NCBI GenBank assembly: GCA_022823605.1 | Contig: JAJEHS010000002.1 | Coordinates: 62,001 to 126,000, forward strand | DNA length: 64,000 nucleotides | Direction of reading: 5' to 3' | Source: Paracoccaceae bacterium | GTDB taxonomy: Bacteria; Pseudomonadota; Alphaproteobacteria; Rhodobacterales; Rhodobacteraceae | In this document: in pieces, positions 1-64,000 of the stretch | Layout of the letters: every line of letters starts with the position of its first letter | Position numbering within the stretch: position 1 is the stretch's first letter | The notes under the pieces: model-generated | Told to the model about the DNA's origin: nothing | Database searches by the model: none | Seen by the model: only the letters and a program-made list of their open reading frames with translations | Program-made: the position numbers and the translations under genes

Positions 1-728
1 AGATTGATCCCCAGCAACTGGCTAAGGCTATTTCATCAACGGGCATAATTGGTGTACACAATGTACAAAAGGGAGCACTCTCAATAACCAACGCTACTGA
101 ATTGGGTGCTGTTTATGATCTGGATGAAATAATCGAGCTTACCTCTATGGCAAAGGATTTTGATCTGCCGGTCCATATGGATGGTGCCCGTTTTGCCAAT
201 GCTCTTGTAAAACTTGGTTGCTCACCTGCAGAACTGTCCTGGAAGACTGGTGTAGATATATTGTCCTTTGGGGGTACTAAGAATGGCTTGCTTGGAGTTG
301 AAGCCGTCATAATATTTGATCCCTCCCTTGCCTGGGAATTCGAACTTCGCCGAAAAAGGGGAGGACATCTTTTTTCCAAACACCGTTTTCTTTCAGCCCA
401 AATGAAAGCTTACCTGAAGGATGACCTATGGTTGCAACTGGCCCAAAAGGCAAATTCTGCAGCAGCCAAACTTTCTCGAGAACTCACCAATCAGGAAACC
501 GTGAAAATCGAACATCCCACGGATGTAAACATGGTGTTTCCTTCATTGCCGAGAGAAATTCACAACCTAGCTTTCAGCAAAAAGGCAGCGTATTATTTAT
601 GGCCACCGAATCAATCCCTTGAGGGTAATCCCAAGGAATCATTAAAAGCTAGAATGGTGTGCAACTGGTCTACAACAGATGAAGAGATAGAAACCTTCGT
701 CAATCTGGTCAAATCCTGCCAGGTCTGA
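1..728 (+). CDS. ltaE: Low-specificity L-threonine aldolase, C-terminal part (5' end outside window)
   Basis: PLP enzyme that cleaves L-threonine or L-allo-threonine to glycine and acetaldehyde. The frame is open from base 3, so the gene begins before the window and only the last ~240 residues are seen. The fold-type I hallmarks are present: HMDGARFANAL, whose Asp contacts the PLP ring, and SFGGTKNG, whose Lys forms the Schiff base. The C-terminus, with an RMVCNWST motif, looks complete. The in-frame TTG at 102 is not taken as the start because homologous sequence (a GIIGVHNVQKGALS-type stretch) lies upstream of it. The next gene is convergent, 35 bp away. Confidence 0.9.
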   Translation, partial: IDPQQLAKAISSTGIIGVHNVQKGALSITNATELGAVYDLDEIIELTSMAKDFDLPVHMDGARFANALVKLGCSPAELSWKTGVDILSFGGTKNGLLGVEAVIIFDPSLAWEFELRRKRGGHLFSKHRFLSAQMKAYLKDDLWLQLAQKANSAAAKLSRELTNQETVKIEHPTDVNMVFPSLPREIHNLAFSKKAAYYLWPPNQSLEGNPKESLKARMVCNWSTTDEEIETFVNLVKSCQV

Positions 729-763
729 CTATTCTCACCTGCACAATATTAGAATGTGATTGC

Positions 764-1351
764 TCATTTCGTCAAGTACCATTCCAGATAGTCCAAACGG
801 TCCTGACCCCAGAACACTTGACCATCAATCACATATGTTGGAGAACCAAATACATGATCTTCTTCAGCCCTTAAAGTGTTTTGCTGGAATATCTCCATGG
901 CCTGGTTATTGTCGGAATCAGCAATTTCAGGATCAAATCCAGCAGCTTTCAAACAATCCTGAACAACACTCGGGTTAGCTATGTCCCGCTCTTCGGCCCA
1001 ACATGCTGTCAGATAATTTCGAACAAGTTGTCCCTTGTCTCCCTGCTCATTTGGAGCATTGATTATGGTGAAGGATGCCGGTTTTGGATCTGTTGGCCAA
1101 AATTTCGGCTTTAAATTGACCGGCATCCCCGAATGCTCAGCAATTCTTTGGATTTCCTGCATGCGGTAATTTTGCCTTGAGATATGTCTATCCTTCGGGG
1201 GAAGTCCTCCGGTTTTGCCAAATAATCCCATAATATCCATTGGAAGATAATCAATTGCAACTCCATGGTGAGCAGCGATTCGTTCCAGCCGATCTCCGGC
1301 AAAATAGGTAAACGGAGATAGAACGGAAAAATAATATGAAATTGTTTTCAT
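764..1351 (-). CDS. 2-hydroxychromene-2-carboxylate isomerase / kappa-class GST-like (DsbA family)
   Basis: A 195-residue thioredoxin-fold protein of the HCCA isomerase (kappa GST) family. These enzymes use glutathione to isomerise 2-hydroxychromene-2-carboxylate in naphthalene-type degradation, but many members have no known substrate. The N-terminal SVLSPFTYF stretch holds the Ser (about residue 12) that aligns with the catalytic Ser, and the C-terminal FGSPTYVIDGQ loop carries the family's cis-Pro region. The frame could extend 15 codons upstream. ATG 1351 was chosen because GAGGA lies about 8 bases ahead of it. The gene is monocistronic and faces the threonine aldolase. The family call is firm; the substrate is unknown. 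Confidence 0.88.
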   Translation of the reverse strand: MKTISYYFSVLSPFTYFAGDRLERIAAHHGVAIDYLPMDIMGLFGKTGGLPPKDRHISRQNYRMQEIQRIAEHSGMPVNLKPKFWPTDPKPASFTIINAPNEQGDKGQLVRNYLTACWAEERDIANPSVVQDCLKAAGFDPEIADSDNNQAMEIFQQNTLRAEEDHVFGSPTYVIDGQVFWGQDRLDYLEWYLTK

Positions 1352-1636
1352 GGACAAATCCTCTAATGAAGTTGCTTTTGTTGGGGAAACTAGCAAATTG
1401 AAACCGGTTCTCGATTAATTTTTATGAAAAAAAGAACATTCAATAAAACAAAGTAATCAGAAAAGTATATAATACCAGTTGTTATTTTAGAGGTTTAATC
1501 AGCAGATTCCCATTTGGAAAAATACTTGGATATCTTTACTCACTTCCCTTACATTATTTTCACAAAAGCGTATTAATTTTCAGTTTCGTAATAAATTATT
1601 GCTCGGTTTCGTTTACATCAAGAACTATTCTAAATT

Positions 1637-2689
1637 ATGGAAAATTGGTTGATGTCTCCTTTTGCTAACCTGAAGCTCGTATCCGGAAATGCAAATCCGA
1701 ATCTGGCACAAAATATAGCCCAAAGTATCTCCTCTCAAACCGGGAGTGAAATAGGTCTTGTTCCGTCAAGAGTAGAAAGATTCAACGACAAAGAAGTTTA
1801 TGTTGAACTTTATGAGAATGTTCGTGGTGAGGACTTGTTCATCCTTCAATCGACTTCCAAACCGGCCAATGACCATCTGATGGAATTGCTCATAATTTCG
1901 GATACACTCAGGAGGTCATCCGCCACAAGGGTTACCGCAGTTATCCCCTATTTCGGCTATGCCCGTCAGGACCGAAGAACCAGGGCACGAACCCCCATTT
2001 CAGCCAAACTGGTAGCCAACTTGATTGCCCAGGCTGGGTGTTCCCGTGTTCTGACCATGGACCTTCACTCGGCCCAGATACAGGGATTTTTTGATATTCC
2101 TGTAGATAATCTCTATGCCTCACCGATTTTTGAAATAGATTTGAGAAGATTGTTTCAAAGCAATATGAACGATTTGGTTGTGGTGTCGCCGGATATCGGA
2201 GGTGTCGCCAGAGCACGGGAACTGGCCAAGAGATTGGGGGTTGATCTTGCCGTAATTGACAAACGTCGGGCACAACCCGGTGAAGTGGCCGAGATGAGTG
2301 TTATTGGGACTGTCAAGGGTCGAAAATGCATCTTGGTTGATGATATTTGCGACACTGCTGGAACCCTTTGCAAGGGAGCCAACTTGCTTGTTGAAGAGGG
2401 AGCAACTGAGGTACATGCTTACATTACCCACGGTGTTCTTTCAAATTCTGCTCACCAAAGAATTGAGGAATCTGCACTTAACTCGCTTGTTATTACCGAT
2501 ACAATTGAAATTGATACCGATCAACGGGAATCGCCCAAGATAAGGGTGTTGAGTACTGCACCCCTCTTTGCCAGAGCCATCTTGAGTATTGCAAGCGGTA
2601 CATCGGTTTCCAGCCTTTTCCAAGCCAAGAATATCGAGTGGCTTTATGGGAATAGTGATCTTCCTCTATTCAGAGGTACCAATTCGTGA
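1637..2689 (+). CDS. prs: Ribose-phosphate pyrophosphokinase
   Basis: Makes PRPP from ribose 5-phosphate and ATP for purine, pyrimidine, histidine, tryptophan and NAD synthesis; cytoplasmic. The 350-residue product shows the FGYARQDRR region, the DLHSAQIQGFF divalent-metal/ATP region and the PRPP-binding loop VDDICDTAGT, where most homologues have VDDMIDTGGT. It is longer than the usual ~315 residues, with a few extra residues at the N-terminus and about 20 after the usual end (tail ...EWLYGNSDLPLF). ATG 1652 is an alternative start and would remove five residues. No clear Shine-Dalgarno separates the two. The gene stands alone. Confidence 0.95.
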   Translation: MENWLMSPFANLKLVSGNANPNLAQNIAQSISSQTGSEIGLVPSRVERFNDKEVYVELYENVRGEDLFILQSTSKPANDHLMELLIISDTLRRSSATRVTAVIPYFGYARQDRRTRARTPISAKLVANLIAQAGCSRVLTMDLHSAQIQGFFDIPVDNLYASPIFEIDLRRLFQSNMNDLVVVSPDIGGVARARELAKRLGVDLAVIDKRRAQPGEVAEMSVIGTVKGRKCILVDDICDTAGTLCKGANLLVEEGATEVHAYITHGVLSNSAHQRIEESALNSLVITDTIEIDTDQRESPKIRVLSTAPLFARAILSIASGTSVSSLFQAKNIEWLYGNSDLPLFRGTNS

Positions 2690-2989
2690 TAACCGGATCC
2701 CTAAACCGGATACGAGTTGGAATCACCCTCTAGTTATCGGATACAAGGCAATATTGGTTTGGAATCCTGAATTTCAGTGAATTTTCCATGTATTTTTAAC
2801 TTATGGAACAATATCCAACAAAAATGCCGGGGTAAGTAGTGAAATGAAGTGGTAAAACACTTTTTCGAAGAAAATTGCACAAACTGCAAAATAGAAAATT
2901 CAAATTCAATAGCTCGGATATTCAGCCAATATTTCTCGCTCAAAAAAGATTTGAACCTATACTGGGCATAAATAAAAGGATGTAAAACA
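2690..2989. other. Intergenic, no gene seen
   Basis: A 300-base AT-rich spacer between prs and the toxin-antitoxin pair. Short CCGG-containing repeats lie just after the prs stop but form no convincing terminator. The 3' end carries the ribosome binding site AAGGATG for mntA. Confidence 0.6.
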
Positions 2990-3301
2990 ATGCATCAACT
3001 GATTGCCAACAAACAGACAGAAATCGCCATGATTTGCCAACGTTACAAGGTAGCAAGGCTGGAGGTGTTCGGTTCTGCTGCCAGAGCCACTGACTTCGAC
3101 CCCGCTACAAGCGACATCGATTTCTTGGTGGAGTACCCGAGGCCATTGCAACCTGGTTTTTTTGACCGCTGGTTGCAATTACAGAGAGATTTGCAGACGG
3201 TGCTTGAATGCAAGGTTGACCTGATGTTGAAAGGCGAAATAGAGAATCCTTATCTGAAACAATCCATAGATGAGGATCGGGAGGTGGTCTTTGAAGCGTG
3301 A
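2990..3301 (+). CDS. mntA: MNT-domain nucleotidyltransferase, antitoxin of a HEPN/MNT module
   Basis: A 103-residue minimal nucleotidyltransferase. In this family MntA neutralises the HEPN toxin HepT by transferring AMP units to a tyrosine in the toxin's RX4HXY motif. The catalytic signature is visible: GSAAR around residue 28, followed by SDIDFLVEY with the two metal-binding Asp residues, and a later Asp in KVDLML. The ribosome binding site AAGGATG is 8 bases before the ATG. The stop codon overlaps the expected start of the partner gene, the usual translational coupling in this module. The partner is frameshifted, so this antitoxin may have no target. Confidence 0.9.
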   Translation: MHQLIANKQTEIAMICQRYKVARLEVFGSAARATDFDPATSDIDFLVEYPRPLQPGFFDRWLQLQRDLQTVLECKVDLMLKGEIENPYLKQSIDEDREVVFEA

Positions 3302-3655
3302 GGCTGGGAAATTGCTACATGATATCCTGACGGCATGTGACCATATAACCAATTCACCAACAATTTGGATTGGCAAAGTTGGCATGGCAACATCCAGGTT
3401 CAAGCAGCAGTCGAGCGCAAATTCGAAAAAATTGGAGAGGGGCTGAATCGGCTACGTAGGCAACATCCTGAGTTGGCCTCACAAGTACCCGAGATTGGCA
3501 AAATGGTTGATTTCCGTAATTTCCTGATTCACGAATATCATCGTGTTGATCAGGAAATTGTCTGGCGTATTGTAAAGGATAATCTGCCCGATCTACAAAT
3601 AACCATACAAAAACTATTGGCCGAGTTGGATTCTCAACCGGACAACACCGACTAG
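3291..3655 (+). pseudogene. hepT: HEPN-domain RNase toxin HepT, broken by a one-base frameshift
   Basis: Reading from TTG 3291 gives LKREAGKLLHDIL then TACDHITN, the typical N-terminus of HepT. Near position 3351 the homology moves into another frame and continues as NLDWQSWHGNIQVQAAVERK and so on to the stop at 3655. The shift equals loss of a single base, most simply one T in AATTC. The toxin's catalytic/AMPylation motif RNFLIHEY (RX4HXY) is intact in the downstream frame. Without a frameshift only about 50 residues would be made (stop near 3444). The downstream frame alone could start at ATG 3365 but would lack the first helix. Sequencing error is the main alternative to a real inactivating mutation. 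Confidence 0.82.
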
Positions 3656-3662
3656 AAACCCG

Positions 3663-3710
3663 AAGACGATCCACCTCCCTTTTCTTGTGGCCATGGGGAA
3701 CTATCGTCTT
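3663..3710. terminator. Possible bidirectional hairpin between hepT and atpC
   Basis: An 8-bp stem, AAGACGAT pairing with ATCGTCTT, encloses a 32-base loop that itself contains CCAC/GTGG. It sits between the convergent ends of hepT and the atp operon, but there is no strong T-run on either strand. Confidence 0.3.
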
Positions 3711-3733
3711 GTCTTGATCTAAACTGGGGGCTG

Positions 3734-4123
3734 TCAGTGGGTAATATGGGCCTTCAGTGAAAGGGCATCCCCCAATCTCTTTTGAGCCTTGTCCTTTTCA
3801 TGCATTTCCTTGGTGCTTGCTGTCTTTTCCAACCGTTCCAAAAGATCATCCAGAACCGAGGAGGTAAACTCTTCTTCAAGGAAAACTTCATCAGCCAATA
3901 CGGTCACGCTGTCGGCAGTAACTTCGACAAATCCCCCAGCAACTACAAATCTCGATTCATCACCCTCAGCCCCCCTGGCCTTGACGAGTCCGGGGCGTAA
4001 ACTGGTTAGCATGGGAAGATGACCGTTCATGGCTGTCATGTCACCTTCCACACCGGGCAGATCTACTGCATCAACTTCAATCGAGGTTACACTTTTTTCT
4101 GGAGATACTAAATCAAAATGCAT
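3734..4123 (-). CDS. atpC: F1Fo ATP synthase epsilon subunit
   Basis: 129-residue epsilon subunit of the F1 central stalk. The N-terminal beta-sandwich reads MHFDLVSPEKSV, then GVEGDMTAMNGHLPMLTSLRPG, the family signature, followed by a C-terminal helical segment rich in E and K. The frame is open for another 122 codons upstream, but that stretch lies inside atpD on the same strand in another frame and is not homologous. ATG 4123 was chosen. It follows the atpD stop by 16 bases, with AGGGA in between. Last gene of atpHAGDC. Confidence 0.95.
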   Translation of the reverse strand: MHFDLVSPEKSVTSIEVDAVDLPGVEGDMTAMNGHLPMLTSLRPGLVKARGAEGDESRFVVAGGFVEVTADSVTVLADEVFLEEEFTSSVLDDLLERLEKTASTKEMHEKDKAQKRLGDALSLKAHITH

Positions 4124-4139
4124 GGCCAACAATATCCCT

Positions 4140-6474
<2,335 letters not shown>

Positions 6475-6498
6475 GACGATTAATACCTAGTTTCGTTC

Positions 6499-8037
6499 TC
6501 AGGAAAAATTGGCGGAGTAGGACCCAATGGCCTCTTTGATCTTGTCTTCCAACTCACCCTCAACCTTGCGGTCATTGGCAGTTATGTCCTCAAGGAGATC
6601 CTTGCAATTGGCCCTGAGGTGATTAATCAAACCCCGTTCAAATCGAACCACATCACCAATGTCAATATTATCAAGGAACCCGCCTGTCCCAGAGTAAATT
6701 ACGCAGACAATTTCGGCATTGGTCAATGGTGAATACTGCGCCTGCTTCATTAACTCGGTCAGTCTTGCTCCTCTGTTCAGCAACCTTTGGGTAGCGGCAT
6801 CCAAATCCGACCCGAACTGGGCAAAAGCAGCCATTTCACGATACTGGGCAAGTTCCAGCTTAACCGTACCAGCAACTGATTTCATTGCCTTGGTCTGTGC
6901 TGCCGAACCAACCCTGGAAACACTCAAACCGGTATTAACTGCAGGTCTGATACCTTGATAAAACAATTCTGTTTCAAGAAAGATCTGTCCATCGGTAATT
7001 GAAATCACATTAGTTGGAATGTAGGCTGACAGGTCACCGGCCTGGGTTTCAATAATCGGCAAGGCAGTCAATGATCCAGCCTTGAAATCCGGATTCAATT
7101 TGGCTGCCCGTTCCAAAAGCCTTGAATGGAGATAAAAGACGTCTCCTGGATAAGCTTCCCTTCCAGGAGGTCTCCTCAGGAGTAGAGACATCTGACGATA
7201 AGCAACAGCCTGTTTGGAAAGATCATCATAGATAATCAGCGCGTGCTTTCCATTATCCCTGAAGTATTCGGCCATGGCAGTAGCTGAATACGGGGCAAGA
7301 AACTGCATCGGAGCCGGGTCGGATGCTGTTGCTGCCACGATGATTGAATACCGCAGGGCATCATTTTCCTCCAGTTTCTTCACCAGTTGGGCTACGGTGG
7401 ATCTTTTTTGTCCCACGGCCACATAAATGCAGTACAGTTTTTTGGACTCATCATCACCTGCGGCATCGTTGTATGATTTCTGATTCAAAATGGTATCCAG
7501 AACCAATGCCGTTTTGCCTGTCTGGCGATCGCCGATGATCAATTCCCGTTGACCTCGACCAATTGGAATCATAGCATCCACTGATTTCAATCCGGTTGCC
7601 ATGGGTTCATGGACAGACCTTCTCGGAATAATGCCCGGGGCCTTTACATCTGCCACGGATCGCAAGCTGGTTTCAATCGGCCCCCTGTTGTCAATGGGAT
7701 TGCCCAGAGCATCCACAACCCGACCCAGAAGTTCTTCACCTACCGGTACATCAACAATGGCTTCCGTTCTTTTTACGAGGTCACCCTCCTTGATGTCACG
7801 GTCATCACCAAAAATGACAATACCGACGTTATCGACCTCAAGGTTAAGTGCCATCCCCCTGATTCCTCCTGGGAATTCAACCATTTCACCAGCCTGAATA
7901 TTATCAAGCCCGAAAACTCTGGCGATACCATCACCAACACTTAAAACCCGGCCAACTTCGGCTACTTCGGCTTCCTGGCCAAAATTCTTGATCTGGTCCT
8001 TCAGAATTGCTGAAATTTCAGAAGCTTGGATACTCAT
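6499..8037 (-). CDS. atpA: F1Fo ATP synthase alpha subunit
   Basis: 512-residue non-catalytic nucleotide-binding subunit of F1. Walker A GDRQTGKT is at residues 169-176, the [14 protein letters not shown] segment follows, and the arginine-finger region appears as [14 protein letters not shown]. Its ATG directly follows the atpH stop (GAGTAAATG), with AGAGG inside the end of atpH, so the two are translationally coupled. Length and sequence are normal for alphaproteobacteria. Confidence 0.97.
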
Positions 8038-8598
8038 TTACTCAACCTCTTGCATTGCATATTTCATGTTCATGAGTTTTGATTTTATTGAACTGTCAAT
8101 CATTCGGGATCCCAATCGAACAACCATGCCACCTATCAAACTGGGATCAAACTTTACCTCCAGTTTAATATCCTTGCCGGCCTTCTGTTTCAGTGCTTCA
8201 GTAATCTTGTCAAGCTCATCATCAGACAGTTCGTGTGCTGAAAGGATCTCGGCTGGAACAATACCCTTGTGTTCCGAAATCATTTTTTCTAATTGTTCCA
8301 GAATTAGCGGCAGGGCAAACAGCCTTCTCTTGGTTGCCAAAAGTGCCAGGGTATTCGTGAATAAATTGCTCAGCCCCATGCGGGTGGCTATTTCAACAAT
8401 TCCTCTTCTGGCGTCATCCCTGGTGTATATGGGTGAGGCTATGAGAACCCTTAGATCTTCGCTATCCTCGATCACTTGCTGTAAGGCGACAATTTCCCTT
8501 TCCAATTCTTCCAACATGCCTTCTTCAAGCATCAACTCGAATAAAGCCGTTGAATAGCGTGAGGATATACCTGCTGAAATTGACAAGTTTTCTGCCAC
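8038..8598 (-). CDS. atpH: F1Fo ATP synthase delta subunit
   Basis: 186-residue peripheral-stalk subunit (OSCP homologue) joining F1 to the b subunits. The family pattern is clear: RYSTALFELMLEEG near the N-terminus and the C-terminal segment KFDPSLIGGMVVRLGSRMIDSSI. The start is GTG 8598, preceded by AAGGGAATTAA. First gene of the F1 operon. The Fo genes (atpI, B, E, F) are not in the window, which is normal for alphaproteobacteria, where they form a separate operon. Confidence 0.95.
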   Translation of the reverse strand: MAENLSISAGISSRYSTALFELMLEEGMLEELEREIVALQQVIEDSEDLRVLIASPIYTRDDARRGIVEIATRMGLSNLFTNTLALLATKRRLFALPLILEQLEKMISEHKGIVPAEILSAHELSDDELDKITEALKQKAGKDIKLEVKFDPSLIGGMVVRLGSRMIDSSIKSKLMNMKYAMQEVE

Positions 8599-8707
8599 TT
8601 AATTCCCTTAAATTCCACCTAAACGTCTGATTAGAAACCTGTTGTATTTATTTGCCGAGACCAAGGGCAACTGCATTAAATTGCACATAGTACCCCGTTC
8701 AACTTAA

Positions 8708-8719
8708 ACCTAATTAGGT
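8708..8719. promoter_or_regulatory. 12-bp perfect palindrome upstream of atpH
   Basis: ACCTAATTAGGT lies about 110 bases upstream of the atpH start in the 242-base spacer between atpH and the methyltransferase gene. It could be an operator, but nothing else supports a function. Confidence 0.2.
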
Positions 8720-8840
8720 AAGATTGATGGAGGTTGCAATTGGTTTAAGAGAGAATTTTGTTAGACTCATACTTTCAGGACCAAGATAATTTTTGTGCAG
8801 ATCCAAAACTCATTACCATTTTGATGCAATGGCTACCGGA

Positions 8841-9605
8841 TCAGGACTGTTCCATACCAGTAACAGGTTTGGGTGTGGGGTTTTTCGCTCCCTTCAACAA
8901 TTCGAGCCCGCTCTTGACCGTTTCACCAATACCATGTTGACGAGTTAGAAAAATTCTTTTTCTTGCTACGATCAAATGTATGCCACCGACGACTTTTTGA
9001 TGCAGTTTCTTGCCTGTTTTCTCTATGGTCTTGGCCATTATCCTCAATGAACCGTCATTGCTTGGCGGTACCATCAAGGCCATCGAATGATGTTCTAGCT
9101 GCAATTTGTGTCGGGACAATATCGTTTCCAATTGACCATAGGAATAACTTCTTCCCCATCCATAGGGTGTGGAGGAGTTCATGGACCATACTCCTGACTT
9201 GCTGGGAACAATGATAAGCATGAGTCCCTCGGGAACCAGAACGCGCCAGCATTCAGAAAGCATGGCTGATTCATTCTCGCAGAATTCCAATCCGTGAAGC
9301 AGGATGGCTCGTTCGATACTTGCCGTCGGCAAAGGCCAATTGGATTCGAGCGTATGAACGGACATATTGGGTTTTCCGGCAGGCCATTTCTGACATTCCA
9401 ACGATTCGGGCATCAAATTGATCACCCTGGTGCCTTCCCCGAGAAATTGTCCTAATAACGGTAATGCAAAGCCATACCCCAACACACTGCCACTGACCTT
9501 ATCAGGCCAGATCTCTTTCGTTTCGGCAATAAGGGTTTCATTGACGAAAGATCCCAAATCAGTATGGAAATAAAAATGATTAAAATGGGTTACATCAGGC
9601 CGCAT
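8841..9605 (-). CDS. Class I SAM-dependent methyltransferase (type 11-like)
   Basis: 254-residue protein with a methyltransferase-11-like core: a glycine-poor motif I region (GSVLGYGFALPLLGQFL), an acidic/variable loop, then LLHGLEFCENESAML and ECWRVLVPEGLMLIIVP, which match motifs IV-V of Rossmann methyltransferases. The C-terminal ~60 residues are basic and family-specific. It is divergent from gloB with 64 bases between starts, an arrangement I associate with Rhodobacterales. The substrate is unknown. The degraded SAM-binding motif I means that activity cannot be assumed. Confidence 0.75.
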   Translation of the reverse strand: MRPDVTHFNHFYFHTDLGSFVNETLIAETKEIWPDKVSGSVLGYGFALPLLGQFLGEGTRVINLMPESLECQKWPAGKPNMSVHTLESNWPLPTASIERAILLHGLEFCENESAMLSECWRVLVPEGLMLIIVPSKSGVWSMNSSTPYGWGRSYSYGQLETILSRHKLQLEHHSMALMVPPSNDGSLRIMAKTIEKTGKKLHQKVVGGIHLIVARKRIFLTRQHGIGETVKSGLELLKGAKNPTPKPVTGMEQS

Positions 9606-9669
9606 GGTAATTACTTGTTGTTTTTAATTCGTTATTTCAATTTACAATCAACCCTGATAGGAATCAATC

Positions 9670-10431
9670 ATGACTATTAGCATAAAAACGATCCAGTGTT
9701 TGTCAGATAATTACGCCTATTTGATTCATAATGAAAGAATCGGTGAAACTGCCCTGATTGATGCCCCCGAGGCAGGTCCAATCATTGCTGAAATTGATTC
9801 GTCGGGATGGAATCTTGATTATATTCTGCTGACCCACCACCATTTTGATCATGTAGATGGTGTTGAAAAGCTTCGTCAGAATTATGGTTCCAAGATAATT
9901 GGAAACAAAAACGACAGAAAACGGTTACCCAACCTGGATATTGAGGTAACCGAAGAAAGCAGGCTGGTGATTTGTGGTCAGGAAGTGTCGGTTCTTGATG
10001 TACCGGGTCATACCATAGGGCATATTGCCTTTGTTTTTCCCGGAGCGGCATTTACGGCTGATTCTCTTATGGCTCTTGGTTGTGGCAGGGTTTTCGAGGG
10101 TACCTTTCCCATGATGTGGAATAGTTTGCAGAAAATAGCGACCCTACCCGGAGATACGATGATTTATTCAGGCCATGAATATACCTTGTCCAACGGTGCT
10201 TTTGCCTTGACCCTGGAAACGGGCAATCCCGAGTTGATCACCCGCGTGGAAAGGGAGAAGGAACAAAGGAACAAAGACTTGCCCACTGTCCCTTCCAAAC
10301 TTGATCTGGAATTGCGTACCAATCCCTTCATGAGAGCTGGCTTGCCTGAAATGAAAACAATTATCGGCAGTCCCGACATGAGTGACGAGGAGTGCTTTGC
10401 CGAAATCAGAAAGAGGAAGGATCAATTTTAA
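9670..10431 (+). CDS. gloB: Hydroxyacylglutathione hydrolase (glyoxalase II)
   Basis: 253-residue metallo-beta-lactamase-fold enzyme that hydrolyses S-D-lactoylglutathione to D-lactate and glutathione in methylglyoxal detoxification. The metal-binding motif THHHFDHVDG starts at residue 55. The bridging Asp (TADSLMALGCGRVFEG) and the SGHEYT histidine, diagnostic for GloB, are present, as is the C-terminal NPFMR glutathione-binding region. AGGAA precedes the ATG. Usual length. Confidence 0.95.
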   Translation: MTISIKTIQCLSDNYAYLIHNERIGETALIDAPEAGPIIAEIDSSGWNLDYILLTHHHFDHVDGVEKLRQNYGSKIIGNKNDRKRLPNLDIEVTEESRLVICGQEVSVLDVPGHTIGHIAFVFPGAAFTADSLMALGCGRVFEGTFPMMWNSLQKIATLPGDTMIYSGHEYTLSNGAFALTLETGNPELITRVEREKEQRNKDLPTVPSKLDLELRTNPFMRAGLPEMKTIIGSPDMSDEECFAEIRKRKDQF

Positions 10432-10542
10432 TTTTTTTTCGATTGAAATTTATTTTATATGAAATTTATGTTCCTGATATTATTTTGTAACGAGCATTAA
10501 TTGTGATCAAAACAATAAACTAAATTTTAGGAGACCTTATAG

Positions 10543-12894
10543 TTGCCAATATTTTCTGCAGAACTAGAAGAATCCATCAAACGGATACATCAGTTTGCTT
10601 CCCTGAGTGGGGATGAATACTTGACACTTGATCATCTGCTTTTGGCCCTTTTGGATGATCCCCCTGCATCGGAAGCAATCAATGCCTGTGGAATCGATCC
10701 CAATTTTATCAGGGGCAAGGTCTTCAAATATCTTTACAATGATGTTGATGCCGATGAATTGTCGAAATTCAAGGAAGTTTCCGAGAAACAGGTACGTCCA
10801 CTGGCCCCAACAACAGGATTCGAAAAAGTTTTGAACCGGGCAACCATTCATGTACAGGGGGCAGGTCGATCTGACATTGTAACCGGTGTGGATGTTTTGT
10901 TGGCCATTTTTTCAGAACGCCACAGCCATGCACGAAATTTACTCGAGAATGTTGGACTTACCAGATATGATTTAACCAGATATCTGTCTCATGGAATCAC
11001 CAAGCAAAGGGTGATGGACGGCTCAAGGGAATTGAATCCTACGATTACACCGAGGTCCAAAACAATAAAGCGAAAGCTTGAGAAAGGTGAACTCAAGAAA
11101 ACTGCACTGTCACAGTATTGCATCAACCTCGTGGAACGGGCCAAAAACGGCAAGATAGATCCACTTGTGGGTCGGGAAACAGAAGTCAAACGTTGCTTCC
11201 AAACCCTGTTGCGAAGGAACAAGAACAATCCCCTACTCGTTGGTGACCCTGGTGTGGGTAAAACGACCATCGTTGAGGGAATGGCGCTGAAGATTGCCGA
11301 GGGTGACATTCCTGAAGTACTGGAGGGCTTTACAATCTATTCCCTCAATATGGGTGCCGTGTTGGCTGGTACCAGATATCGGGGTGATTTTGAAGAAAGA
11401 CTTTCCAATATTCTCAAGGAGTTGAGGCGAAAACAAAAAACGGCTCTGTTCATTGATGAAGTTCATACCCTGGTTGGTGCCGGTGCTACCAGCAACGGGT
11501 CCATGGATGCATCCAATCTGTTGAAGCCAAGCCTTCAGAATGGTACCCTGAAATGCATAGGCTCAACAACACACAAGGATTTCAAGCAGCATTTTGAAAA
11601 GGATCGAGCTCTCTCCAGAAGGTTTCAGAAAATTGATGTGAATGAACCCACGGAAGAGGAAACCTTCCAAATATTGAAGGGCATCAAGCCCAGGCTGGAA
11701 CGCCATCATTCGGTACGTTATACCAATGAGGCGCTGAAATCCACCGTAAAGCTTTCGGCAAGGTATATCAACAACCGAAAATTTCCAGACAAGGCCATTG
11801 ACATCATTGATGAGGCAGGAGCCTCCAACAGATTGCGTTCCCAGTCAAAAATACGCAAAACCATAAGTGTGCGGGATATCGAGGATACCTTTGCTGCAAT
11901 TGCTAGGGTTCCTTCCAAGAAATTGTCAAGATCTGACTCGGTCGTTTTAAGTGATCTGGAAAAGAATCTCAAAATTGTCGTGTTCGGTCAGGACCCGGCA
12001 ATTTCTGCTCTTACCAGTGCCATCAAGTTGAGTCGGGCTGGTCTCAGGGATCAGGAAAAGCCGGTTGGTTCATATCTTTTTGCCGGTCCGACAGGGGTCG
12101 GGAAAACAGAAGTGGCCCGACAATTGGCAGAGAATCTAGGGGCAAAATTATTGCGTTTCGACATGTCAGAATTCATGGAAAAACATGCCGTATCACGTCT
12201 GATTGGTGCGCCTCCAGGTTATATCGGTTTCGAACAGGGAGGATTGCTTACCGATGGGGTTGATGAAAATCCACATTCTGTCGTACTGCTGGATGAAATC
12301 GAGAAGGCGCATCCGGATGTATCCAATATCCTTCTTCAGGTCATGGATTATGGCAAATTGACGGATCATAGCGGACGAACGGTTGATTTCAGAAACGCCA
12401 TCCTGATTATGACAACCAATGCGGGTGCCGTTGAGCTGGAAAAGAATGCTGTTGGTTTCGGCAGGGAATCAAGGGAGGGTGAGGATAAAATTGCCGTCGA
12501 TAAACTCTTTCCGCCCGAATTCCGAAACCGGCTTGATGCGATCATCAGTTTCAAGTCCTTGAGTACCGACACGATAGTCAAGGTTGTACAGAAATTCATC
12601 ACTCAGTTGGAAGGTCAATTGATTGAACGGAATATTCAGATCGAGATTAGTGACCAAGCTTCGGAATGGCTCGGTAAAAAGGGTTATGATACCAAAATGG
12701 GGGCCAGACCTCTTGCCCGTTTGATTCAGGAGGAAATCAAGAAACCCCTGGCCGATGAAATACTGTTTGGGAAACTACAAAAGGGTGGAAAAATAGAGAT
12801 TAAACTCAAGAAGGACAAATTGGAATTCAAGATTTCTCCTCCCCAGAAGAAACAATCATCCTTGACCAAGGTACCGCTTCTTACTTCGGGCTAG
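10543..12894 (+). CDS. clpA: ATP-dependent Clp protease ATP-binding subunit ClpA
   Basis: 783-residue AAA+ unfoldase that feeds proteins to ClpP. The N-terminal Clp repeat domain (about 1-140) is followed by AAA-1 with Walker A GDPGVGKT at 234-241 and FIDEVHTLVGAG. AAA-2 has AGPTGVGKTE near residue 510, then VLLDEIEKAHPDV. VGFGRE after TTNAG is at the position of the ClpP-docking loop. The short linker between the two AAA domains identifies ClpA rather than ClpB. The start is TTG 10543, with AGGAG about 10 bases upstream. The adaptor gene clpS, often next to clpA, is not adjacent here. Confidence 0.95.
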   Translation: MPIFSAELEESIKRIHQFASLSGDEYLTLDHLLLALLDDPPASEAINACGIDPNFIRGKVFKYLYNDVDADELSKFKEVSEKQVRPLAPTTGFEKVLNRATIHVQGAGRSDIVTGVDVLLAIFSERHSHARNLLENVGLTRYDLTRYLSHGITKQRVMDGSRELNPTITPRSKTIKRKLEKGELKKTALSQYCINLVERAKNGKIDPLVGRETEVKRCFQTLLRRNKNNPLLVGDPGVGKTTIVEGMALKIAEGDIPEVLEGFTIYSLNMGAVLAGTRYRGDFEERLSNILKELRRKQKTALFIDEVHTLVGAGATSNGSMDASNLLKPSLQNGTLKCIGSTTHKDFKQHFEKDRALSRRFQKIDVNEPTEEETFQILKGIKPRLERHHSVRYTNEALKSTVKLSARYINNRKFPDKAIDIIDEAGASNRLRSQSKIRKTISVRDIEDTFAAIARVPSKKLSRSDSVVLSDLEKNLKIVVFGQDPAISALTSAIKLSRAGLRDQEKPVGSYLFAGPTGVGKTEVARQLAENLGAKLLRFDMSEFMEKHAVSRLIGAPPGYIGFEQGGLLTDGVDENPHSVVLLDEIEKAHPDVSNILLQVMDYGKLTDHSGRTVDFRNAILIMTTNAGAVELEKNAVGFGRESREGEDKIAVDKLFPPEFRNRLDAIISFKSLSTDTIVKVVQKFITQLEGQLIERNIQIEISDQASEWLGKKGYDTKMGARPLARLIQEEIKKPLADEILFGKLQKGGKIEIKLKKDKLEFKISPPQKKQSSLTKVPLLTSG

Positions 12895-13077
12895 TTCAGC
12901 AGCTTTTTATTTCCAGTGGCTGCAGGTTAATTGTAGATTAATCGGGTTAATTCTTTTTGGGGTTCATCATCACCAATAATCGAGAAGATTGGAAAGACAT
13001 TCTATTAACTGCTATGAACAAGCACTGCCCTAAGGTGATTGCTCGGTTGGGCATGGTTCAAAATCTTCAGGATCAAA

Positions 13078-13572
13078 TCAGAAAAAGAGTACAATCAGGG
13101 CAATACAAATCAATCCGCCCAAAAGGAAACATACTGAAGATACAATACCAACAAATGTCGACCAATCAGCTACTCGAAAGGATCTTTGGTCTACGGAAAA
13201 TAACACTTGTGATCGATCCAGTTGACCTTCGACAAACATGCTCAAACCGGTTTCATTGCCATGGGCTTCCAGTATAGTAACCACTGTTACCAGCAGCATC
13301 GTTAGTGCAGCAGATAATGTTCCGATTGCGAAGACCAATAAGGCAGACAAGGACAGATAGTGGTAAAGGGGCGTTTCAGCAACCGCTATTGTCGAAGAAC
13401 TCATAAAGCCTATAATCAATGCAGCCCCACCGGCATTGCCCAATAATAATATCCTGACCGTCTCCGCAACCATGCGAAACATGATTCCACGACGCCGGGC
13501 TACAACCTTGTAAACCTCTCGCAACCATTCTTCACCGGTTTCCTCCCTGGTAAAGTCATCCAGCTTTTTCAT
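13078..13572 (-). CDS. Small three-helix membrane protein of unknown function, last gene of the permease/SPFH operon
   Basis: 164 residues, not recognised. A basic, charged N-terminus (MKKLDDFTREETGEEWL...) is followed by hydrophobic segments at roughly 40-60, 70-105 and 138-163. The last one runs to the C-terminus, which ends in LIVLFF. Between the second and third segments is a hydrophilic loop (EAHGNETGLSMFVEGQLDRSQ). It lies 22 bases after the binding-protein gene on the same strand, so it is probably co-transcribed. An open frame on the opposite strand overlaps it, but the hydrophobic pattern favours this strand. Confidence 0.65.
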   Translation of the reverse strand: MKKLDDFTREETGEEWLREVYKVVARRRGIMFRMVAETVRILLLGNAGGAALIIGFMSSSTIAVAETPLYHYLSLSALLVFAIGTLSAALTMLLVTVVTILEAHGNETGLSMFVEGQLDRSQVLFSVDQRSFRVADWSTFVGIVSSVCFLLGGLICIALIVLFF

Positions 13573-13594
13573 AGGCTAACTTTCACTTGCCTCT

Positions 13595-14830
13595 CTATTC
13601 TACAATATTGGTCAATCTTATGTAATCGCTTCCAGTGTTGGAACCTTCTTTGAAGTCCAATACCCATCCATCAATTTCTATTTTGCCAGGTGACAACGCA
13701 ACCTCCATGAAGTGATTTCTGGTCAAGTTCCCCTCCATTCGTTCTAGCATTTCAATGACATACCTTCCCAAAATATACCCTTCAAGTGTCACTTCATTGG
13801 CCGAAAACTTAAAGGATGGATATTTTTCAAAAAATTTTGCCAGATCCGGGTTTTTCAATGCACGGTTCAAGCTGTTTGTTATCGGATATGTGGAATCGAG
13901 TGGATCAGGAACCACTTCTGTAATATAAATATTCTCGTTGGGAAAGTTCAGTCTGGATTTTAATTCATCAGAATTCACGAAGGAAAGATTGGCTATGCTG
14001 TAATCATGTGCAAGTGATGTGGAAAGATTGATAATTTCTGAATTTGTGGCATAGGTTCCAATAATAAAAATTGCATCCAAATCCACCTTTTTGAAGGTAA
14101 AAAGCCCTGCATGTACTGCATGTGAGTTTCTGGCAAAGCTTGCTCTCGCCAAAATGGGGAGGTTGAAACGATCCAATACATGTTTCAAATCCTCGTAGAC
14201 TGACTGTCCAAAAGCATCTTCCTGATAAATGATACCAAACCTGGAGAAACCGAGATCATGAATGAAATGATCAACCATTACACGAACCTCATCCCGGTAG
14301 GAAGACCTGAGGTTAACGACATTTGAGGCATAGTACAAATCATGTAAAAAATTGGCTCCGGTCAAGGGTCCCACATATGGAATATCAGCATCACGAAGTA
14401 TTGGCACGATACGTCTTGCAGTAGGTGTTCCAACACCACCAATTACAACAAACACGTCATTTTCCTCAACGATTTTTTCAGCATTCCTTAAGGCCAATTC
14501 TGATTCATAGGCATCATCAAGTTGCATTAATTCCAGTTTCCTGCCCATGATGCCGCCGTTTTGATTTTGTTCCTCAAAGGCAGCTAGAATTCCCAAGCTG
14601 TAGTTTAAACCCAGGATTTGATTTTCCCCTGTCAAGGCAGCACTTTGACCAAATACAATCCTGTCATCGTGGATGCCGGGATAAGCAAACGCACCAATAG
14701 GGAAAAGCAGTACAGAAACCATCACAATCATTGATTTCGTTGGATCCAACCCCACAAAATTATCCAGCCAAAATTTAAGCCTGGAATCATGTAATAATGC
14801 TAATTTCATGACGTCATTCACTGCTTTCAT
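13595..14830 (-). CDS. Type I periplasmic binding protein (LivJ/Peripla_BP_6 family), orphan
   Basis: 411 residues. A hydrophobic signal or anchor (IVMVSVLLFPIGAFA, about 35-50) is preceded by an unusually long hydrophilic N-terminus. The type I ligand-binding fold follows: IVFGQSAALTG, ...NQNGGIMGRKLELMQLDDAYE, then VFVVIGGVGTPTARRIVPIL. These motifs are typical of branched-chain amino acid or amide receptors. No permease or ATPase genes of such a transporter are nearby. The start overlaps the HflK-like gene by 17 bases; GTG 14821 and ATG 14809 are alternatives and would shorten the N-terminus. A sensory or ligand-presenting role within this operon is inference. Confidence 0.82.
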   Translation of the reverse strand: MKAVNDVMKLALLHDSRLKFWLDNFVGLDPTKSMIVMVSVLLFPIGAFAYPGIHDDRIVFGQSAALTGENQILGLNYSLGILAAFEEQNQNGGIMGRKLELMQLDDAYESELALRNAEKIVEENDVFVVIGGVGTPTARRIVPILRDADIPYVGPLTGANFLHDLYYASNVVNLRSSYRDEVRVMVDHFIHDLGFSRFGIIYQEDAFGQSVYEDLKHVLDRFNLPILARASFARNSHAVHAGLFTFKKVDLDAIFIIGTYATNSEIINLSTSLAHDYSIANLSFVNSDELKSRLNFPNENIYITEVVPDPLDSTYPITNSLNRALKNPDLAKFFEKYPSFKFSANEVTLEGYILGRYVIEMLERMEGNLTRNHFMEVALSPGKIEIDGWVLDFKEGSNTGSDYIRLTNIVE

Positions 14831-16154
14831 TTGGTTGTTCAGAAACAGTTTGAGCTATAGCGGTTGAAGAGGCACCTTCATTCACATCACCCGATTCCAA
14901 CTTATCGATCATTGGCTTTCCAGCAGGGGATTGTTCCTCAGCCCTAACGCCATCACCATGAGGAAAGATCAATGGGGTATCAAAAATCAGGGACCTGATA
15001 TTGGCAATACTCATGTGATCGCGTTCTGACTGATAATTATGGAATCTGCTACTAATGAGATTTTTATCGCTGTCCAACGTTGAGAATGAATCAGGCGAAC
15101 TGGGTATTACTGTCGAATATAGGGGTCTCGCCAGATTTTCACTCGTATCAGCAGTTGAAGCTTTTTTCTGACCAACCCCCAGTCCAAGGGGAGGAATTCG
15201 ACTAGCTCCATCAATCAGGTTAATGGCAATGCTGGAATCGTCATTCGGATTGGCCGCTGCCAATTTTGCCACATCGAAAATGGTTCTCATCCGATCCCAA
15301 TATCTAGTAATTGCTACCTGATAAGGTTCCCTACGATATTCTACCAGCAAATCTTCAAACGCGACTGCATTGGCCTCAGCCTGCTCCACTCGCATTCTGG
15401 CCTTTGCCGTAGCATCTAGAATTATGGCTTCGGCTTGCCCACGGGAATGAGCCACCAATCTGTCATATTTTTGTTGGGCTTCACTAACTACCCTGATACG
15501 GTCAGTCACCGCATTGCTGACATCACGAAAAGCGGGTATGGCTTCTTCAATCGGTCGGATATCGACTATTGTTAGAGACAACAATTCCAAACCAATATCA
15601 ATGGGCTCCATGTATTCAATGGCTTCCTGAAACAGCTTTTGTTCGATAATGTTTCTGTTGCTTGTCAGAATGAGATCAATAAAATTATTACCAAAATATT
15701 CTACAAGCCCTTCCCTGATTATCAATTTAAGAATTGAAACCGGGGTTGTAGTTGAGAACAAAAAGTTTTTCAAATTGTCGATTTTATATTGAAACATTAT
15801 ATCGACTTCGAAAAGGTTGGTATCCCCGGATAAGATGGAAAAATTTACTTTTCCCTCCTCAATACTGGCAATCCGGCCTCGTGTAATTCTTTTGACAGGG
15901 TGTATGTTGACCTCATCAATGAATGGTATTCGATAATGAATTCCGGGATTGACTTCAGCATTTATCAATCGGCCAAAACGGGTAAGTACACCTTGCTCCT
16001 CTTTCTTTACAGTATATAGACCGCTTAACACAAACAAAGTGAATATTATGACTATCAGACCCCATATCATGCGGGTCGGACCAATTCTGGCGCCTAAATC
16101 AAAAACCTCATAGATTATTCTGGTACTACGGGGTATTTGCGGTGATTCATTCAT
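14814..16154 (-). CDS. HflK-like SPFH-domain membrane protein
   Basis: 446 residues. One transmembrane helix (MIWGLIVIIFTLFVLSG) precedes an SPFH/band-7 domain beginning KKEEQGVLTRFGR and PGIHYRIPFIDEV, with GDTNLFEVDIMFQYKID, close to HflK. The helical stalk (AQQKYDRLVAHSRGQAEAI...) follows. About 110 C-terminal residues are low-complexity and Ser/Asp/Glu-rich, with no recognised domain. In Escherichia coli HflK pairs with HflC to form a cage that regulates FtsH; here the gene is downstream of an HflC-like gene but also of a permease fusion. A TTG at 16169 could also serve as start. This is a paralogue-like locus, not the usual hfq-hflX-hflKC cluster. Confidence 0.85.
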   Translation of the reverse strand: MNESPQIPRSTRIIYEVFDLGARIGPTRMIWGLIVIIFTLFVLSGLYTVKKEEQGVLTRFGRLINAEVNPGIHYRIPFIDEVNIHPVKRITRGRIASIEEGKVNFSILSGDTNLFEVDIMFQYKIDNLKNFLFSTTTPVSILKLIIREGLVEYFGNNFIDLILTSNRNIIEQKLFQEAIEYMEPIDIGLELLSLTIVDIRPIEEAIPAFRDVSNAVTDRIRVVSEAQQKYDRLVAHSRGQAEAIILDATAKARMRVEQAEANAVAFEDLLVEYRREPYQVAITRYWDRMRTIFDVAKLAAANPNDDSSIAINLIDGASRIPPLGLGVGQKKASTADTSENLARPLYSTVIPSSPDSFSTLDSDKNLISSRFHNYQSERDHMSIANIRSLIFDTPLIFPHGDGVRAEEQSPAGKPMIDKLESGDVNEGASSTAIAQTVSEQPNESSE

Positions 16155-16169
16155 TGACTTTATCCACAA

Positions 16170-17063
16170 TCATTGGGGAATTTCATTGCTGTCAAGAAAT
16201 TTGAACAATTCATTTTCTGTGGGCAAAATCAAAGTCGTTTGCTCATCGATGATCAAATCATAACTGTCCAGGGCACGAATAAACTTGTAGAATTCTGGGT
16301 CCTTGCTGTATGCCTTGCCCAATTCGGCCATGGCTGTCGCTTCTGCTTTGCCCAATATTCTGGTGGCTTCAGCATGTGCGTCACCCACAATTTTCTCATG
16401 CTCACTTACAGCAAGAGCTTCGATACGAATGGCTGCCTCTTCACCCTCGCTTCGATATCTGGCGGCCAATCTGGCTCGTTCCGAAATCATCCTCTGGATT
16501 ACACTTGCTCTGTTTTCTGGGGGCAAGGTATATTCAACAATCCCGGCCTGCAGTAACTCAATGCCATAATTTTTAACCGTTATGGGTGCAATCCGATCAT
16601 AAATCTCCTTGGTGGTTCTTTGAAGATCCCCATGTAACAAACCGAGACTAATGAAATTTTCCCGTGACTTGTTGCTAACCACGATACCAATGGTGGAAAA
16701 ATATAGATCTGCCAACCTCTCTTCAGCACTTTGTTTTGTACGGACCGCTTCAATAAAAAGCACTGGATCCGAAATACGCCAGAATAAATATCCATCAACA
16801 AGGATGTTTTGTTGGTCATTTGTGATTAATTCAACCGGCATTCCCGTCAAGGTTTGTGTACGAAGATCTACCTTGTAGACTTTGGAAATTGGGGCCGGCC
16901 ACTTAAAGTGTAAACCTGGTTCCCTTAATGGCAGTTGTATCTTGCCAAAAGTGGTTAACACTCCTTTTTGAGTTTCATGGATTGTAAATACACAACTGTA
17001 AATGATTGTGCCAACCGCTACCAGAGCAATCGTTGCATATATCCATTTTCGTGCTAAACTCAT
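16170..17063 (-). CDS. HflC-like SPFH-domain membrane protein
   Basis: 297 residues with an N-terminal membrane anchor (about 7-25) and an SPFH domain: FTIHETQKGVLTTFGKI, EPGLHFKWPAPISKV, then the DGYLFWRISDP strand typical of HflC. The C-terminal helices (AARYRSEGEEAAIRIEA, HAEATRILGKAEA) are the repeat-like coiled stalk of SPFH proteins. Length matches HflC. It overlaps the upstream permease-SPFH gene by 4 bases (ATGA) and abuts the HflK-like gene. The order HflC before HflK is the reverse of the usual hflKC operon. Confidence 0.87.
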   Translation of the reverse strand: MSLARKWIYATIALVAVGTIIYSCVFTIHETQKGVLTTFGKIQLPLREPGLHFKWPAPISKVYKVDLRTQTLTGMPVELITNDQQNILVDGYLFWRISDPVLFIEAVRTKQSAEERLADLYFSTIGIVVSNKSRENFISLGLLHGDLQRTTKEIYDRIAPITVKNYGIELLQAGIVEYTLPPENRASVIQRMISERARLAARYRSEGEEAAIRIEALAVSEHEKIVGDAHAEATRILGKAEATAMAELGKAYSKDPEFYKFIRALDSYDLIIDEQTTLILPTENELFKFLDSNEIPQ

Positions 17064-19381
17064 TGTTGATGCCCATCCCCCGAATGTGATTCACCAGTAT
17101 TTGAAAGTTGTGAATTGTTTTTCCAGATTACGATATTATTCAAGCTTTCCTCATCAGGTACCAAAATTTTAGACCTTCCAGCCAAAGCTGTTTCCAGTTT
17201 TTCCCGCCACAACATGTTCTGGAGTACTTCAGGAGCCGAATTGACAGATTCAGCAATTTCAACAATTGCATCCGCTTCAGCTTCTGAAACTGCTACAGTC
17301 CTGTAAGATCTCCCTTCGGCTTGCTTAATTTCATAAAATGAATTGCCATGTGCCAGAGGGGTTAGGTATACCAAAAACCGCTGGGCAGTTGCAATTAACC
17401 GTTCCTTGTCCTCTTGTGCGCTTGAAACCTCCCTAAAAGCAAACATTGTTTCATCAATTGGTTGAATACTAAACAGATTTGCCTTAACCAGTTCGATACT
17501 TCCGAGAGTTTGATTAAGCTCAGCGGGATATTCGTTTCTCAAATGTTCAGAAACATATTGCTCCAGTTCGATACGGTGAATATTGAGCAAGGTTTCCAAA
17601 CCATGGCCTGAAACAAATTTTCTTACGCTTTCTTCGGCAATGTTGGTAATTACACCTACTGGATCGTTCACCTTGTAGTGATATACATAAGGATCTACCA
17701 CACGATACTGTATCTCCAAATTCATTTTTATCAGATTGAGATCACCTGCCAAAAACTCCATGGGCAATTCTGACTTTATTGATTTGACTTCTCTGACAGG
17801 CCATTTGTCCACTTTAACGAATGGTACTGGTGCTAAATAATGTAGCCCAGGTTGCAAATCTCTCCATTGAATCTTACCGAATAGTTTGCCATAACCGACA
17901 CTTTGCGGTGGAATTGCCGTGAACCCTGAGGCGAGATAGAGAACAACAATAATTCCACCCAAGGTGATACCTATTGGAGTGGAATATGAAAATATTCCCC
18001 TAAAACCCCTTCCACGAGTAATTCTGTTCCAACCACTCCCCCAAAATAAGGTTATGTGGTCAAGATTCTGCATCATATCCTGATAACCAGATTTGAGGGC
18101 ACCCGCCCTAAATCTCCAGATTACGATTAACATCAGTACAATTGCACTACCCCATTGCAGTAATGCAATCGGGGTAGAATCTGATGATTGGAGATTTACA
18201 GTCAATGAAAAACCAAAATAAATGATCAGGAGATCGACCGCTATTGCTATCAAGACGGTAACAGCAATAACTATACCAACATAAATAGTGGTAAATCTTG
18301 CTCCAAACTGGCTTAAGATTATCGCTATGGTTCCTGTATTGGTAGCTGGTCCTGTCATCAGGAAAACCAAGGCTGCCCCCGGGCTAAAGCCTTTTGCCAC
18401 AAGTGCTGCCGCGATCGGTGTACTTGCTGATGCACAAATATAAAGTGGTACTGCAAACAAAACCATGACCGGATAAGCCAACCACTGTACATATTCCCGA
18501 GAGGCAAGGTCGGAAGGAATGGCAAGATATAACAGCCCTCCAATCAGCAGCCCTACCAGCAAGGCAAATAATATGTCATCCGCAACTTCAACAAACCCAT
18601 AATGAAATATGTGTTTTGTTACCTTGCCAAAGGTAAGTCCGTTTATAACCTTAGGTTCATGGATGGGTTTCTCTGCTTTTGGTTCACTCTCACCCACATC
18701 AACAATGTCGGTGTTACGGTAGAATTTTGGTTTTAACCAGAAAAGCAGTTTCAATCTTGGGAATGAAATTCCCCTAATACCATCAATAAGGAGAATCCAA
18801 AAGTTCCTGAAACCTACATAACAATCGTCATCAATCAGGTTTTTATGACCGTGATCGTGACCACAATCATCGTGGTGATGATGACCGTGATGATGGTGAT
18901 CGTGATGATGTTCCGAGTGTGATTGATCTGATTTTGGATCATGTTTGTCATCTCGGATAAGCCCAATACAGAAAATACCCGCAACAACAGCAGTTATAAA
19001 ACTTATTATCGGCCTGGCAATAGCAGCGATCCAACCAAAAAAAGCATTTGTTACAAGTATGGAATCCACACCGGTTTCAGGAGCAGTAATCAGAAATGAC
19101 ATACATGCTGACCTGGATGCCCCTTTTTTTCGCATTTCCCTCACAACCGGTACTACCGAGCAACTGCACAAAGGTACTGGTACACCAAAGGCCGCACTTG
19201 TAGATACAGATGTTAAACTGTCATCCTTTAACCATTTGAGGATTGCTTCCCTGGAAACAAAAACATGAATCAAACCTGCCAGAAACAACCCAAGCAACAG
19301 CATTGGTGACAGCAACAGGAATGAGGCCAGCATAAAATCTGCAAATCTGGCAACAAAATCAACCAAGGGAACCTTACTCAA
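17060..19381 (-). CDS. ArsP/SO_0444-type permease fused to an SPFH (HflK-like) domain
   Basis: 773 residues, a composite protein. Residues 1-395 match the predicted permease family that includes ArsP and the SO_0444 Cu/Zn exporter: two half-domains carry the hallmark motifs PLCSCSVVPV (71-80) and YICASASTP (314-322), separated by a cytosolic-type loop with a His/Asp cluster (154-179). Extra helices follow (about 404-421 and 468-486). Residues ~487-660 are an SPFH domain (QSVGYGKLFGKI, LQPGLHYLAPVPF, FLAGDLNLIKMNLEIQYRV), then a helical stalk to about 740. The start is TTG 19381, with AGGATGG upstream. First gene of a five-gene operon. Metal efflux is family knowledge; the fusion's purpose is unknown. 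Confidence 0.85.
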   Translation of the reverse strand: MSKVPLVDFVARFADFMLASFLLLSPMLLLGLFLAGLIHVFVSREAILKWLKDDSLTSVSTSAAFGVPVPLCSCSVVPVVREMRKKGASRSACMSFLITAPETGVDSILVTNAFFGWIAAIARPIISFITAVVAGIFCIGLIRDDKHDPKSDQSHSEHHHDHHHHGHHHHDDCGHDHGHKNLIDDDCYVGFRNFWILLIDGIRGISFPRLKLLFWLKPKFYRNTDIVDVGESEPKAEKPIHEPKVINGLTFGKVTKHIFHYGFVEVADDILFALLVGLLIGGLLYLAIPSDLASREYVQWLAYPVMVLFAVPLYICASASTPIAAALVAKGFSPGAALVFLMTGPATNTGTIAIILSQFGARFTTIYVGIVIAVTVLIAIAVDLLIIYFGFSLTVNLQSSDSTPIALLQWGSAIVLMLIVIWRFRAGALKSGYQDMMQNLDHITLFWGSGWNRITRGRGFRGIFSYSTPIGITLGGIIVVLYLASGFTAIPPQSVGYGKLFGKIQWRDLQPGLHYLAPVPFVKVDKWPVREVKSIKSELPMEFLAGDLNLIKMNLEIQYRVVDPYVYHYKVNDPVGVITNIAEESVRKFVSGHGLETLLNIHRIELEQYVSEHLRNEYPAELNQTLGSIELVKANLFSIQPIDETMFAFREVSSAQEDKERLIATAQRFLVYLTPLAHGNSFYEIKQAEGRSYRTVAVSEAEADAIVEIAESVNSAPEVLQNMLWREKLETALAGRSKILVPDEESLNNIVIWKNNSQLSNTGESHSGDGHQQ
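18845..18922 (-). repeat. His-codon microsatellite encoding a His/Asp-rich loop
   Basis: CAT/GAT-type triplets encode HSEHHHDHHHHGHHHHDD and then CGHDHGH (residues 154-179 of the permease fusion). Such loops bind Zn, Cu, Co or Ni in metal transporters. The triplet repeats may vary in length by slippage. Confidence 0.8.
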
Positions 19382-19780
19382 TCAAACCATCCTCATCAAA
19401 ATTTTTTCCTGTTTGGAATGAAAAATCCAATAATTTTAATTTTCGTATATCACATAAACATAATAATGTTTAATCATTCTCCCTCATCATTTCTTTATGA
19501 GGACTTTTTTCCTATACTGTGACGATGAATTACAGGAATCGAAATATTTCTTACCTGAAAATTTATCTTCCTCAAATGCTGATCAATTTCAACTGGTTTA
19601 ATGAATATTTCAAGGGAATTGATTCTGATTTGTAATTGTCATACGTCAAAAACGACCATCATTATTTATCAAATTTTACTTTTATTTCTGCTTTACTTTT
19701 CATGGCCTTCACAGAAAACTTTTTGCAAATTCATTGCCCGCAATCTGACAAATATGGGAGTAAAATTTTGACGCGATAGC
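19382..19780. other. Intergenic, promoter region of the permease/SPFH operon
   Basis: About 400 AT-rich bases between the permease fusion gene and the phasin terminator. No open frame of credible composition and no RNA gene were seen. The promoter of the five-gene operon must lie here or further upstream, but no clear -35/-10 pair or metal-responsive operator was recognised. Confidence 0.5.
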
Positions 19781-19813
19781 AAAAAAAGGGAGGGATAATT
19801 GCTTATCCCTCCC
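19781..19813 (-). terminator. Rho-independent terminator of the phasin gene
   Basis: A perfect 11-bp stem (GGGAGGGATAA pairing with TTATCCCTCCC, positions 19788-19798 and 19803-19813) with a 4-base loop. On the minus strand it is followed by seven T residues (19781-19787). It lies 27 bases past the phasin stop codon. Confidence 0.93.
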
Positions 19814-19840
19814 AGTGGGAGAAAAAATGAAAGGTATTGT

Positions 19841-20203
19841 TTACTTTGCAGCACCTATTGCCAGCTCGACGGCATCCATCTGGGCCTTGCGGGCAACCTC
19901 GGTGTAGGAGGCAAGATACTGGGCGGAAGCTTCCCAGCTGGAAGAGGCGTAGTCCTGCATGGTCCTGACCATGTTTTCAGGTGACGGCTTCCCCTCGGCA
20001 ACATCCCTGGCCCTGGCAAGGGTGTCCTTGGCCCACCTGTCGTTGATGTCAACAACTTCGGAAGCCGCATTGAGAGCAATCGAGACAGCCTTTTCCATGT
20101 TGGCGGTCGTCTTTTGGTAGGCGTCATTCATGGTTGCCGGGGAAAGCGGAAGAGAGGAAGCCATGTTTGAAAAGGCCTTGGTGTAATCCTGAAACTGGTT
20201 CAT
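19841..20203 (-). CDS. Phasin family protein (polyhydroxyalkanoate granule-associated)
   Basis: 120-residue, Ala-rich, all-helical protein. Phasins coat PHA storage granules and control their size and number. The sequence begins MNQFQDYTKAFSNMA and continues with the amphipathic helices typical of the family (ANMEKAVSIALNAASEVVDIN, SSWEASAQYLASYTEVARKAQM). AAAGGATAAGACA precedes the ATG. Two copies of a TGC/GCA-rich element upstream suggest PhaR control, and a strong terminator follows. No phaC or phaR is in the window. The codon choice looks more GC-rich than that of its neighbours, as expected for a highly expressed gene. Confidence 0.85.
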   Translation of the reverse strand: MNQFQDYTKAFSNMASSLPLSPATMNDAYQKTTANMEKAVSIALNAASEVVDINDRWAKDTLARARDVAEGKPSPENMVRTMQDYASSSWEASAQYLASYTEVARKAQMDAVELAIGAAK

Positions 20204-20248
20204 TGTCTTATCCTTTGATCTGACTGTAACTTTGGTTCAGACAATATG

Positions 20249-20262
20249 ATGCTGCAATGCAA
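20249..20262. promoter_or_regulatory. Candidate PhaR operator, copy 1
   Basis: ATGCTGCAATGCAA, a CTGC-N-TGCA type element 46 bases upstream of the phasin start. PhaR of alphaproteobacteria binds TGC-rich sites of the form CTGC-N3/4-GCAG before phasin and PHA genes. This copy resembles the pattern but is not an exact match. Confidence 0.5.
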
Positions 20263-20278
20263 CAATTCAAGAGAAAAA

Positions 20279-20292
20279 ATGCTGCAATGCAA
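20279..20292. promoter_or_regulatory. Candidate PhaR operator, copy 2
   Basis: An exact second copy of ATGCTGCAATGCAA, exactly 30 bases from copy 1, about three helical turns, so both would lie on the same DNA face. It ends 8 bases from the recD2 stop codon. Confidence 0.5.
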
Positions 20293-20300
20293 AAAATATT

Positions 20301-22529
20301 TCAATTGTTCAATAACAATTGGCCCAATCGGGTCACCCTTTCGGTGGTTTTTCTGCCAATTCTGGAATTTCTGACCGCTCTAGCCAAGGCCTCGGCTTCT
20401 CCAATAACAACGACCAAACCCTTGCCACGGGTAATACCAGTGTAAACCAGCTTTCTTTGAAGCATTATTCTATGTTGAAGCATCAGGGGTATGACTACCG
20501 CTTGATACTCCGACCCTTGACTTTTGTGAATGGTTATGGCAAAGGCAGGGTCAAGGGAGTCCAAATCCTCGAATTCATATTCCACGGCCCTGCCATCAAA
20601 ATCAACTTCCAAGCAGTTATTTCCACTGTCTATTGAATGTATGAAACCGATGTCCCCATTAAAAACCTCCTTGTCATAATCATTGCGATTCTGTATGACC
20701 TTATCACCTCTGGAAAAACTTCTCATTCCATGAATGACTGTCTTATCTGCCTTGGGATTGAGTTTTTTCTGTAGAACCTCGTTAAGGGCATTTATTCCGA
20801 CAAGGCCGTTTTTCATGGGAGCCAGGACTTGGATATCTCGAACAGGGTTCAAACCGAATTTGTTTGGAATACGTTCGGTAACCATAAGACTTACATAATC
20901 CTGGCATTTCTGGGGATCTTTGGTTTCAATGAAGAAAAAATCATCATTGATATCACTTTTCAAATTCGGAACATTCCCGGCAAGAATTTGCCGGGCAACT
21001 GTAATGATCCTGCTTCCCTGTGCCTGACGGTAAATCTCAGTCAGGAAAACCACTTCAACAGCCTTGGAAAGGATGATATCCTTCAAGACATTGCCTGGTC
21101 CTATCGATGGTAGCTGATCCTTGTCTCCAACAAACAATATAGCTGTTGAAGGACCTATTGCTTTCATGAGGGAAGCCATCAATTCTATATCAATCATCGA
21201 GACCTCGTCCACAATCAGCAAATCACATTCCACCGGATTATGCTCGTCAAATTTCATTTCCTGCCTAATGGGATCTATACCCAATAGGCTGTGGATGGTT
21301 GATGCATAATGGCCAGTTGCCAATCCCATTTTCTTGGCTGCCGTACCGGTTGGTGCACACAGTTTCACCTCCAAGTCCTGGGATTGGAAAATCTTCAATA
21401 CAGCATTGATGATTGTTGTCTTGCCAACACCCGGTCCACCTGAAATTATGGACACATTATTGGTGCAGGCAACTTTTATTGCTTCCCGTTGTTGCTCTGA
21501 AAACAAAATATTGGAGTTATGTTCTATTGTCTGAAAAATTCGCTGGAAATTATTTAACTTAAAGACAGGAGGTGCTTGATTTTTCCTTTTGATCAACTTG
21601 GCGACAAGGTTTTCCAAGTCGAAATAATATTTGAGGAAGACCGCCTGTGCACCTGACTGGCTCTCAACAACAAGGGCACACGATGTTACCTCCTCCTGCA
21701 GCGCTTGGTATATTGAATCCCGAGACACATTCAAAAGAACCTCTGTTTCAGATAGTAGATCCGAAAGTATCAACCCACAACTACCATTTTGAGCGGCCAG
21801 TTGGAGAGTATAATTTAGACCTGCTCTTATTCTCCTGGTATCATCTCTCTCGATCCCGACCTTTTTTGCAATATCATCAGCAGTGGTGAAAGCAATACCC
21901 CAGATATTTTCAATCAATTGGTAGGGGTTTTCCTGTATAGTGTTATAAGTGTTATATCCATACCGCTTGATGATCCGTCGAATTACCGATTTTGAAAGTC
22001 CAAATTCATGAAGGAAAATTGTAACCTGTGATTCTTCTTTTTGTGAATCCCAGGTTTTGACCAGATTGTCGGATACCGTCTTGCTAAGCCCTCTTACCTT
22101 AGCCAACTTTTGTGGTTCCTTTTCCAGAACCTCAAAAATTTGATTGCCGAACATCTTTACTATTCTGGCAGCTAGGATCTTGCCTATACCTGGGAAAATA
22201 CCCGAAGCAAGGTATTTTTCTATGGCATCAGGCCGTGTTGGCAATCTGCTTTGAATGGATTGTGCCTTGAATTGCTTGCCATATTTTGGATCTTTAATCC
22301 ATTTTCCATAAGCCGTAATATGCGTACCGGCTTCTATGGTTCCCAACCCCACACCAACTACGGTCGATTCAAATTTTCCTCGATCCAATGTTACCCGAAG
22401 AATGTGATAACCATTTTCAGGATTGTTGAAGACTATCCTTTTTACTGTTCCCGACACAGTTTCCTGAGCATCCGTTGATTGCTCTAAAGGTAGTTGTGTT
22501 TCACGCTTATTTTCAGCCACATCTAACAT
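20301..22529 (-). CDS. recD2: RecD2-type 5'-3' DNA helicase (RecD-like, SF1B)
   Basis: 742 residues. An N-terminal OB-like domain (VSGTVKRIVFNNPENGYHIL) and tandem helix-hairpin-helix segments (SGIFPGIGKILAARIVKMFG, VRGLSKTVSDNLV) precede the helicase core, with Walker A GGPGVGKTT near residue 365, Walker B LLIVDEVSMID, GDKDQLPSIGPGNVL and the C-terminal AITIHKSQGSEY motif. The long N-terminal region marks RecD2, which acts without RecBC in repair and replication-fork maintenance. Monocistronic, upstream of the phasin gene on the same strand. Confidence 0.92.
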   Translation of the reverse strand: MLDVAENKRETQLPLEQSTDAQETVSGTVKRIVFNNPENGYHILRVTLDRGKFESTVVGVGLGTIEAGTHITAYGKWIKDPKYGKQFKAQSIQSRLPTRPDAIEKYLASGIFPGIGKILAARIVKMFGNQIFEVLEKEPQKLAKVRGLSKTVSDNLVKTWDSQKEESQVTIFLHEFGLSKSVIRRIIKRYGYNTYNTIQENPYQLIENIWGIAFTTADDIAKKVGIERDDTRRIRAGLNYTLQLAAQNGSCGLILSDLLSETEVLLNVSRDSIYQALQEEVTSCALVVESQSGAQAVFLKYYFDLENLVAKLIKRKNQAPPVFKLNNFQRIFQTIEHNSNILFSEQQREAIKVACTNNVSIISGGPGVGKTTIINAVLKIFQSQDLEVKLCAPTGTAAKKMGLATGHYASTIHSLLGIDPIRQEMKFDEHNPVECDLLIVDEVSMIDIELMASLMKAIGPSTAILFVGDKDQLPSIGPGNVLKDIILSKAVEVVFLTEIYRQAQGSRIITVARQILAGNVPNLKSDINDDFFFIETKDPQKCQDYVSLMVTERIPNKFGLNPVRDIQVLAPMKNGLVGINALNEVLQKKLNPKADKTVIHGMRSFSRGDKVIQNRNDYDKEVFNGDIGFIHSIDSGNNCLEVDFDGRAVEYEFEDLDSLDPAFAITIHKSQGSEYQAVVIPLMLQHRIMLQRKLVYTGITRGKGLVVVIGEAEALARAVRNSRIGRKTTERVTRLGQLLLNN

Positions 22530-22593
22530 TGTTTTGGTTCGATTTGATTACTAACAACTCGTTTTTGTTTATTTTAATTGACCAAAAAACAAA

Positions 22594-25353
22594 TCAGGGC
22601 TCAGTCAGTTTAAGTTCAATCCTGCGGTTTTTGGCTTTTCCTTCATTGGTTTCGTTTGAAGCAACAGGTTGGTGTTCACCGAAACCGGCAGCGGCTAATT
22701 TTTCTGGTTTGATACTTTCATTACTAATCAAAAATTGTACGACAGAACGTGCTCTTGCCTGACTCAATTCCCAATTATCCTCAAATTCACTACCAGAAAT
22801 CATTTGTTGGTTGTCAGTATGACCATCCACCCTTAATACCCAACTTATATCGTCAGGAATTTTGAGATCATTTATGATATCTGCAACATTAAGTATTTCT
22901 TCCTTCCCTTTTTCAGACAGCTCAGCCCTACCAGTTGCAAATAAAACTTCACTTGAAAAAACAAACCTGTCACCAACAATTTCGACACCATCGGCCCTTT
23001 CAACAAGATCTCTAAGATCTGCAAGGAACTGTGATTGATATTTGGATAATCCCAACTCTTCCTGATCATCCGGCAGGTCCTGTCCTGTTTCTGCCAATCT
23101 ATTTTCTGTATCTTGCAAATTTGCTTCCAGTTCTGCTATCCGCTGTTCCTGCTCCTTCAAGTCTTTGACGAGTTCCAATACCTTGTTTGCCAAGGAGGCA
23201 TTAAGAAGTCTTCCCAAACTGGAATCATCAGTACGGTTATTCTCAAAATATGCATTTACTTGCTCCTCAGCAGATAAATATTGCTCAAGAAATTCAGACA
23301 ACTTCTCTGCAACCTGATTGATTCCTTGAACTGTATCCAGTTCCTTTAAATCTTCGACTTCTATCAATCCCCCCAACTGATCGAATATCATTGTTTTGAA
23401 TTCTTCAATGCTTTTCTTTGCTTGCTCAAGTTCCTTTTGGGTCAAATCCAATTGTTTTGAACGCTCTTCAGCTTCACTTTCCAATTTACTTTGGTTAGCA
23501 ATATTGCCTTCAAGACTAGACTCCAATACTTGATTATTCTCAGCTAGATTTTCTTTCTCCTCCGTAAGCGTTTCAATATCGGATTGAAGATTTGCAATCT
23601 GTTCATTTAATTCTTTCCTTTGCAATAACAGATCCCGTTTTTCCTTTTCCAATTCACCAATCAAAGCAAGTCTTTCCAGATCCTTGCTTTTCAAATCCCT
23701 TAAATCATTTCTTAAACTTTCAATAGTCTCGTTAAGTTTCGAAATACTTTCCTCAAGATTGCTCTTTTCTGATTCAAGACTCGTAATCAGGGTATTGTTT
23801 TCCTGGATTTCAAAATTGTTTTTGTTTACTTCTTCAAGAAGTTCCTTTCGTTCACCTTCCAACTCCTCTCTAACAAGATTGTTCCTTGTTATTTCTCCCT
23901 CCAGTCTGACTCTGGTATCAATCAATGAGTTGTTTTCCTCTCGCAAACGATTTATTTCATCATCCTTTACACCAATGAGAGCACTCTTCACCTGAATCTC
24001 ACTTTGAAGACTTATGGCCTCAGTCTGTAATTCGGAAATAAGGTTGTTCTTGGTTTCAATGTCCTGATTAAGGCCACTTAGTTCTGATTTCAGTGTGGAT
24101 ATATCCGACAGGATTTCCTCGGACTTTTCATTATTTTGGTCCAATTCTCCTCGCAGAACTAGCAATTCACCTGTCAAATTGTCTCTTTGTTTTATTAATT
24201 CCGAAATTTCGAGTTCAAGATTGGCAATGGTTTCCCTAAGTATCCCTTGCTGAGTCGTCAATTCTGAAATCAACCGTTCTTTTTCATCAATTGCAGCTTG
24301 ATTTCCGGAATACTCCATACCCAAATTGTTCAAATCAGTTTGTAAACCATCGATGGTTTCCTGAAGATTCGAAATTAAAGATCTAAGCCGATCCCTTTCT
24401 TCATTGATAACAAACAGTTCCGCTTCCAGTTTTTCCTGCTCATCCTGATAGGTATCAACAACAGATTTGATCTCATCCAGTTCCTGGAGCAATTCTTCAA
24501 TTCTACTGGCCAGGGAAAGGTTGTTTGTCTCTCTTTCTGCTAGACTTTCCTCAAGCTTGCCCCTTTCCTTCTGGAGAGTTCTTATTTCTGCAATGAATTC
24601 CTCTATCCTGGAATTCAACTCCACTATCTGAGCATCTCTGTTTTCCAAATCTGTAGCAAGTTGATCCTTCAGGGATTGAACCTCATCCAGATCTGAAAGC
24701 AATTCCTCTATCCTGCTGGCCAGGGAAAGGTTGGTAGTCTCTCTTTCAGTTAGACTTTCCTCAAGCTTGCTCCTCTCCTGCTGGAGAGTTCTTACCTCCA
24801 AAATGATTTCCTCTATACGGCTATTGAGTATGACGATCAGCGTATCCCTGCTTTCCAAATCTCCACCGAGTCTTTCCATTTCGGAACGGGCTTCTACAAG
24901 CTCGATCAGCAGTTCTTCAATTCTACTTGCCAAGGAAAGGTTTGCTTCATCTCGTTTGCTCAGACTCTCCTCCAGTTTGACTCTTTCCTGCTGGAGATTT
25001 CTTACCTCTGCAATGATATCATCAATACGGTCATTGAGGATTACGATCAGGGCATCCCTATTCTCCAAGTCCGTACTGAGTTGATCCTTCTCAGATTGAA
25101 GTTCTTCAAGTTCAAGCAACAATTCTCCAATTCTGGAATCCAGCAGAAGAATTCTAGTGTCTTGCTCTTCGATTACTTCGGACAGGTCTGTCTTTTCACC
25201 CTCAAGGTTCTTGATTTCGGCAGAAAAAACATACTGGATCAGTACAAATATTGTAATGATGAAAACCAGGACCAGCAGCAAGGCTGTCAAAATATCGACA
25301 AAACCCGTCCATATATTACTGTTACTTCGAGTTACAGGCTTTCTTCTTAACAA
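22594..25353 (-). CDS. Giant coiled-coil OmpA/MotB-type peptidoglycan-binding membrane protein
   Basis: 919 residues. A short cytosolic tail and one transmembrane helix (about 21-44, beginning VDILTALLLVLVFIITIF as in MotB/ZorB/TolR-type stator proteins) precede a periplasmic coiled coil of about 700 residues and a C-terminal OmpA domain (about 780-919) with RVDGHTDNQQM, ELSQARARSVVQFL and AAGFGEHQPVASN...RIELKL, the peptidoglycan-binding motifs. Residues 99-308 are three tandem 70-residue repeats. The TM sequence suggests a partner ExbB/MotA-type channel, and one lies at 36794-38011. The start is TTG 25353 with GGAAAA upstream. Most family members are shorter. Confidence 0.87.
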   Translation of the reverse strand: MLRRKPVTRSNSNIWTGFVDILTALLLVLVFIITIFVLIQYVFSAEIKNLEGEKTDLSEVIEEQDTRILLLDSRIGELLLELEELQSEKDQLSTDLENRDALIVILNDRIDDIIAEVRNLQQERVKLEESLSKRDEANLSLASRIEELLIELVEARSEMERLGGDLESRDTLIVILNSRIEEIILEVRTLQQERSKLEESLTERETTNLSLASRIEELLSDLDEVQSLKDQLATDLENRDAQIVELNSRIEEFIAEIRTLQKERGKLEESLAERETNNLSLASRIEELLQELDEIKSVVDTYQDEQEKLEAELFVINEERDRLRSLISNLQETIDGLQTDLNNLGMEYSGNQAAIDEKERLISELTTQQGILRETIANLELEISELIKQRDNLTGELLVLRGELDQNNEKSEEILSDISTLKSELSGLNQDIETKNNLISELQTEAISLQSEIQVKSALIGVKDDEINRLREENNSLIDTRVRLEGEITRNNLVREELEGERKELLEEVNKNNFEIQENNTLITSLESEKSNLEESISKLNETIESLRNDLRDLKSKDLERLALIGELEKEKRDLLLQRKELNEQIANLQSDIETLTEEKENLAENNQVLESSLEGNIANQSKLESEAEERSKQLDLTQKELEQAKKSIEEFKTMIFDQLGGLIEVEDLKELDTVQGINQVAEKLSEFLEQYLSAEEQVNAYFENNRTDDSSLGRLLNASLANKVLELVKDLKEQEQRIAELEANLQDTENRLAETGQDLPDDQEELGLSKYQSQFLADLRDLVERADGVEIVGDRFVFSSEVLFATGRAELSEKGKEEILNVADIINDLKIPDDISWVLRVDGHTDNQQMISGSEFEDNWELSQARARSVVQFLISNESIKPEKLAAAGFGEHQPVASNETNEGKAKNRRIELKLTEP
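24430..25059 (-). repeat. Three tandem 210-bp repeats encoding 70-residue coiled-coil units
   Basis: Residues 99-168, 169-238 and 239-308 of the OmpA-type protein each follow the pattern RD-x-LIVILN-xRIEE...LQQER-x-KLEESL...NLSLASRIEELL. The DNA is also repeated with a 210-base period; for example, related blocks begin at 24503, 24713 and 24923. Seventy residues are ten heptads, so unequal crossing-over keeps the coil in register. Confidence 0.9.
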
Positions 25354-25762
25354 TCTATTTTCCTAGTTCTTTTGGTATCTTCATCTATCCGGGAATCCAA
25401 TGAAATGTACAACAACAGTAAATTGACCTACTACGTTTATTTATACATTTTTATTTTATGAAAAAGCCACCCCGAAGAATAATCATATACTGCAAACTGC
25501 CCGTTGGAAGTTTCAGGACTATTTGAAATATACACAATCAGTGAAAACAACTGGTGAGTTATGTGAGTTTTTATTAAATTCCAAAGATGCTTGAAAACCT
25601 GAGTGGTGTCAAATCGACAAATCGTTTCGATAGAGTATTTTTGAAAAAAATGTAGTTTTGTTTGACTTTATTTTACCTGTGTTTTAACTTGGCTCATCTA
25701 GTTTAATTCTGGGAGGATTTCTGATTTTCCCAGATTGATTTTGTTTATAGGAGAATGAAAAT
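25354..25762. other. Intergenic, divergent promoter region
   Basis: About 410 AT-rich bases between the OmpA-type gene and the TRAP operon. No gene seen. A weak promoter-like pair, TTGACT at 25662 and TAACTT 17 bases later, precedes dctP; the -10 match is poor. AGGAG lies just before the dctP start. Confidence 0.45.
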
Positions 25763-26839
25763 ATGGACAGAAGATCTTTTCTAAAGACATCCGCAGTTGC
25801 TGGTGTTGCTTCTGCCGGGCTCGCTGCTCCAGCTTTTGCCCAAGGCAATGTCAAACTGACAATGGTCACTTCTTGGGGCAGGGGATTGGCAGGAGTCTTT
25901 GATGCTGCCCAAATCTGTGCCGATAACATCAACAATATGTCCGGTGGGTCCTTGACAATAGATGTCAAGGCTGCAGGTGAACTTGTGGGAGCCTTTGAAG
26001 TCTTTGATGCTGTTGCCTCTGGCCAAGCAGACATGTATCATGCGGCGGACTACTACTTCGTTGGTCAACATCCCGCATTCGCATTCTTTACCGGTGTTCC
26101 GTTCGGCATGACTGCTACCGAGTTGAATAACTGGTACTATCATGGAAATGGCAGAAAGTATCATGATACCCTAGGTGAAATTTTCGGTCTAAAGTCCTTC
26201 CTGGCAGGTAACACAGGTACTCAGGCTGGTGGCTGGTTCCGTAAAGAGATTAACGGACCAGAGGATTTTGATGGTCTCAAGTTCCGTATGCCAGGACTGG
26301 GTGGACAGGCTCTCGGTCTATTGGGTGCTTCCGTACAGAACATTCCGGGGGCAGAGGTGTATCAGGCCTTGGCTTCAGGTGCACTTGATGGTACTGAGTG
26401 GATTGGTCCATGGGCTGATGAAAAAGCCGGCTTCCAGGAAATTACCAAATTCTACTACACTGCAGGATTTCATGAACCGGCAGCTGGTTTGACTTTGGCA
26501 ACTAATCTTGAAGTGTTCAACAATCTTTCAAAAGAGCATCAATCAATGATTGAGATTGCTGCTGGCCATGCCAATGTTTGGAATCTTAGCCAATACCTGT
26601 TTCACAATGGTGCAGCACTTAATCGTCTTCAATCCGAAGGTGTGAAGGTTCTGCAATTCCCAGACAGTGTTTGGGATGCTTTTGGTTCCGCTTCCATGCA
26701 GCTTTATGAACAATACTCGGAAGATGATTTGTTTGCAGAGGTACTGGCTGATTATCAGGCAGTCATGAGTGACAGTTCAAGTTGGCTTACAAATTCTACA
26801 GGAGCCTATCGCGCCCAACGTGACCGCGTAATGGGTTGA
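25763..26839 (+). CDS. dctP: TRAP transporter substrate-binding protein (DctP family)
   Basis: 358-residue solute receptor of a sodium-driven TRAP uptake system. It begins with a twin-arginine signal, MDRRSFLKTSAVAGVAS, with cleavage expected after APAFA. The mature protein shows the DctP pattern: WGRGLAGVFDAAQICADNIN, then AFEVFDAVASGQADMYHAADYY and the PGAEVYQALASGALDGTEW helix carrying the conserved ligand-contact region. It resembles receptors for 2-oxo acids or other carboxylates, but the substrate cannot be fixed from sequence. AGGAG precedes the ATG. First gene of dctPQM. Confidence 0.92.
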   Translation: MDRRSFLKTSAVAGVASAGLAAPAFAQGNVKLTMVTSWGRGLAGVFDAAQICADNINNMSGGSLTIDVKAAGELVGAFEVFDAVASGQADMYHAADYYFVGQHPAFAFFTGVPFGMTATELNNWYYHGNGRKYHDTLGEIFGLKSFLAGNTGTQAGGWFRKEINGPEDFDGLKFRMPGLGGQALGLLGASVQNIPGAEVYQALASGALDGTEWIGPWADEKAGFQEITKFYYTAGFHEPAAGLTLATNLEVFNNLSKEHQSMIEIAAGHANVWNLSQYLFHNGAALNRLQSEGVKVLQFPDSVWDAFGSASMQLYEQYSEDDLFAEVLADYQAVMSDSSSWLTNSTGAYRAQRDRVMG

Positions 26840-26850
26840 TAAAAATTTAG

Positions 26851-26875
26851 AACTGCCCCTGACCAAGGGGCAGTT
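26851..26875 (+). promoter_or_regulatory. Intercistronic hairpin between dctP and dctQ
   Basis: A perfect 10-bp stem, AACTGCCCCT pairing with AGGGGCAGTT, with the 5-base loop GACCA. No T-run follows, so it is unlikely to be a full terminator. Such hairpins after binding-protein genes typically stabilise upstream mRNA or partly attenuate, so that the receptor exceeds the permease. Confidence 0.7.
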
Positions 26876-26897
26876 CCCTTACGGCTGAGATTGATTG

Positions 26898-27848
26898 ATG
26901 ATTGACTTTATTTCTTCTTTCTTGGTTGGTACAGCCCTAACATTCTATAATATATTTTACGCTTTGACGCATCCCCAGCTTTGGCTGGATTGGACAGACA
27001 AACAGTCCCTGATGCGTTTCATATATTACGGTGGGTCATTTGAATTCTTTTCATCTGTTATTTTGGTATTCATTATCCTGACAGCAGCCGGGCTTTATCA
27101 CCATCCAATCATGTGGTGGTCAGTGAGAATCCTTGAATTTCTTGGCAACCGGGTTGGCCGCATAGCAGCCTGGGCTGGCCTGTTGATGGTATTGCAACAA
27201 ATCGTTATCGTCTTTTTGCAAAGAATATTCAGGGTTTCGGAAATTTCACTCGGACCTACTTCACCCCTTGGTTACGACTTGTTCCTTGGAACGACCAACA
27301 TGCTATTTTCCAAGGATCTGGCCTGGTGGGCAGAAGAGCTAAAGTTCTTCAATGCCATTGTGATATGCCTTTGTTGTGGGTATACATTTATCCAAGGGGG
27401 TCATGTCAGGGTCGATCTCTTCTATGCGGGAATCGCGCGTCGCAAAAAGAAAATCATAGATATGCTCGGCTCCCTTTTCTTCATGATACCTTCCATGTCT
27501 TTGATTTGGCTGTATGCCTGGTATTTCATGTGGCGTCACTTAATCACACCCAAGGTTTCTGCCACTGATACCCTTGAAGCTCTACTCAGGAAATCGCGGA
27601 TAGCAAAATGGAATGTTGAAACCATTGGCTTCTCACCAAGTGGTTTTGATGCATATTTTCTTTTCAAGGTTCTTTTGTTGCTCTTCGCCGGTCTCATGTT
27701 CCTGCAGGCAATTGCCTTTTTTTACAGATCACTTCTTGAGTTTCGAGAGGGTGGGGGATCAGACAACAAATACCTTGACAAGGATGTACTGGAACCAACG
27801 ATTGATGATCCTGGCCAAGTTACCTCCGAAATTGGGAATACAAAATGA
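26898..27848 (+). CDS. dctQ: TRAP transporter small permease subunit (DctQ), extended form
   Basis: 316-residue small membrane subunit; classical DctQ has about 170. An N-terminal extension with additional hydrophobic helices precedes the usual four-helix region, which carries ...CCGYTFIQGGHVRVDLFYAG, the DctQ hallmark (GHVRVD). The charged C-terminal tail is hydrophilic. A TTG three bases upstream (26895) is also possible, but ATG 26898 is preferred. It overlaps dctM by 4 bases (ATGA). Confidence 0.88.
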   Translation: MIDFISSFLVGTALTFYNIFYALTHPQLWLDWTDKQSLMRFIYYGGSFEFFSSVILVFIILTAAGLYHHPIMWWSVRILEFLGNRVGRIAAWAGLLMVLQQIVIVFLQRIFRVSEISLGPTSPLGYDLFLGTTNMLFSKDLAWWAEELKFFNAIVICLCCGYTFIQGGHVRVDLFYAGIARRKKKIIDMLGSLFFMIPSMSLIWLYAWYFMWRHLITPKVSATDTLEALLRKSRIAKWNVETIGFSPSGFDAYFLFKVLLLLFAGLMFLQAIAFFYRSLLEFREGGGSDNKYLDKDVLEPTIDDPGQVTSEIGNTK

Positions 27849-30199
27849 TCCTTGGTCTTGATGGAGTCGAAATAGGCCTGCTGGTAGTCTTTTTGACCCT
27901 GTTTGGCTCAATCATGTCCGGATTTCCTGTCGCATTTGCAATAGGTGGATCGGCTGTAATTTCCTTTGCCATACTGGCTGCACTCGACAGTGCAGGGTTG
28001 ATGATCCATCAGGTAATTGATGTATCAAGCACACAATACCAAGCCTTGATCGAATCTGGAATTTCGCATTACGACATATCAAAATTCAGATATCCCGATT
28101 TGCCGGTAGTTGCTCAACCCTTGTTTGAGAGGGGTTGGGAAGTGGCAGTCGACCGTAATCTCAGTTTCATTGTCAACCGGATGAATGAGAGGGTGCTTGC
28201 AGGACAGTCTATTGAAACACTGTTGGCCGTCTTGATGTTTGTAATGATGGGAATAACCCTGGAACGGTCGAAAATTGCCAATGACCTGCTGACAACCATG
28301 GCTCGTATTTTTGGTCCTTTGCCAGGGGGATTGGCAGTTTCTGTCGTTGTCGTTGGAGCCTTTCTCGCAGCATCAACTGGTATAGTTGGAGCTACCGTGG
28401 TTACCATGGGATTGCTCTCTCTACCCACAATGTTGCGCAATCACTACTCTCCGGAACTTGCGACCGGTGTTATCTCGGCATCAGGTACACTTGGCCAGAT
28501 TATTCCGCCATCCATTGTAATTGTTCTGTTGGGTACATTGGCCGGGGACCTCTATTCTACCGCACAGGAGACAAGGGCCCAGGCTGCAGGTTGTTCAGAT
28601 GCTCTTACCTATTTGGGTGAAGCTGCTGTGGTTTCAGTTGGTACGCTTTTCCAGGCTGCCATTTTACCTGGCATAATGCTTGCTTTTCTTTATGCTGCCT
28701 ACGCCTTCGGATATGCACTGATCAATCCCAAGAATGCGCCTCCTGTAACCGGCGATTATTCAAGACAGGGAACAATTACCAAGCGTACGGCTTTTACATG
28801 GTTTCTGGGTGTACCCATTGGCTTGATCGGGGGAACAGTCCTACTGATGCAGGTTGGCCTGATAGGTAACCAAAACATTGTTGTGGACTCCATGACAGAT
28901 GTAACTTTTACTTCCGAACTCAGGACCAATGTCTCGGAAAAATGTCAGGAATCCATGATTGAGTTGCATGGTCAGGAACGCTGGGACAGGGCAGTCGCCG
29001 AAGCAGAAAAGATAAGGGAAGCCGGAGGTGTTGAAGCAAGTCGGAAGTTATCCCCGGAGGAACTGGAACAGGCCATTAAGGATAAAATTGCAGCTGCCCC
29101 CCTGATCGGTACAGGTGTGGCAGTATTGTTTCTGCTTCTGACGTTAATTCTGACCACTGCAAGGGGAGTATCAATATCAACCGATCCCAAACCTCTATAT
29201 ATTGGTTTTGGCGGTTCGGTGTTGGCAATTCTGATTGATATAATATTGATCAGCCCAACTACCTCACCTGGGTTGACAGTTGTATATCTTGTCATTCCAC
29301 TGGCCTTGGTCGTTTACGGATGCGGGCATGCCCTCACTACGCTTGGCAAAAATGAATTGCTTAGGGTGGTCTTCCCCCCGCTCATCCTGATTGTTGCCGT
29401 TTTGGGTTCGATTCTCGGTGGAATAACAAATCCAACCCCCGCAGCAGCCCTTGGTGCAGGTGGTGCAATCATGCTTGCCGCCTATCGAAAACTCCATGAT
29501 CAAAACAAGTCCGGGCGTATCATTCTGATATCCAGTTTTGCAATGGTCATCATGATACTTATCGGTATCAATTTTGATTTGCGAACAGGTAAAGAAGTCA
29601 TTCTTGTGGAGGAGTGGATTGCCATATTTACCGCCCTGGCCATGTATCATGTCTGCATTTTGGGGTTGTTGTACGCCTGTTGGACATTACTAAAGACCAA
29701 GGTCCTCTCACCTGTTGTAAGGGAAACAGCTAAAGTCACCTCCATGGTATTTACGATCCTGATCGGTTCCCAATTGTTGAATTTGGTAGTCATCTCGTTT
29801 GGTGGCGAACACTATATTCAGGAGTTTCTACGAAGTTTCGAAAGGGAATGGGTCGTATTTGTGATCGTCATGATCGTTCTTTTCGTTTTGGGTTTTGTAC
29901 TGGATTTTCTTGAAATCATTTATATCGTCATACCGATTGTCGGACCTGTCATTTATGGAGGAACATTGGACCCGAAATGGGTTACAATCATGATTGCAGT
30001 AAATCTCCAAACCTCTTTCCTGACACCACCATTTGGATTTGCCCTCTTTTACCTGAGAGGTGTATCTCCACCGGAAGTCACGACCAAGCACATTTATCGC
30101 GGAGTTGTTCCCTTCGTCATCATTCAGGTGATCGGTTTGGGACTATTAAGTCTTTTCCCTGAAGTCGTAACCATCGTACCAAATCTGATTCCACACTAA
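27845..30199 (+). CDS. dctM: TRAP transporter large permease subunit (DctM), enlarged form
   Basis: 784-residue large membrane subunit; the usual DctM has about 430. The core is clear: SGFPVAFAIGG near the N-terminus, the MFVMMGITLERS segment, GIVGATVVTMG and SGTLGQIIPPSIVIVLLG, the ion/substrate region. Two additions are visible: a hydrophilic insert at about 47-120, and a soluble stretch at about 340-425 followed by extra membrane helices (about 425-640) before the final DctM helices with LQTSFLTPPFGFALFYLRG. Such enlarged forms occur with enlarged DctQ proteins. Last gene of the operon. Confidence 0.92.
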   Translation: MILGLDGVEIGLLVVFLTLFGSIMSGFPVAFAIGGSAVISFAILAALDSAGLMIHQVIDVSSTQYQALIESGISHYDISKFRYPDLPVVAQPLFERGWEVAVDRNLSFIVNRMNERVLAGQSIETLLAVLMFVMMGITLERSKIANDLLTTMARIFGPLPGGLAVSVVVVGAFLAASTGIVGATVVTMGLLSLPTMLRNHYSPELATGVISASGTLGQIIPPSIVIVLLGTLAGDLYSTAQETRAQAAGCSDALTYLGEAAVVSVGTLFQAAILPGIMLAFLYAAYAFGYALINPKNAPPVTGDYSRQGTITKRTAFTWFLGVPIGLIGGTVLLMQVGLIGNQNIVVDSMTDVTFTSELRTNVSEKCQESMIELHGQERWDRAVAEAEKIREAGGVEASRKLSPEELEQAIKDKIAAAPLIGTGVAVLFLLLTLILTTARGVSISTDPKPLYIGFGGSVLAILIDIILISPTTSPGLTVVYLVIPLALVVYGCGHALTTLGKNELLRVVFPPLILIVAVLGSILGGITNPTPAAALGAGGAIMLAAYRKLHDQNKSGRIILISSFAMVIMILIGINFDLRTGKEVILVEEWIAIFTALAMYHVCILGLLYACWTLLKTKVLSPVVRETAKVTSMVFTILIGSQLLNLVVISFGGEHYIQEFLRSFEREWVVFVIVMIVLFVLGFVLDFLEIIYIVIPIVGPVIYGGTLDPKWVTIMIAVNLQTSFLTPPFGFALFYLRGVSPPEVTTKHIYRGVVPFVIIQVIGLGLLSLFPEVVTIVPNLIPH

Positions 30200-30248
30200 G
30201 CTCAAGAAAAAAAGCTACTATCAAACAGGTAAATACTTGTGCTTGGTA

Positions 30249-31148
30249 CTAGTTCCCATTGGTTGTCAGCATTTGTTTTTGCTGTTTGTTCTCCCAATGA
30301 ACATTCGCGTAATTGGCACAGACAATCAGGATTGCTCCGGAAATTATGAAAATGTCGATAATTTCTCCATAGAACAACATTCCAATTACCGCAATCAGGG
30401 GCAGTCTCAGGAAATCCAAGGGAGCAACAATTACCGCCGGAGCCAATTCCAGTGCTCTGGTGATACAATAATGTGCAGTCAGGCCGGTAAATGTAATTAC
30501 CACTACCCAAATCATGGTTTCCGGGTCTGGTATTGGGATTTCACCATCCAATCCGGCAATCATTAAACCCAGGATTGCCTGAATGGCCGACATCCAGAAC
30601 AGGATACAGATTACAGACGCAACTCTGGTAAGCTTTTTCGTATAAATGTATGATCCTGCAAACCCAATTGCGCAGAGTGCTCCTGCTAGCACTCCGAAAT
30701 CAAAGGTTGCTATACCGGGCCTAGTCACTATCAGGACACCAGCAAAACCGACAATGGCAGAAAACAACCTGGGCTTGGTAAGTTTCTCGCCGAGTAAAAA
30801 CGGTGCCGCCAGAGCAACCCAGATCGGAAAGGAAAATTCAAGTGCAAACAACTGGGCAAAGGGGATTATCGCCACGGCGTAGAACCACAAGTTCTGACCT
30901 GCAAAATGAAACAGATTGCGTGTAATGTGCAACTTCATGTTCCTCAGGTTGATTTGCCCGAGATTCCCGGCAATACCGCCGATGGTCAGGATGATTATTA
31001 TCCCTATAAGGGATCGGTAAAGCATGAGTTCAAAGGTATCCAGCTGGATCAAAGCTTCACGACCTGATAAGGCCATCAGGCTGAAGGAAAAAACAGCCCC
31101 CATCATCCAAGCAAAAGCTCTATAGGCATATGTATCCCGCTTTCGCAT
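30249..31148 (-). CDS. DMT-superfamily exporter (EamA family)
   Basis: 299 residues with about ten hydrophobic helices arranged as two EamA repeats. The N-terminal half contains the arginine-bearing MLYRSLIGI helix typical of the family and the FALEFSFPIWVALAAPFLLGEKL motif; the second half ends ...LRLPLIAVIGMLFYGEIIDIF. EamA proteins export amino acids or other metabolites, or are of unknown substrate. Convergent with dctM (49 bases). AGG precedes the ATG. Confidence 0.87.
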   Translation of the reverse strand: MRKRDTYAYRAFAWMMGAVFSFSLMALSGREALIQLDTFELMLYRSLIGIIIILTIGGIAGNLGQINLRNMKLHITRNLFHFAGQNLWFYAVAIIPFAQLFALEFSFPIWVALAAPFLLGEKLTKPRLFSAIVGFAGVLIVTRPGIATFDFGVLAGALCAIGFAGSYIYTKKLTRVASVICILFWMSAIQAILGLMIAGLDGEIPIPDPETMIWVVVITFTGLTAHYCITRALELAPAVIVAPLDFLRLPLIAVIGMLFYGEIIDIFIISGAILIVCANYANVHWENKQQKQMLTTNGN

Positions 31149-31414
31149 GACCTATTCAAATGTTTCCATAGCATTAATTTCTTAACGAATTCTACTGAAA
31201 TCAGACTGGTTGGTAATGGCCATACTTAAATTTTTTAGCCCTACTCTTCCAGTCACATCATAAGAACCAAGATATCCAATCAGATTCTGGGAATCGCCGA
31301 TAAAGTACAACCTCAAAGTTGTTTTCGCATGTATTATGTTTATCAATGGTTTGACTTTGTATCAATAATCAAAATCATGTAGTTTATTGTAAATTTGGCG
31401 AAGGGTGAAATAGT

Positions 31415-32779
31415 TTGAAAACAAACAAAAAACGGATTTGGGGTTGGATGTTTTTTGACTGGGCCAGCCAACCATACCATACCTTGCTCATAACATTCAT
31501 TTTTGGACCGTATTTTGTTTCAGAAGTAATGAATGATCCTGTCCTTGGTCAGGAATACTGGGGATGGATGCTGACGATTTCAGGAATTCTGATCGCATTG
31601 TTTGCTCCGGTATTGGGTTCTGTTGTTGACAATCGTCCTTCCAAGAACCCATGGATGATACTCTTTTCACTGATGATAATTGTTGGATCAGCCTATCTCT
31701 GGTTGGCGGTTCCAAATTCCAGTCAGGTTGTATTGATTTTGCTTTTTTTCGGAATTGGTCTTATGGGCATAGAATTTGCCACGATCATAACCAATTCAAT
31801 GCTGCCCGATCTGGGACCCAAAAGTGATGTTGGTCAAATTTCAGGCAACGGATGGGCGTTTGGCTATTTAGGCGGCATCATTGCGTTGGCAATAATGATG
31901 CTATTTTTTGCAGAAACAGAGACTGGCAAAACTTACCTGAACATTGATCCATTACTTGGCTTGAATCCAGAAAATCGGGAAGGTACCCGCTTTGTTGGTC
32001 CATTTTGTGCCTTTTGGTACCTGATTTTCATGATTCCCTTTTTCATGTGGGTAAGGCCCGATAAAATGAGGGTGATTGATGATACAAAGAGCAACAAGGG
32101 GAACCTTTACCAGGTGGTTAGCGCTGATTTAAAGACCATTTTAACCAACTTTTCCAATGTGGCAAAGAGTAGAAGCCTGGCAGCTTATCTTCTTTCATCC
32201 ATGTTCTATAGGGATGCATTGGCTGGTATATTTGCTTTCGGAGGAATCTATGCCGCAGGAGTATTGGGATGGTCAATCACCCAATTGGGTATTTTTGGAA
32301 TCCTAGCCTTAGTCTTCGGTATAATTGCTACAATAATCGGAGGTTATTGTGACAAAAAGATAGGTCCAAAAATTGTCATACTAATATCAATCATAGTTTT
32401 GATTCTGACTGGATTAATCATATTATCCACATCTTTGGAGGAAGTGTTATTCATACCGGTAAAGGAAGGTTCATCCCTACCCCATATATCATTTTGGATT
32501 TGTGGATGCCTAATTGGGGCAGTTGGTGGCACTCTTCAGGCATCCTCACGAACCATGATGGTAATCCAGGCCATCAAAGGTAGATACACTGAAGCATTCG
32601 GGCTCTATGCCCTTGCCGGCAAGGCAACCTCATTTTTGGCACCATTTTTGATTGCTGTTGTAACCAATATTTCAGGTGACCAACGGTTGGGTATTTCACC
32701 GGTGATTCTTCTGGCCCTGATTGGCTTGATTCTTTTATACTGGGTCAAACCCGATGGTGATGAAAATCTCAATTCCTGA
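31415..32779 (+). CDS. MFS transporter, UMF1/Atg22-like
   Basis: 454 residues, about twelve membrane helices. The N-terminus WMFFDWASQPYHTLLITF and FGPYF matches the Atg22-like (vacuole effluxer) family signature in bacteria, and ALFAPVLGSVVDN is the MFS loop 2-3 motif. Substrate unknown; yeast Atg22 exports amino acids. The start is TTG 31415, with AAGGGTG nine bases upstream. Its stop lies only 8 bases from that of purH on the other strand, leaving no room for a separate terminator. Confidence 0.87.
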   Translation: MKTNKKRIWGWMFFDWASQPYHTLLITFIFGPYFVSEVMNDPVLGQEYWGWMLTISGILIALFAPVLGSVVDNRPSKNPWMILFSLMIIVGSAYLWLAVPNSSQVVLILLFFGIGLMGIEFATIITNSMLPDLGPKSDVGQISGNGWAFGYLGGIIALAIMMLFFAETETGKTYLNIDPLLGLNPENREGTRFVGPFCAFWYLIFMIPFFMWVRPDKMRVIDDTKSNKGNLYQVVSADLKTILTNFSNVAKSRSLAAYLLSSMFYRDALAGIFAFGGIYAAGVLGWSITQLGIFGILALVFGIIATIIGGYCDKKIGPKIVILISIIVLILTGLIILSTSLEEVLFIPVKEGSSLPHISFWICGCLIGAVGGTLQASSRTMMVIQAIKGRYTEAFGLYALAGKATSFLAPFLIAVVTNISGDQRLGISPVILLALIGLILLYWVKPDGDENLNS

Positions 32780-32787
32780 AAACCGAC

Positions 32788-34386
32788 CTAGTGCCTGAAA
32801 TGTCTGATACCGGTGAATACCATCGCCATTCCATGCTTGTTGGAAGCCTCAATCACTTCATTATCACGTACTGAACCACCTGGCTGGATCACTGCCGTGA
32901 TACCTTCGGAAGCTGCATTATCAATACTGTCCCGGAAAGGAAAAAACGCATCTGAAGCCATTACTGCTCCCTTGATGTTCTGCCCAGCTTGCCGTGCCTT
33001 GATACCAGCAACCCGCGACGAGGTTATGCGGCTCATTTGACCAGCACCGATTCCAATGGTCATCTTGTCCCGGGCATAGACAATGGCATTGGACTTGACC
33101 ATCCTTGCAACCTGCCATGCAAATTGAAGATCAGCCATTTCCCTTGTACTGGGACTTCTTTTGGTTACAACCTTCAACTCCTTGAACAGTTGTGCGTCTG
33201 ATTCCTGAACCAACATCCCTCCGGATACCTGCTTGTAAGTCATGTAATCCGAATCTAAATGCCATTGACCACAGGCCAATACCCTTATCATTTCCTTGCA
33301 GGCAAGTACCTTCTTGGCATGTTCAGATATGGATGGTGCTACAATTACCTCCACAAATTGCCGCTTGAGTACTTCCTTGGAAGTCTCTTCATCAAGCTCT
33401 CGATTGAAAGCAATAATTCCCCCAAAAGCAGATTCGGGATCGGCTGAATATGCCTTGTCGTACGCATCAGCCAATTTATCAGAAATGGCAACACCGCATG
33501 GGTTTGCATGTTTAACTATCACACATGCAGGGGCTTCTTCAAACTGGCGTACACATTCAATGGCTGTATCGGTGTCAATAATATTATTGTAGGACAATTC
33601 CTTGCCTTGAAGTTGTTTTGCACTGGAGATACTCCCAGTGTGGATACTCTTTTCAACATAAAATGCAGACTTCTGGTGAGGGTTTTCTCCATACCTCATA
33701 CCTTGGCGATAGTACCATCTTCGATTCAAAACAGGTGGAAATTCATCAATTGACTGGGGATTGTCTTGTCGATTTAAACGACCAAGAAAAGTGGTAATGA
33801 TGTCATCGTAATTTGCCGTATACTCAAATGCCTTGACGGCCAGGGCATACCTGGTTTCCTCGTCGACAGCACCGGAATTATTATTCATGCTGACCTGAAT
33901 AAGGTCATAATCTTCCTTGTCGACAGCGACCGTTACATGCTTGCAATTTTTGGCAGCAGCCCTGATCATGGCGGGCCCACCTACATCAATATTTTCAATG
34001 GCATCGGACAAGGTGACTTCAGGATCGGATACCACGGCTTCAAACGGGTAAAAATTTACCACGACAAGATCTATGGGGATAATGCCATGTTCCTGCATGA
34101 CTTTCTCATCCTGACCCCTTCTAGCAAGTATTCCCCCGTGGATCAACGGATGAAGTGTCTTAACCCTGCCACCCATGATTTCCTTGAACCCGGTGTAATC
34201 TGTGATTTCACTTATTGTAATTCCAGACTCTCTAAGAAACTTGGCAGTTCCCCCGATTGACAGGATTCTTATTGACCTCTTTTGGAGTTCATGGGCGAAT
34301 TCAATCAACCCGGTCTTGTCGGAAACGCAGATCAAGGCATTTCGGATGGGTGCTGATGAAGGTTTGAAGTTTATTGCTTCACTCAT
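32788..34386 (-). CDS. purH: Bifunctional AICAR formyltransferase / IMP cyclohydrolase
   Basis: 532 residues, catalysing the last two steps of de novo IMP synthesis. The N-terminal MGS-like cyclohydrolase domain (about 1-200) contains LISVSDKTG-like CVSDKTGLIEFA and GGRVKTLHPLIHGG. The C-terminal transformylase domain has RYGENPHQKSAFY and the KHANPCGVA active-site segment, then SDAFFPFRD and VIQPGGSVRDNE. Length is typical. Not linked here to other pur genes. Confidence 0.97.
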   Translation of the reverse strand: MSEAINFKPSSAPIRNALICVSDKTGLIEFAHELQKRSIRILSIGGTAKFLRESGITISEITDYTGFKEIMGGRVKTLHPLIHGGILARRGQDEKVMQEHGIIPIDLVVVNFYPFEAVVSDPEVTLSDAIENIDVGGPAMIRAAAKNCKHVTVAVDKEDYDLIQVSMNNNSGAVDEETRYALAVKAFEYTANYDDIITTFLGRLNRQDNPQSIDEFPPVLNRRWYYRQGMRYGENPHQKSAFYVEKSIHTGSISSAKQLQGKELSYNNIIDTDTAIECVRQFEEAPACVIVKHANPCGVAISDKLADAYDKAYSADPESAFGGIIAFNRELDEETSKEVLKRQFVEVIVAPSISEHAKKVLACKEMIRVLACGQWHLDSDYMTYKQVSGGMLVQESDAQLFKELKVVTKRSPSTREMADLQFAWQVARMVKSNAIVYARDKMTIGIGAGQMSRITSSRVAGIKARQAGQNIKGAVMASDAFFPFRDSIDNAASEGITAVIQPGGSVRDNEVIEASNKHGMAMVFTGIRHFRH

Positions 34387-34719
34387 TTTCTTTATGCTTT
34401 ACTATCGGTACTAAAATTACCTAAAACCTGAAACTTACGGAACTATTCAGAACATAAATTCTACCATCATTGTGTCTTGGCTTTGTTTTTGTATAGAGTA
34501 ATTGGAATTCCGTGTATTTTTCTCTTGGATCATCATTGGGAGCAAAAAACATTTCTAGGACTCCGTAATCTTCTACGTTTTCAAGTAAACGCTTTACTTG
34601 TAACTTTGAGCTTGGTCTGAAATCAATATAGATGTTTCATGATTGGTTTATTCCCTTTCTGTTATCAAGGCTGGGAACTAACATAATACTTTGAACATGG
34701 TTTACCATTTCCCCTTTGC
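34387..34719. other. Intergenic, no gene seen
   Basis: About 330 AT-rich bases between the purH start and the stop of the NYN-domain gene, presumably including the purH promoter. No RNA gene, hairpin terminator or credible open frame was recognised. Confidence 0.5.
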
Positions 34720-35337
34720 TTACCATTCCTCAGGTTTACTGGTATTGGTACCTGGAATCGTGTTGGGGAGTTGGCTGCGTGCCAATAGATTCCTACTGAT
34801 CTTCCGGTGAAAATTTGCATACTCTGTCAAGTCCTGGGAGGGATGCCTGTTGCCAGGTGTCATGAGGCCCAGAAATTTTTCCCTCTGCTCCCTTACCAAT
34901 CTCATTGCCTCGGCGAGATCACTGTCATTCGAGACCACGACGGCACAGTCATATTCGTCCTGCCAAGCATCGTTCAACAGGTGGACGGCAAGATTGACAT
35001 CAGAACCCTTTTCTTCGGTTCTCAATACCCTGACCTTACTGTGTGGCGGTTCAACCAAAGGTAGGCGGGATTTCCTTGTCCTAAATTTTCCTTCGATTAT
35101 TTCAATTTCTTGGCAATGGGCCCGCAAGGCACGGAGATAAAAGTCTTGTCGTTGTGGTTTGCCCGGGTCGTTTTCACGGCTTTCAACTCTGGCCGTAAAG
35201 TATTTTATTGCCACGATTTGGTGATGGGGTTTAAGCATGTTGCGAAACAATGCAGAAAGATCCAGCCATTTGTATCGTGTACACCTCAAGGCCCCATAAT
35301 ACAGGTTGAAACCATCAACATATATATGGGTTCGCAT
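34720..35337 (-). CDS. NYN-domain (PIN-like) ribonuclease
   Basis: 205 residues with the NYN/LabA-like fold. The N-terminus RTHIYVDGFNLYYGAL carries the first catalytic Asp (VDGFN), GSDVNLAVHLLNDA the second acidic cluster (KGSDVNLA), and VVVSNDSDLAEAMRLVRE the third (SNDSDL). This is the full set of metal-binding Asp residues, so nuclease activity is plausible. The frame extends 14 codons further, through a hairpin. ATG 35337 was chosen because AGGAAAGCT precedes it. The region looks more GC-rich than its surroundings, and the gene is isolated, which hints at transfer. Confidence 0.87.
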   Translation of the reverse strand: MRTHIYVDGFNLYYGALRCTRYKWLDLSALFRNMLKPHHQIVAIKYFTARVESRENDPGKPQRQDFYLRALRAHCQEIEIIEGKFRTRKSRLPLVEPPHSKVRVLRTEEKGSDVNLAVHLLNDAWQDEYDCAVVVSNDSDLAEAMRLVREQREKFLGLMTPGNRHPSQDLTEYANFHRKISRNLLARSQLPNTIPGTNTSKPEEW

Positions 35338-35349
35338 AGCTTTCCTTTT

Positions 35350-35377
35350 AAAAAAAAAGCGGGGCCTGACGCCCCGC
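35350..35377 (-). terminator. Terminator-like hairpin in the leader of the NYN gene
   Basis: A 7-bp GC stem, GCGGGGC pairing with GCCCCGC (35359-35365 and 35371-35377), 5-base loop, followed on the minus strand by nine T residues (35350-35358). The T-run ends only about 12 bases before the NYN start codon, with the ribosome binding site in between. It would stop transcription entering the gene from upstream, so it is either an attenuator or the end of an upstream unit. Confidence 0.8.
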
Positions 35378-35378
35378 A

Positions 35379-35400
35379 CCCTAGAGACGACGCCCTAGGG
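35379..35400 (-). promoter_or_regulatory. Second leader hairpin next to the terminator
   Basis: CCCTAG and CTAGGG form a 6-bp stem around a 10-base loop, directly beside the GC hairpin. It may be a competing or stacked structure in the NYN leader. Function is inferred only from position. Confidence 0.35.
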
Positions 35401-35570
35401 GTGGCTGTTACCAATATACAGTATTTTCGATTTGTTTCAAGAAGTTTTTTATCCCTCACCACTCCAAGTCGAAGACCTGCAGGCATTTCAGTTCGGTAGA
35501 GATCTTCCCTAATGGATAGACCCCGTTGCCTCAATTCGTGGAGGGCAACAACATCCTTTTCCCTTAACAT
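35401..35570 (-). pseudogene. Possible remnant of a helix-turn-helix (IS21 IstA-like) N-terminus
   Basis: The minus-strand frame starting ATG 35570 reads MLREKDVVALHELRQRGLSI followed by RED, which resembles the N-terminal helix-turn-helix of IS21-type transposases (RGLSIREIAR...). After about 23 residues the resemblance ends and the frame runs into the leader hairpins. No IstB, inverted repeats or target duplications were found. It could be chance or an unrelated small regulator. Confidence 0.25.
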
Positions 35571-36112
35571 GTTTTACCCCAGCTTATGATAGTGCAACAC
35601 CCGATAAACCCACCGAACGGAAGCGGATCATATCGACTTTGGTAGAGGAAAACCTTCAAATATAAACAAAGAAGCCGATTTAAACTTTAACTTTTCTTTA
35701 CTCCGAACTACAGTTCCATGACACTAGGACCTGTTGGACAGACTCAAAAAGGGAAGTTACTAAATTTATGCTTGAACTTCTCAATAACTCATCACCAACC
35801 CAGTTGATGGTTCATCTTGGACGGAAAAGATAGGTGATATTTCAATGTGAAGTTGAGATGTTCAATCCATCCAAGGTTTGAAGATAGTTTCAACTATTCC
35901 ACGAAAATTTTGGCTGATTTATTTTCTGTTTTTCCATGAAGCTATTCCAAAAAGGGTAAAAATCGTCAAAAACAGTAACATATCAGGAGTTTCAAATTTG
36001 GGATTTAAGTCAAGATGAATTATTGCTGACAAAGGAAATGGGCATCGTGCTACCTCATTTTCTTAACGAGGCCAGAAAAAAGATATTAAACTAGACTCCT
36101 TCTTTTCATAAC
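35571..36112. other. Intergenic, no gene seen
   Basis: About 540 bases between the NYN locus and the small kinase gene. AT-rich, stops in all frames, no RNA gene recognised. It presumably holds promoters for the kinase (rightward) and for the NYN leader (leftward). Confidence 0.5.
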
Positions 36113-36772
36113 ATGTCAGATAAATCAACCATAAACGAAATTACTCAGGAACAGCTCTTCGGCAAGCTCGGAAACCTGCCCACTGATAAACGAAACGTAG
36201 TCGCTATAGCGGCTCCTCCAGGAGCAGGCAAAACCACCTTGACCGATTGGCTAGTCAAGAAAATCAATGAAAACTCACAATTCAAGGCTCAGGCCCTCTA
36301 TATGGACGGGTTCCACTTTGATAATATTCTCCTGACCAAAATGAGTCTGCTGAAATGGAAAGGAGCTCCAAATACCTTTGATGTAAAAGGTATGGAAAAT
36401 ACTCTGAAGAGATTGAATGTGTGTCCTGCCGAAGATGTTGTTGTACCCGTCTTTGATCGGTCCCTGGAAATAGCCCGGGCAGGCGCCAGTATTATTTCCA
36501 AAGATATAAATTTGTTGATTGTCGAAGGAAATTATATCCTTTGCGACATTTCTCCCTGGGATTCACTCAACAAATATTTTGACCTGCGAATCCTGATCAA
36601 AACTCCCAAAAATGTGTTAAAGAACAGGTTGAGGGAAAGATGGGAATACTATGGGTTAGATGATGAATCCATCCGGTTCAAACTTTATGAAAATGACCTG
36701 CCGAATGGAGATTTCGTAATGGAGCACAGCCGGTCAATTGATTACTATCTTATACAATCGCAGGGTGATTAA
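36113..36772 (+). CDS. P-loop kinase of the uridine kinase/pantothenate kinase-like family (FrcK-like)
   Basis: 219 residues. Walker A APPGAGKTT at 34-42 and the lid and substrate region MDGFHFDN (LYMDGFHFDNILL) are those of the PRK/uridine-kinase-like group, as is VEGNYILCDISPWDSL. Rhizobial members called FrcK accompany the fructose ABC transporter; others are annotated only as nucleoside/nucleotide kinases. There is no sugar transporter beside it here, so the substrate is unknown. Convergent with the ExbB-like gene (21 bases). Confidence 0.8.
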   Translation: MSDKSTINEITQEQLFGKLGNLPTDKRNVVAIAAPPGAGKTTLTDWLVKKINENSQFKAQALYMDGFHFDNILLTKMSLLKWKGAPNTFDVKGMENTLKRLNVCPAEDVVVPVFDRSLEIARAGASIISKDINLLIVEGNYILCDISPWDSLNKYFDLRILIKTPKNVLKNRLRERWEYYGLDDESIRFKLYENDLPNGDFVMEHSRSIDYYLIQSQGD

Positions 36773-36793
36773 TTACAGGATACAGTTTTTCGT

Positions 36794-38011
36794 TCAGTTT
36801 GAAATTGAACCCAATTGCCGGATGATCTCACCGTTGGCATTGGCATTATCCTCAAGTATCCTCAACAGTTGAAGCTCAATACTCCTGAGCAACAATCGGG
36901 TTTCCGAATCCCCGATGCCCAAGGCAATTTTTTCGAGTGTTTCAGATAGCTGGGCTTGATTTTCCACAATTTGATAGAGGGAATTGGTTATATTTTGGCT
37001 TTGCTGCTCTCTTGACTCAAGGTCCTGGGTACTGGCTTCGGTATATTCCATTATTCTGGAGAACATTAGATTCATGTCTCTGACCGCTTCCATCGTCTCA
37101 GCCTTGTTTTGCTCGGAAATGATAAACAAATTCCTCATCTCCAGCAGCAAATCCGAGATTTCCTGTGAATAAGGTGTTGCGGAGTACGACTCATCCTGGA
37201 TTTCCACTCCTGGTTGGCTGACACCAATTTTGGTGATTTTTGAAACCCAATCCTCCAGGGTTCGATAAAACCTGTTCTGGCTGTTGCTGACAAACAAATC
37301 CAGCAACCCAACCACCAAGGAACCAATCAAACCCATCAAAGATGAGGAAAAGGCCAGTCCCATACCACCTAGAGGTCCTTCCAAACCTACTATTATCACT
37401 TCAAAAAGGTTGCTTGTAGGTCTGTCTTCTGCAAGACTCTGGATAAATTCCGAGATCTGGGGAATGGCAATTGCAAGTCCAATAAAGGTTCCCAACAATC
37501 CCAAATAAATGAGTAGATTGGTAATGTAGCGAGTGCTCTCGCGATGTTCTTCAACTCTGGATGCCACAGTATCAAGCAATGATTGAGCTGAAACAGTTGT
37601 TAAACGCAATCTCTTGGAAGTAGACCCCAACAAACTTGAAAGGGGAGCCAATAGGCTTGGTGCCGAAGGAAGATTATCCGTACCGCTGGAGTTTATGAAA
37701 AGCCCGATCCATCTGACCGACTTGAAAATGAGAAAAATCTGTGAAAAACTGGTGACCACTCCCCAAAGAAAGACGAAAATGATCAATCCTAAAATGTAAC
37801 CTGAATATTTGGATTGATAGAAAAATTCCGTGAAGTTTTCCCAAAATATGTAAACACCACATATTACAGCCAATACCACCAACAACATGGATATCATCTG
37901 GGTAAATGGTTGCTCGAAATATGTATAAAAGTCTCCCCCTTGGGTGGTGCTTTGTGATCCTCTGTCACCGGATGATTCCCGAGTCCCAAATGGTAAGTTA
38001 AATATTTTCAT
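36794..38011 (-). CDS. MotA/TolQ/ExbB-type proton channel protein with long C-terminal tail
   Basis: 405 residues. Hydrophobic helices lie at about 35-56 and 72-96, and a second pair at about 165-185 (LLIYLGLLGTFIGLAIAIP) and 212-240 (LGGMGLAFSSSLMGLIGSLVVGLLDLF), matching the MotA/TolQ/ExbB channel core. The GTFIGL and AFSSSLMGL stretches are typical of ZorA/ExbB relatives. The C-terminal ~120 residues are predicted helical and cytosolic. In Rhodobacteraceae such a gene is usually next to an OmpA-type peptidoglycan-binding gene; here the likely partner is at 22594-25353. Divergent from the stomatin gene. Confidence 0.85.
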   Translation of the reverse strand: MKIFNLPFGTRESSGDRGSQSTTQGGDFYTYFEQPFTQMISMLLVVLAVICGVYIFWENFTEFFYQSKYSGYILGLIIFVFLWGVVTSFSQIFLIFKSVRWIGLFINSSGTDNLPSAPSLLAPLSSLLGSTSKRLRLTTVSAQSLLDTVASRVEEHRESTRYITNLLIYLGLLGTFIGLAIAIPQISEFIQSLAEDRPTSNLFEVIIVGLEGPLGGMGLAFSSSLMGLIGSLVVGLLDLFVSNSQNRFYRTLEDWVSKITKIGVSQPGVEIQDESYSATPYSQEISDLLLEMRNLFIISEQNKAETMEAVRDMNLMFSRIMEYTEASTQDLESREQQSQNITNSLYQIVENQAQLSETLEKIALGIGDSETRLLLRSIELQLLRILEDNANANGEIIRQLGSISN

Positions 38012-38127
38012 ATTTTTAGAAACCTTTCAAGGCTGCAAGCGAACAACACCAAACTAATCCCAACACTTACTTTCTAAAACCCTTTAATTATATAATCTAT
38101 AAATAAAATAACATTAAAGAGGTTGTC

Positions 38128-39069
38128 ATGGATGCTGTTTTGTATCAGGGGTATATTGGATTAGTAATAGTAATTGGGCTATTCATTCTGATTTTCTTCT
38201 TTATGATGGTAAAGTCAATACCACAAGGGGAAAACTGGACAATCGAACGATTTGGCCGATTTGCTAGGACTCAGCAACCCGGCCTAAGACTCATCATACC
38301 ATTAATCGAGCGTGTTGGGAAGAAAGTCAACATGATGGAAAATGTCCTGAATGTAGGTGCCCAGGAAGTTATTACTCGTGACAATGCCACGATTTCGGCA
38401 GATGCCATTGCCTTCTATCAGATCATCGTTGCTGAAAAGGCCTCCTATGAAGTCAGGGATCTGGTCAATTCCCTGGAAAACCTGATTCAAACCAATATCA
38501 GATCTGTGATTGGATCAATGGATCTTGACGAATCTCTTTCCAACCGGGACCAGATAAACTCCCGGTTGCTGATGGTTATTGACGAAGCTGTCAAACCTTG
38601 GGGCGTCAAGGTAACCAGAATTGAAATCAAGGACCTGACCCCTCCTCCCAACATATCGGAGGCCATGGCCCGACAAATGAAAGCGGAACGGGATAAACGT
38701 GCCGAAGTATTACAGGCCGAAGGTGAAAAACAGTCTGCCATATTGCGGGCTGAAGGTCTGAGAGAAGCACAGATCAGGGAAGCTGAAGGCCGGAAGGAGG
38801 CTGCCTTTCTGGATGCAGAGGCACGCGAAAGAGCTGCCGAAGCTGAAGCCAAAGCAACTGAAATGGTTTCGAAAGCCATTGCCGACGGTGATATTCAGGC
38901 AGTGAACTATTTTGTTGCCCAGAAATACACCCAAGCACTGGAATCAGTCGCTTCATCACCAAACTCGAAAACCATCATGATGCCCCTTGAAGCAAGTAAC
39001 CTGCTTGGTTCTGTTGCCGGTATCGTCGAGCTAGTCAAGGGAGATTCAAAAAGGCCTGATGATGCCTGA
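38128..39069 (+). CDS. qmcA: Stomatin/QmcA-type SPFH protein
   Basis: 313 residues. An N-terminal membrane helix (about 9-28) precedes a band-7 domain starting KSIPQGENWTIERFGRFART with QPGLRLIIPLIERVG, and ending in a long Ala/Glu-rich helix with the AEGEKQSAILRAEGLREAQ repeat of paraslipins. SPFH proteins of this class form membrane microdomains and pair with NfeD. Here nfeD follows by 17 bases. AAAGAGG precedes the ATG. Confidence 0.93.
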   Translation: MDAVLYQGYIGLVIVIGLFILIFFFMMVKSIPQGENWTIERFGRFARTQQPGLRLIIPLIERVGKKVNMMENVLNVGAQEVITRDNATISADAIAFYQIIVAEKASYEVRDLVNSLENLIQTNIRSVIGSMDLDESLSNRDQINSRLLMVIDEAVKPWGVKVTRIEIKDLTPPPNISEAMARQMKAERDKRAEVLQAEGEKQSAILRAEGLREAQIREAEGRKEAAFLDAEARERAAEAEAKATEMVSKAIADGDIQAVNYFVAQKYTQALESVASSPNSKTIMMPLEASNLLGSVAGIVELVKGDSKRPDDA

Positions 39070-39086
39070 TCTCGAAAGGAAGAAAT

Positions 39087-39569
39087 ATGCCTGAATTGTT
39101 GACGGAATTGTCTCCCTGGGTATGGATTTCCCTTGGGTTTTTATTGGGAATTGTCGAGTTACTTGTAACCACCACCATTTTCATTTGGCCAGCACTTGCC
39201 GCCTTGTTGGTAGGTATTGCAATGTTCATGACGAATCTGGATTTTATTGCCCAGATACTGCTGTTTTTGATTCTTACCGTGGTTGCTGCGTTTGTGGGGC
39301 GATACCTGATGCCAAAATTTGAAAAGATGTTCGGTGGAAAGAACCGACCAATTCTCAACGATCCCACCAGAAGAAATATTGGTGAAATCGGAACTGTCAT
39401 TTCTTTGGATGAAAACGAGGGGATCGGGGTTTTCGGGGGAGTTCGTTGGCATTTTCGGTTACAAGAAGGTGTCTCTGTTGATAACGAAACCATAAAGAAG
39501 GTCAAGGTTGTAGATTCTACGGATTCCTTATTGATTGTGCGGCCCCTTATTAACCAAGACGCTCCCTAA
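39087..39569 (+). CDS. NfeD-family membrane protein
   Basis: 160 residues. Two to three hydrophobic helices (about 9-80) and a C-terminal OB-fold domain (NIGEIGTVISLDENEGIGVF ... VRWHFRLQEG) match short NfeD proteins (YbbK partner). NfeD acts with the adjacent stomatin in membrane quality control. AAGGAAG precedes the ATG. Its last 20 bases overlap the end of chaC on the other strand. Confidence 0.9.
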   Translation: MPELLTELSPWVWISLGFLLGIVELLVTTTIFIWPALAALLVGIAMFMTNLDFIAQILLFLILTVVAAFVGRYLMPKFEKMFGGKNRPILNDPTRRNIGEIGTVISLDENEGIGVFGGVRWHFRLQEGVSVDNETIKKVKVVDSTDSLLIVRPLINQDAP

Positions 39570-40119
39570 CCAGTTTATTCAATTTCTCCAGATTGGAATC
39601 TGCAATTCCCAACTGGTTTAATCTGTCGACAGTTTTGTTGAGGTAATCACTATTCGGCCCAACATCCCCTCTGGCACTTGAGATTATATGTGCTTGCTGC
39701 TCAAGGGACAGGTTCCCAGTGTACTGTGGGTGGTCAGGGTTGACAACATATAGCAGAGCGGTTAGGGTTCTACCATCACTCAGATTGATGTTATCCGTGC
39801 ATTCAATATAGGCATAGGATATCAATTCCCTTTTATGCAAATATGACAGGACTTTCCGCTTATCCTCCCGTTTACATCTTAGTGCCATCCCCCGACACTT
39901 TTCTCCATTACGTTTTTCAAGTGCCAGTACCAAACCGGGATTTTCCGCTGTACCACGATAGTGTACGGACCACATACAAAATGATCTTTGATAGCCATAC
40001 AAAACCGAGGGGATACTTTCAACTATTTCAAATCCCGGATTCCAAAGCAGGGAACCATATGCAAAAACCCAGAGATCTGCATTATCTTCCTTGAATTTAT
40101 CCCATATTTTATCGTTCAT
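39550..40119 (-). CDS. chaC: Gamma-glutamylcyclotransferase, ChaC family
   Basis: 189 residues. ChaC enzymes split glutathione into 5-oxoproline and Cys-Gly. The N-terminal signature DLWVFAYGSLLWNPGFE contains the substrate-binding YGSL loop. The YRGTAENPGLVLALE segment and the following residues, including the general-base Glu region, are present. Length fits bacterial ChaC. Convergent overlap with nfeD. Confidence 0.92.
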   Translation of the reverse strand: MNDKIWDKFKEDNADLWVFAYGSLLWNPGFEIVESIPSVLYGYQRSFCMWSVHYRGTAENPGLVLALEKRNGEKCRGMALRCKREDKRKVLSYLHKRELISYAYIECTDNINLSDGRTLTALLYVVNPDHPQYTGNLSLEQQAHIISSARGDVGPNSDYLNKTVDRLNQLGIADSNLEKLNKLVRERLG

Positions 40120-40345
40120 AAACCAATCTTAACAAATAATTGAATCCTTCACCCTGAATAAAGTTTCTCTTGCCCAAAGCCAATAATCCCTCAAGCATTT
40201 TGCACAAATTGATACAATCTTTTTGACAATCTGGTAAATCCCTTCAGGTAAACCTAGCCCTTTTCCAAATCAAAAATGTACTTGTAATGAAACATTTTTT
40301 GAAAAAGTTATTTCCATGATTTTCAGGGTCGGGTAAATCAACGAT

Positions 40346-41296
40346 ATGCTACGAAATAAATTGTTCATTTTGGTTGTGTCAATCACCCTACTTTCAGTAG
40401 GTTGGTCGATTTTTTGGTTTGTCAGGGGAAATATAACTGAAAGTATCGTCCAATCCTTCCTTGATGAGGGAAATAGCGACTGGGAATTTGAATATTCTGA
40501 TATTTCGATACGAGGCTTTCCAAATCGAACAGATTTAAGGATACATGATCTGAGAATCACCAAAAGGTATAACGCAACAGATTTGATGTTGGGGAATTTG
40601 AACATATTGAGTTTGGTTTACAACTGGAATGATTTTATAATTGTATTCGCCCCATTGCAAAGTGCCGTAATCGGTGGTGTGGAATACATTGTAGATTCTG
40701 ACTATCCACGTTCTAGCCTAAGTTTGAACAATCGATCAGGAATACCATTGAATTCATTTATTACCGAAATAAAACAAACCAGTGTAACCACATCCGATGA
40801 AACAAACCTGAACCTAGATTCTGGTCTCTTTGCAATAAAGCCGGATGAAACTGATCCTGACACCTTTCTGGTTCACCTGAATTTGAATGATATTACCCTG
40901 TCAAACTCAAGGACCCAGTTTGCCCTGGAACCATTTAATTTTGTAGTAAACGGTGAGGTGCTACTTTCTGGTTCTGATTCCAGCCAATGTATTTCAGTTG
41001 AGGAAATTAATTTAAGCTCGCTCAATTTCGATTTTGATGATTTCGGACTTCACCTAAAGGGTGAGCTCAAGAATGAATTCGGTTTACCAAATGGATCCCT
41101 GTCAATTAATCTTGAAGGCATGAAAGGGAAATTCTTTGAATTGTTAAGTGCAACCGGACTACTCCCACAATGGGTGATTGATGTGATTTCGAGATTGCCG
41201 ATAGACAGTTATGAAATTCAGATTGTTGATGGACGTATGAATTTTATGAATTTGTTGGATATCAAGGTTTTTGACTCTTTCCCCGAGTTTTGCTGA
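40346..41296 (+). CDS. DUF2125-domain protein
   Basis: 316 residues with an N-terminal membrane helix or signal (about 5-25, LFILVVSITLLSVGWSIFWF) followed by a beta-rich, presumably periplasmic region containing ISIRGFPNRTDLRI, the recognisable DUF2125 pattern. Function unknown; the family is widespread in alphaproteobacteria and is often found between chaC and tyrA, as here. The 3' end overlaps the end of tyrA by 35 bases on the opposite strand. Confidence 0.82.
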   Translation: MLRNKLFILVVSITLLSVGWSIFWFVRGNITESIVQSFLDEGNSDWEFEYSDISIRGFPNRTDLRIHDLRITKRYNATDLMLGNLNILSLVYNWNDFIIVFAPLQSAVIGGVEYIVDSDYPRSSLSLNNRSGIPLNSFITEIKQTSVTTSDETNLNLDSGLFAIKPDETDPDTFLVHLNLNDITLSNSRTQFALEPFNFVVNGEVLLSGSDSSQCISVEEINLSSLNFDFDDFGLHLKGELKNEFGLPNGSLSINLEGMKGKFFELLSATGLLPQWVIDVISRLPIDSYEIQIVDGRMNFMNLLDIKVFDSFPEFC

Positions 41297-42203
41297 TTTT
41301 ACCTTTTGAACGACCAAAATCTGGTGAAGCAGTATCCTGACCAGCTTCGATTATACCCTGACGAATGGCTCGGGTCTTATGAAAGTAGTCGAAAAGCTCA
41401 GGTCCATTTTCTGTTCTGATTAACCTTTGCAGAGCAAAGAGTTCTTCAGTAAATCTACCAAGTATATCCAGGGTTGCTTCCTTGTTGGATAGGAAAACAT
41501 CTCTCCACATGGTCGGGTCCGATGCAGCAATCCTAGTAAAATCCCTAAACCCGGCAGCCGAGTATTGGATAACTTCAGAATTCCTGATTCTATGAAGATG
41601 ATCTGCTGTGCCAACCATGGTATATGCTATCAGATGGGGTACATGGGATGTAACAGCGAGAACCGTATCGTGGTGATCTGGGTCCATAATTTCCACCTTG
41701 GAACCCAAGGTCTGCCAAAAATTGCTAAGTTCAGTGATTTTATCCGGGTCTGTACCCTTCAATGGTGTCATCAAACACCAACGGTTTTCAAATAGTTCGG
41801 CAAATCCTGACTCAGGACCGGAGAATTCTGTTCCAGCAAGCGGATGTGAAGGAATAAAATGTACATTGTCAGGTACATGACCAACGACCTTATCGATCAC
41901 GAAACGCTTCACTGAACCCACATCAGTAAGTATCGAACCTTGCTTGAGCTTGGGCCCTATTTTGCTGGCAATGGTCTCAAAGGTACCTACAGGTGTACAA
42001 AGAATTACCAAATCGGCATTTTCAACCGCTTCCTCTGGAGCAGGATACATCTTGTCGGCCAATCCGAGTTCCAGAGCCAATCTGGTAGATTCACTCGATT
42101 TGGTATGCCCTACTATATTTTTGGCAAGGTTATGTTTTCTAATTGCCAAAGAGATTGAGGATCCAATCAATCCGACACCTATCAAGGCAACGCGTTCAAA
42201 CAC
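41262..42203 (-). CDS. tyrA: Prephenate/arogenate dehydrogenase (TyrA/TyrC)
   Basis: 313 residues, oxidative decarboxylation in tyrosine biosynthesis. The NAD(P) fold starts ALIGVGLIGSSISLAI (GxGxxG at about 8-13). The LTDVGSVKR segment and HPLAGTEFSG, with the catalytic His, are diagnostic. Specificity (prephenate or arogenate) cannot be read with confidence. The start is GTG 42203. The C-terminus ends in a basic tail (GRSKGKISKTRGKSQK). Confidence 0.93.
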   Translation of the reverse strand: MFERVALIGVGLIGSSISLAIRKHNLAKNIVGHTKSSESTRLALELGLADKMYPAPEEAVENADLVILCTPVGTFETIASKIGPKLKQGSILTDVGSVKRFVIDKVVGHVPDNVHFIPSHPLAGTEFSGPESGFAELFENRWCLMTPLKGTDPDKITELSNFWQTLGSKVEIMDPDHHDTVLAVTSHVPHLIAYTMVGTADHLHRIRNSEVIQYSAAGFRDFTRIAASDPTMWRDVFLSNKEATLDILGRFTEELFALQRLIRTENGPELFDYFHKTRAIRQGIIEAGQDTASPDFGRSKGKISKTRGKSQKP

Positions 42204-42428
42204 TATCTCTAACCCTTCATATTAATTAACACTGGGTGTTCTACTGCATAAATCAATTCAAAATGAATTGGTGCTGATATTAACGAAACATAGTAATTTG
42301 GTCTGAAAAAGTAAAAAAAGAACCATTCCACATAGACAAAATGCGATTTAGCCTGTTTCCCGGAATATAATCAAACTGAAATGCAAGTGCCCAGTCAATT
42401 ATCGCAAGGACTGAAAGGCTCAACCGGT

Positions 42429-44612
42429 TCAAAGAAACCTTTGAGGGTCGACATCTATGGTCAATCTTATACTTCCGGGTATTTTGAATTGGTTTAACCA
42501 CATGCGGATGGCTCTTTGTACACGTAAACTCCGTTCGGCCTTGATCAACAATCGGTAGCGTACCCTTCCCTGTATACGTGCAATCGGAGCAGGTGCAGGT
42601 CCATATAATTCATAATTTTCATCCATCAGTGGCTTGGAATCTTGTGCCAACGCCATACTGAATCCTTCAACCTCATCAACATCCTTACCGGAAACTATCA
42701 CTCCAATATACTGGCTGAAAGGGGGGCTTCCCGTAACCTCCCTTTCTCGACTTTCAGCTTCCCAAAAAGCCTCATCATTGTTGGAAGTTATGGCCTGGAT
42801 AACAGGATGATCGGGATTCCATGTCTGCAGCAAAGCGATACCGGGAATATCAGCCCTACCGGAGCGACCGGTAACCTGCCGGATAATCTGAAAGGTTCTC
42901 TCGGCTGCCCTGAAATCACCCCCTTGCAATCCCACATCCGCATCAATTACTGCCACGAGGGTAAGATAAGGAAAGTTATGGCCCTTGGCGATAATCTGGG
43001 TTCCTATGATTATATCCACCTCACCCTTGGATATTTTTTCCAACGTATCCTTCAATTGCATGGGTGATTCGACCAGATCGGAAGACAAAACCTCGATCTG
43101 TGCTTGCTTGAAAATTGACTTCACCTCTTCAGCAAGCCTTTCTATACCCGGCCCCAAGGGAACCATCATCTCTTCGGCATGACAATCCGGGCATTTCTTG
43201 GGAACCACACTTCTGGCTCCGCATTGGTGACAAATCATCTCATTGAAATATCGGTGTTCGACCAGTCGGGCATCACAATCTGTACAACCGACCTGATTAC
43301 CGCAATTGGCACATACGGTAATTGGTGCATAACCTCTTCTGTTAAGGAACAAAAGTGATTGCTCGCCCTTTTGCAACCTGTCGGAGATTTCCTTTATCAG
43401 AGCTCCTGAAATCCATTTTCCGGAAGTGTCAGTCTCACCCTTCATGTCGATTATGTCAATTTCGGGAAGGGTTGCATCCCCAAACCGCGAAAGCAAATCT
43501 ACCCTTTCGTATTTTCCCTTGGTTACGTTAACCAGGGATTCCAGCGAGGGTGTTGCTGAAACCAGAATTATGTTTGCCTTATACAGAGAAGCCCGCAAAA
43601 CGGCCATGTCTCTGGCATTGTATATTATTCCGGAATCCTGTTTGTAAGAACTGTCATGTTCTTCATCAACGACAATGAGACCGAGATTGGAAAAGGGTAG
43701 AAACAGGGCTGACCTGGCGCCAACCACAAGTTGGGCAGTGCCTTCACCTGCCATCCGCCAGATTTTTCTCTTTTGAACCTTGCTGACAGATGAATGCCAT
43801 TCAAAAGGTGCCTCGCCAAATCTATCATTGAATCGCTTGATAATCTGTGAAGTCAGGGCAATCTCGGGTAACAAAACCAAAACCTGCTTTCCTTCCTTCA
43901 GTGTCCTGGCTATGACTTCAAGAAAAACTTCCGTTTTACCTGCTCCAGGAACTCCCTTAAGCAAAATCGGTGAAAATTCTTCCCGATCCAAAATGCAAAA
44001 GATTTTTTCCGTTGCACTTCTTTGTTCATCATTCAATTCAACGGTATTGCCTTCGAGATTGAAAACAGGTACTTCATCCTTGATCAACTTTTCGGAAAAT
44101 TGAAGAAAACCTCCTGATTCCAAGCGCTTGAGCACATCCATTCCTACGCCTGCTTCAGTAATTACATCCTTTATCAGATATTCCCTTCCTGGCTTTAGAA
44201 ATTTGAATACCTTCTCACGGGTTGGGGTCATTTTAGATGGAAGATTGCCATCCCACCTACAACATTTTTCAACCTTGGGACCTTCTGTCGGTTCCGGCAG
44301 TCTTGTGAGTCTGGCCAGAGTTGAGGAAAGCGAAACAAGGTTATATTCAGCTACCTTTTCCAGAAACAACCGAAAATTGTCATCAAGTCCTGGTACATCC
44401 AAAACCTTGATGATCGGACGGATCCTGCTTGGATCAAAATTACCATCACCCTTGTCCCATACGACTCCAACTACCTTTCTAGGTCCCAAAGGTACCATTA
44501 CGAAGGAACCGGTATCCACTTCTGATCCGGAAACCCGGTAATCCAGAAAGCCATCGATTGGTGCAGAAGGTAATACTCCTACCAAATCACCCGATTTGAA
44601 TTCCCCAGCCAA
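42429..44612 (-). CDS. priA: Primosomal protein N' (replication restart helicase)
   Basis: 727 residues. An N-terminal 3'-end-binding domain precedes the helicase core with Walker A GVPGAGKTE, the DEEH box (VVDEEHDSSYKQD) and SATPSLESL. The paired zinc-binding cysteines CANCGNQVGCTDCDARL and CHQCGARSVVPKKCPDC follow, then GTQIIAKGHNFPYLTLV and the QVTGRSGRA motif VI. The start is TTG 44612, for want of an ATG in the conserved region; the ribosome binding site is weak. Divergent from the transaldolase gene. Confidence 0.95.
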   Translation of the reverse strand: MAGEFKSGDLVGVLPSAPIDGFLDYRVSGSEVDTGSFVMVPLGPRKVVGVVWDKGDGNFDPSRIRPIIKVLDVPGLDDNFRLFLEKVAEYNLVSLSSTLARLTRLPEPTEGPKVEKCCRWDGNLPSKMTPTREKVFKFLKPGREYLIKDVITEAGVGMDVLKRLESGGFLQFSEKLIKDEVPVFNLEGNTVELNDEQRSATEKIFCILDREEFSPILLKGVPGAGKTEVFLEVIARTLKEGKQVLVLLPEIALTSQIIKRFNDRFGEAPFEWHSSVSKVQKRKIWRMAGEGTAQLVVGARSALFLPFSNLGLIVVDEEHDSSYKQDSGIIYNARDMAVLRASLYKANIILVSATPSLESLVNVTKGKYERVDLLSRFGDATLPEIDIIDMKGETDTSGKWISGALIKEISDRLQKGEQSLLFLNRRGYAPITVCANCGNQVGCTDCDARLVEHRYFNEMICHQCGARSVVPKKCPDCHAEEMMVPLGPGIERLAEEVKSIFKQAQIEVLSSDLVESPMQLKDTLEKISKGEVDIIIGTQIIAKGHNFPYLTLVAVIDADVGLQGGDFRAAERTFQIIRQVTGRSGRADIPGIALLQTWNPDHPVIQAITSNNDEAFWEAESREREVTGSPPFSQYIGVIVSGKDVDEVEGFSMALAQDSKPLMDENYELYGPAPAPIARIQGRVRYRLLIKAERSLRVQRAIRMWLNQFKIPGSIRLTIDVDPQRFL

Positions 44613-44924
44613 ATTTACTGGCCAATTTCTGCTATCCCGTCCGCCTTTGGAGTGGGAGATTGAATTCGGATATGGATTAACTCAATTGCCGGTTGAAATT
44701 GAAACAAGATTTTTGCCTTATTGTTATGCCAGAGTGATAGATATCATTTGTTCAAGGAGGTATTTGCTTCTACAAATACTCCCATCGGTACTATGGTTAT
44801 CCACAAATAAACTATTCTTTGCTGGAGAAATAATTAAAACTAATATTGAATTAAAAGTCCTGTTAGGACATTTAAATTTAAACTTATATTTTTATACTTC
44901 CAACCAAATCAACTGGAAAATGAC
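44613..44924. other. Divergent promoter region between priA and the transaldolase gene
   Basis: About 310 bases, strongly AT-rich toward the right end. A 5-bp hairpin GTCCT-GTT-AGGAC lies at 44857-44869. No gene was recognised. Confidence 0.5.
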
Positions 44925-45578
44925 ATGGAATTCTTTGCTGATACCGCGGAAACAAAAGAAATTGCCGAACTGATCGACCTCGGACTGATTGATGGCATAA
45001 CAACCAATCCTTCCCTTATCCGAAAATCTGGACGAGATGTGTTCCAGGTATTGTCCGAAATATGTCAGATGGTGAAGGGTTCGGTAAGTGCTGAAGTTGT
45101 CGGTTTAACGGCCAAGGAAATGGTTTCCGAAGGCCGACGCCTTGCCGAGATTGCCTCAAACATCACTATCAAGGTCCCCTTAACTCTAGAGGGTTTGAAG
45201 GCTTGTAAAATACTTTCCTCTGAAGGCAGGCAGGTAAATGTAACTCTATGTTTCTCATCAAATCAGGCATTACTCGCAGCCAAGGCTGGTGCAACCTATA
45301 TAAGCCCCTTCATAGGTCGACTGGATGATCTTGGCATGAATGGAATGGAACTGATCGAGGATATAAGAATCATCTACGACAATTATGATTTTGATACAAA
45401 AATATTGGCTGCTTCCATCAGGTCACCATTACATGTTAGAGAATCTGCCCTGGCTGGTGCAGATGTCGTTACCGTACCTCCGGCAATTATCAAGAAACTT
45501 GCCCAACATCCCTTGACAGACAAGGGTTTGGAAAGCTTTTTGGCTGACTGGAACAAAACAGGGATGAAAATAGTTTGA
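44925..45578 (+). CDS. fsa: Fructose-6-phosphate aldolase / small transaldolase
   Basis: 217 residues of the short transaldolase class. [13 protein letters not shown] begins the barrel, [14 protein letters not shown] is the family signature, and [14 protein letters not shown] holds the Schiff-base Lys. [14 protein letters not shown] and GADVVTVPP complete the active-site set. Members act as transaldolase or as fructose-6-phosphate aldolase, and sequence alone does not settle which. The stop overlaps the start of the DUF484 gene. Confidence 0.92.
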
Positions 45579-46324
45579 GCAAAAATTCCACACAAATGAA
45601 ACCCAGAAAAAAAAGGAATATCTCCAAACTGGATTTGAAGCAGAAAATCCTTTCCAACCCTGAAATAATTCTGGACGATCCGGAAATATTACTGCATCTA
45701 GGCAAAGCCCAAAATCCTGAATTGGGTGATAAAGTCATTGACATACGCAACGTCGCCATAAATAAATTGGAAAAGGTCCTATTTGAAACCGAGGAATTCA
45801 ATCGGGTTGCACTTCAGGCTGCAAGCGAGAACTTCCAGGGGGCCATAAGCATGCTCAATGCCATTCTGGTTTTGCTTGAAGCAAGGAATCTCGATGAATT
45901 CTTTCACAAGGTTTTGACGAGGGTACCGAAGATCATCAATGTTGATTATGTTCGTTTTATTCAATTGACCGGTAATTCCTCACTTCCACCACTGGTTGAT
46001 ATCAACAGTTTGGCAGTAAAAAATCTGACCCAGGACGAACTTAACTCATATCTTGGTGTCGAGGGCAAGGATCTTTATGATGAAGGGGTTGCCATGAGGA
46101 AAGTTACAAAGGGGAATACCAATATCTACGGTAATCTTGCCAGCCATGTCAAATCAGAAGCGATCATTGATCTTTCACTTGATTCTGACTATGATTTTAC
46201 CCTCACCTTTCTTATCCTGGGATCAACTCTGCCGGAAATGTTTGAAAATGGTATGGAAACGGATTTGCTGGAGAGGTTCGGGTCAGGATTTGCAAGGATT
46301 ATTGAACTGTTTTTAAAGAAATAA
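45575..46324 (+). CDS. DUF484 family protein
   Basis: 249 residues. An N-terminal segment with [18 protein letters not shown] is the DUF484 signature, then a coiled helix and a GAF-like domain (about 95-249, [18 protein letters not shown]...). Function unknown; DUF484 genes commonly precede xerC in proteobacteria, as here. The start TTG 45575 overlaps the transaldolase stop (TTGA), so translation is coupled. Confidence 0.88.
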
Positions 46325-46497
46325 GGTTACTACTCTGGTACCAAACTTGTCCATGTTTAGGACATTCATGTTTTTGTTGACATTTTGAAAGGCCAGCCTT
46401 ATTTTGGGCTCACAATAAGGTGGCTAAAGTCATCCATAAATCGAATAACATACATTGAGGCAAGAAAATCGATTTTAGGATTTTCTGATACAGGCAG

Positions 46498-47466
46498 GTG
46501 ACGATTTCCAAACTTGATACAAATCCCAAGGTTTCGACCGGTGATATTCGAAACAAGTTGGATTACGGCGAAACAATCCAAAAGTGGTTGGCTGCAAAGG
46601 TAGAAGTTGCAGGTCGGTCGGAAAATACCTACAACAGCTACAAGAAAGATGTTACCGGCTTTTGCGATTTCCTCCAGGGTTACTTTGGAAATGCCCTATA
46701 CCTGAACGATTTGAAGGATATAGACAAGAGGGTATTGAGATCTTGGATGGCCCATGAACGCAAACGCGGGATTTCCTCCAGATCACTGGCCAGAAAACTT
46801 TCCTCCCTGAAGAATTTCTACCGATGGTTGGAGGAGGAATACGGTTTTGAAAATACTTACGTTGAAACTGCCAAAACTCCACGATTCAGATCGAGGTTCC
46901 CTCGTCCAATCACGGAGCAGGGAACAAGGGAGGTCTTGGAATACGTAGGTACAAAATCCGGTGATCCCTGGGTTGCAACACGTGACGTGGCAATTATCGC
47001 GCTGTTGTATGGATGTGGATTGCGAATTTCGGAAGCACTTGCCCTGACACAAAGGGAACTTCCCCTTGGTGAAACCATTCGTATAATTGGCAAGGGCAAA
47101 AAGGAACGTGTCATTCCGGTTATTCCCTACTGTCAGCAAACTGTTTCGGAGTATGCACAATTGTGCCCGTTTATTGGTAAAAGGACGGATCCCCTTTTCT
47201 TCGGCGTCCGTGGCGGTCTGCTGAATCAACGTGCTGTAAGGAAAACTATGGAAAGAGCCAGAATATCGCTTGGACTACCGACCAATTCTACACCCCATTC
47301 CCTGCGTCATTCCTTTGCTACTCATATATTGAATGCCGGTGGAGATTTGAGGGTCATACAGGATCTTCTGGGTCATAGTTCCCTAAGCACTACCCAAGCC
47401 TATACAAAAATCGAAACTTCACGGTTAATGGATGTTTACAAGTCTGCTCATCCCCGAGCAAACTGA
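46498..47466 (+). CDS. xerC: Tyrosine recombinase XerC
   Basis: 322 residues. XerC and XerD resolve chromosome dimers at dif. An N-terminal SAM-like domain (about 20-110) precedes the catalytic domain with all key residues: YGCGLRISEAL (Arg), the Lys in GKGKKERVIPV, HSLRHSFATHIL (His/Arg), LGHSSLSTTQAYTKI (His and nucleophilic Tyr). The start is GTG 46498, with AGG just before it. The location after DUF484 supports XerC rather than a mobile-element integrase. Confidence 0.93.
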   Translation: MTISKLDTNPKVSTGDIRNKLDYGETIQKWLAAKVEVAGRSENTYNSYKKDVTGFCDFLQGYFGNALYLNDLKDIDKRVLRSWMAHERKRGISSRSLARKLSSLKNFYRWLEEEYGFENTYVETAKTPRFRSRFPRPITEQGTREVLEYVGTKSGDPWVATRDVAIIALLYGCGLRISEALALTQRELPLGETIRIIGKGKKERVIPVIPYCQQTVSEYAQLCPFIGKRTDPLFFGVRGGLLNQRAVRKTMERARISLGLPTNSTPHSLRHSFATHILNAGGDLRVIQDLLGHSSLSTTQAYTKIETSRLMDVYKSAHPRAN

Positions 47467-47484
47467 TCAATTTTCAAGGATTGC

Positions 47485-48666
47485 ATGGTCACACTAGGCA
47501 AGAACATTATAGGTACCAGCGGGTTACCTCCATTCTTTGCTGTTGCCAATGCCGATGAGGTAGCAATAGATGCTCCAGAAAACCGAATGGGAGAAGCTCT
47601 CCGTACCTGGGTTCGCTCATTTAGCGGATTTCAAAAAGAGGCCCTCATCCGTTCTACCCTGACGGGCAGGACCTGGAGACTGGTATCAGATGAGGGGCCC
47701 TATCTGAATGGACATGACGCTGCTCCCTGTCCCCTGGCCTTCCTTTCTTGTGGGATGGTTGCGAGTTTCATGAATGAAATTCTGGCATTGGCCAAAATCC
47801 AGGGAATCAAAATACACCAACTGAAACTTATCCAGGATAACTACTACACCATGAAGGGATCCATGCCCAGAAGAACCATGGTCGGGGGTGCCGAAAATAT
47901 TGACCTGAAGGTCGAAATCAACTGCAATTTGGAAGATACTGCCTTATACGAGTTTCTGGTAAATGCCACTTATGCGTCCCCCCTGAATGGACTGATGCGT
48001 GGACAACTGACGAATCTTTTCAAGTTGAGTAAAAATGGCAGGGAGATACCAACCAACAAGGTCGCTGAATTGGAAGGTCATCTATTTGACGATCCCGGCA
48101 ACCATTTTGCCAAATCAATCGCTGAAGACAATTCCCTTACTTTAATGAAGCCGGTTGGCCCAACACCGAAAAAAGAAGTGAAAAGGGGGACATCGTCTGT
48201 TGCCGGAAGTCTAGCCGAGGAGCAGGACAGGAGACTTAACATCGGTGCTGTTGCGATTATGCTGGAGGATGGGCTGAAGGAAATACAGCAAATGCAATAT
48301 TCGCCCTATGGAACCTCATTTCGCTTTCTGAGTTCTGAAGATGGCCGAGCCCCGGATGCCAATACACTCATCAGTGCAGGGATAGGGTTTTGTTTCATGA
48401 CCCAATTCGGTCGTTTCGTATCAATGCTAAATCTTGATTTGCCCGATTACCGCATTGTTCAGGATACACATTTCAGCCTCGGCGGTGCAACTGGCGGAAC
48501 AGGCAAGGCAGGTGAAGCGGGCCCGATCGAGACCCATGTCTATCTTGAAACTTCAGAGCCTGACCAAACGGCACAAGAGATGCTGGATATTTCCGAAAGA
48601 ACCTGTTTTCTACATGCCTTCTGCCAAACCGATCTGAAAACTAGGTTGAAGATTGTACGGCTTTGA
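47485..48666 (+). CDS. OsmC-family protein with two OsmC-like halves
   Basis: 393 residues, twice the length of a single OsmC domain. The first half contains APCPLAFLSCGMVASFMNEI followed by a beta stretch ending DLKVEINC. The second half has LISAGIGFCFMTQFGRFV, THVYLETSEPDQTAQEML and ISERTCFLHAFCQTDL, the pattern around the second OsmC cysteine. OsmC/Ohr proteins reduce peroxides or bind related ligands; whether both halves keep a cysteine pair is uncertain. AAGGA precedes the ATG. Confidence 0.72.
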   Translation: MVTLGKNIIGTSGLPPFFAVANADEVAIDAPENRMGEALRTWVRSFSGFQKEALIRSTLTGRTWRLVSDEGPYLNGHDAAPCPLAFLSCGMVASFMNEILALAKIQGIKIHQLKLIQDNYYTMKGSMPRRTMVGGAENIDLKVEINCNLEDTALYEFLVNATYASPLNGLMRGQLTNLFKLSKNGREIPTNKVAELEGHLFDDPGNHFAKSIAEDNSLTLMKPVGPTPKKEVKRGTSSVAGSLAEEQDRRLNIGAVAIMLEDGLKEIQQMQYSPYGTSFRFLSSEDGRAPDANTLISAGIGFCFMTQFGRFVSMLNLDLPDYRIVQDTHFSLGGATGGTGKAGEAGPIETHVYLETSEPDQTAQEMLDISERTCFLHAFCQTDLKTRLKIVRL

Positions 48667-48864
48667 AAAATAGGGCACCAAGACACGATAAACGAGGATA
48701 CAAATTAACTACCCAAAGTCATATAACTTGACCTAATTTTTCTTGGAATAGGCCATTGCTCAAGGATTATTTTGGGTTATTTTACAGTTGCTGTTGCGAG
48801 TTTCAAACCAATCACTACAGACGAAATCACTATTCTTGAAATGTTGTAACCATTTTTAACTGGA

Positions 48865-49845
48865 TTAAAAGGTGTATCGCAATGATAAAATTGTTCCTGT
48901 TTCCTCAGTATCAGTGTTTCGTATCGAACTGGAGGTTTCTTTGGCTTTGGAGTGGTTTATTCCAAAATTGGCTGACAATCCTCGGGATATGTCATATTGG
49001 ATACCTAAAGCAGTTGAAATCTCTTCATCGTTTTCGATGGCACCATAATGCCCTTCGAGTGATATGGTAATGTTATCAAATTTATTCCTCGCACCTACTG
49101 AAACAAACCGCCGCTTGGCCTTCTCTTCCTCACTTTTAAATCGTTCATATCCAAACCCGACATCAAATATATTACTACCATAAATCAACTCACCTACAAT
49201 ACCCAGCCCAACGGTATCATATGTTGTCTCTTGCTCCTCATTTGGTGTATGGGTACCTGAAATGGTTCGTAGAGTAAATCGATAATCTTTTGTCCCTTGT
49301 GGCCTCTGATAAACTGCACCAAGGTCTACACCACCTTCCCCATCGGCATATCCTGAAACAATCCATGGGCCGAATCTGCCAGCATAACTAGCTCCTGAAT
49401 CATCTGTTTTTCCAATGAAATCATCAAAAGCCAATGAGGCATTCCCAGCCCCGGGTTGACGCCGAGTCTGTTCCCTGACGGTATCAGATACATTCCCTGC
49501 CATCAATGTTCCCCATACCCCTCCGATGGAAATTATCGTTTTGTCGGTATATTTGTCATCTACATCCTCTCCATAATATGTTGCCCCCAGTCGCCATCTA
49601 TTTGGCAGTTGGGTTAAAGCTGAAATTTGGTAGTTTCCATCGAATGCTGTACCATTCTCGCCATTTTCTCCAGAATAGTCGAAAATCGTACTTTCAAGCG
49701 TTCCGCTAAAAACTAAGGTAGTAAAACCCAAATCTGCAGCCAAGGGTTTTTCAAAATTAAGTAACTTTGTCTGGGCTACAGCAGTTGATGCCATTGTAAT
49801 ACTAATAGCGAAAATAATTCGAGTGAACCACAATAGCCAAGACAT
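48865..49845 (-). CDS. Gram-negative porin-like outer-membrane protein
   Basis: 326 residues with an N-terminal signal (ends ...STAVAQ), alternating amphipathic strands, repeated GY/GA-x-Y motifs, an eyelet-like acidic loop (QPGAGNASLAFDDFIG) and the C-terminal phenylalanine (LRYTF) needed for BamA recognition. It resembles rhodobacterial general porins. It follows the haloperoxidase-like gene by 15 bases in the same operon. Confidence 0.85.
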   Translation of the reverse strand: MSWLLWFTRIIFAISITMASTAVAQTKLLNFEKPLAADLGFTTLVFSGTLESTIFDYSGENGENGTAFDGNYQISALTQLPNRWRLGATYYGEDVDDKYTDKTIISIGGVWGTLMAGNVSDTVREQTRRQPGAGNASLAFDDFIGKTDDSGASYAGRFGPWIVSGYADGEGGVDLGAVYQRPQGTKDYRFTLRTISGTHTPNEEQETTYDTVGLGIVGELIYGSNIFDVGFGYERFKSEEEKAKRRFVSVGARNKFDNITISLEGHYGAIENDEEISTALGIQYDISRGLSANFGINHSKAKETSSSIRNTDTEETGTILSLRYTF

Positions 49846-49860
49846 TCGATCGATAAACTC

Positions 49861-51261
49861 CTATACACTTCTTGGGAAAATGGTATGAAACGCCTGCTTG
49901 GCAATTTCCTTGCCAGCATTCAGGCCTTCTATGTGATCACAATCCCAATGAACACCTCCATAGAGACGACTCATTCCATTTTCTTCTGCAACTTGGCTCA
50001 GGCTGGTCCAGTGTCGACTTACATTCTTCAACTGGGGCCACAAAACCTCATCTGGTGAACGACCGGAAAAGGACACATCATCTCGTCCAATTATCAATGC
50101 CAACATTTCCATGCAGGCACCTCCAAAGGTCGCATGACCAGATGTATAGGCTGGAAATTCCGGGGTAGGAATCAAACTTCGCCAACCAGGTTCTCTAACT
50201 ACTCGAGGGTCAGTATTACCCAATTCCGGGGCACGATACCTGATTGCATTTTCTGGACGGAGAATATCGTAGTAATATTTATTGTCCCAAGCCGAGATAG
50301 CAGCATCATGTATGGTCATGCCGATGAGTGCCATCGCTCGCGCGAGATCTAGGAAGGAAAGATTTTCATCCTGTAATAATTGAATGGCAATATAAATGAA
50401 GTGACCTGGGTTTGTAACTCCCCAAGGTCCATCCTCCCAGAAAAGTGCAATTTCTGCTTCATCGGCAGTACGAATCGTACTGTTTTCACCACCAAGATGC
50501 CGAACCAAATCAAATATCTCGGCAAATTCAGTGCTGGAAGGATCATAAAATTCCTTAACACGGAACTGGGAACTAGTCTTCATTGTCCATGGAGTGACTT
50601 TACCTAAACCTGGATACAATCCCCGGTCAAATGTGGGAAATGCAGGTCCGGGTGCGGCACTATAAAATGGCCCAGTTGGTCTCCAACGAAGGGTATCAGT
50701 TCGTCGTTGATATCTGCCAAGATAATAATTCAGCATACTTGGCTCTGAACCATCCCCTGTACGCAAATCTAGAAGCTTTCTAGCAACAACTTCACCCCAT
50801 TCAACTCCAAGTGTTTTTGCTTCATTATCCGGGTAACGATTCAGGAAAGCCTCTCGCTCCATCATAAAAGGTGTCTGGAAAGCTTCACCCGCGGCTAATG
50901 CAAAGGCGACACCGTAGGCAACTTCTGAATTTGCACCATCTGGACCAGATCCTATCCCGTATGGTTCATCATAAACCTGCTCGATGCTGTTGGCTGCCAA
51001 AAAACCCAAAGCGGTAACCAAGCCAAAATTATAAGCAGCTCGCGGTGCAAGGACACGCTGATCACGCGTTTGCTGAAGAGCCATATCCAGCCAATGAAAA
51101 ACAGCATTTCTATTTTCTGGTTTCAGAATTTGATTGGTGTACGATGATTTATATCTCTGGAAAGGGGAAGGGGCATCATGGGGTGTCACACATCCAGCTA
51201 CTGCAAGTGTGGACAATGTGGATACACTTGTAGTAAGAAATTGTCTTCTTGACTGCTTCAT
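49861..51261 (-). CDS. Vanadium-dependent haloperoxidase / PAP2-family enzyme, exported
   Basis: 466 residues. The N-terminus has a Tat motif SRRQFLT and a lipobox LAVAGC (Cys ~24), so it is probably a lipoprotein. The three VHPO/PAP2 active-site elements are intact: NKYYYDILRP (K-X6-RP), TSGHATFGGA (acid-base His) and SRLYGGVHWDCDHIEG (Arg and the His that binds vanadate or phosphate). It could be a haloperoxidase or an acid phosphatase; sequence does not decide. GGGAGAAG precedes the ATG. It forms an operon with the porin. Confidence 0.88.
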   Translation of the reverse strand: MKQSRRQFLTTSVSTLSTLAVAGCVTPHDAPSPFQRYKSSYTNQILKPENRNAVFHWLDMALQQTRDQRVLAPRAAYNFGLVTALGFLAANSIEQVYDEPYGIGSGPDGANSEVAYGVAFALAAGEAFQTPFMMEREAFLNRYPDNEAKTLGVEWGEVVARKLLDLRTGDGSEPSMLNYYLGRYQRRTDTLRWRPTGPFYSAAPGPAFPTFDRGLYPGLGKVTPWTMKTSSQFRVKEFYDPSSTEFAEIFDLVRHLGGENSTIRTADEAEIALFWEDGPWGVTNPGHFIYIAIQLLQDENLSFLDLARAMALIGMTIHDAAISAWDNKYYYDILRPENAIRYRAPELGNTDPRVVREPGWRSLIPTPEFPAYTSGHATFGGACMEMLALIIGRDDVSFSGRSPDEVLWPQLKNVSRHWTSLSQVAEENGMSRLYGGVHWDCDHIEGLNAGKEIAKQAFHTIFPRSV

Positions 51262-52025
51262 GACTTCTCCCAGCCCAAATTGAGGCTGACAATATTTAAG
51301 AGTAATTTTTTACCGATTGTCGATTACAATCTTCAAGGCAAATTAAGAAGTGCTGTGAACATTACAATAGATTTTTCGAATTTTATTTAAACTTAGTATT
51401 CATTCGTAACTATCGTGTTTATATGAATTTTTTACCCCCCCCCACCTAGTGTTTTTTTATGGTTTACTTAAAGCAGGTTGGTCGTGAATTTCTCTGAAAA
51501 TTTTACAATCTTGGTGGGTGAATTACCTTCAAAATTTTACAATTTTGGGAAAAATTCAGATACATATTTTAGGGCAACCAAACTTTTTCCATTTCCTGCG
51601 ATTGCCCAATTATCCAATACCTGATCTTAGTGGCTAACCGAAAGACTGCAATCCATGGTTTCATTTAACTTTACATTAAAATTGCCATTGCATTATTAGC
51701 TTCGTTAGGAAGTTTGGAAACCATGCAAGAAGTACATTCATCCACAAATATGGGTGATTAATTCTGGTGCCGGAACAACCTTTGACCTACCCTTTCAACC
51801 AATCAAGGTTGGAAAAAGCTGCAACAGGCACAAACCTTTCCTCGGACTGATCAAGGAATCCGATGTATGGCGACCCGCTTTGACAAGTTGGTTCACAATT
51901 ACCTTTCAACCGTGATGATGACCGTGACTCGATATTGCTACGAAATATAACAAAAAAATTATATTGAGCTTCACCTTAATTATGATTGGCAAATTTCTAC
52001 ATTCGAAATCATCTTAAAGTGCTAT
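51262..52025. other. Long intergenic region, no gene recognised
   Basis: 764 AT-rich bases. It contains a run of nine C residues (51435-51443) and a near-identical 18-base direct repeat, AAAATTTTACAA(T)CTTGG type, at 51497-51514 and 51531-51548. On the minus strand near 51780-51960 a start-less frame of about 60 codons ends in a stop; it may be a decayed gene end or chance. No tRNA or terminator seen. Confidence 0.5.
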
Positions 52026-52664
52026 TTAAACTCCGTTAAGGGCACATAATTCCTCAATTATACATTCCTCACAATTGGGTTTTCTTGCCTTACAAACATA
52101 GCGACCATGGAGAATCAACCAGTGATGGGCGTGTTGCTGGAATTCAGCCGGTATACGGTCCTCGATTGCCCTCTCCACTTCCATGACATCCTTGCCCGGT
52201 GCAATGCCTGTTCGATTGCCAACCCTGAAAATATGCGTGTCTACTGCTTGGGCAGGATGCTTGAACCACATGTTCAAAACAACATTTGCCGTTTTTCTTC
52301 CTACACCAGGCAATGATTCCAATGCTTCCCTTGATGAGGGTACTTGGCCATCGAATTTCTCCATCAGCAAACCGGACAGTTTGATCACATTTCTGGCCTT
52401 GTTTTTGTATAACCCAATGGTCTTGATGTAGGGAATCAACCTTTCTTCACCAAGGTTAAGCATCTTTTCCGGTGTATTCGCTACCTGAAACAATTTCCTG
52501 GTTGCCAAATTTACACCAACATCAGTTGATTGGGCAGACAGGACAACCGCCACTAGCAGGGTAAAGGCATTGGTATGCTCCAGCTCTCCCTTCGGTTCAG
52601 CATTCTCGTTTCTGAAACGTGTAAATATTTCCACGATTGTTTGATAATCCGCCAGTTTTTTCAT
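52026..52664 (-). CDS. nth: Endonuclease III
   Basis: 212-residue bifunctional DNA glycosylase/AP lyase for oxidised pyrimidines. The helix-hairpin-helix LPGVGRKTANVVLNM carries the catalytic Lys, VDTHIFRVGNRTG the catalytic Asp, and the C-terminus has the Cys-X6-Cys-X2-Cys-X5-Cys iron-sulfur ligands (CKARKPNCEECIIEELC). GGTGG precedes the ATG. Confidence 0.96.
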   Translation of the reverse strand: MKKLADYQTIVEIFTRFRNENAEPKGELEHTNAFTLLVAVVLSAQSTDVGVNLATRKLFQVANTPEKMLNLGEERLIPYIKTIGLYKNKARNVIKLSGLLMEKFDGQVPSSREALESLPGVGRKTANVVLNMWFKHPAQAVDTHIFRVGNRTGIAPGKDVMEVERAIEDRIPAEFQQHAHHWLILHGRYVCKARKPNCEECIIEELCALNGV

Positions 52665-52765
52665 TCCACCATCCTGTTATTCAGCGATAGTTCTCAATTT
52701 CATTGTTTTGCACAAGATTTCGAACACATTTTTGGATTAACACATTAAATTAAACTTTTACATTA

Positions 52766-53617
52766 ATGGGACAAAATAATATGGAACTGGAAAATTCATA
52801 CCACTTTAAGGTCATAAGCAGGACTTTAAGATACATTGAACAACATCAATCAGTTGATTTGAGCTTGGATGACATTGCCATTGAAATGAACATGAGCCAA
52901 GGACACCTCCAAAAACTGTTTTCCAAATGGGTAGGTGTTTCACCCAAAAGGTATCAACAATACCTGAGCCTTATCCATGCCCGCAAGTTGCTGCAATTCA
53001 ATTACAAGACTGGAGAAACCGCAGATTTGGTAGGGTTTTCAGGTAAAAGTAGACTCCATGATCTGTTTATCAAATGGGAGGCCATGAGCCCCGGTGAGTA
53101 TGCAAAAAAGGGAGCTGGACTGGAAATGTACTACCAATGGTATCCCAGCCTATTTGGTGAAATGCTTGCCATGGGTACTGACAGAGGTCTTTGTGGTATT
53201 GCCTTTACTTCCTGCATGGGAAAGGAAGAAGCCTTGCGGGATCTAAGCTCTAGATGGCCTTGGGCCAGTTTCCATCAGGGAGGGAAAATTATTGATCACC
53301 TTGTTCACCCTTTGTTGGAGCTAAAGGGTTCAACAAGAGCCCTTGTTTCTGGTGCCCCATTTCAAATCAAGGTTTGGGAGGCCCTGATTTCCATACCTGA
53401 AGGTGAAGTGACCACATATTCAGACATGGCAAATCTCATCGGTTCTCCCAAAAGTTCAAGAGCTGTTGGAACTGCCGTTGGTCGGAATCCATTGAGCTGG
53501 ATTATACCCTGTCACAGGGTTATCAGAAAAGATGGCAATTTGGGTGGATATCATTGGGGATTACCCGTCAAGGAAACCTTGCTGGCTCTGGAAACCAGTT
53601 GGAACAACCCTTCTTGA
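52766..53617 (+). CDS. AraC-type HTH fused to O6-alkylguanine-DNA methyltransferase (Ada/Ogt-like)
   Basis: 283 residues. The N-terminal ~100 residues form an AraC-type helix-turn-helix pair (DLSLDDIAIEMNMSQGHLQKLF). The C-terminal half is a methyltransferase with the acceptor Cys in IIPCHRVI and the LGGYHWG loop. The N-terminal zinc/phosphotriester domain of E. coli Ada is absent, so it repairs O6-methylguanine and may regulate by a different cue. ATG 52781, with GGGA upstream, is an alternative start. Divergent from nth. Confidence 0.92.
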   Translation: MGQNNMELENSYHFKVISRTLRYIEQHQSVDLSLDDIAIEMNMSQGHLQKLFSKWVGVSPKRYQQYLSLIHARKLLQFNYKTGETADLVGFSGKSRLHDLFIKWEAMSPGEYAKKGAGLEMYYQWYPSLFGEMLAMGTDRGLCGIAFTSCMGKEEALRDLSSRWPWASFHQGGKIIDHLVHPLLELKGSTRALVSGAPFQIKVWEALISIPEGEVTTYSDMANLIGSPKSSRAVGTAVGRNPLSWIIPCHRVIRKDGNLGGYHWGLPVKETLLALETSWNNPS

Positions 53618-53683
53618 CAAATTAACCGGTGTTTGAATCAAAAGGGAGGTGATCAAGTCTCCTCACCTATCAGAGGATTCTGG

Positions 53684-54466
53684 TCAACAGGCTGCAACTG
53701 CCCTTTTGGTCATTACCTTGACCAGATTGGCCCGATAACTCTTGGATCCATGGATGTCTTCAATCATGCCCTCGGAATCAACCTCAAGACCATCAATGGC
53801 TGACGAAGAAAAATTGCTTGCCAAGGCTGATTCTGCTTCGGACCATCTGAATACCCCATCCTCAGAAGCGCCAGTGACCGCAACCCTTACATCATTGCCG
53901 TACTTTGCTACAAAGACTCCAACCAGTGCAAACCGTGAAGCGGGTTGATCGAATTTCTGATAATTTGCTGCATCAGGTACTGGAAAATCAACCTGGGTTA
54001 TTAATTCACCCTCGTCAAGTGAAGTTTCAAATAACCCCATGAAAAAGTCGGAGGCCGAAATAGTCCGCTTATTGGTTGTAATCGATGCATTGGAAGCCAA
54101 GGCTGCTGCTGGATAACATGCAGATGGATCATTGTTGGCCAGACTTCCTCCAATGGTTCCACGATTCCTGACGGCAGGATCACCGATGTTGCCGGCCAAG
54201 GAAGCCAATGCCGGGTAACTTTCAACGGTTGCCGCCACAACTCCATGGGTTGTACCTGCCTTGATGGAAACGGTACCATCAGTTTCGGAAACACCTTGCA
54301 GTTCAGATATTCCTCCGATCGAAACAAGTACATCCGGACTTGCCAATCGGTTTTTCAGGGTTGGAATCAGGGTTTGTCCACCGGCCAACACCTCTGCCCC
54401 TTCGGCAGAAAGTGCTTCTATCGCTTCATTTAGACTTTGAGGTCTTTGTAAGGCAAAATCGTACAT
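53684..54466 (-). CDS. coxM: CO-dehydrogenase-type medium subunit, FAD-binding
   Basis: 260 residues, FAD subunit of a molybdenum hydroxylase of the CO dehydrogenase family. The two FAD motifs are AGGQTLIPTLKNR near residue 30 and TIGGSLANNDPSACYPAA near 105. AGGAGG precedes the ATG. Last gene of the cox operon; it follows coxL by 58 bases. Confidence 0.93.
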   Translation of the reverse strand: MYDFALQRPQSLNEAIEALSAEGAEVLAGGQTLIPTLKNRLASPDVLVSIGGISELQGVSETDGTVSIKAGTTHGVVAATVESYPALASLAGNIGDPAVRNRGTIGGSLANNDPSACYPAAALASNASITTNKRTISASDFFMGLFETSLDEGELITQVDFPVPDAANYQKFDQPASRFALVGVFVAKYGNDVRVAVTGASEDGVFRWSEAESALASNFSSSAIDGLEVDSEGMIEDIHGSKSYRANLVKVMTKRAVAAC

Positions 54467-54524
54467 GTGTTATCCTCCTGTTGAACTTCCTTGTGGAGAT
54501 ATGAAATTAAAAATTACTCTAAGC

Positions 54525-56888
54525 TTATCCGTTGATTGCTGACCAAACCCTTGAGGGAGACAATGGCATGTCAATATGGGAGACGTTATAACCCCCCTTG
54601 TTGAGGGCATCCAGAACCGCATTGACAACCGCCGGTGGAGATCCGATTGCTCCTGCTTCCCCGCACCCTTTTACACCCAGCGGATTATGGGTACAGGGTG
54701 TCTGACACGAATGATCGACAACAAAACTGGGCAAATCATCTGCTCTCGGCATGGAATAGTCCATATAGGTCCCCGAAACCAATTGACCGTCCTCATTGTA
54801 GACGGCATGTTCTCGTAAGGCCTGTCCTACTCCCTGGGCTATACCACCGTGAACCTGACCATCGACAACCATGGGATTGATCACATTGCCAAAATCATCG
54901 GTTGCTGCAAAGGAACAGATATCAACCTTCCCCGTTTCAGGATCAACCTCAACCTCACAGGCATACGCTCCTGCCGGGAATGTAAAATTGGCCGGATCAT
55001 AGAAGGCTGTCTCCTCCAATCCAGGCTCCAATTGATCAAGGGGATAATTGTGTGGAACATAGGCCGTCAGACAAACATCTCCCCATCCCACGGACTTGTC
55101 GGTTCCAACAACGGAGAAACTGCCATCCTTTAATTCAATGTCCTCTGCGGATGCTTCCATGAGGTGGGCAGCAATCTTTTTGGCCTTGGCTATGATTTTC
55201 TCGGTTGCTCGAACCATGGCAGCCCCGCCTACGGCTATGGATCTGGAACCATAGGTACCCATTCCCATGGGAGTGTTGGAGGTATCCCCATGTTGTATGT
55301 GGACTTGATCTTCCGAAATACCGATCATGTCGGCTATAACCTGGGGAAAGGTTGTTTCATGACCTTGTCCGTGCGAATGACAACCAGTCATGACCGTAAT
55401 TGATCCTGTTGCGTTAACCCGGACCGTTGCACTTTCATAAAGTCCGGCCCTTGCTCCAAGCATTCCAACCAGATTTGAGGGGGCAATTCCACAGGCTTCA
55501 ATATAACAGTTTATACCCAATCCCCGCAGCAGCCCCTTTTTCCTGGATTCAGAAGCCCGTGCCTCAAAACCGTCCAGATCGGCGATTTCCTGGAGCTTGT
55601 CCATGGTAGCCACATAATCTCCCGTATCATATTCGAGGGCCACCGGTGTTGCATAGGGGAATTCATCCTTCTGGATAAAATTCTTTCGCCTGATCTCGAT
55701 GGGATCCATTCCCAATTCCCGGGCAGCCTTGTCGATTACCCGTTCCAATTGGAAGGTGGCTTCCGGTCGTCCGGCACCCCTGTAAGCATCAACAGGAACG
55801 GTATTGGTGAAGACCGCCTTGACATTGACATAGATCAAAGGAGTTTTATAGTTTCCGGCCATCAGGGTTCCATGCAACCAAGTTGGTACTGATGTCGAGA
55901 AGGTTGACAAGTAAGCACCCATGTTGGCATAGGTATCCGTTCTGATTGCCTGGAACATGCCATTTCCATCAAGGGCCAGTTCAATTTTGGTTACATGATC
56001 CCGACCGTGGGCATCACTTATGAAGGCTTCCGACCTGCTGGCCGTCCATTTGACCGGTACCCTGAGTTTTCGGGCAGCCAATGTGCAGAAAGCTTCCTCG
56101 GCATAATGAAAGATCTTGGATCCAAAACCACCTCCCACATCAGGAGCGACAACTCTCAGCTTGTGTTCGGGAATCTGAAGAACAAAGGCCCCCATCAAGA
56201 GGCGAATGACATGAGGGTTTTGTGATGTCGTATAAAGGGTGGATTCATCGTTGGATGCGTCATAATCCCCAATGGCAACCCTTGGTTCCATCGCATTGGG
56301 AATCAATCTGTTATTGACCAACTCGAGAGTGGTTACATGATGGGCATTTTTGATAGCTTCATCAACGGCTTCCTTGTTTTCTTCCACAAAGCCCCAGTCA
56401 TAACACAGGTTGGTTTCGAGCTCATCATGGACAAGTGTCCCACCTGCCACTGCGGATTTCATATCGATTACGGCAGGCAATTCTTCCATATCGACATTGA
56501 TTGCTTCCGCGGCATCTCTTGCTTGTTCCAATGAATCAGCAACAACAGCAGCAATCGGATCTCCCACATGTCGAACCTTGCCCTGGGCCAATACCGGGTG
56601 AGCCGGTTCTTTCATGGCCTCACCAAAGCGGTCGGTTACCTGCCAACCACAAGGCAAACCACCAACTTCGGCGAAATCTTCACCCGTGAAGATTCCCGTC
56701 ACTCCGGGCATGGAGGCTGCTTCACCTGTGTCAATACCGTTTATTTTGCCATGAGCCAAGTCAGATCGAAGAAAGTAAACGTATTTCTGACCTCGTACGT
56801 TGATGTCATCCGTATATTTTCCATTACCACTAAGAAATCTTACATCTTCCCTTCTTTTGGAACTGGCGCCAATACCCTTGTCTGACAT
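54525..56888 (-). CDS. coxL: CO-dehydrogenase-type large subunit, form II (molybdenum hydroxylase)
   Basis: 787-residue molybdopterin-cytosine-dinucleotide subunit. The active-site loop is AYRGAGR, the form II signature; the form I CO dehydrogenase loop AYXCSFR is absent. The GGGFGSK motif and the C-terminal GVKGCGEAGAIGSPPAVVNAV with the catalytic Glu are present. Form II enzymes are widespread and many probably oxidise substrates other than CO. AGGAGAA precedes the ATG. Confidence 0.95.
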   Translation of the reverse strand: MSDKGIGASSKRREDVRFLSGNGKYTDDINVRGQKYVYFLRSDLAHGKINGIDTGEAASMPGVTGIFTGEDFAEVGGLPCGWQVTDRFGEAMKEPAHPVLAQGKVRHVGDPIAAVVADSLEQARDAAEAINVDMEELPAVIDMKSAVAGGTLVHDELETNLCYDWGFVEENKEAVDEAIKNAHHVTTLELVNNRLIPNAMEPRVAIGDYDASNDESTLYTTSQNPHVIRLLMGAFVLQIPEHKLRVVAPDVGGGFGSKIFHYAEEAFCTLAARKLRVPVKWTASRSEAFISDAHGRDHVTKIELALDGNGMFQAIRTDTYANMGAYLSTFSTSVPTWLHGTLMAGNYKTPLIYVNVKAVFTNTVPVDAYRGAGRPEATFQLERVIDKAARELGMDPIEIRRKNFIQKDEFPYATPVALEYDTGDYVATMDKLQEIADLDGFEARASESRKKGLLRGLGINCYIEACGIAPSNLVGMLGARAGLYESATVRVNATGSITVMTGCHSHGQGHETTFPQVIADMIGISEDQVHIQHGDTSNTPMGMGTYGSRSIAVGGAAMVRATEKIIAKAKKIAAHLMEASAEDIELKDGSFSVVGTDKSVGWGDVCLTAYVPHNYPLDQLEPGLEETAFYDPANFTFPAGAYACEVEVDPETGKVDICSFAATDDFGNVINPMVVDGQVHGGIAQGVGQALREHAVYNEDGQLVSGTYMDYSMPRADDLPSFVVDHSCQTPCTHNPLGVKGCGEAGAIGSPPAVVNAVLDALNKGGYNVSHIDMPLSPSRVWSAING

Positions 56889-56952
56889 GAGATTCTCCTA
56901 TTCTATCCTGATACTTTTCTGACCAAATACATTCTTCGTGTCTATTTCCCTG

Positions 56953-57417
56953 CTATGCAGCTGCAGCTGCGGCCTGGATTGATTTGACGATATTGTGATA
57001 ACCCGTACATCGGCATATATTACCTTCCAGATATTCCCTGATTTCGGTTTCTGTCGGATTGGGATTTTCTTCCAGAAGGGCTGCTGCAGACATCACCATA
57101 CCCGGTGTACAGAATCCGCATTGCAATCCATGGTTGTCCTGGAAGGCCTGCTGGACAGTACCAAGGGAACCATCCGGATTGGCCATACCCTCTATCGTTG
57201 TCACCGAACTTCCCTCGGCTTCGAGGGCAAACATCGTACAGGATTTTACAGCCTTACCATTGACGTGTACGACACATGCGCCGCATTGGCTGGTATCACA
57301 TCCGATATGGGTTCCTGTCAGGTTTAGGTTGTTACGAACAAAATCAGAAAGTAAGGTCCTTCCCTCTACTTCTCCGGAAACCGATTTGCCATTTACCGTC
57401 ATGGTTACTGTAGCCAT
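56953..57417 (-). CDS. coxS: CO-dehydrogenase-type small subunit, 2Fe-2S
   Basis: 154 residues carrying both [2Fe-2S] clusters: the plant-type set [15 protein letters not shown] plus a following Cys, and the second set CGFCTPGMV and [10 protein letters not shown]. It transfers electrons from the molybdenum site to the FAD subunit. TTTGGAG precedes the ATG. Confidence 0.95.
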
Positions 57418-57514
57418 CTATTTACTCCAAATAAACTTCAATTCTTAGAAATTGCTAATCTAAATTATTACCCAAAAATCTATTCTTGCCAAATGAAAAT
57501 ACCAAAAAACTCCA

Positions 57515-59008
57515 TTAATCCAAATCCAGCTCAACAAGAAAATCCTTACTCTCCTGGAGGAGATCATTGGGTCTCAGGCCTGCATCCAGGGCTCTCAAAT
57601 TTTCAAAGAATCTTCTGCCAAAAAGAATTGGTGGACCCATGGGGACATTTTCTCCACCGAATTTGCAGATTTCCCTTCCGTCTTCTGGGCTGAAAGCACT
57701 AATCAGGCGATTCAACTGTTCGGAGGAAATTTCCTCACTCAGGAGATTGACGAATATTACCGCATCGGTCTTTCTGGGAAGCGAAACCATGCCAAGGGAC
57801 ACCAAATTCGATTTGTCCGACCTCCCTTCCAAATTAACCAGTCTGATTGATTCCCTGTTGGCAAACTTGACCATCATCTCGCTGGTCAGTTTGCCTACAA
57901 CACTTACGCCATCAACCTGGGATGCAAGTATTTTTGAAAGTTGGGAATGGAAACCTCGATCATTCGAATCACAAATTAAAATTACTTGAACATTGGGCTT
58001 TAATGGACCTGTTCTTCTTCGGTCTCTTGGTTGCCTTCTGGTGGGTATTTCCTTCAGCAATCCACCGGCACCCATGGAGGCAAAATCGGCAGGGGAAATG
58101 TCAATCCCGCAAACTGTTCTTTCCAATACCCAATCTGCACCGTTCAAGGTAGGTGACCGGGCACATCCGGGTAGTCCTATCACCTTCTGAGAATCAAGTT
58201 CGCCATAAAAGAGCAAATTACCCGGATCAACCGGTATTCCTACCCTGACTACCCTTCCTCCAGCCAAGCGTAAGGCACGTGGACCAGTATCGTTGGCATC
58301 CGAGGTTGCGGTAGAGGTCATCACCAGAATCAGTGGTGATCTGGTTTCCCTGAGTGCCTCAGACAATTCCCTTGTTTCGTGTGAAACAAAAATAACCTGT
58401 TCTAGTGCAATCCCCAGCCCTTGCAAACGTGCTCTCGTAACTTCAATGCCCTTCTCTGAAAGTTTATCCCTTTCACCCGAACGGGTGGTGATTATCAAAT
58501 CAGCCTGATGTAATTCCACTTGCCTGAATCCAACAATATCCTCCAGTAATTCTGCAGCCTCAACAACCTTGGACTTGGCCACACCATAGGGGATGATTTT
58601 AATCGTGCCGACCAACTGGTTCTTTTCAACCTTGGCAAGGCTGGGCAAGGTGGCAAGTGTTATGGCTTCGTCAATCAGGTTGAATTCCGTGATACGTTTT
58701 GAATCGAATATGATCAAACCGGTCTCGGATGAATAGATGTTTACTCTTCCTGTAAACGGTGAAGAGGCAATCAACGATGGTGCAGCTGAAACCAATTTCT
58801 TTCCCAGATAGGAGGCTGCCTCATCTTCCCCAATATCGCCCTCCTCAAGTCGGGCCACCATGATTTCCTGAATGCCTGAAATCAGGAATATTTCTATGTC
58901 CTGTCGATTGAGTATCTTGCCCTTTTTAACCTTTTTGCCACCAGCATGAATTGAATGGGCCAATATATGTCCAAGCCCCTCACTTGTAGGACAAGTGTCA
59001 AATTTCAT
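57515..59008 (-). CDS. Molybdopterin-binding protein fused to a degenerate MobA-like nucleotidyltransferase domain
   Basis: 497 residues. The N-terminal ~330 residues match the MoeA/MogA-like molybdopterin-binding family (VILVMTSTATSDANDTGPRA-like LVMTSTATSDAND, GIPVDPGNLLFYGEL, VIGLPGCARSPTLNGADWVL). The C-terminal ~150 residues align in position with the MobA/MocA-like domain but lack its nucleotide-binding signature (LAAGxSxRMG); instead the segment reads LICDSNDRGFHSQ. The remnant motif GPPILFGRRFFENLRAL is kept. It overlaps the XdhC gene by 11 bases. Likely helps load the molybdenum cofactor. Confidence 0.8.
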   Translation of the reverse strand: MKFDTCPTSEGLGHILAHSIHAGGKKVKKGKILNRQDIEIFLISGIQEIMVARLEEGDIGEDEAASYLGKKLVSAAPSLIASSPFTGRVNIYSSETGLIIFDSKRITEFNLIDEAITLATLPSLAKVEKNQLVGTIKIIPYGVAKSKVVEAAELLEDIVGFRQVELHQADLIITTRSGERDKLSEKGIEVTRARLQGLGIALEQVIFVSHETRELSEALRETRSPLILVMTSTATSDANDTGPRALRLAGGRVVRVGIPVDPGNLLFYGELDSQKVIGLPGCARSPTLNGADWVLERTVCGIDISPADFASMGAGGLLKEIPTRRQPRDRRRTGPLKPNVQVILICDSNDRGFHSQLSKILASQVDGVSVVGKLTSEMMVKFANRESIRLVNLEGRSDKSNLVSLGMVSLPRKTDAVIFVNLLSEEISSEQLNRLISAFSPEDGREICKFGGENVPMGPPILFGRRFFENLRALDAGLRPNDLLQESKDFLVELDLD

Positions 59009-60005
59009 TTTTGCTTTTTCCCGAACGAAGGGTCTGGGTAATTTCAGCCATGATGGCGATCGCTATTTCGGCGGGACTGCGAGAACCTATATCCAAGCCG
59101 ATGGGCCCATGAATCCTTGCAAGTTGATCTTCGGGCACCGCTTTCTCCCGCAATCTGGCCAGTCGCTTGGCATGCGTCCGAGTTGAACCCAGACAACCAA
59201 TATAAAAAGCCGGGGTCTTGAGGGTTTCGAGTATGGCTGGATCATCAATCTTGGGGTCGTGAGTTAAGGTTACCACAGCCGTTCTGAGGTCGGGAGAAAC
59301 TTCCCTAATGACCTCGTCAGGCCATTCATTACTGATCCTTTCGTCAGGGAATCTTGCCTCCGAACCGAATGATTCCCTTGGATCAATGATCATGGTCTGA
59401 TACCCGGAATGTCGGGCAATCTGCATTAACGGCTGGGCTATATGGACCCCTCCAACAACAATCAGTTTCAATGGTGGATTGAACACATTGATGAAGGCAT
59501 TATCAACCATTCCGCTTTTGTCCAGTTCGAATGTGTGCATGAGTTCTTCCGTCATTTGTGGAGAACCATGGGGTATTACCGCACTTTCCCAAGTATCAAG
59601 GGATGTCCTGACTATTGTTGGAGTATTCTGGGACCTGTGGGTAACAAGATCACGCAATATTTCCTCTGTTATTCCCAAGGGACCTGCAATGGGTTCAACC
59701 AGTACCTTGATTTTGCCTCCACAAGCCAAACCCACTGCGAAGGCATCTTCATCCGCCACCCCAAATTCCAGCAATACTGGTTTCATGGTCTTCATGGCAT
59801 CAAGGGCTTCGGCTACGACAGCACCTTCTACACATCCTCCCGAAACCGAACCGGCGATTTCACCAGACAAACTTATTGCCAATTGACTACCGACGGGTCT
59901 TGGAGCCGATCCCCAGGTTTGGGTAACCGAAGCAATCGCCGAGCCACCATCCTGATGCCATTTCAGGGCAATTTCAGGAATTTTGTCATGCTCAGGTCTG
60001 TTCAT
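58998..60005 (-). CDS. XdhC/CoxF-family molybdenum cofactor chaperone
   Basis: 335 residues. XdhC-type proteins bind the molybdenum cofactor, promote its sulfuration and insert it into xanthine dehydrogenase-type enzymes. The N-terminal ATVTQTWGSAPRPVGSQLA-like segment and GSVSGGCVEGAVV are the signature, and the C-terminal Rossmann domain has VVGGVHIAQPL and YIGCLGSTRTHAKRL. The N-terminal Cys typical for cofactor ligation lies in SGGCVEGA. Adjacent to the cofactor-handling fusion gene. Confidence 0.9.
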   Translation of the reverse strand: MNRPEHDKIPEIALKWHQDGGSAIASVTQTWGSAPRPVGSQLAISLSGEIAGSVSGGCVEGAVVAEALDAMKTMKPVLLEFGVADEDAFAVGLACGGKIKVLVEPIAGPLGITEEILRDLVTHRSQNTPTIVRTSLDTWESAVIPHGSPQMTEELMHTFELDKSGMVDNAFINVFNPPLKLIVVGGVHIAQPLMQIARHSGYQTMIIDPRESFGSEARFPDERISNEWPDEVIREVSPDLRTAVVTLTHDPKIDDPAILETLKTPAFYIGCLGSTRTHAKRLARLREKAVPEDQLARIHGPIGLDIGSRSPAEIAIAIMAEITQTLRSGKSKNEI

Positions 60006-60070
60006 CGTGTGTTAAACTTATGGTCGTTGTTATCAGGCTGGCTAAGTCAATATTAAGGCCAATTTACATA

Positions 60071-61318
60071 TCAGTGCAAAGTATGCATCAATCTGGATTT
60101 ATCACCATCATCATAAGAATTGTGAAGTACTTTTGACAATCCGATGAGGGAATTGATGTTATGGGCAGATTTGAAGCAATCAACCCATGGAAGCATGGTA
60201 TTGATTCCCCTTGCTTTGGGGGTAAATTTGTCCCAACGAAGAAGCGGATTAACCCAAATCAATCTGCGGGCACTCAACTGAAGCCTTTTCATTTCCTGCC
60301 CTAGCTGGGTGATGTCCCCACTCTCAAGCCCGTCGGTGATCAAAAGTACCAGTGCACCCTGTCCGAGAACACGTCTCGACCAGTTGAAATTGAATTCCTT
60401 CAGACATTCCCCGATCCTGGTTCCCCCTTCCCAATCGGAAACTTCCCGCCCGGCAGATACCAGCGCCTGGTCCACATCCTTGATGGCCAAATTACGGGTG
60501 ATATTGGTCAATTTAGTACCAAAGGTGAACGAATGGACCTTGGACCATTGGTTTTTTCGGTAGTTGGTAACCGAATGAAGGAAATGCAGGAGCATTCTCG
60601 AATAGGTGGACATGCTTCCCGATATATCACAGAGTGCTACCAGATTGGGATATCGTACGGTTGGATTTTGGTATCCCAATTTGAATATTTCACCACCAGT
60701 TCTGGAAGTCATTTTCATGGTATTCTTCCAGTCGGAAACCCTTCCCTTGGGATTGGGCTTGTATCGCCTGGAAACCAACTGCTTTATTGGCAGCTCCAAT
60801 TCTGCAATGATTCGTTTTGCCTCTCTTGTTTCCTCAGTGGACATTTGCTCGAAATCCATGGAGTTGAACCGGTCCTGATAGGAGGTGGTTCCAATGGATA
60901 CCACTTCCAATTCTTCCCCCACCTCCTGATCACCATCGGGGTAATTTATTGGATTTTTACTTTCACCCATCAATGATTGACCAGCTCTTTTCATACCGGC
61001 TTCAGGATTCCTTTTTTCATTTGCTCCACGAATACTAGGCAACATCATGGACATCATGTGATCATGATATCTTGGATCTCGCCAGAAGAGTTCAAAGGTT
61101 TGGGCAAAGACAACCATCTGGTCGGGTCTGTTGACAAAACTACATTGCAGGGCTGAGAAAAAATCACCCCTTGTGTGCAAACCAACAGTCTCAACTGCCT
61201 TAATAGCCTTTACGGTTTGGCCCGTACCAACAGGCAAGCCGGAAGTTCTCAATGCCCTTGCGAAATGGGTAATATTATCAACCAGCGCACCCTTGTCAAA
61301 CTCGTGGCCAAGGTTCAT
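60071..61318 (-). CDS. coxE: VWA-domain protein CoxE
   Basis: 415 residues. The C-terminal von Willebrand A domain carries the MIDAS motif in CDISGSMSTYS (about residue 235). CoxE acts with the MoxR-type ATPase CoxD to assemble the Mo-S-Cu or Mo site of CO dehydrogenase in characterised systems. It follows the coxD-like gene by 69 bases and precedes the XdhC gene. Confidence 0.92.
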   Translation of the reverse strand: MNLGHEFDKGALVDNITHFARALRTSGLPVGTGQTVKAIKAVETVGLHTRGDFFSALQCSFVNRPDQMVVFAQTFELFWRDPRYHDHMMSMMLPSIRGANEKRNPEAGMKRAGQSLMGESKNPINYPDGDQEVGEELEVVSIGTTSYQDRFNSMDFEQMSTEETREAKRIIAELELPIKQLVSRRYKPNPKGRVSDWKNTMKMTSRTGGEIFKLGYQNPTVRYPNLVALCDISGSMSTYSRMLLHFLHSVTNYRKNQWSKVHSFTFGTKLTNITRNLAIKDVDQALVSAGREVSDWEGGTRIGECLKEFNFNWSRRVLGQGALVLLITDGLESGDITQLGQEMKRLQLSARRLIWVNPLLRWDKFTPKARGINTMLPWVDCFKSAHNINSLIGLSKVLHNSYDDGDKSRLMHTLH

Positions 61319-61387
61319 GAGTCCATATCCGCTTTGACATGACTTAAAATATTCAAAAGTGAATGGCGCTGTTCCCTGTTTTTCATT

Positions 61388-62302
61388 CTAGGCAACTTCC
61401 TTCAGGTTTGATCTGGCTTGCTCAAGGATTCTTTGGCTTTCCGAACTATTGATCCTGGCAATATCATCCTGATATTTCAACAAGGCACCCAGAGTATTGG
61501 AAATGACTTCGGGTGAAAGTGCAATGGTATCAAGTGCCAACAGGCATTTTGCCCAGTCTATGGATTCTGCAACCCCTGGTTTCTTGAACAATTCCACACT
61601 TCGCAACGAGTGAATGAAGGAAACAATTTCCTTGGAAAAGGCTTCGCCAGCCTCCGGAACCTTGACCTGTATAATTTCGAGTTCTCTTGCAAAATCAGGA
61701 AAATCGACCCAGTAATAGAAGCACCTTCGTTTCAAGGCATCATGGATTTCCCTAGTTCGGTTTGAAGTAAGTATGACAATTGGAGGTTCATTGGATTTGA
61801 TGGTACCCAACTCAGGGATGGTGACCTGAAATTCCGAAAGTACTTCAAGCAAAAAGGCTTCAAATGGTTCATCCGTTCGGTCGATTTCGTCAATAAGCAA
61901 TACCGGCGGGCCTTCCTCATGGTTCCTTAATGCTTCCAGAATTGGCCTTGATATCAAGTATTCCTCGGAAAACAATTCTGCCTGAAGGTCTTTCCGTTCA
62001 AGATTTCCAGCAGCCTCGGCAGTTCTAATCGCTACCATTTGAGCAGGAAAATTCCATTCGTAAACGGCCGATCCGGTATCAAGTCCTTCATAACATTGAA
62101 GACGAATCAACTTTCTTCCCAAGGCCTGGGATATAGCCAAGGCAATTTCCGTTTTACCTACTCCCGCCTCTCCTTCAAGGAATAGAGGCCTGTTGAGTTT
62201 CAGGGCCAAAAATACGGTTGTTGCAAGTGAACGATCGCAAAGGTAATCAACCTCCCTCAACATGCTTTGTACCGTTTCAATCGTGTAGGTATTTCTGTTC
62301 AA
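61388..62302 (-). CDS. coxD: MoxR-family AAA+ ATPase CoxD
   Basis: 304 residues. MoxR-type ATPases work with VWA proteins to mature metalloenzymes; CoxD is needed for the copper/molybdenum site of CO dehydrogenase. Walker A GEAGVGKTE and Walker B VLLIDEIDR are intact, with the MoxR-specific GLDTGSAVYEWNFPAQMV segment. The frame extends five codons to TTG 62317, but GGAGG at 62311-62315 lies 8 bases before TTG 62302, so that codon is taken as the start. First gene of the cox operon. Confidence 0.92.
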   Translation of the reverse strand: MNRNTYTIETVQSMLREVDYLCDRSLATTVFLALKLNRPLFLEGEAGVGKTEIALAISQALGRKLIRLQCYEGLDTGSAVYEWNFPAQMVAIRTAEAAGNLERKDLQAELFSEEYLISRPILEALRNHEEGPPVLLIDEIDRTDEPFEAFLLEVLSEFQVTIPELGTIKSNEPPIVILTSNRTREIHDALKRRCFYYWVDFPDFARELEIIQVKVPEAGEAFSKEIVSFIHSLRSVELFKKPGVAESIDWAKCLLALDTIALSPEVISNTLGALLKYQDDIARINSSESQRILEQARSNLKEVA

Positions 62303-62620
62303 ACTGATTACCTCCAAAAACTCAGATCAATATATAATCGGCAATTCATGTTACTAAATGATTTTTTCACAAGATTTCCAGAATCACAAATCGTGAATTG
62401 ATTGTACTTGAGGCAAGTGACCCTTCTTGTTTTTCCCATTCATAAGTCACTTACTCCTGGAAATAAATTATTGCAGGTCGGATAAAAGTACATACATTCC
62501 TTGTCAAAATCCTTTCCCATTGGGAAAATTAAAAGATAAATCCATTCGATTGGGATCGGATGATTCCAAACAGAAATCAAAGACCCAACACAGGTACATT
62601 TCCACTCTAATTTTGATTTA
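62303..62620. other. Divergent promoter region between coxD and the AbrB-family gene
   Basis: About 320 AT-rich bases. No gene seen. Operon promoters for both directions are expected here, but no convincing -35/-10 pair or regulator site was found. Confidence 0.5.
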
Positions 62621-63688
62621 GTGGTGTATGAAATTTCGGCAAAAATGAATAAAATGCTTAAACCTAAATTGATATCATTCCTTCAAATCAAAACACTGGC
62701 TTATGCATCTTTGGGAGGAGTGATTTTCTTATTTTTGGGCCTTCCCATTCCGCTTTTGATCGGACCAATGCTGGGTTGTTTGGTAGCTGCCTTGATTGGT
62801 TTCCGACTAAAAGGATTTGATAAAATCAGTATCTTCATGAGGACCGTTCTTGGGGTAGCTATAGGATCAACCTTTACGCCCGAAATCCTATCGGAAATTG
62901 GTCAGCTAGGGGCATCACTCATCATTATTCCCTTGTTTTTGCTAGTGATCTGTACCGTGGGATATTTTTACTTCAAAACCTTGGGTTTTGATACTGGCAC
63001 ATCCTACTATGGCTCCATTCCGGGTGGTCTTGTTGAAATGCTTGTATTCGGGGACAAGGCCGGAGGGAATATCAGGGCCCTGTCGCTCATTCATGCAACG
63101 AGAGTACTGGTTATCATGTTGGTAGTTCCTTTTGTTATAACCACCATTTGGGATATTGATCTTACCCACCTGCCAGGAGTTCATATCAATCAGGTTCCCA
63201 TATTGGAAATCGGGTTGATGATATTTGCTGCCATAACTGGGTGGAGACTTGCTGTATTACTAAAGATTCCAGGTGCAACAATTCTTGGGCCAATGGTTCT
63301 AACTTCAATCCTAACCCTAACCGATTTGATTCATTTCAGACCACCGGTTGAATTCATCTGGGGAGCTCAGTTCTTTATCGGTCTGGGGGTGGGCATCCGA
63401 TACAATGGTGTAACCGGAGTCGAGGTAAGACAATACATTCTATCAGCCTTGGGATATTGCCTTTTGCTTGGTTTTGTAAGTCTTCTTTTTGTGTTTGTAG
63501 TAGTCGGATTATTGGATACTTCCCCGATGGATACGCTACTGGCCTATTTACCCGGAGGTCAGGCCGAAATGGGTATTATTGCAATCGTCTCCAATGCTGA
63601 TATGGCTTTTGTAATTTCACATCATACATTACGACTGATTCTGGTACTTTTACTTGTTCAGGTGTTTGCACGGTGGATTTTGAAATGA
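62621..63688 (+). CDS. AbrB-family membrane protein (AmoB-like permease)
   Basis: 355 residues, strongly hydrophobic with about ten helices forming two related halves. The LPIPLLIGPMLGCLVAAL and IPGGLVEMLVFGDKAGG motifs in the first half recur as IPGATILGPMVLTSILTL and LPGGQAEMGIIAIVSNADMAFV in the second, the pattern of the AbrB/ammonia-monooxygenase-like family (Pfam AbrB, a putative transporter and not the DNA-binding AbrB). Substrate unknown. ATGs at 62645 and 62654 are alternative starts to GTG 62621. Confidence 0.88.
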   Translation: MVYEISAKMNKMLKPKLISFLQIKTLAYASLGGVIFLFLGLPIPLLIGPMLGCLVAALIGFRLKGFDKISIFMRTVLGVAIGSTFTPEILSEIGQLGASLIIIPLFLLVICTVGYFYFKTLGFDTGTSYYGSIPGGLVEMLVFGDKAGGNIRALSLIHATRVLVIMLVVPFVITTIWDIDLTHLPGVHINQVPILEIGLMIFAAITGWRLAVLLKIPGATILGPMVLTSILTLTDLIHFRPPVEFIWGAQFFIGLGVGIRYNGVTGVEVRQYILSALGYCLLLGFVSLLFVFVVVGLLDTSPMDTLLAYLPGGQAEMGIIAIVSNADMAFVISHHTLRLILVLLLVQVFARWILK

Positions 63689-63743
63689 AAAAAACGGAAT
63701 GGAAATCAGAATTCACTTAATCCAACTACCCCTTTTACAAGTT

Positions 63744-64000
63744 TTACATTAATCGAACCTGTTTTTCCTCAGGTTTGGGTGGGAGTACGAATCCAGCGGC
63801 TTTTAATGCTTCAGTTAGCTCTTCAGTTGATTCAATTACTTTTGAAGTTTCCAAATTTCCATGGTAGAGCTTTTTTGGAAACTTTCCACCTGGTAGTTTT
63901 GTATCCTTTCCTACTATCCAGGAACTACGTTTACTGAAATCACCTAGATATTCTCCAACCGATTTTGGTTTAATTCCCAACACTCCAGAAACAGCACTGT
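63744..64000 (-). CDS. Unrecognised protein, C-terminal part (5' end outside window)
   Basis: The frame is open from the window edge, ending ...GFVLPPKPEEKQVRLM. The 85 visible residues include SGVLGIKPKSVGEYLGDFSK and a Lys-rich stretch (KLPGGKFPKKLYHG). No domain was recognised. GTG 63983 is not assumed to be the start because the reading frame stays open beyond it. Confidence 0.5.
   Translation of the reverse strand, partial: SAVSGVLGIKPKSVGEYLGDFSKRSSWIVGKDTKLPGGKFPKKLYHGNLETSKVIESTEELTEALKAAGFVLPPKPEEKQVRLM

Follow-up and report, generated by a model that had tools for sequence, protein, structure and literature searches.

The closest described counterpart of the operon reported here is the hmtA cluster of Pseudomonas aeruginosa (PA2434-PA2439, including paFlo5-7). 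It encodes HmtA, a P-type ATPase that imports zinc and copper, together with three proteins of the HflK/HflC type (PMC4542158, PMC11761036, PMC9431628, PMC13086221). The locus numbers suggest the gene order HflK, HflC, third SPFH protein. The cluster is induced by zinc depletion: In a znuA mutant, the three HflK/C genes are up 9-14-fold and the listed genes of the cluster 5.6-14.4-fold (PMC4542158). A second point of reference is the SO_0444 permease family, whose founder is needed for growth under zinc or copper stress and shares its operon with the gene of a ZntR-like regulator (PMC3219624). The third is the HflK-HflC complex with its two subunits.

Our locus lies in a 64-kb stretch of DNA (the window) and resembles each of these systems in part. 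As in the hmtA cluster, a metal transporter and three SPFH proteins are encoded in one gene set; compared by description, however, that cluster is not said to have a fusion, a binding protein or a small membrane protein, and its transporter is a P-type ATPase, of which there is none among the five genes of the window. The permease half passes the model of the SO_0444 family Cu/Zn efflux transporters (NF033936, 330.3 bits, cut-off 300), none of whose described members is known to be fused. Finally, the SPFH half of the fusion, coiled tail included, gives an end-to-end alignment with E. coli HflK (solved entry 7vhp, E 1.1e-24), and the HflC-like protein passes TIGR01932, but there are three subunits rather than two, the first carries a permease, and the operon HflC is separate from ordinary HflC in trees. 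No described system with this gene set was found in the open-licence literature.

Gene layout and protein families of the operon

The five ORFs (Table 1) are arranged as the original prediction had described, with a 4-nt overlap, a direct abutment, a 17-nt overlap and a 22-nt gap, and domain matches bear out the gene identities that it had proposed. The HflK-like ORF begins with TTG, and its true start may be an inner ATG. For the binding protein, tblastn matches of relatives begin at residues 16-52, most of them at residue 31 or later; therefore its start may lie downstream of 14830, and the 17-nt overlap is thus possibly an annotation effect.

Table 1. Features of the operon and its surroundings (positions in the window)
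Feature	Positions	Strand	Remarks
Permease-SPFH fusion, 773 aa	17060..19381	-	ArsP_1 161.7 bits and Band_7 48.8 bits (Pfam) in one ORF
HflC-like SPFH protein, 297 aa	16170..17063	-	Band_7; TIGR01932 159.1 bits (cut-off 134.4)
HflK-like SPFH protein, 451 aa	14814..16169	-	Band_7; TIGR01933 152.2 bits (just below cut-off 159.4)
Type I periplasmic binding protein, LivJ-like	13595..14830	-	Peripla_BP_6 115.1 bits (Pfam)
Small membrane protein (164 aa) with three long predicted helices	13078..13572	-	Orphan
Palindrome TAAACATTATTATGTTTA (minus strand)	19455..19472		73 nt upstream of fusion start
Segment missing in near relative G008	12943..19779		Operon and flanking intergenic DNA

The fusion consists of the permease (NCBIfam match at residues 21-421) with a His-rich loop at about residues 144-250, followed by a positively charged linker, an extra transmembrane segment, an HflK-like SPFH domain (Band_7, residues 501-667) and a tail; it scores below the TIGR01933 (HflK) cut-off (124.9 vs 159.4). 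A dN/dS of about 0.08, relative to the 97%-identical protein of L007, indicates purifying selection. The predicted structure was poor (pLDDT 49) and was set aside as unusable. Hydropathy and charge suggest that the SPFH domain and the His-rich loop are on the periplasmic side, but the positive charge of the loop that follows the CSCS motif does not fit this topology.

The binding protein is far under the NCBIfam cut-offs. Its best solved relative is 4kv7 (E 6.2e-61), and by their names the solved relatives bind ligands of the amino-acid type, not metals; the operon holds no ABC permease or ATPase partners that would make it a LIV/HAAT ABC transporter. The small protein matches no Pfam or NCBIfam family, and 18 members of its group gave only weak, scattered Pfam matches (best E 0.028). 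Its model (pLDDT 83) matched no fold in the PDB at E<=0.001, and among 398 Pseudomonadota genomes the protein was detected at E<=0.001 in its own genome only.

Conservation, probable transfer and relation to HflK/HflC

Twenty fusion loci from several phyla were compared, and the gene order is kept on every contig that is long enough: HflC is present in 20/20, HflK in 18/18, and the binding and small proteins, and with them all five genes, in 17/17 complete loci. Because the order is kept across these loci, the five genes form a unit, and a chance neighbourhood is ruled out. The idea of one conserved system with three co-occurring SPFH proteins was thus well founded: The fusion does not occur mostly without its neighbours. 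The five-gene composition holds for the window form (type A) but not beyond it. The core, a transporter fused to HflK and followed by HflC and HflK, was found again in three divergent forms (B, C and D) and, with a CDF transporter replacing the permease, on a plasmid of a cultured bacterium and in one further genome (G556), in all cases as the trio without the binding and small proteins. Could the operon serve the uptake or sensing of an amino acid or amide, led by the binding protein and with the metal incidental? The binding protein does belong to the LivJ/AmiC fold group, but the divergent and CDF forms manage without it and metal genes lie beside most type A loci, which makes this explanation very unlikely.

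Among alphaproteobacteria the set is an exception, present in 2/61 genomes searched, own included. In a search of 398 Pseudomonadota genomes with two candidates scored per genome, 23 had a match over the permease part only (E<=1e-40), and the own genome alone had one over both parts. In comparison with the near relative G008, the operon is part of a 6.8-kb insertion flanked by the 3' ends of clpA and of a phasin-like gene, where G008 has 68 bp; the flanks are 93.8% and 90.9% identical. We infer that the lineage of the window gained the operon laterally. The difference may also reflect a loss in G008, but the fusion is missing in 7/9 members of the genus searched, several of them incomplete, which speaks against a loss. 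The operon HflC of the window is 61-66% identical to that of seven carriers, whereas ordinary HflC of the carriers is only 35-39% identical to the ordinary one of the own genome. This discrepancy points to lateral spread of the operon, plausibly among sponge symbionts. The host of the operon is itself a probable sponge symbiont. One of the 20 fusion loci (L020) was traced to a paper table as being of sponge origin, and the label prefixes of nine appear to match sponges named in PMC8163846. Plasmid cargo was considered and rejected, as coverage of either permease fusion stays below 80% in all 72,556 plasmid records. In the fusion tree (calculated without L008, L026 and L027) the phyla mostly cluster, and no particular route of type A between phyla emerges from it. 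Alignment A1 was made without L008, L025 and the unfused L026 and L027, and alignment A3 without L023.

The own genome also has an ordinary HflK/HflC pair (on C5), and in the trees the operon HflC groups neither with this ordinary HflC nor with that of the carriers. The eight fused SPFH domains (96/96) and the eight operon HflC proteins (96/91) form groups in the tree with all rows; one tree version excluded L130, L133 and L134. When the CDF set of G556 (L134) is included, support is 76/75 for operon HflC (nine rows) and 91/79 for operon HflK, and the fused SPFH domains are no longer one clade: Two changes are needed, and the branch of the CDF fusion is long (2.26). Another tree that included L130, L133 and L134 gave a support of 65 for operon HflC, the L134 HflC among them. 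These results bear on the idea that the SPFH trio consists of HflKC paralogues that control proteolysis of metal transporters by FtsH or otherwise, with the fusion as a substrate tether and the ring without a role in transport. HflKC is known to bind FtsH. But the operon HflC is set apart from ordinary HflC with and without the G556 set, and no protease occurs among the identified recurrent neighbours. Moreover, 7/8 type A carriers checked have in addition an HflC that is close to the ordinary one, so that the operon HflC need not serve FtsH. We therefore consider control of proteolysis improbable.

Zinc genes beside the fusion and the direction of transport

A zinc importer is encoded near 18 of the 20 fusion loci, ZIP in ten and Znu in eight, and no stretch has both. 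The ZIP neighbours were confirmed by Pfam in 10/10 cases and the ZnuA neighbours for 9/9 proteins. All ten ZIP genes are on the same strand, 12-400 nt downstream; znuA is on the same strand and upstream in six loci, at a distance of 12 nt in L019 and 295-450 nt in the others, and the Znu genes of L016 and L021 are part of, or behind, an adjoining type B set. Chance adjacency has a low probability since the 2.6 Mb of the own genome contain a single ZnuA and lack a ZIP. In L017, L018, L020 and L024, a zur-like ORF and znuA precede the five-gene set, and AT-rich Zur-like sites are present; the zur-like copy of L018 reaches 55 bits with the FUR Pfam model and 120.1 with the Zur model (cut-off 167).

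The window itself gave no match at E<=1e-8 to Zur, ZIP, CzcA, CzcB, ZnuA, ZnuB, ZnuC, CDF or SCO queries and no convincing Zur box, as judged with a consensus, 30% of shuffles scoring equally high. The palindrome upstream of the fusion is a possible operator; it differs in one base in the relative L007, and a search of the own znuA stretch that tolerated as many as 3 mismatches did not find it.

The permease score and the zinc importers uphold the link to metals made in the original prediction. The view of the permease as a metal exporter fared less well: Since zinc importers lie near 18/20 loci and the hmtA cluster is induced by zinc depletion, export is not the best-supported direction. In an efflux or detoxification system, the permease would export Zn, Cu or Cd from the cytoplasm, the SPFH cage would pass on the metal or shield the periplasm, Czc-type pumps would be partners, and the neighbouring importers would merely complement this system within a homeostasis island. 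Such a role would agree with the stress phenotype and the ZntR-like regulator described for SO_0444, with the induction of a relative by Cd and Cu, with the description of family members as exporters, and with the CDF family, mostly known for efflux, as the alternative fusion partner. Efflux genes also occur, CzcA-type near 7/20 loci and CDF near 2/20, and in L009 (138 nt) and L010 (75 nt) CzcBA immediately precedes the fusion, on its strand. But efflux genes are found near fewer loci than the importers, four loci have a zur-like ORF and znuA ahead of the set, and the nearest described cluster responds to zinc depletion (PMC4542158). Efflux is thus possible, though on the unlikely side. We favour, at a probability of roughly 55%, a caged membrane complex that handles zinc or a similar divalent metal and works with a zinc importer, most likely on the uptake side.

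A possible caged transport machine and its variants

The fusion set is common to very different bacteria and usually lies beside zinc-uptake genes, and the operon thus probably encodes an undescribed caged metal-transport machine. By homology to HflK and HflC, its three subunits, an HflK-like one with an N-terminal metal permease, an HflC-like one and a plain HflK-like one, would form a ring or dome. The dome would face the periplasm and enclose the permease; we propose that metal on the His-rich loops would therefore be handled in a confined space, and that the transporter would be organised or regulated by the scaffold. The complex may cooperate with the ZIP or ZnuABC importer, whose genes are usually adjacent, and within zinc homeostasis it most likely acts in uptake. 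For the type I binding protein, a periplasmic role as a sensor or as a binder of an amino-acid-type co-ligand is probable; the small protein is probably a partner in assembly. The periplasmic location, zinc as the substrate, the direction of transport and these two roles are what we infer.

It is tempting to go further, but rather doubtful as a whole, and to see here a new class of membrane machine: a three-subunit periplasmic chamber of the HflK/HflC type with exchangeable metal transporters covalently attached to its wall. The transporter module could be an SO_0444 permease, a CDF protein or perhaps, in P. aeruginosa, a separate P-type ATPase importer, and it might have been acquired through module exchange or through repeated fusions to this one subunit. 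With a plain second HflK, fewer positions in the ring might be taken up by the bulky fused subunit. Sponge symbionts of different phyla might have exchanged the form with the binding protein as a device for scavenging zinc.

Contacts between stomatins and transporters are known in eukaryotes. The present sets bear on what SPFH proteins do to transporters in bacteria: A metal transporter and an SPFH ring subunit are a single polypeptide, with two transporter families and the same three-gene order; the idea that SPFH cages organise transporters therefore becomes directly testable. Our finding offers a possible reason for the HflK/HflC genes in the zinc response of P. aeruginosa, and it suggests competition for zinc within sponges.

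The divergent forms differ in their neighbours. Type B has the order SCO1, fusion, HflC, HflK, ZnuA-family binding protein (251.6 bits), ATPase. Among the HMM-tested neighbours of types C and D, a zinc importer is absent; those neighbours belong to the RND pump, MFS, FtsX/MacB-like, DUF3299, PPIase and LtrA families. The CDF sets share with the window the three-gene order and the fusion of a metal-transporter domain to the first SPFH protein, and differ in the CDF protein in place of the SO_0444 permease and in the missing binding and small proteins. L134, the CDF set of G556, is the second such fusion. That an extra hflK-hflC pair lies beside a cation transporter is not a general rule, as it holds in only 3/7 plasmid hflK-hflC regions examined. 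The plasmid-borne CDF-HflK fusion set (NZ_CP018172.1), annotated only as HflK/HflC, is that of Aquibium oceanicum, a cultured organism for work on such sets; downstream of it are genes for a PPIase, a heavy-metal P-type ATPase, PCu(A)C and SCO.

The five genes and their conservation

The original observation of five minus-strand genes with the overlaps given was borne out by a check of the open reading frames in the window, and a permease is indeed joined to an SPFH domain: a single 773-aa open reading frame holds both ArsP_1 and Band_7. With 330.3 bits against a cut-off of 300, the permease half clears the SO_0444 Cu/Zn model; the SPFH half resembles HflK. The second gene product exceeds the cut-off for HflC, and the third resembles HflK, with a score slightly below the cut-off of the HflK model. 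The fourth gene encodes a type I binding protein whose nearest solved relatives carry the names of amino-acid-type binders. The small protein encoded by the fifth gene gave no family match; three long helices are predicted for it, and this predicted structure matched no known fold. Purifying selection acts on the fusion, with a dN/dS of about 0.08. Among 19 aligned fusions, the permease is split by a His-rich loop with 8-20 His, and a CSCS motif is invariant. Two other proteins of the window are a further SPFH protein outside the operon (38128-39069, plus strand; 313 aa, Band_7 133 bits) and a 919-aa protein (22594-25353) that has an OmpA domain at its C-terminus and weakly matches ATG16 (coiled-coil type).

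When genome_contigs, described as covering 84,980 species, was scanned with exact peptides, by which divergent forms are under-counted, 25 loci emerged. Twenty are fusions; the others are the two unfused permeases L026 and L027 and three distant permeases. The predicted co-occurrence of the fusion with its neighbours, in fixed order, holds for the 20 fusion loci: HflC follows next in 20/20 (with a 4-nt overlap in 14), and on contigs that are long enough HflK is present in 18/18 (the copy in L017 has an inner stop) and the binding and small proteins in 17/17 each. The five genes are one unit. According to the record titles, the fusion loci belong to Rhodobacteraceae, Gammaproteobacteria, Pseudomonadales, Gemmatimonadota, Latescibacterota, Nitrospinota, Binatia, one deltaproteobacterium and two unplaced bacteria. 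A profile of the small protein matched only the own genome among 398 Pseudomonadota genomes and 5/18 genomes in the phylum of G460, including G460 and G461, the genomes of the fusion loci L018 and L020.

Gain of the operon and its hosts

The full fusion was found in two of 61 genomes searched: besides the own genome, G001, a member of its genus, has it. A near relative, G008, has 68 bp in place of the 6,837 bp that hold the operon in the window, with flanks that are 93.8% and 90.9% identical. The operon HflC of the window is 61-66% identical to those in the genomes of L009, L011, L016, L018, L020, L021 and L028, whereas the ordinary HflC of the own genome and the nearest one in each of these seven carriers share 35-39%. 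This difference fits a lateral gain of the operon, and stronger constraint on the operon HflC could contribute to its higher identity; in the fusion tree, transfers are neither proven nor resolved. In the same-genus genomes G002 and G006 (L122, L123), the contigs stop just past recD2, on the operon's side in the window; a possible reason is that the assembly breaks at a variable site there.

L020 and the unfused L027 are bins from Aplysina aerophoba in a table of PMC5649159, and the labels of nine other loci agree, as far as can be inferred from a label, with sponges named in PMC8163846. The carriers look like sponge symbionts on the basis of these two bins and nine label fits, the other ten fusion loci being untraced.

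Zinc genes and the direction of transport

At 10 loci, a ZIP gene (10/10 by Pfam) lies 3' of the small-protein gene, on the same strand and 12-400 nt away. Eight other loci have Znu genes (ZnuA by Pfam in 9/9 proteins). At six of them these genes lie on the strand of the fusion and upstream of it; at L016 and L021 they are part of, or lie behind, an adjacent set with a divergent fusion (type B, below). ZIP or Znu genes are thus near 18/20 loci, never together in one stretch, and near copies among the 20 loci lower the number of independent cases. The two remaining loci are L007, on a 4.7-kb contig, and L008, where the contig stops in HflC and CDF and CzcA are present. A Zur-like ORF accompanies four of the Znu loci; in L018 it has a FUR domain, and its best NCBIfam match is Zur (120.1 bits, below the cut-off of 167). 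CzcA-type pumps are near 7/20 loci. None of the ZIP, Znu, Zur-like or CzcA-type genes was found within the 64-kb window, which counts against a zinc context there; in the own genome there is no ZIP, and the single ZnuA lies on the operon's contig, about 50 kb away from it.

A comparable gathering of a metal transporter and three HflK/HflC proteins is the hmtA cluster of P. aeruginosa: PA2434-PA2439 comprises these proteins and HmtA, a Zn/Cu-importing P-type ATPase, and the genes listed rise 5.6-14.4-fold when znuA is mutated; the Zur site there is weak (PMC4542158). Proteomics points in the same direction, with one p-value below 0.05 out of seven for these proteins (PMC11761036). The three HflK/HflC proteins correspond by number to paFlo5-7 (PMC9431628), whose joint deletion is reported to leave growth in LB unchanged (PMC13086221). 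On the other side, SO_0444 of Shewanella is described as needed when Zn or Cu causes stress (PMC3219624), and induction by Cd and Cu is reported for a relative (PMC10092412).

Our favoured reading, at a probability of roughly 0.55, is a zinc complex that acts mainly with uptake, since importers lie nearby and the hmtA cluster offers a parallel. Efflux in its place, which the SO_0444 precedent and the Czc-type neighbours would suit, appears less likely against the same two points. The original interpretation holds in part: of the metal exporter proposed, the link to metal is retained through the SO_0444 model and the zinc context, and the direction of export is disfavoured.

HflKC forms a dome in which HflK-type and HflC-type subunits strictly alternate. 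By homology to HflK of this dome, the trio of fusion, HflC and HflK would be expected to form a periplasm-facing ring with the permease inside. Two HflK-type subunits would be accommodated because such alternation lets the fused and the plain HflK jointly occupy the HflK places. For the binding protein, a role as sensor or co-ligand is a guess.

Divergent fusions and related sets

The core trio appears to be older and modular. In type B, found in the genomes of L016 and L021 with fusions of 698 and 697 aa, the order is an SCO1/SenC protein, the fusion, HflC, HflK, a ZnuA-family (ABC) binding protein and an ATPase. In types C and D, from two further genomes, HflC and HflK come after a divergent permease fusion, the genes overlapping by 4 nt, and tblastn found neither the binding nor the small protein. 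Permease fusions occur in at least 3/297 genomes of the phylum of G459 (up to three candidates per genome scored) and at least 1/398 Pseudomonadota genomes (up to two).

Coordinates of the operon and of related sets
Feature	Locus	Position	Remark
Five-gene operon	window	19381-13078	minus strand
Type B operon	L057	9208-14501	genome of L016; same island as the type A (five-gene) operon
Type B operon	L058	10067-16501	genome of L021; same island as the type A operon
Aquibium oceanicum CDF-HflK fusion	L150 (NZ_CP018172.1)	5412-6959	Cation_efflux 89 bits, Band_7
Second CDF-type fusion	L154 (G556)	5343-7070	aligns with Aquibium fusion over residues 1-502, E 2e-49
hflK-hflC, then directly nhaA	L146	5821-9208	Vibrio plasmid
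hflK-hflC, then directly cation:proton antiporter	L153	4967-8151	Methylophaga plasmid

In Aquibium oceanicum, a cultured marine bacterium, a CDF transporter replaces the permease in a fusion annotated only as 'HflK', on a plasmid typed conjugative; HflC, HflK, a PPIase, a heavy-metal P-type ATPase, PCu(A)C and SCO follow in this order. This plasmid is the sole one of 72,556 plasmid records to cover 80% of that fusion. G556 has its CDF-type fusion, followed by HflC and HflK, in the same genome as type D. Among seven plasmid hflK-hflC regions, the CDF fusion accounts for one, NhaA comes after the pair in another and a cation:proton antiporter in a third; in the other four, no transporter adjoins the pair.

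A tree of 52 rows groups the eight sampled fused SPFH domains (four of type A, one each of B, C and D, and the Aquibium CDF form) in a single clade (96/96); the eight operon HflC have their own (96/91), separate from ordinary HflC. Adding the CDF set of G556, whose long branch falls outside, raises the number of changes needed for the fused domains to two, and support is then down to 76/75 for operon HflC, with 91/79 for operon HflK. The sequences would thus fit either one old trio with a swapped transporter or two fusions that arose separately at the same place. Whichever the origin, one and the same subunit of a shared three-gene order bears metal transporters of two unrelated families. We found no description of a transporter-SPFH fusion in the open-licence literature, and the operon belongs to a wider, apparently undescribed family.

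Ten of the 70 fusion-query matches listed for the phylum of G459 carry TGA in frame, once or twice, as a possible selenocysteine codon; a selenoproteome review reportedly mentions SO_0444. On an Aureibacter plasmid (L149, 4944-7650), an unfused SO_0444 gene is followed by a gene for a GTP-binding protein, possibly a metallochaperone.
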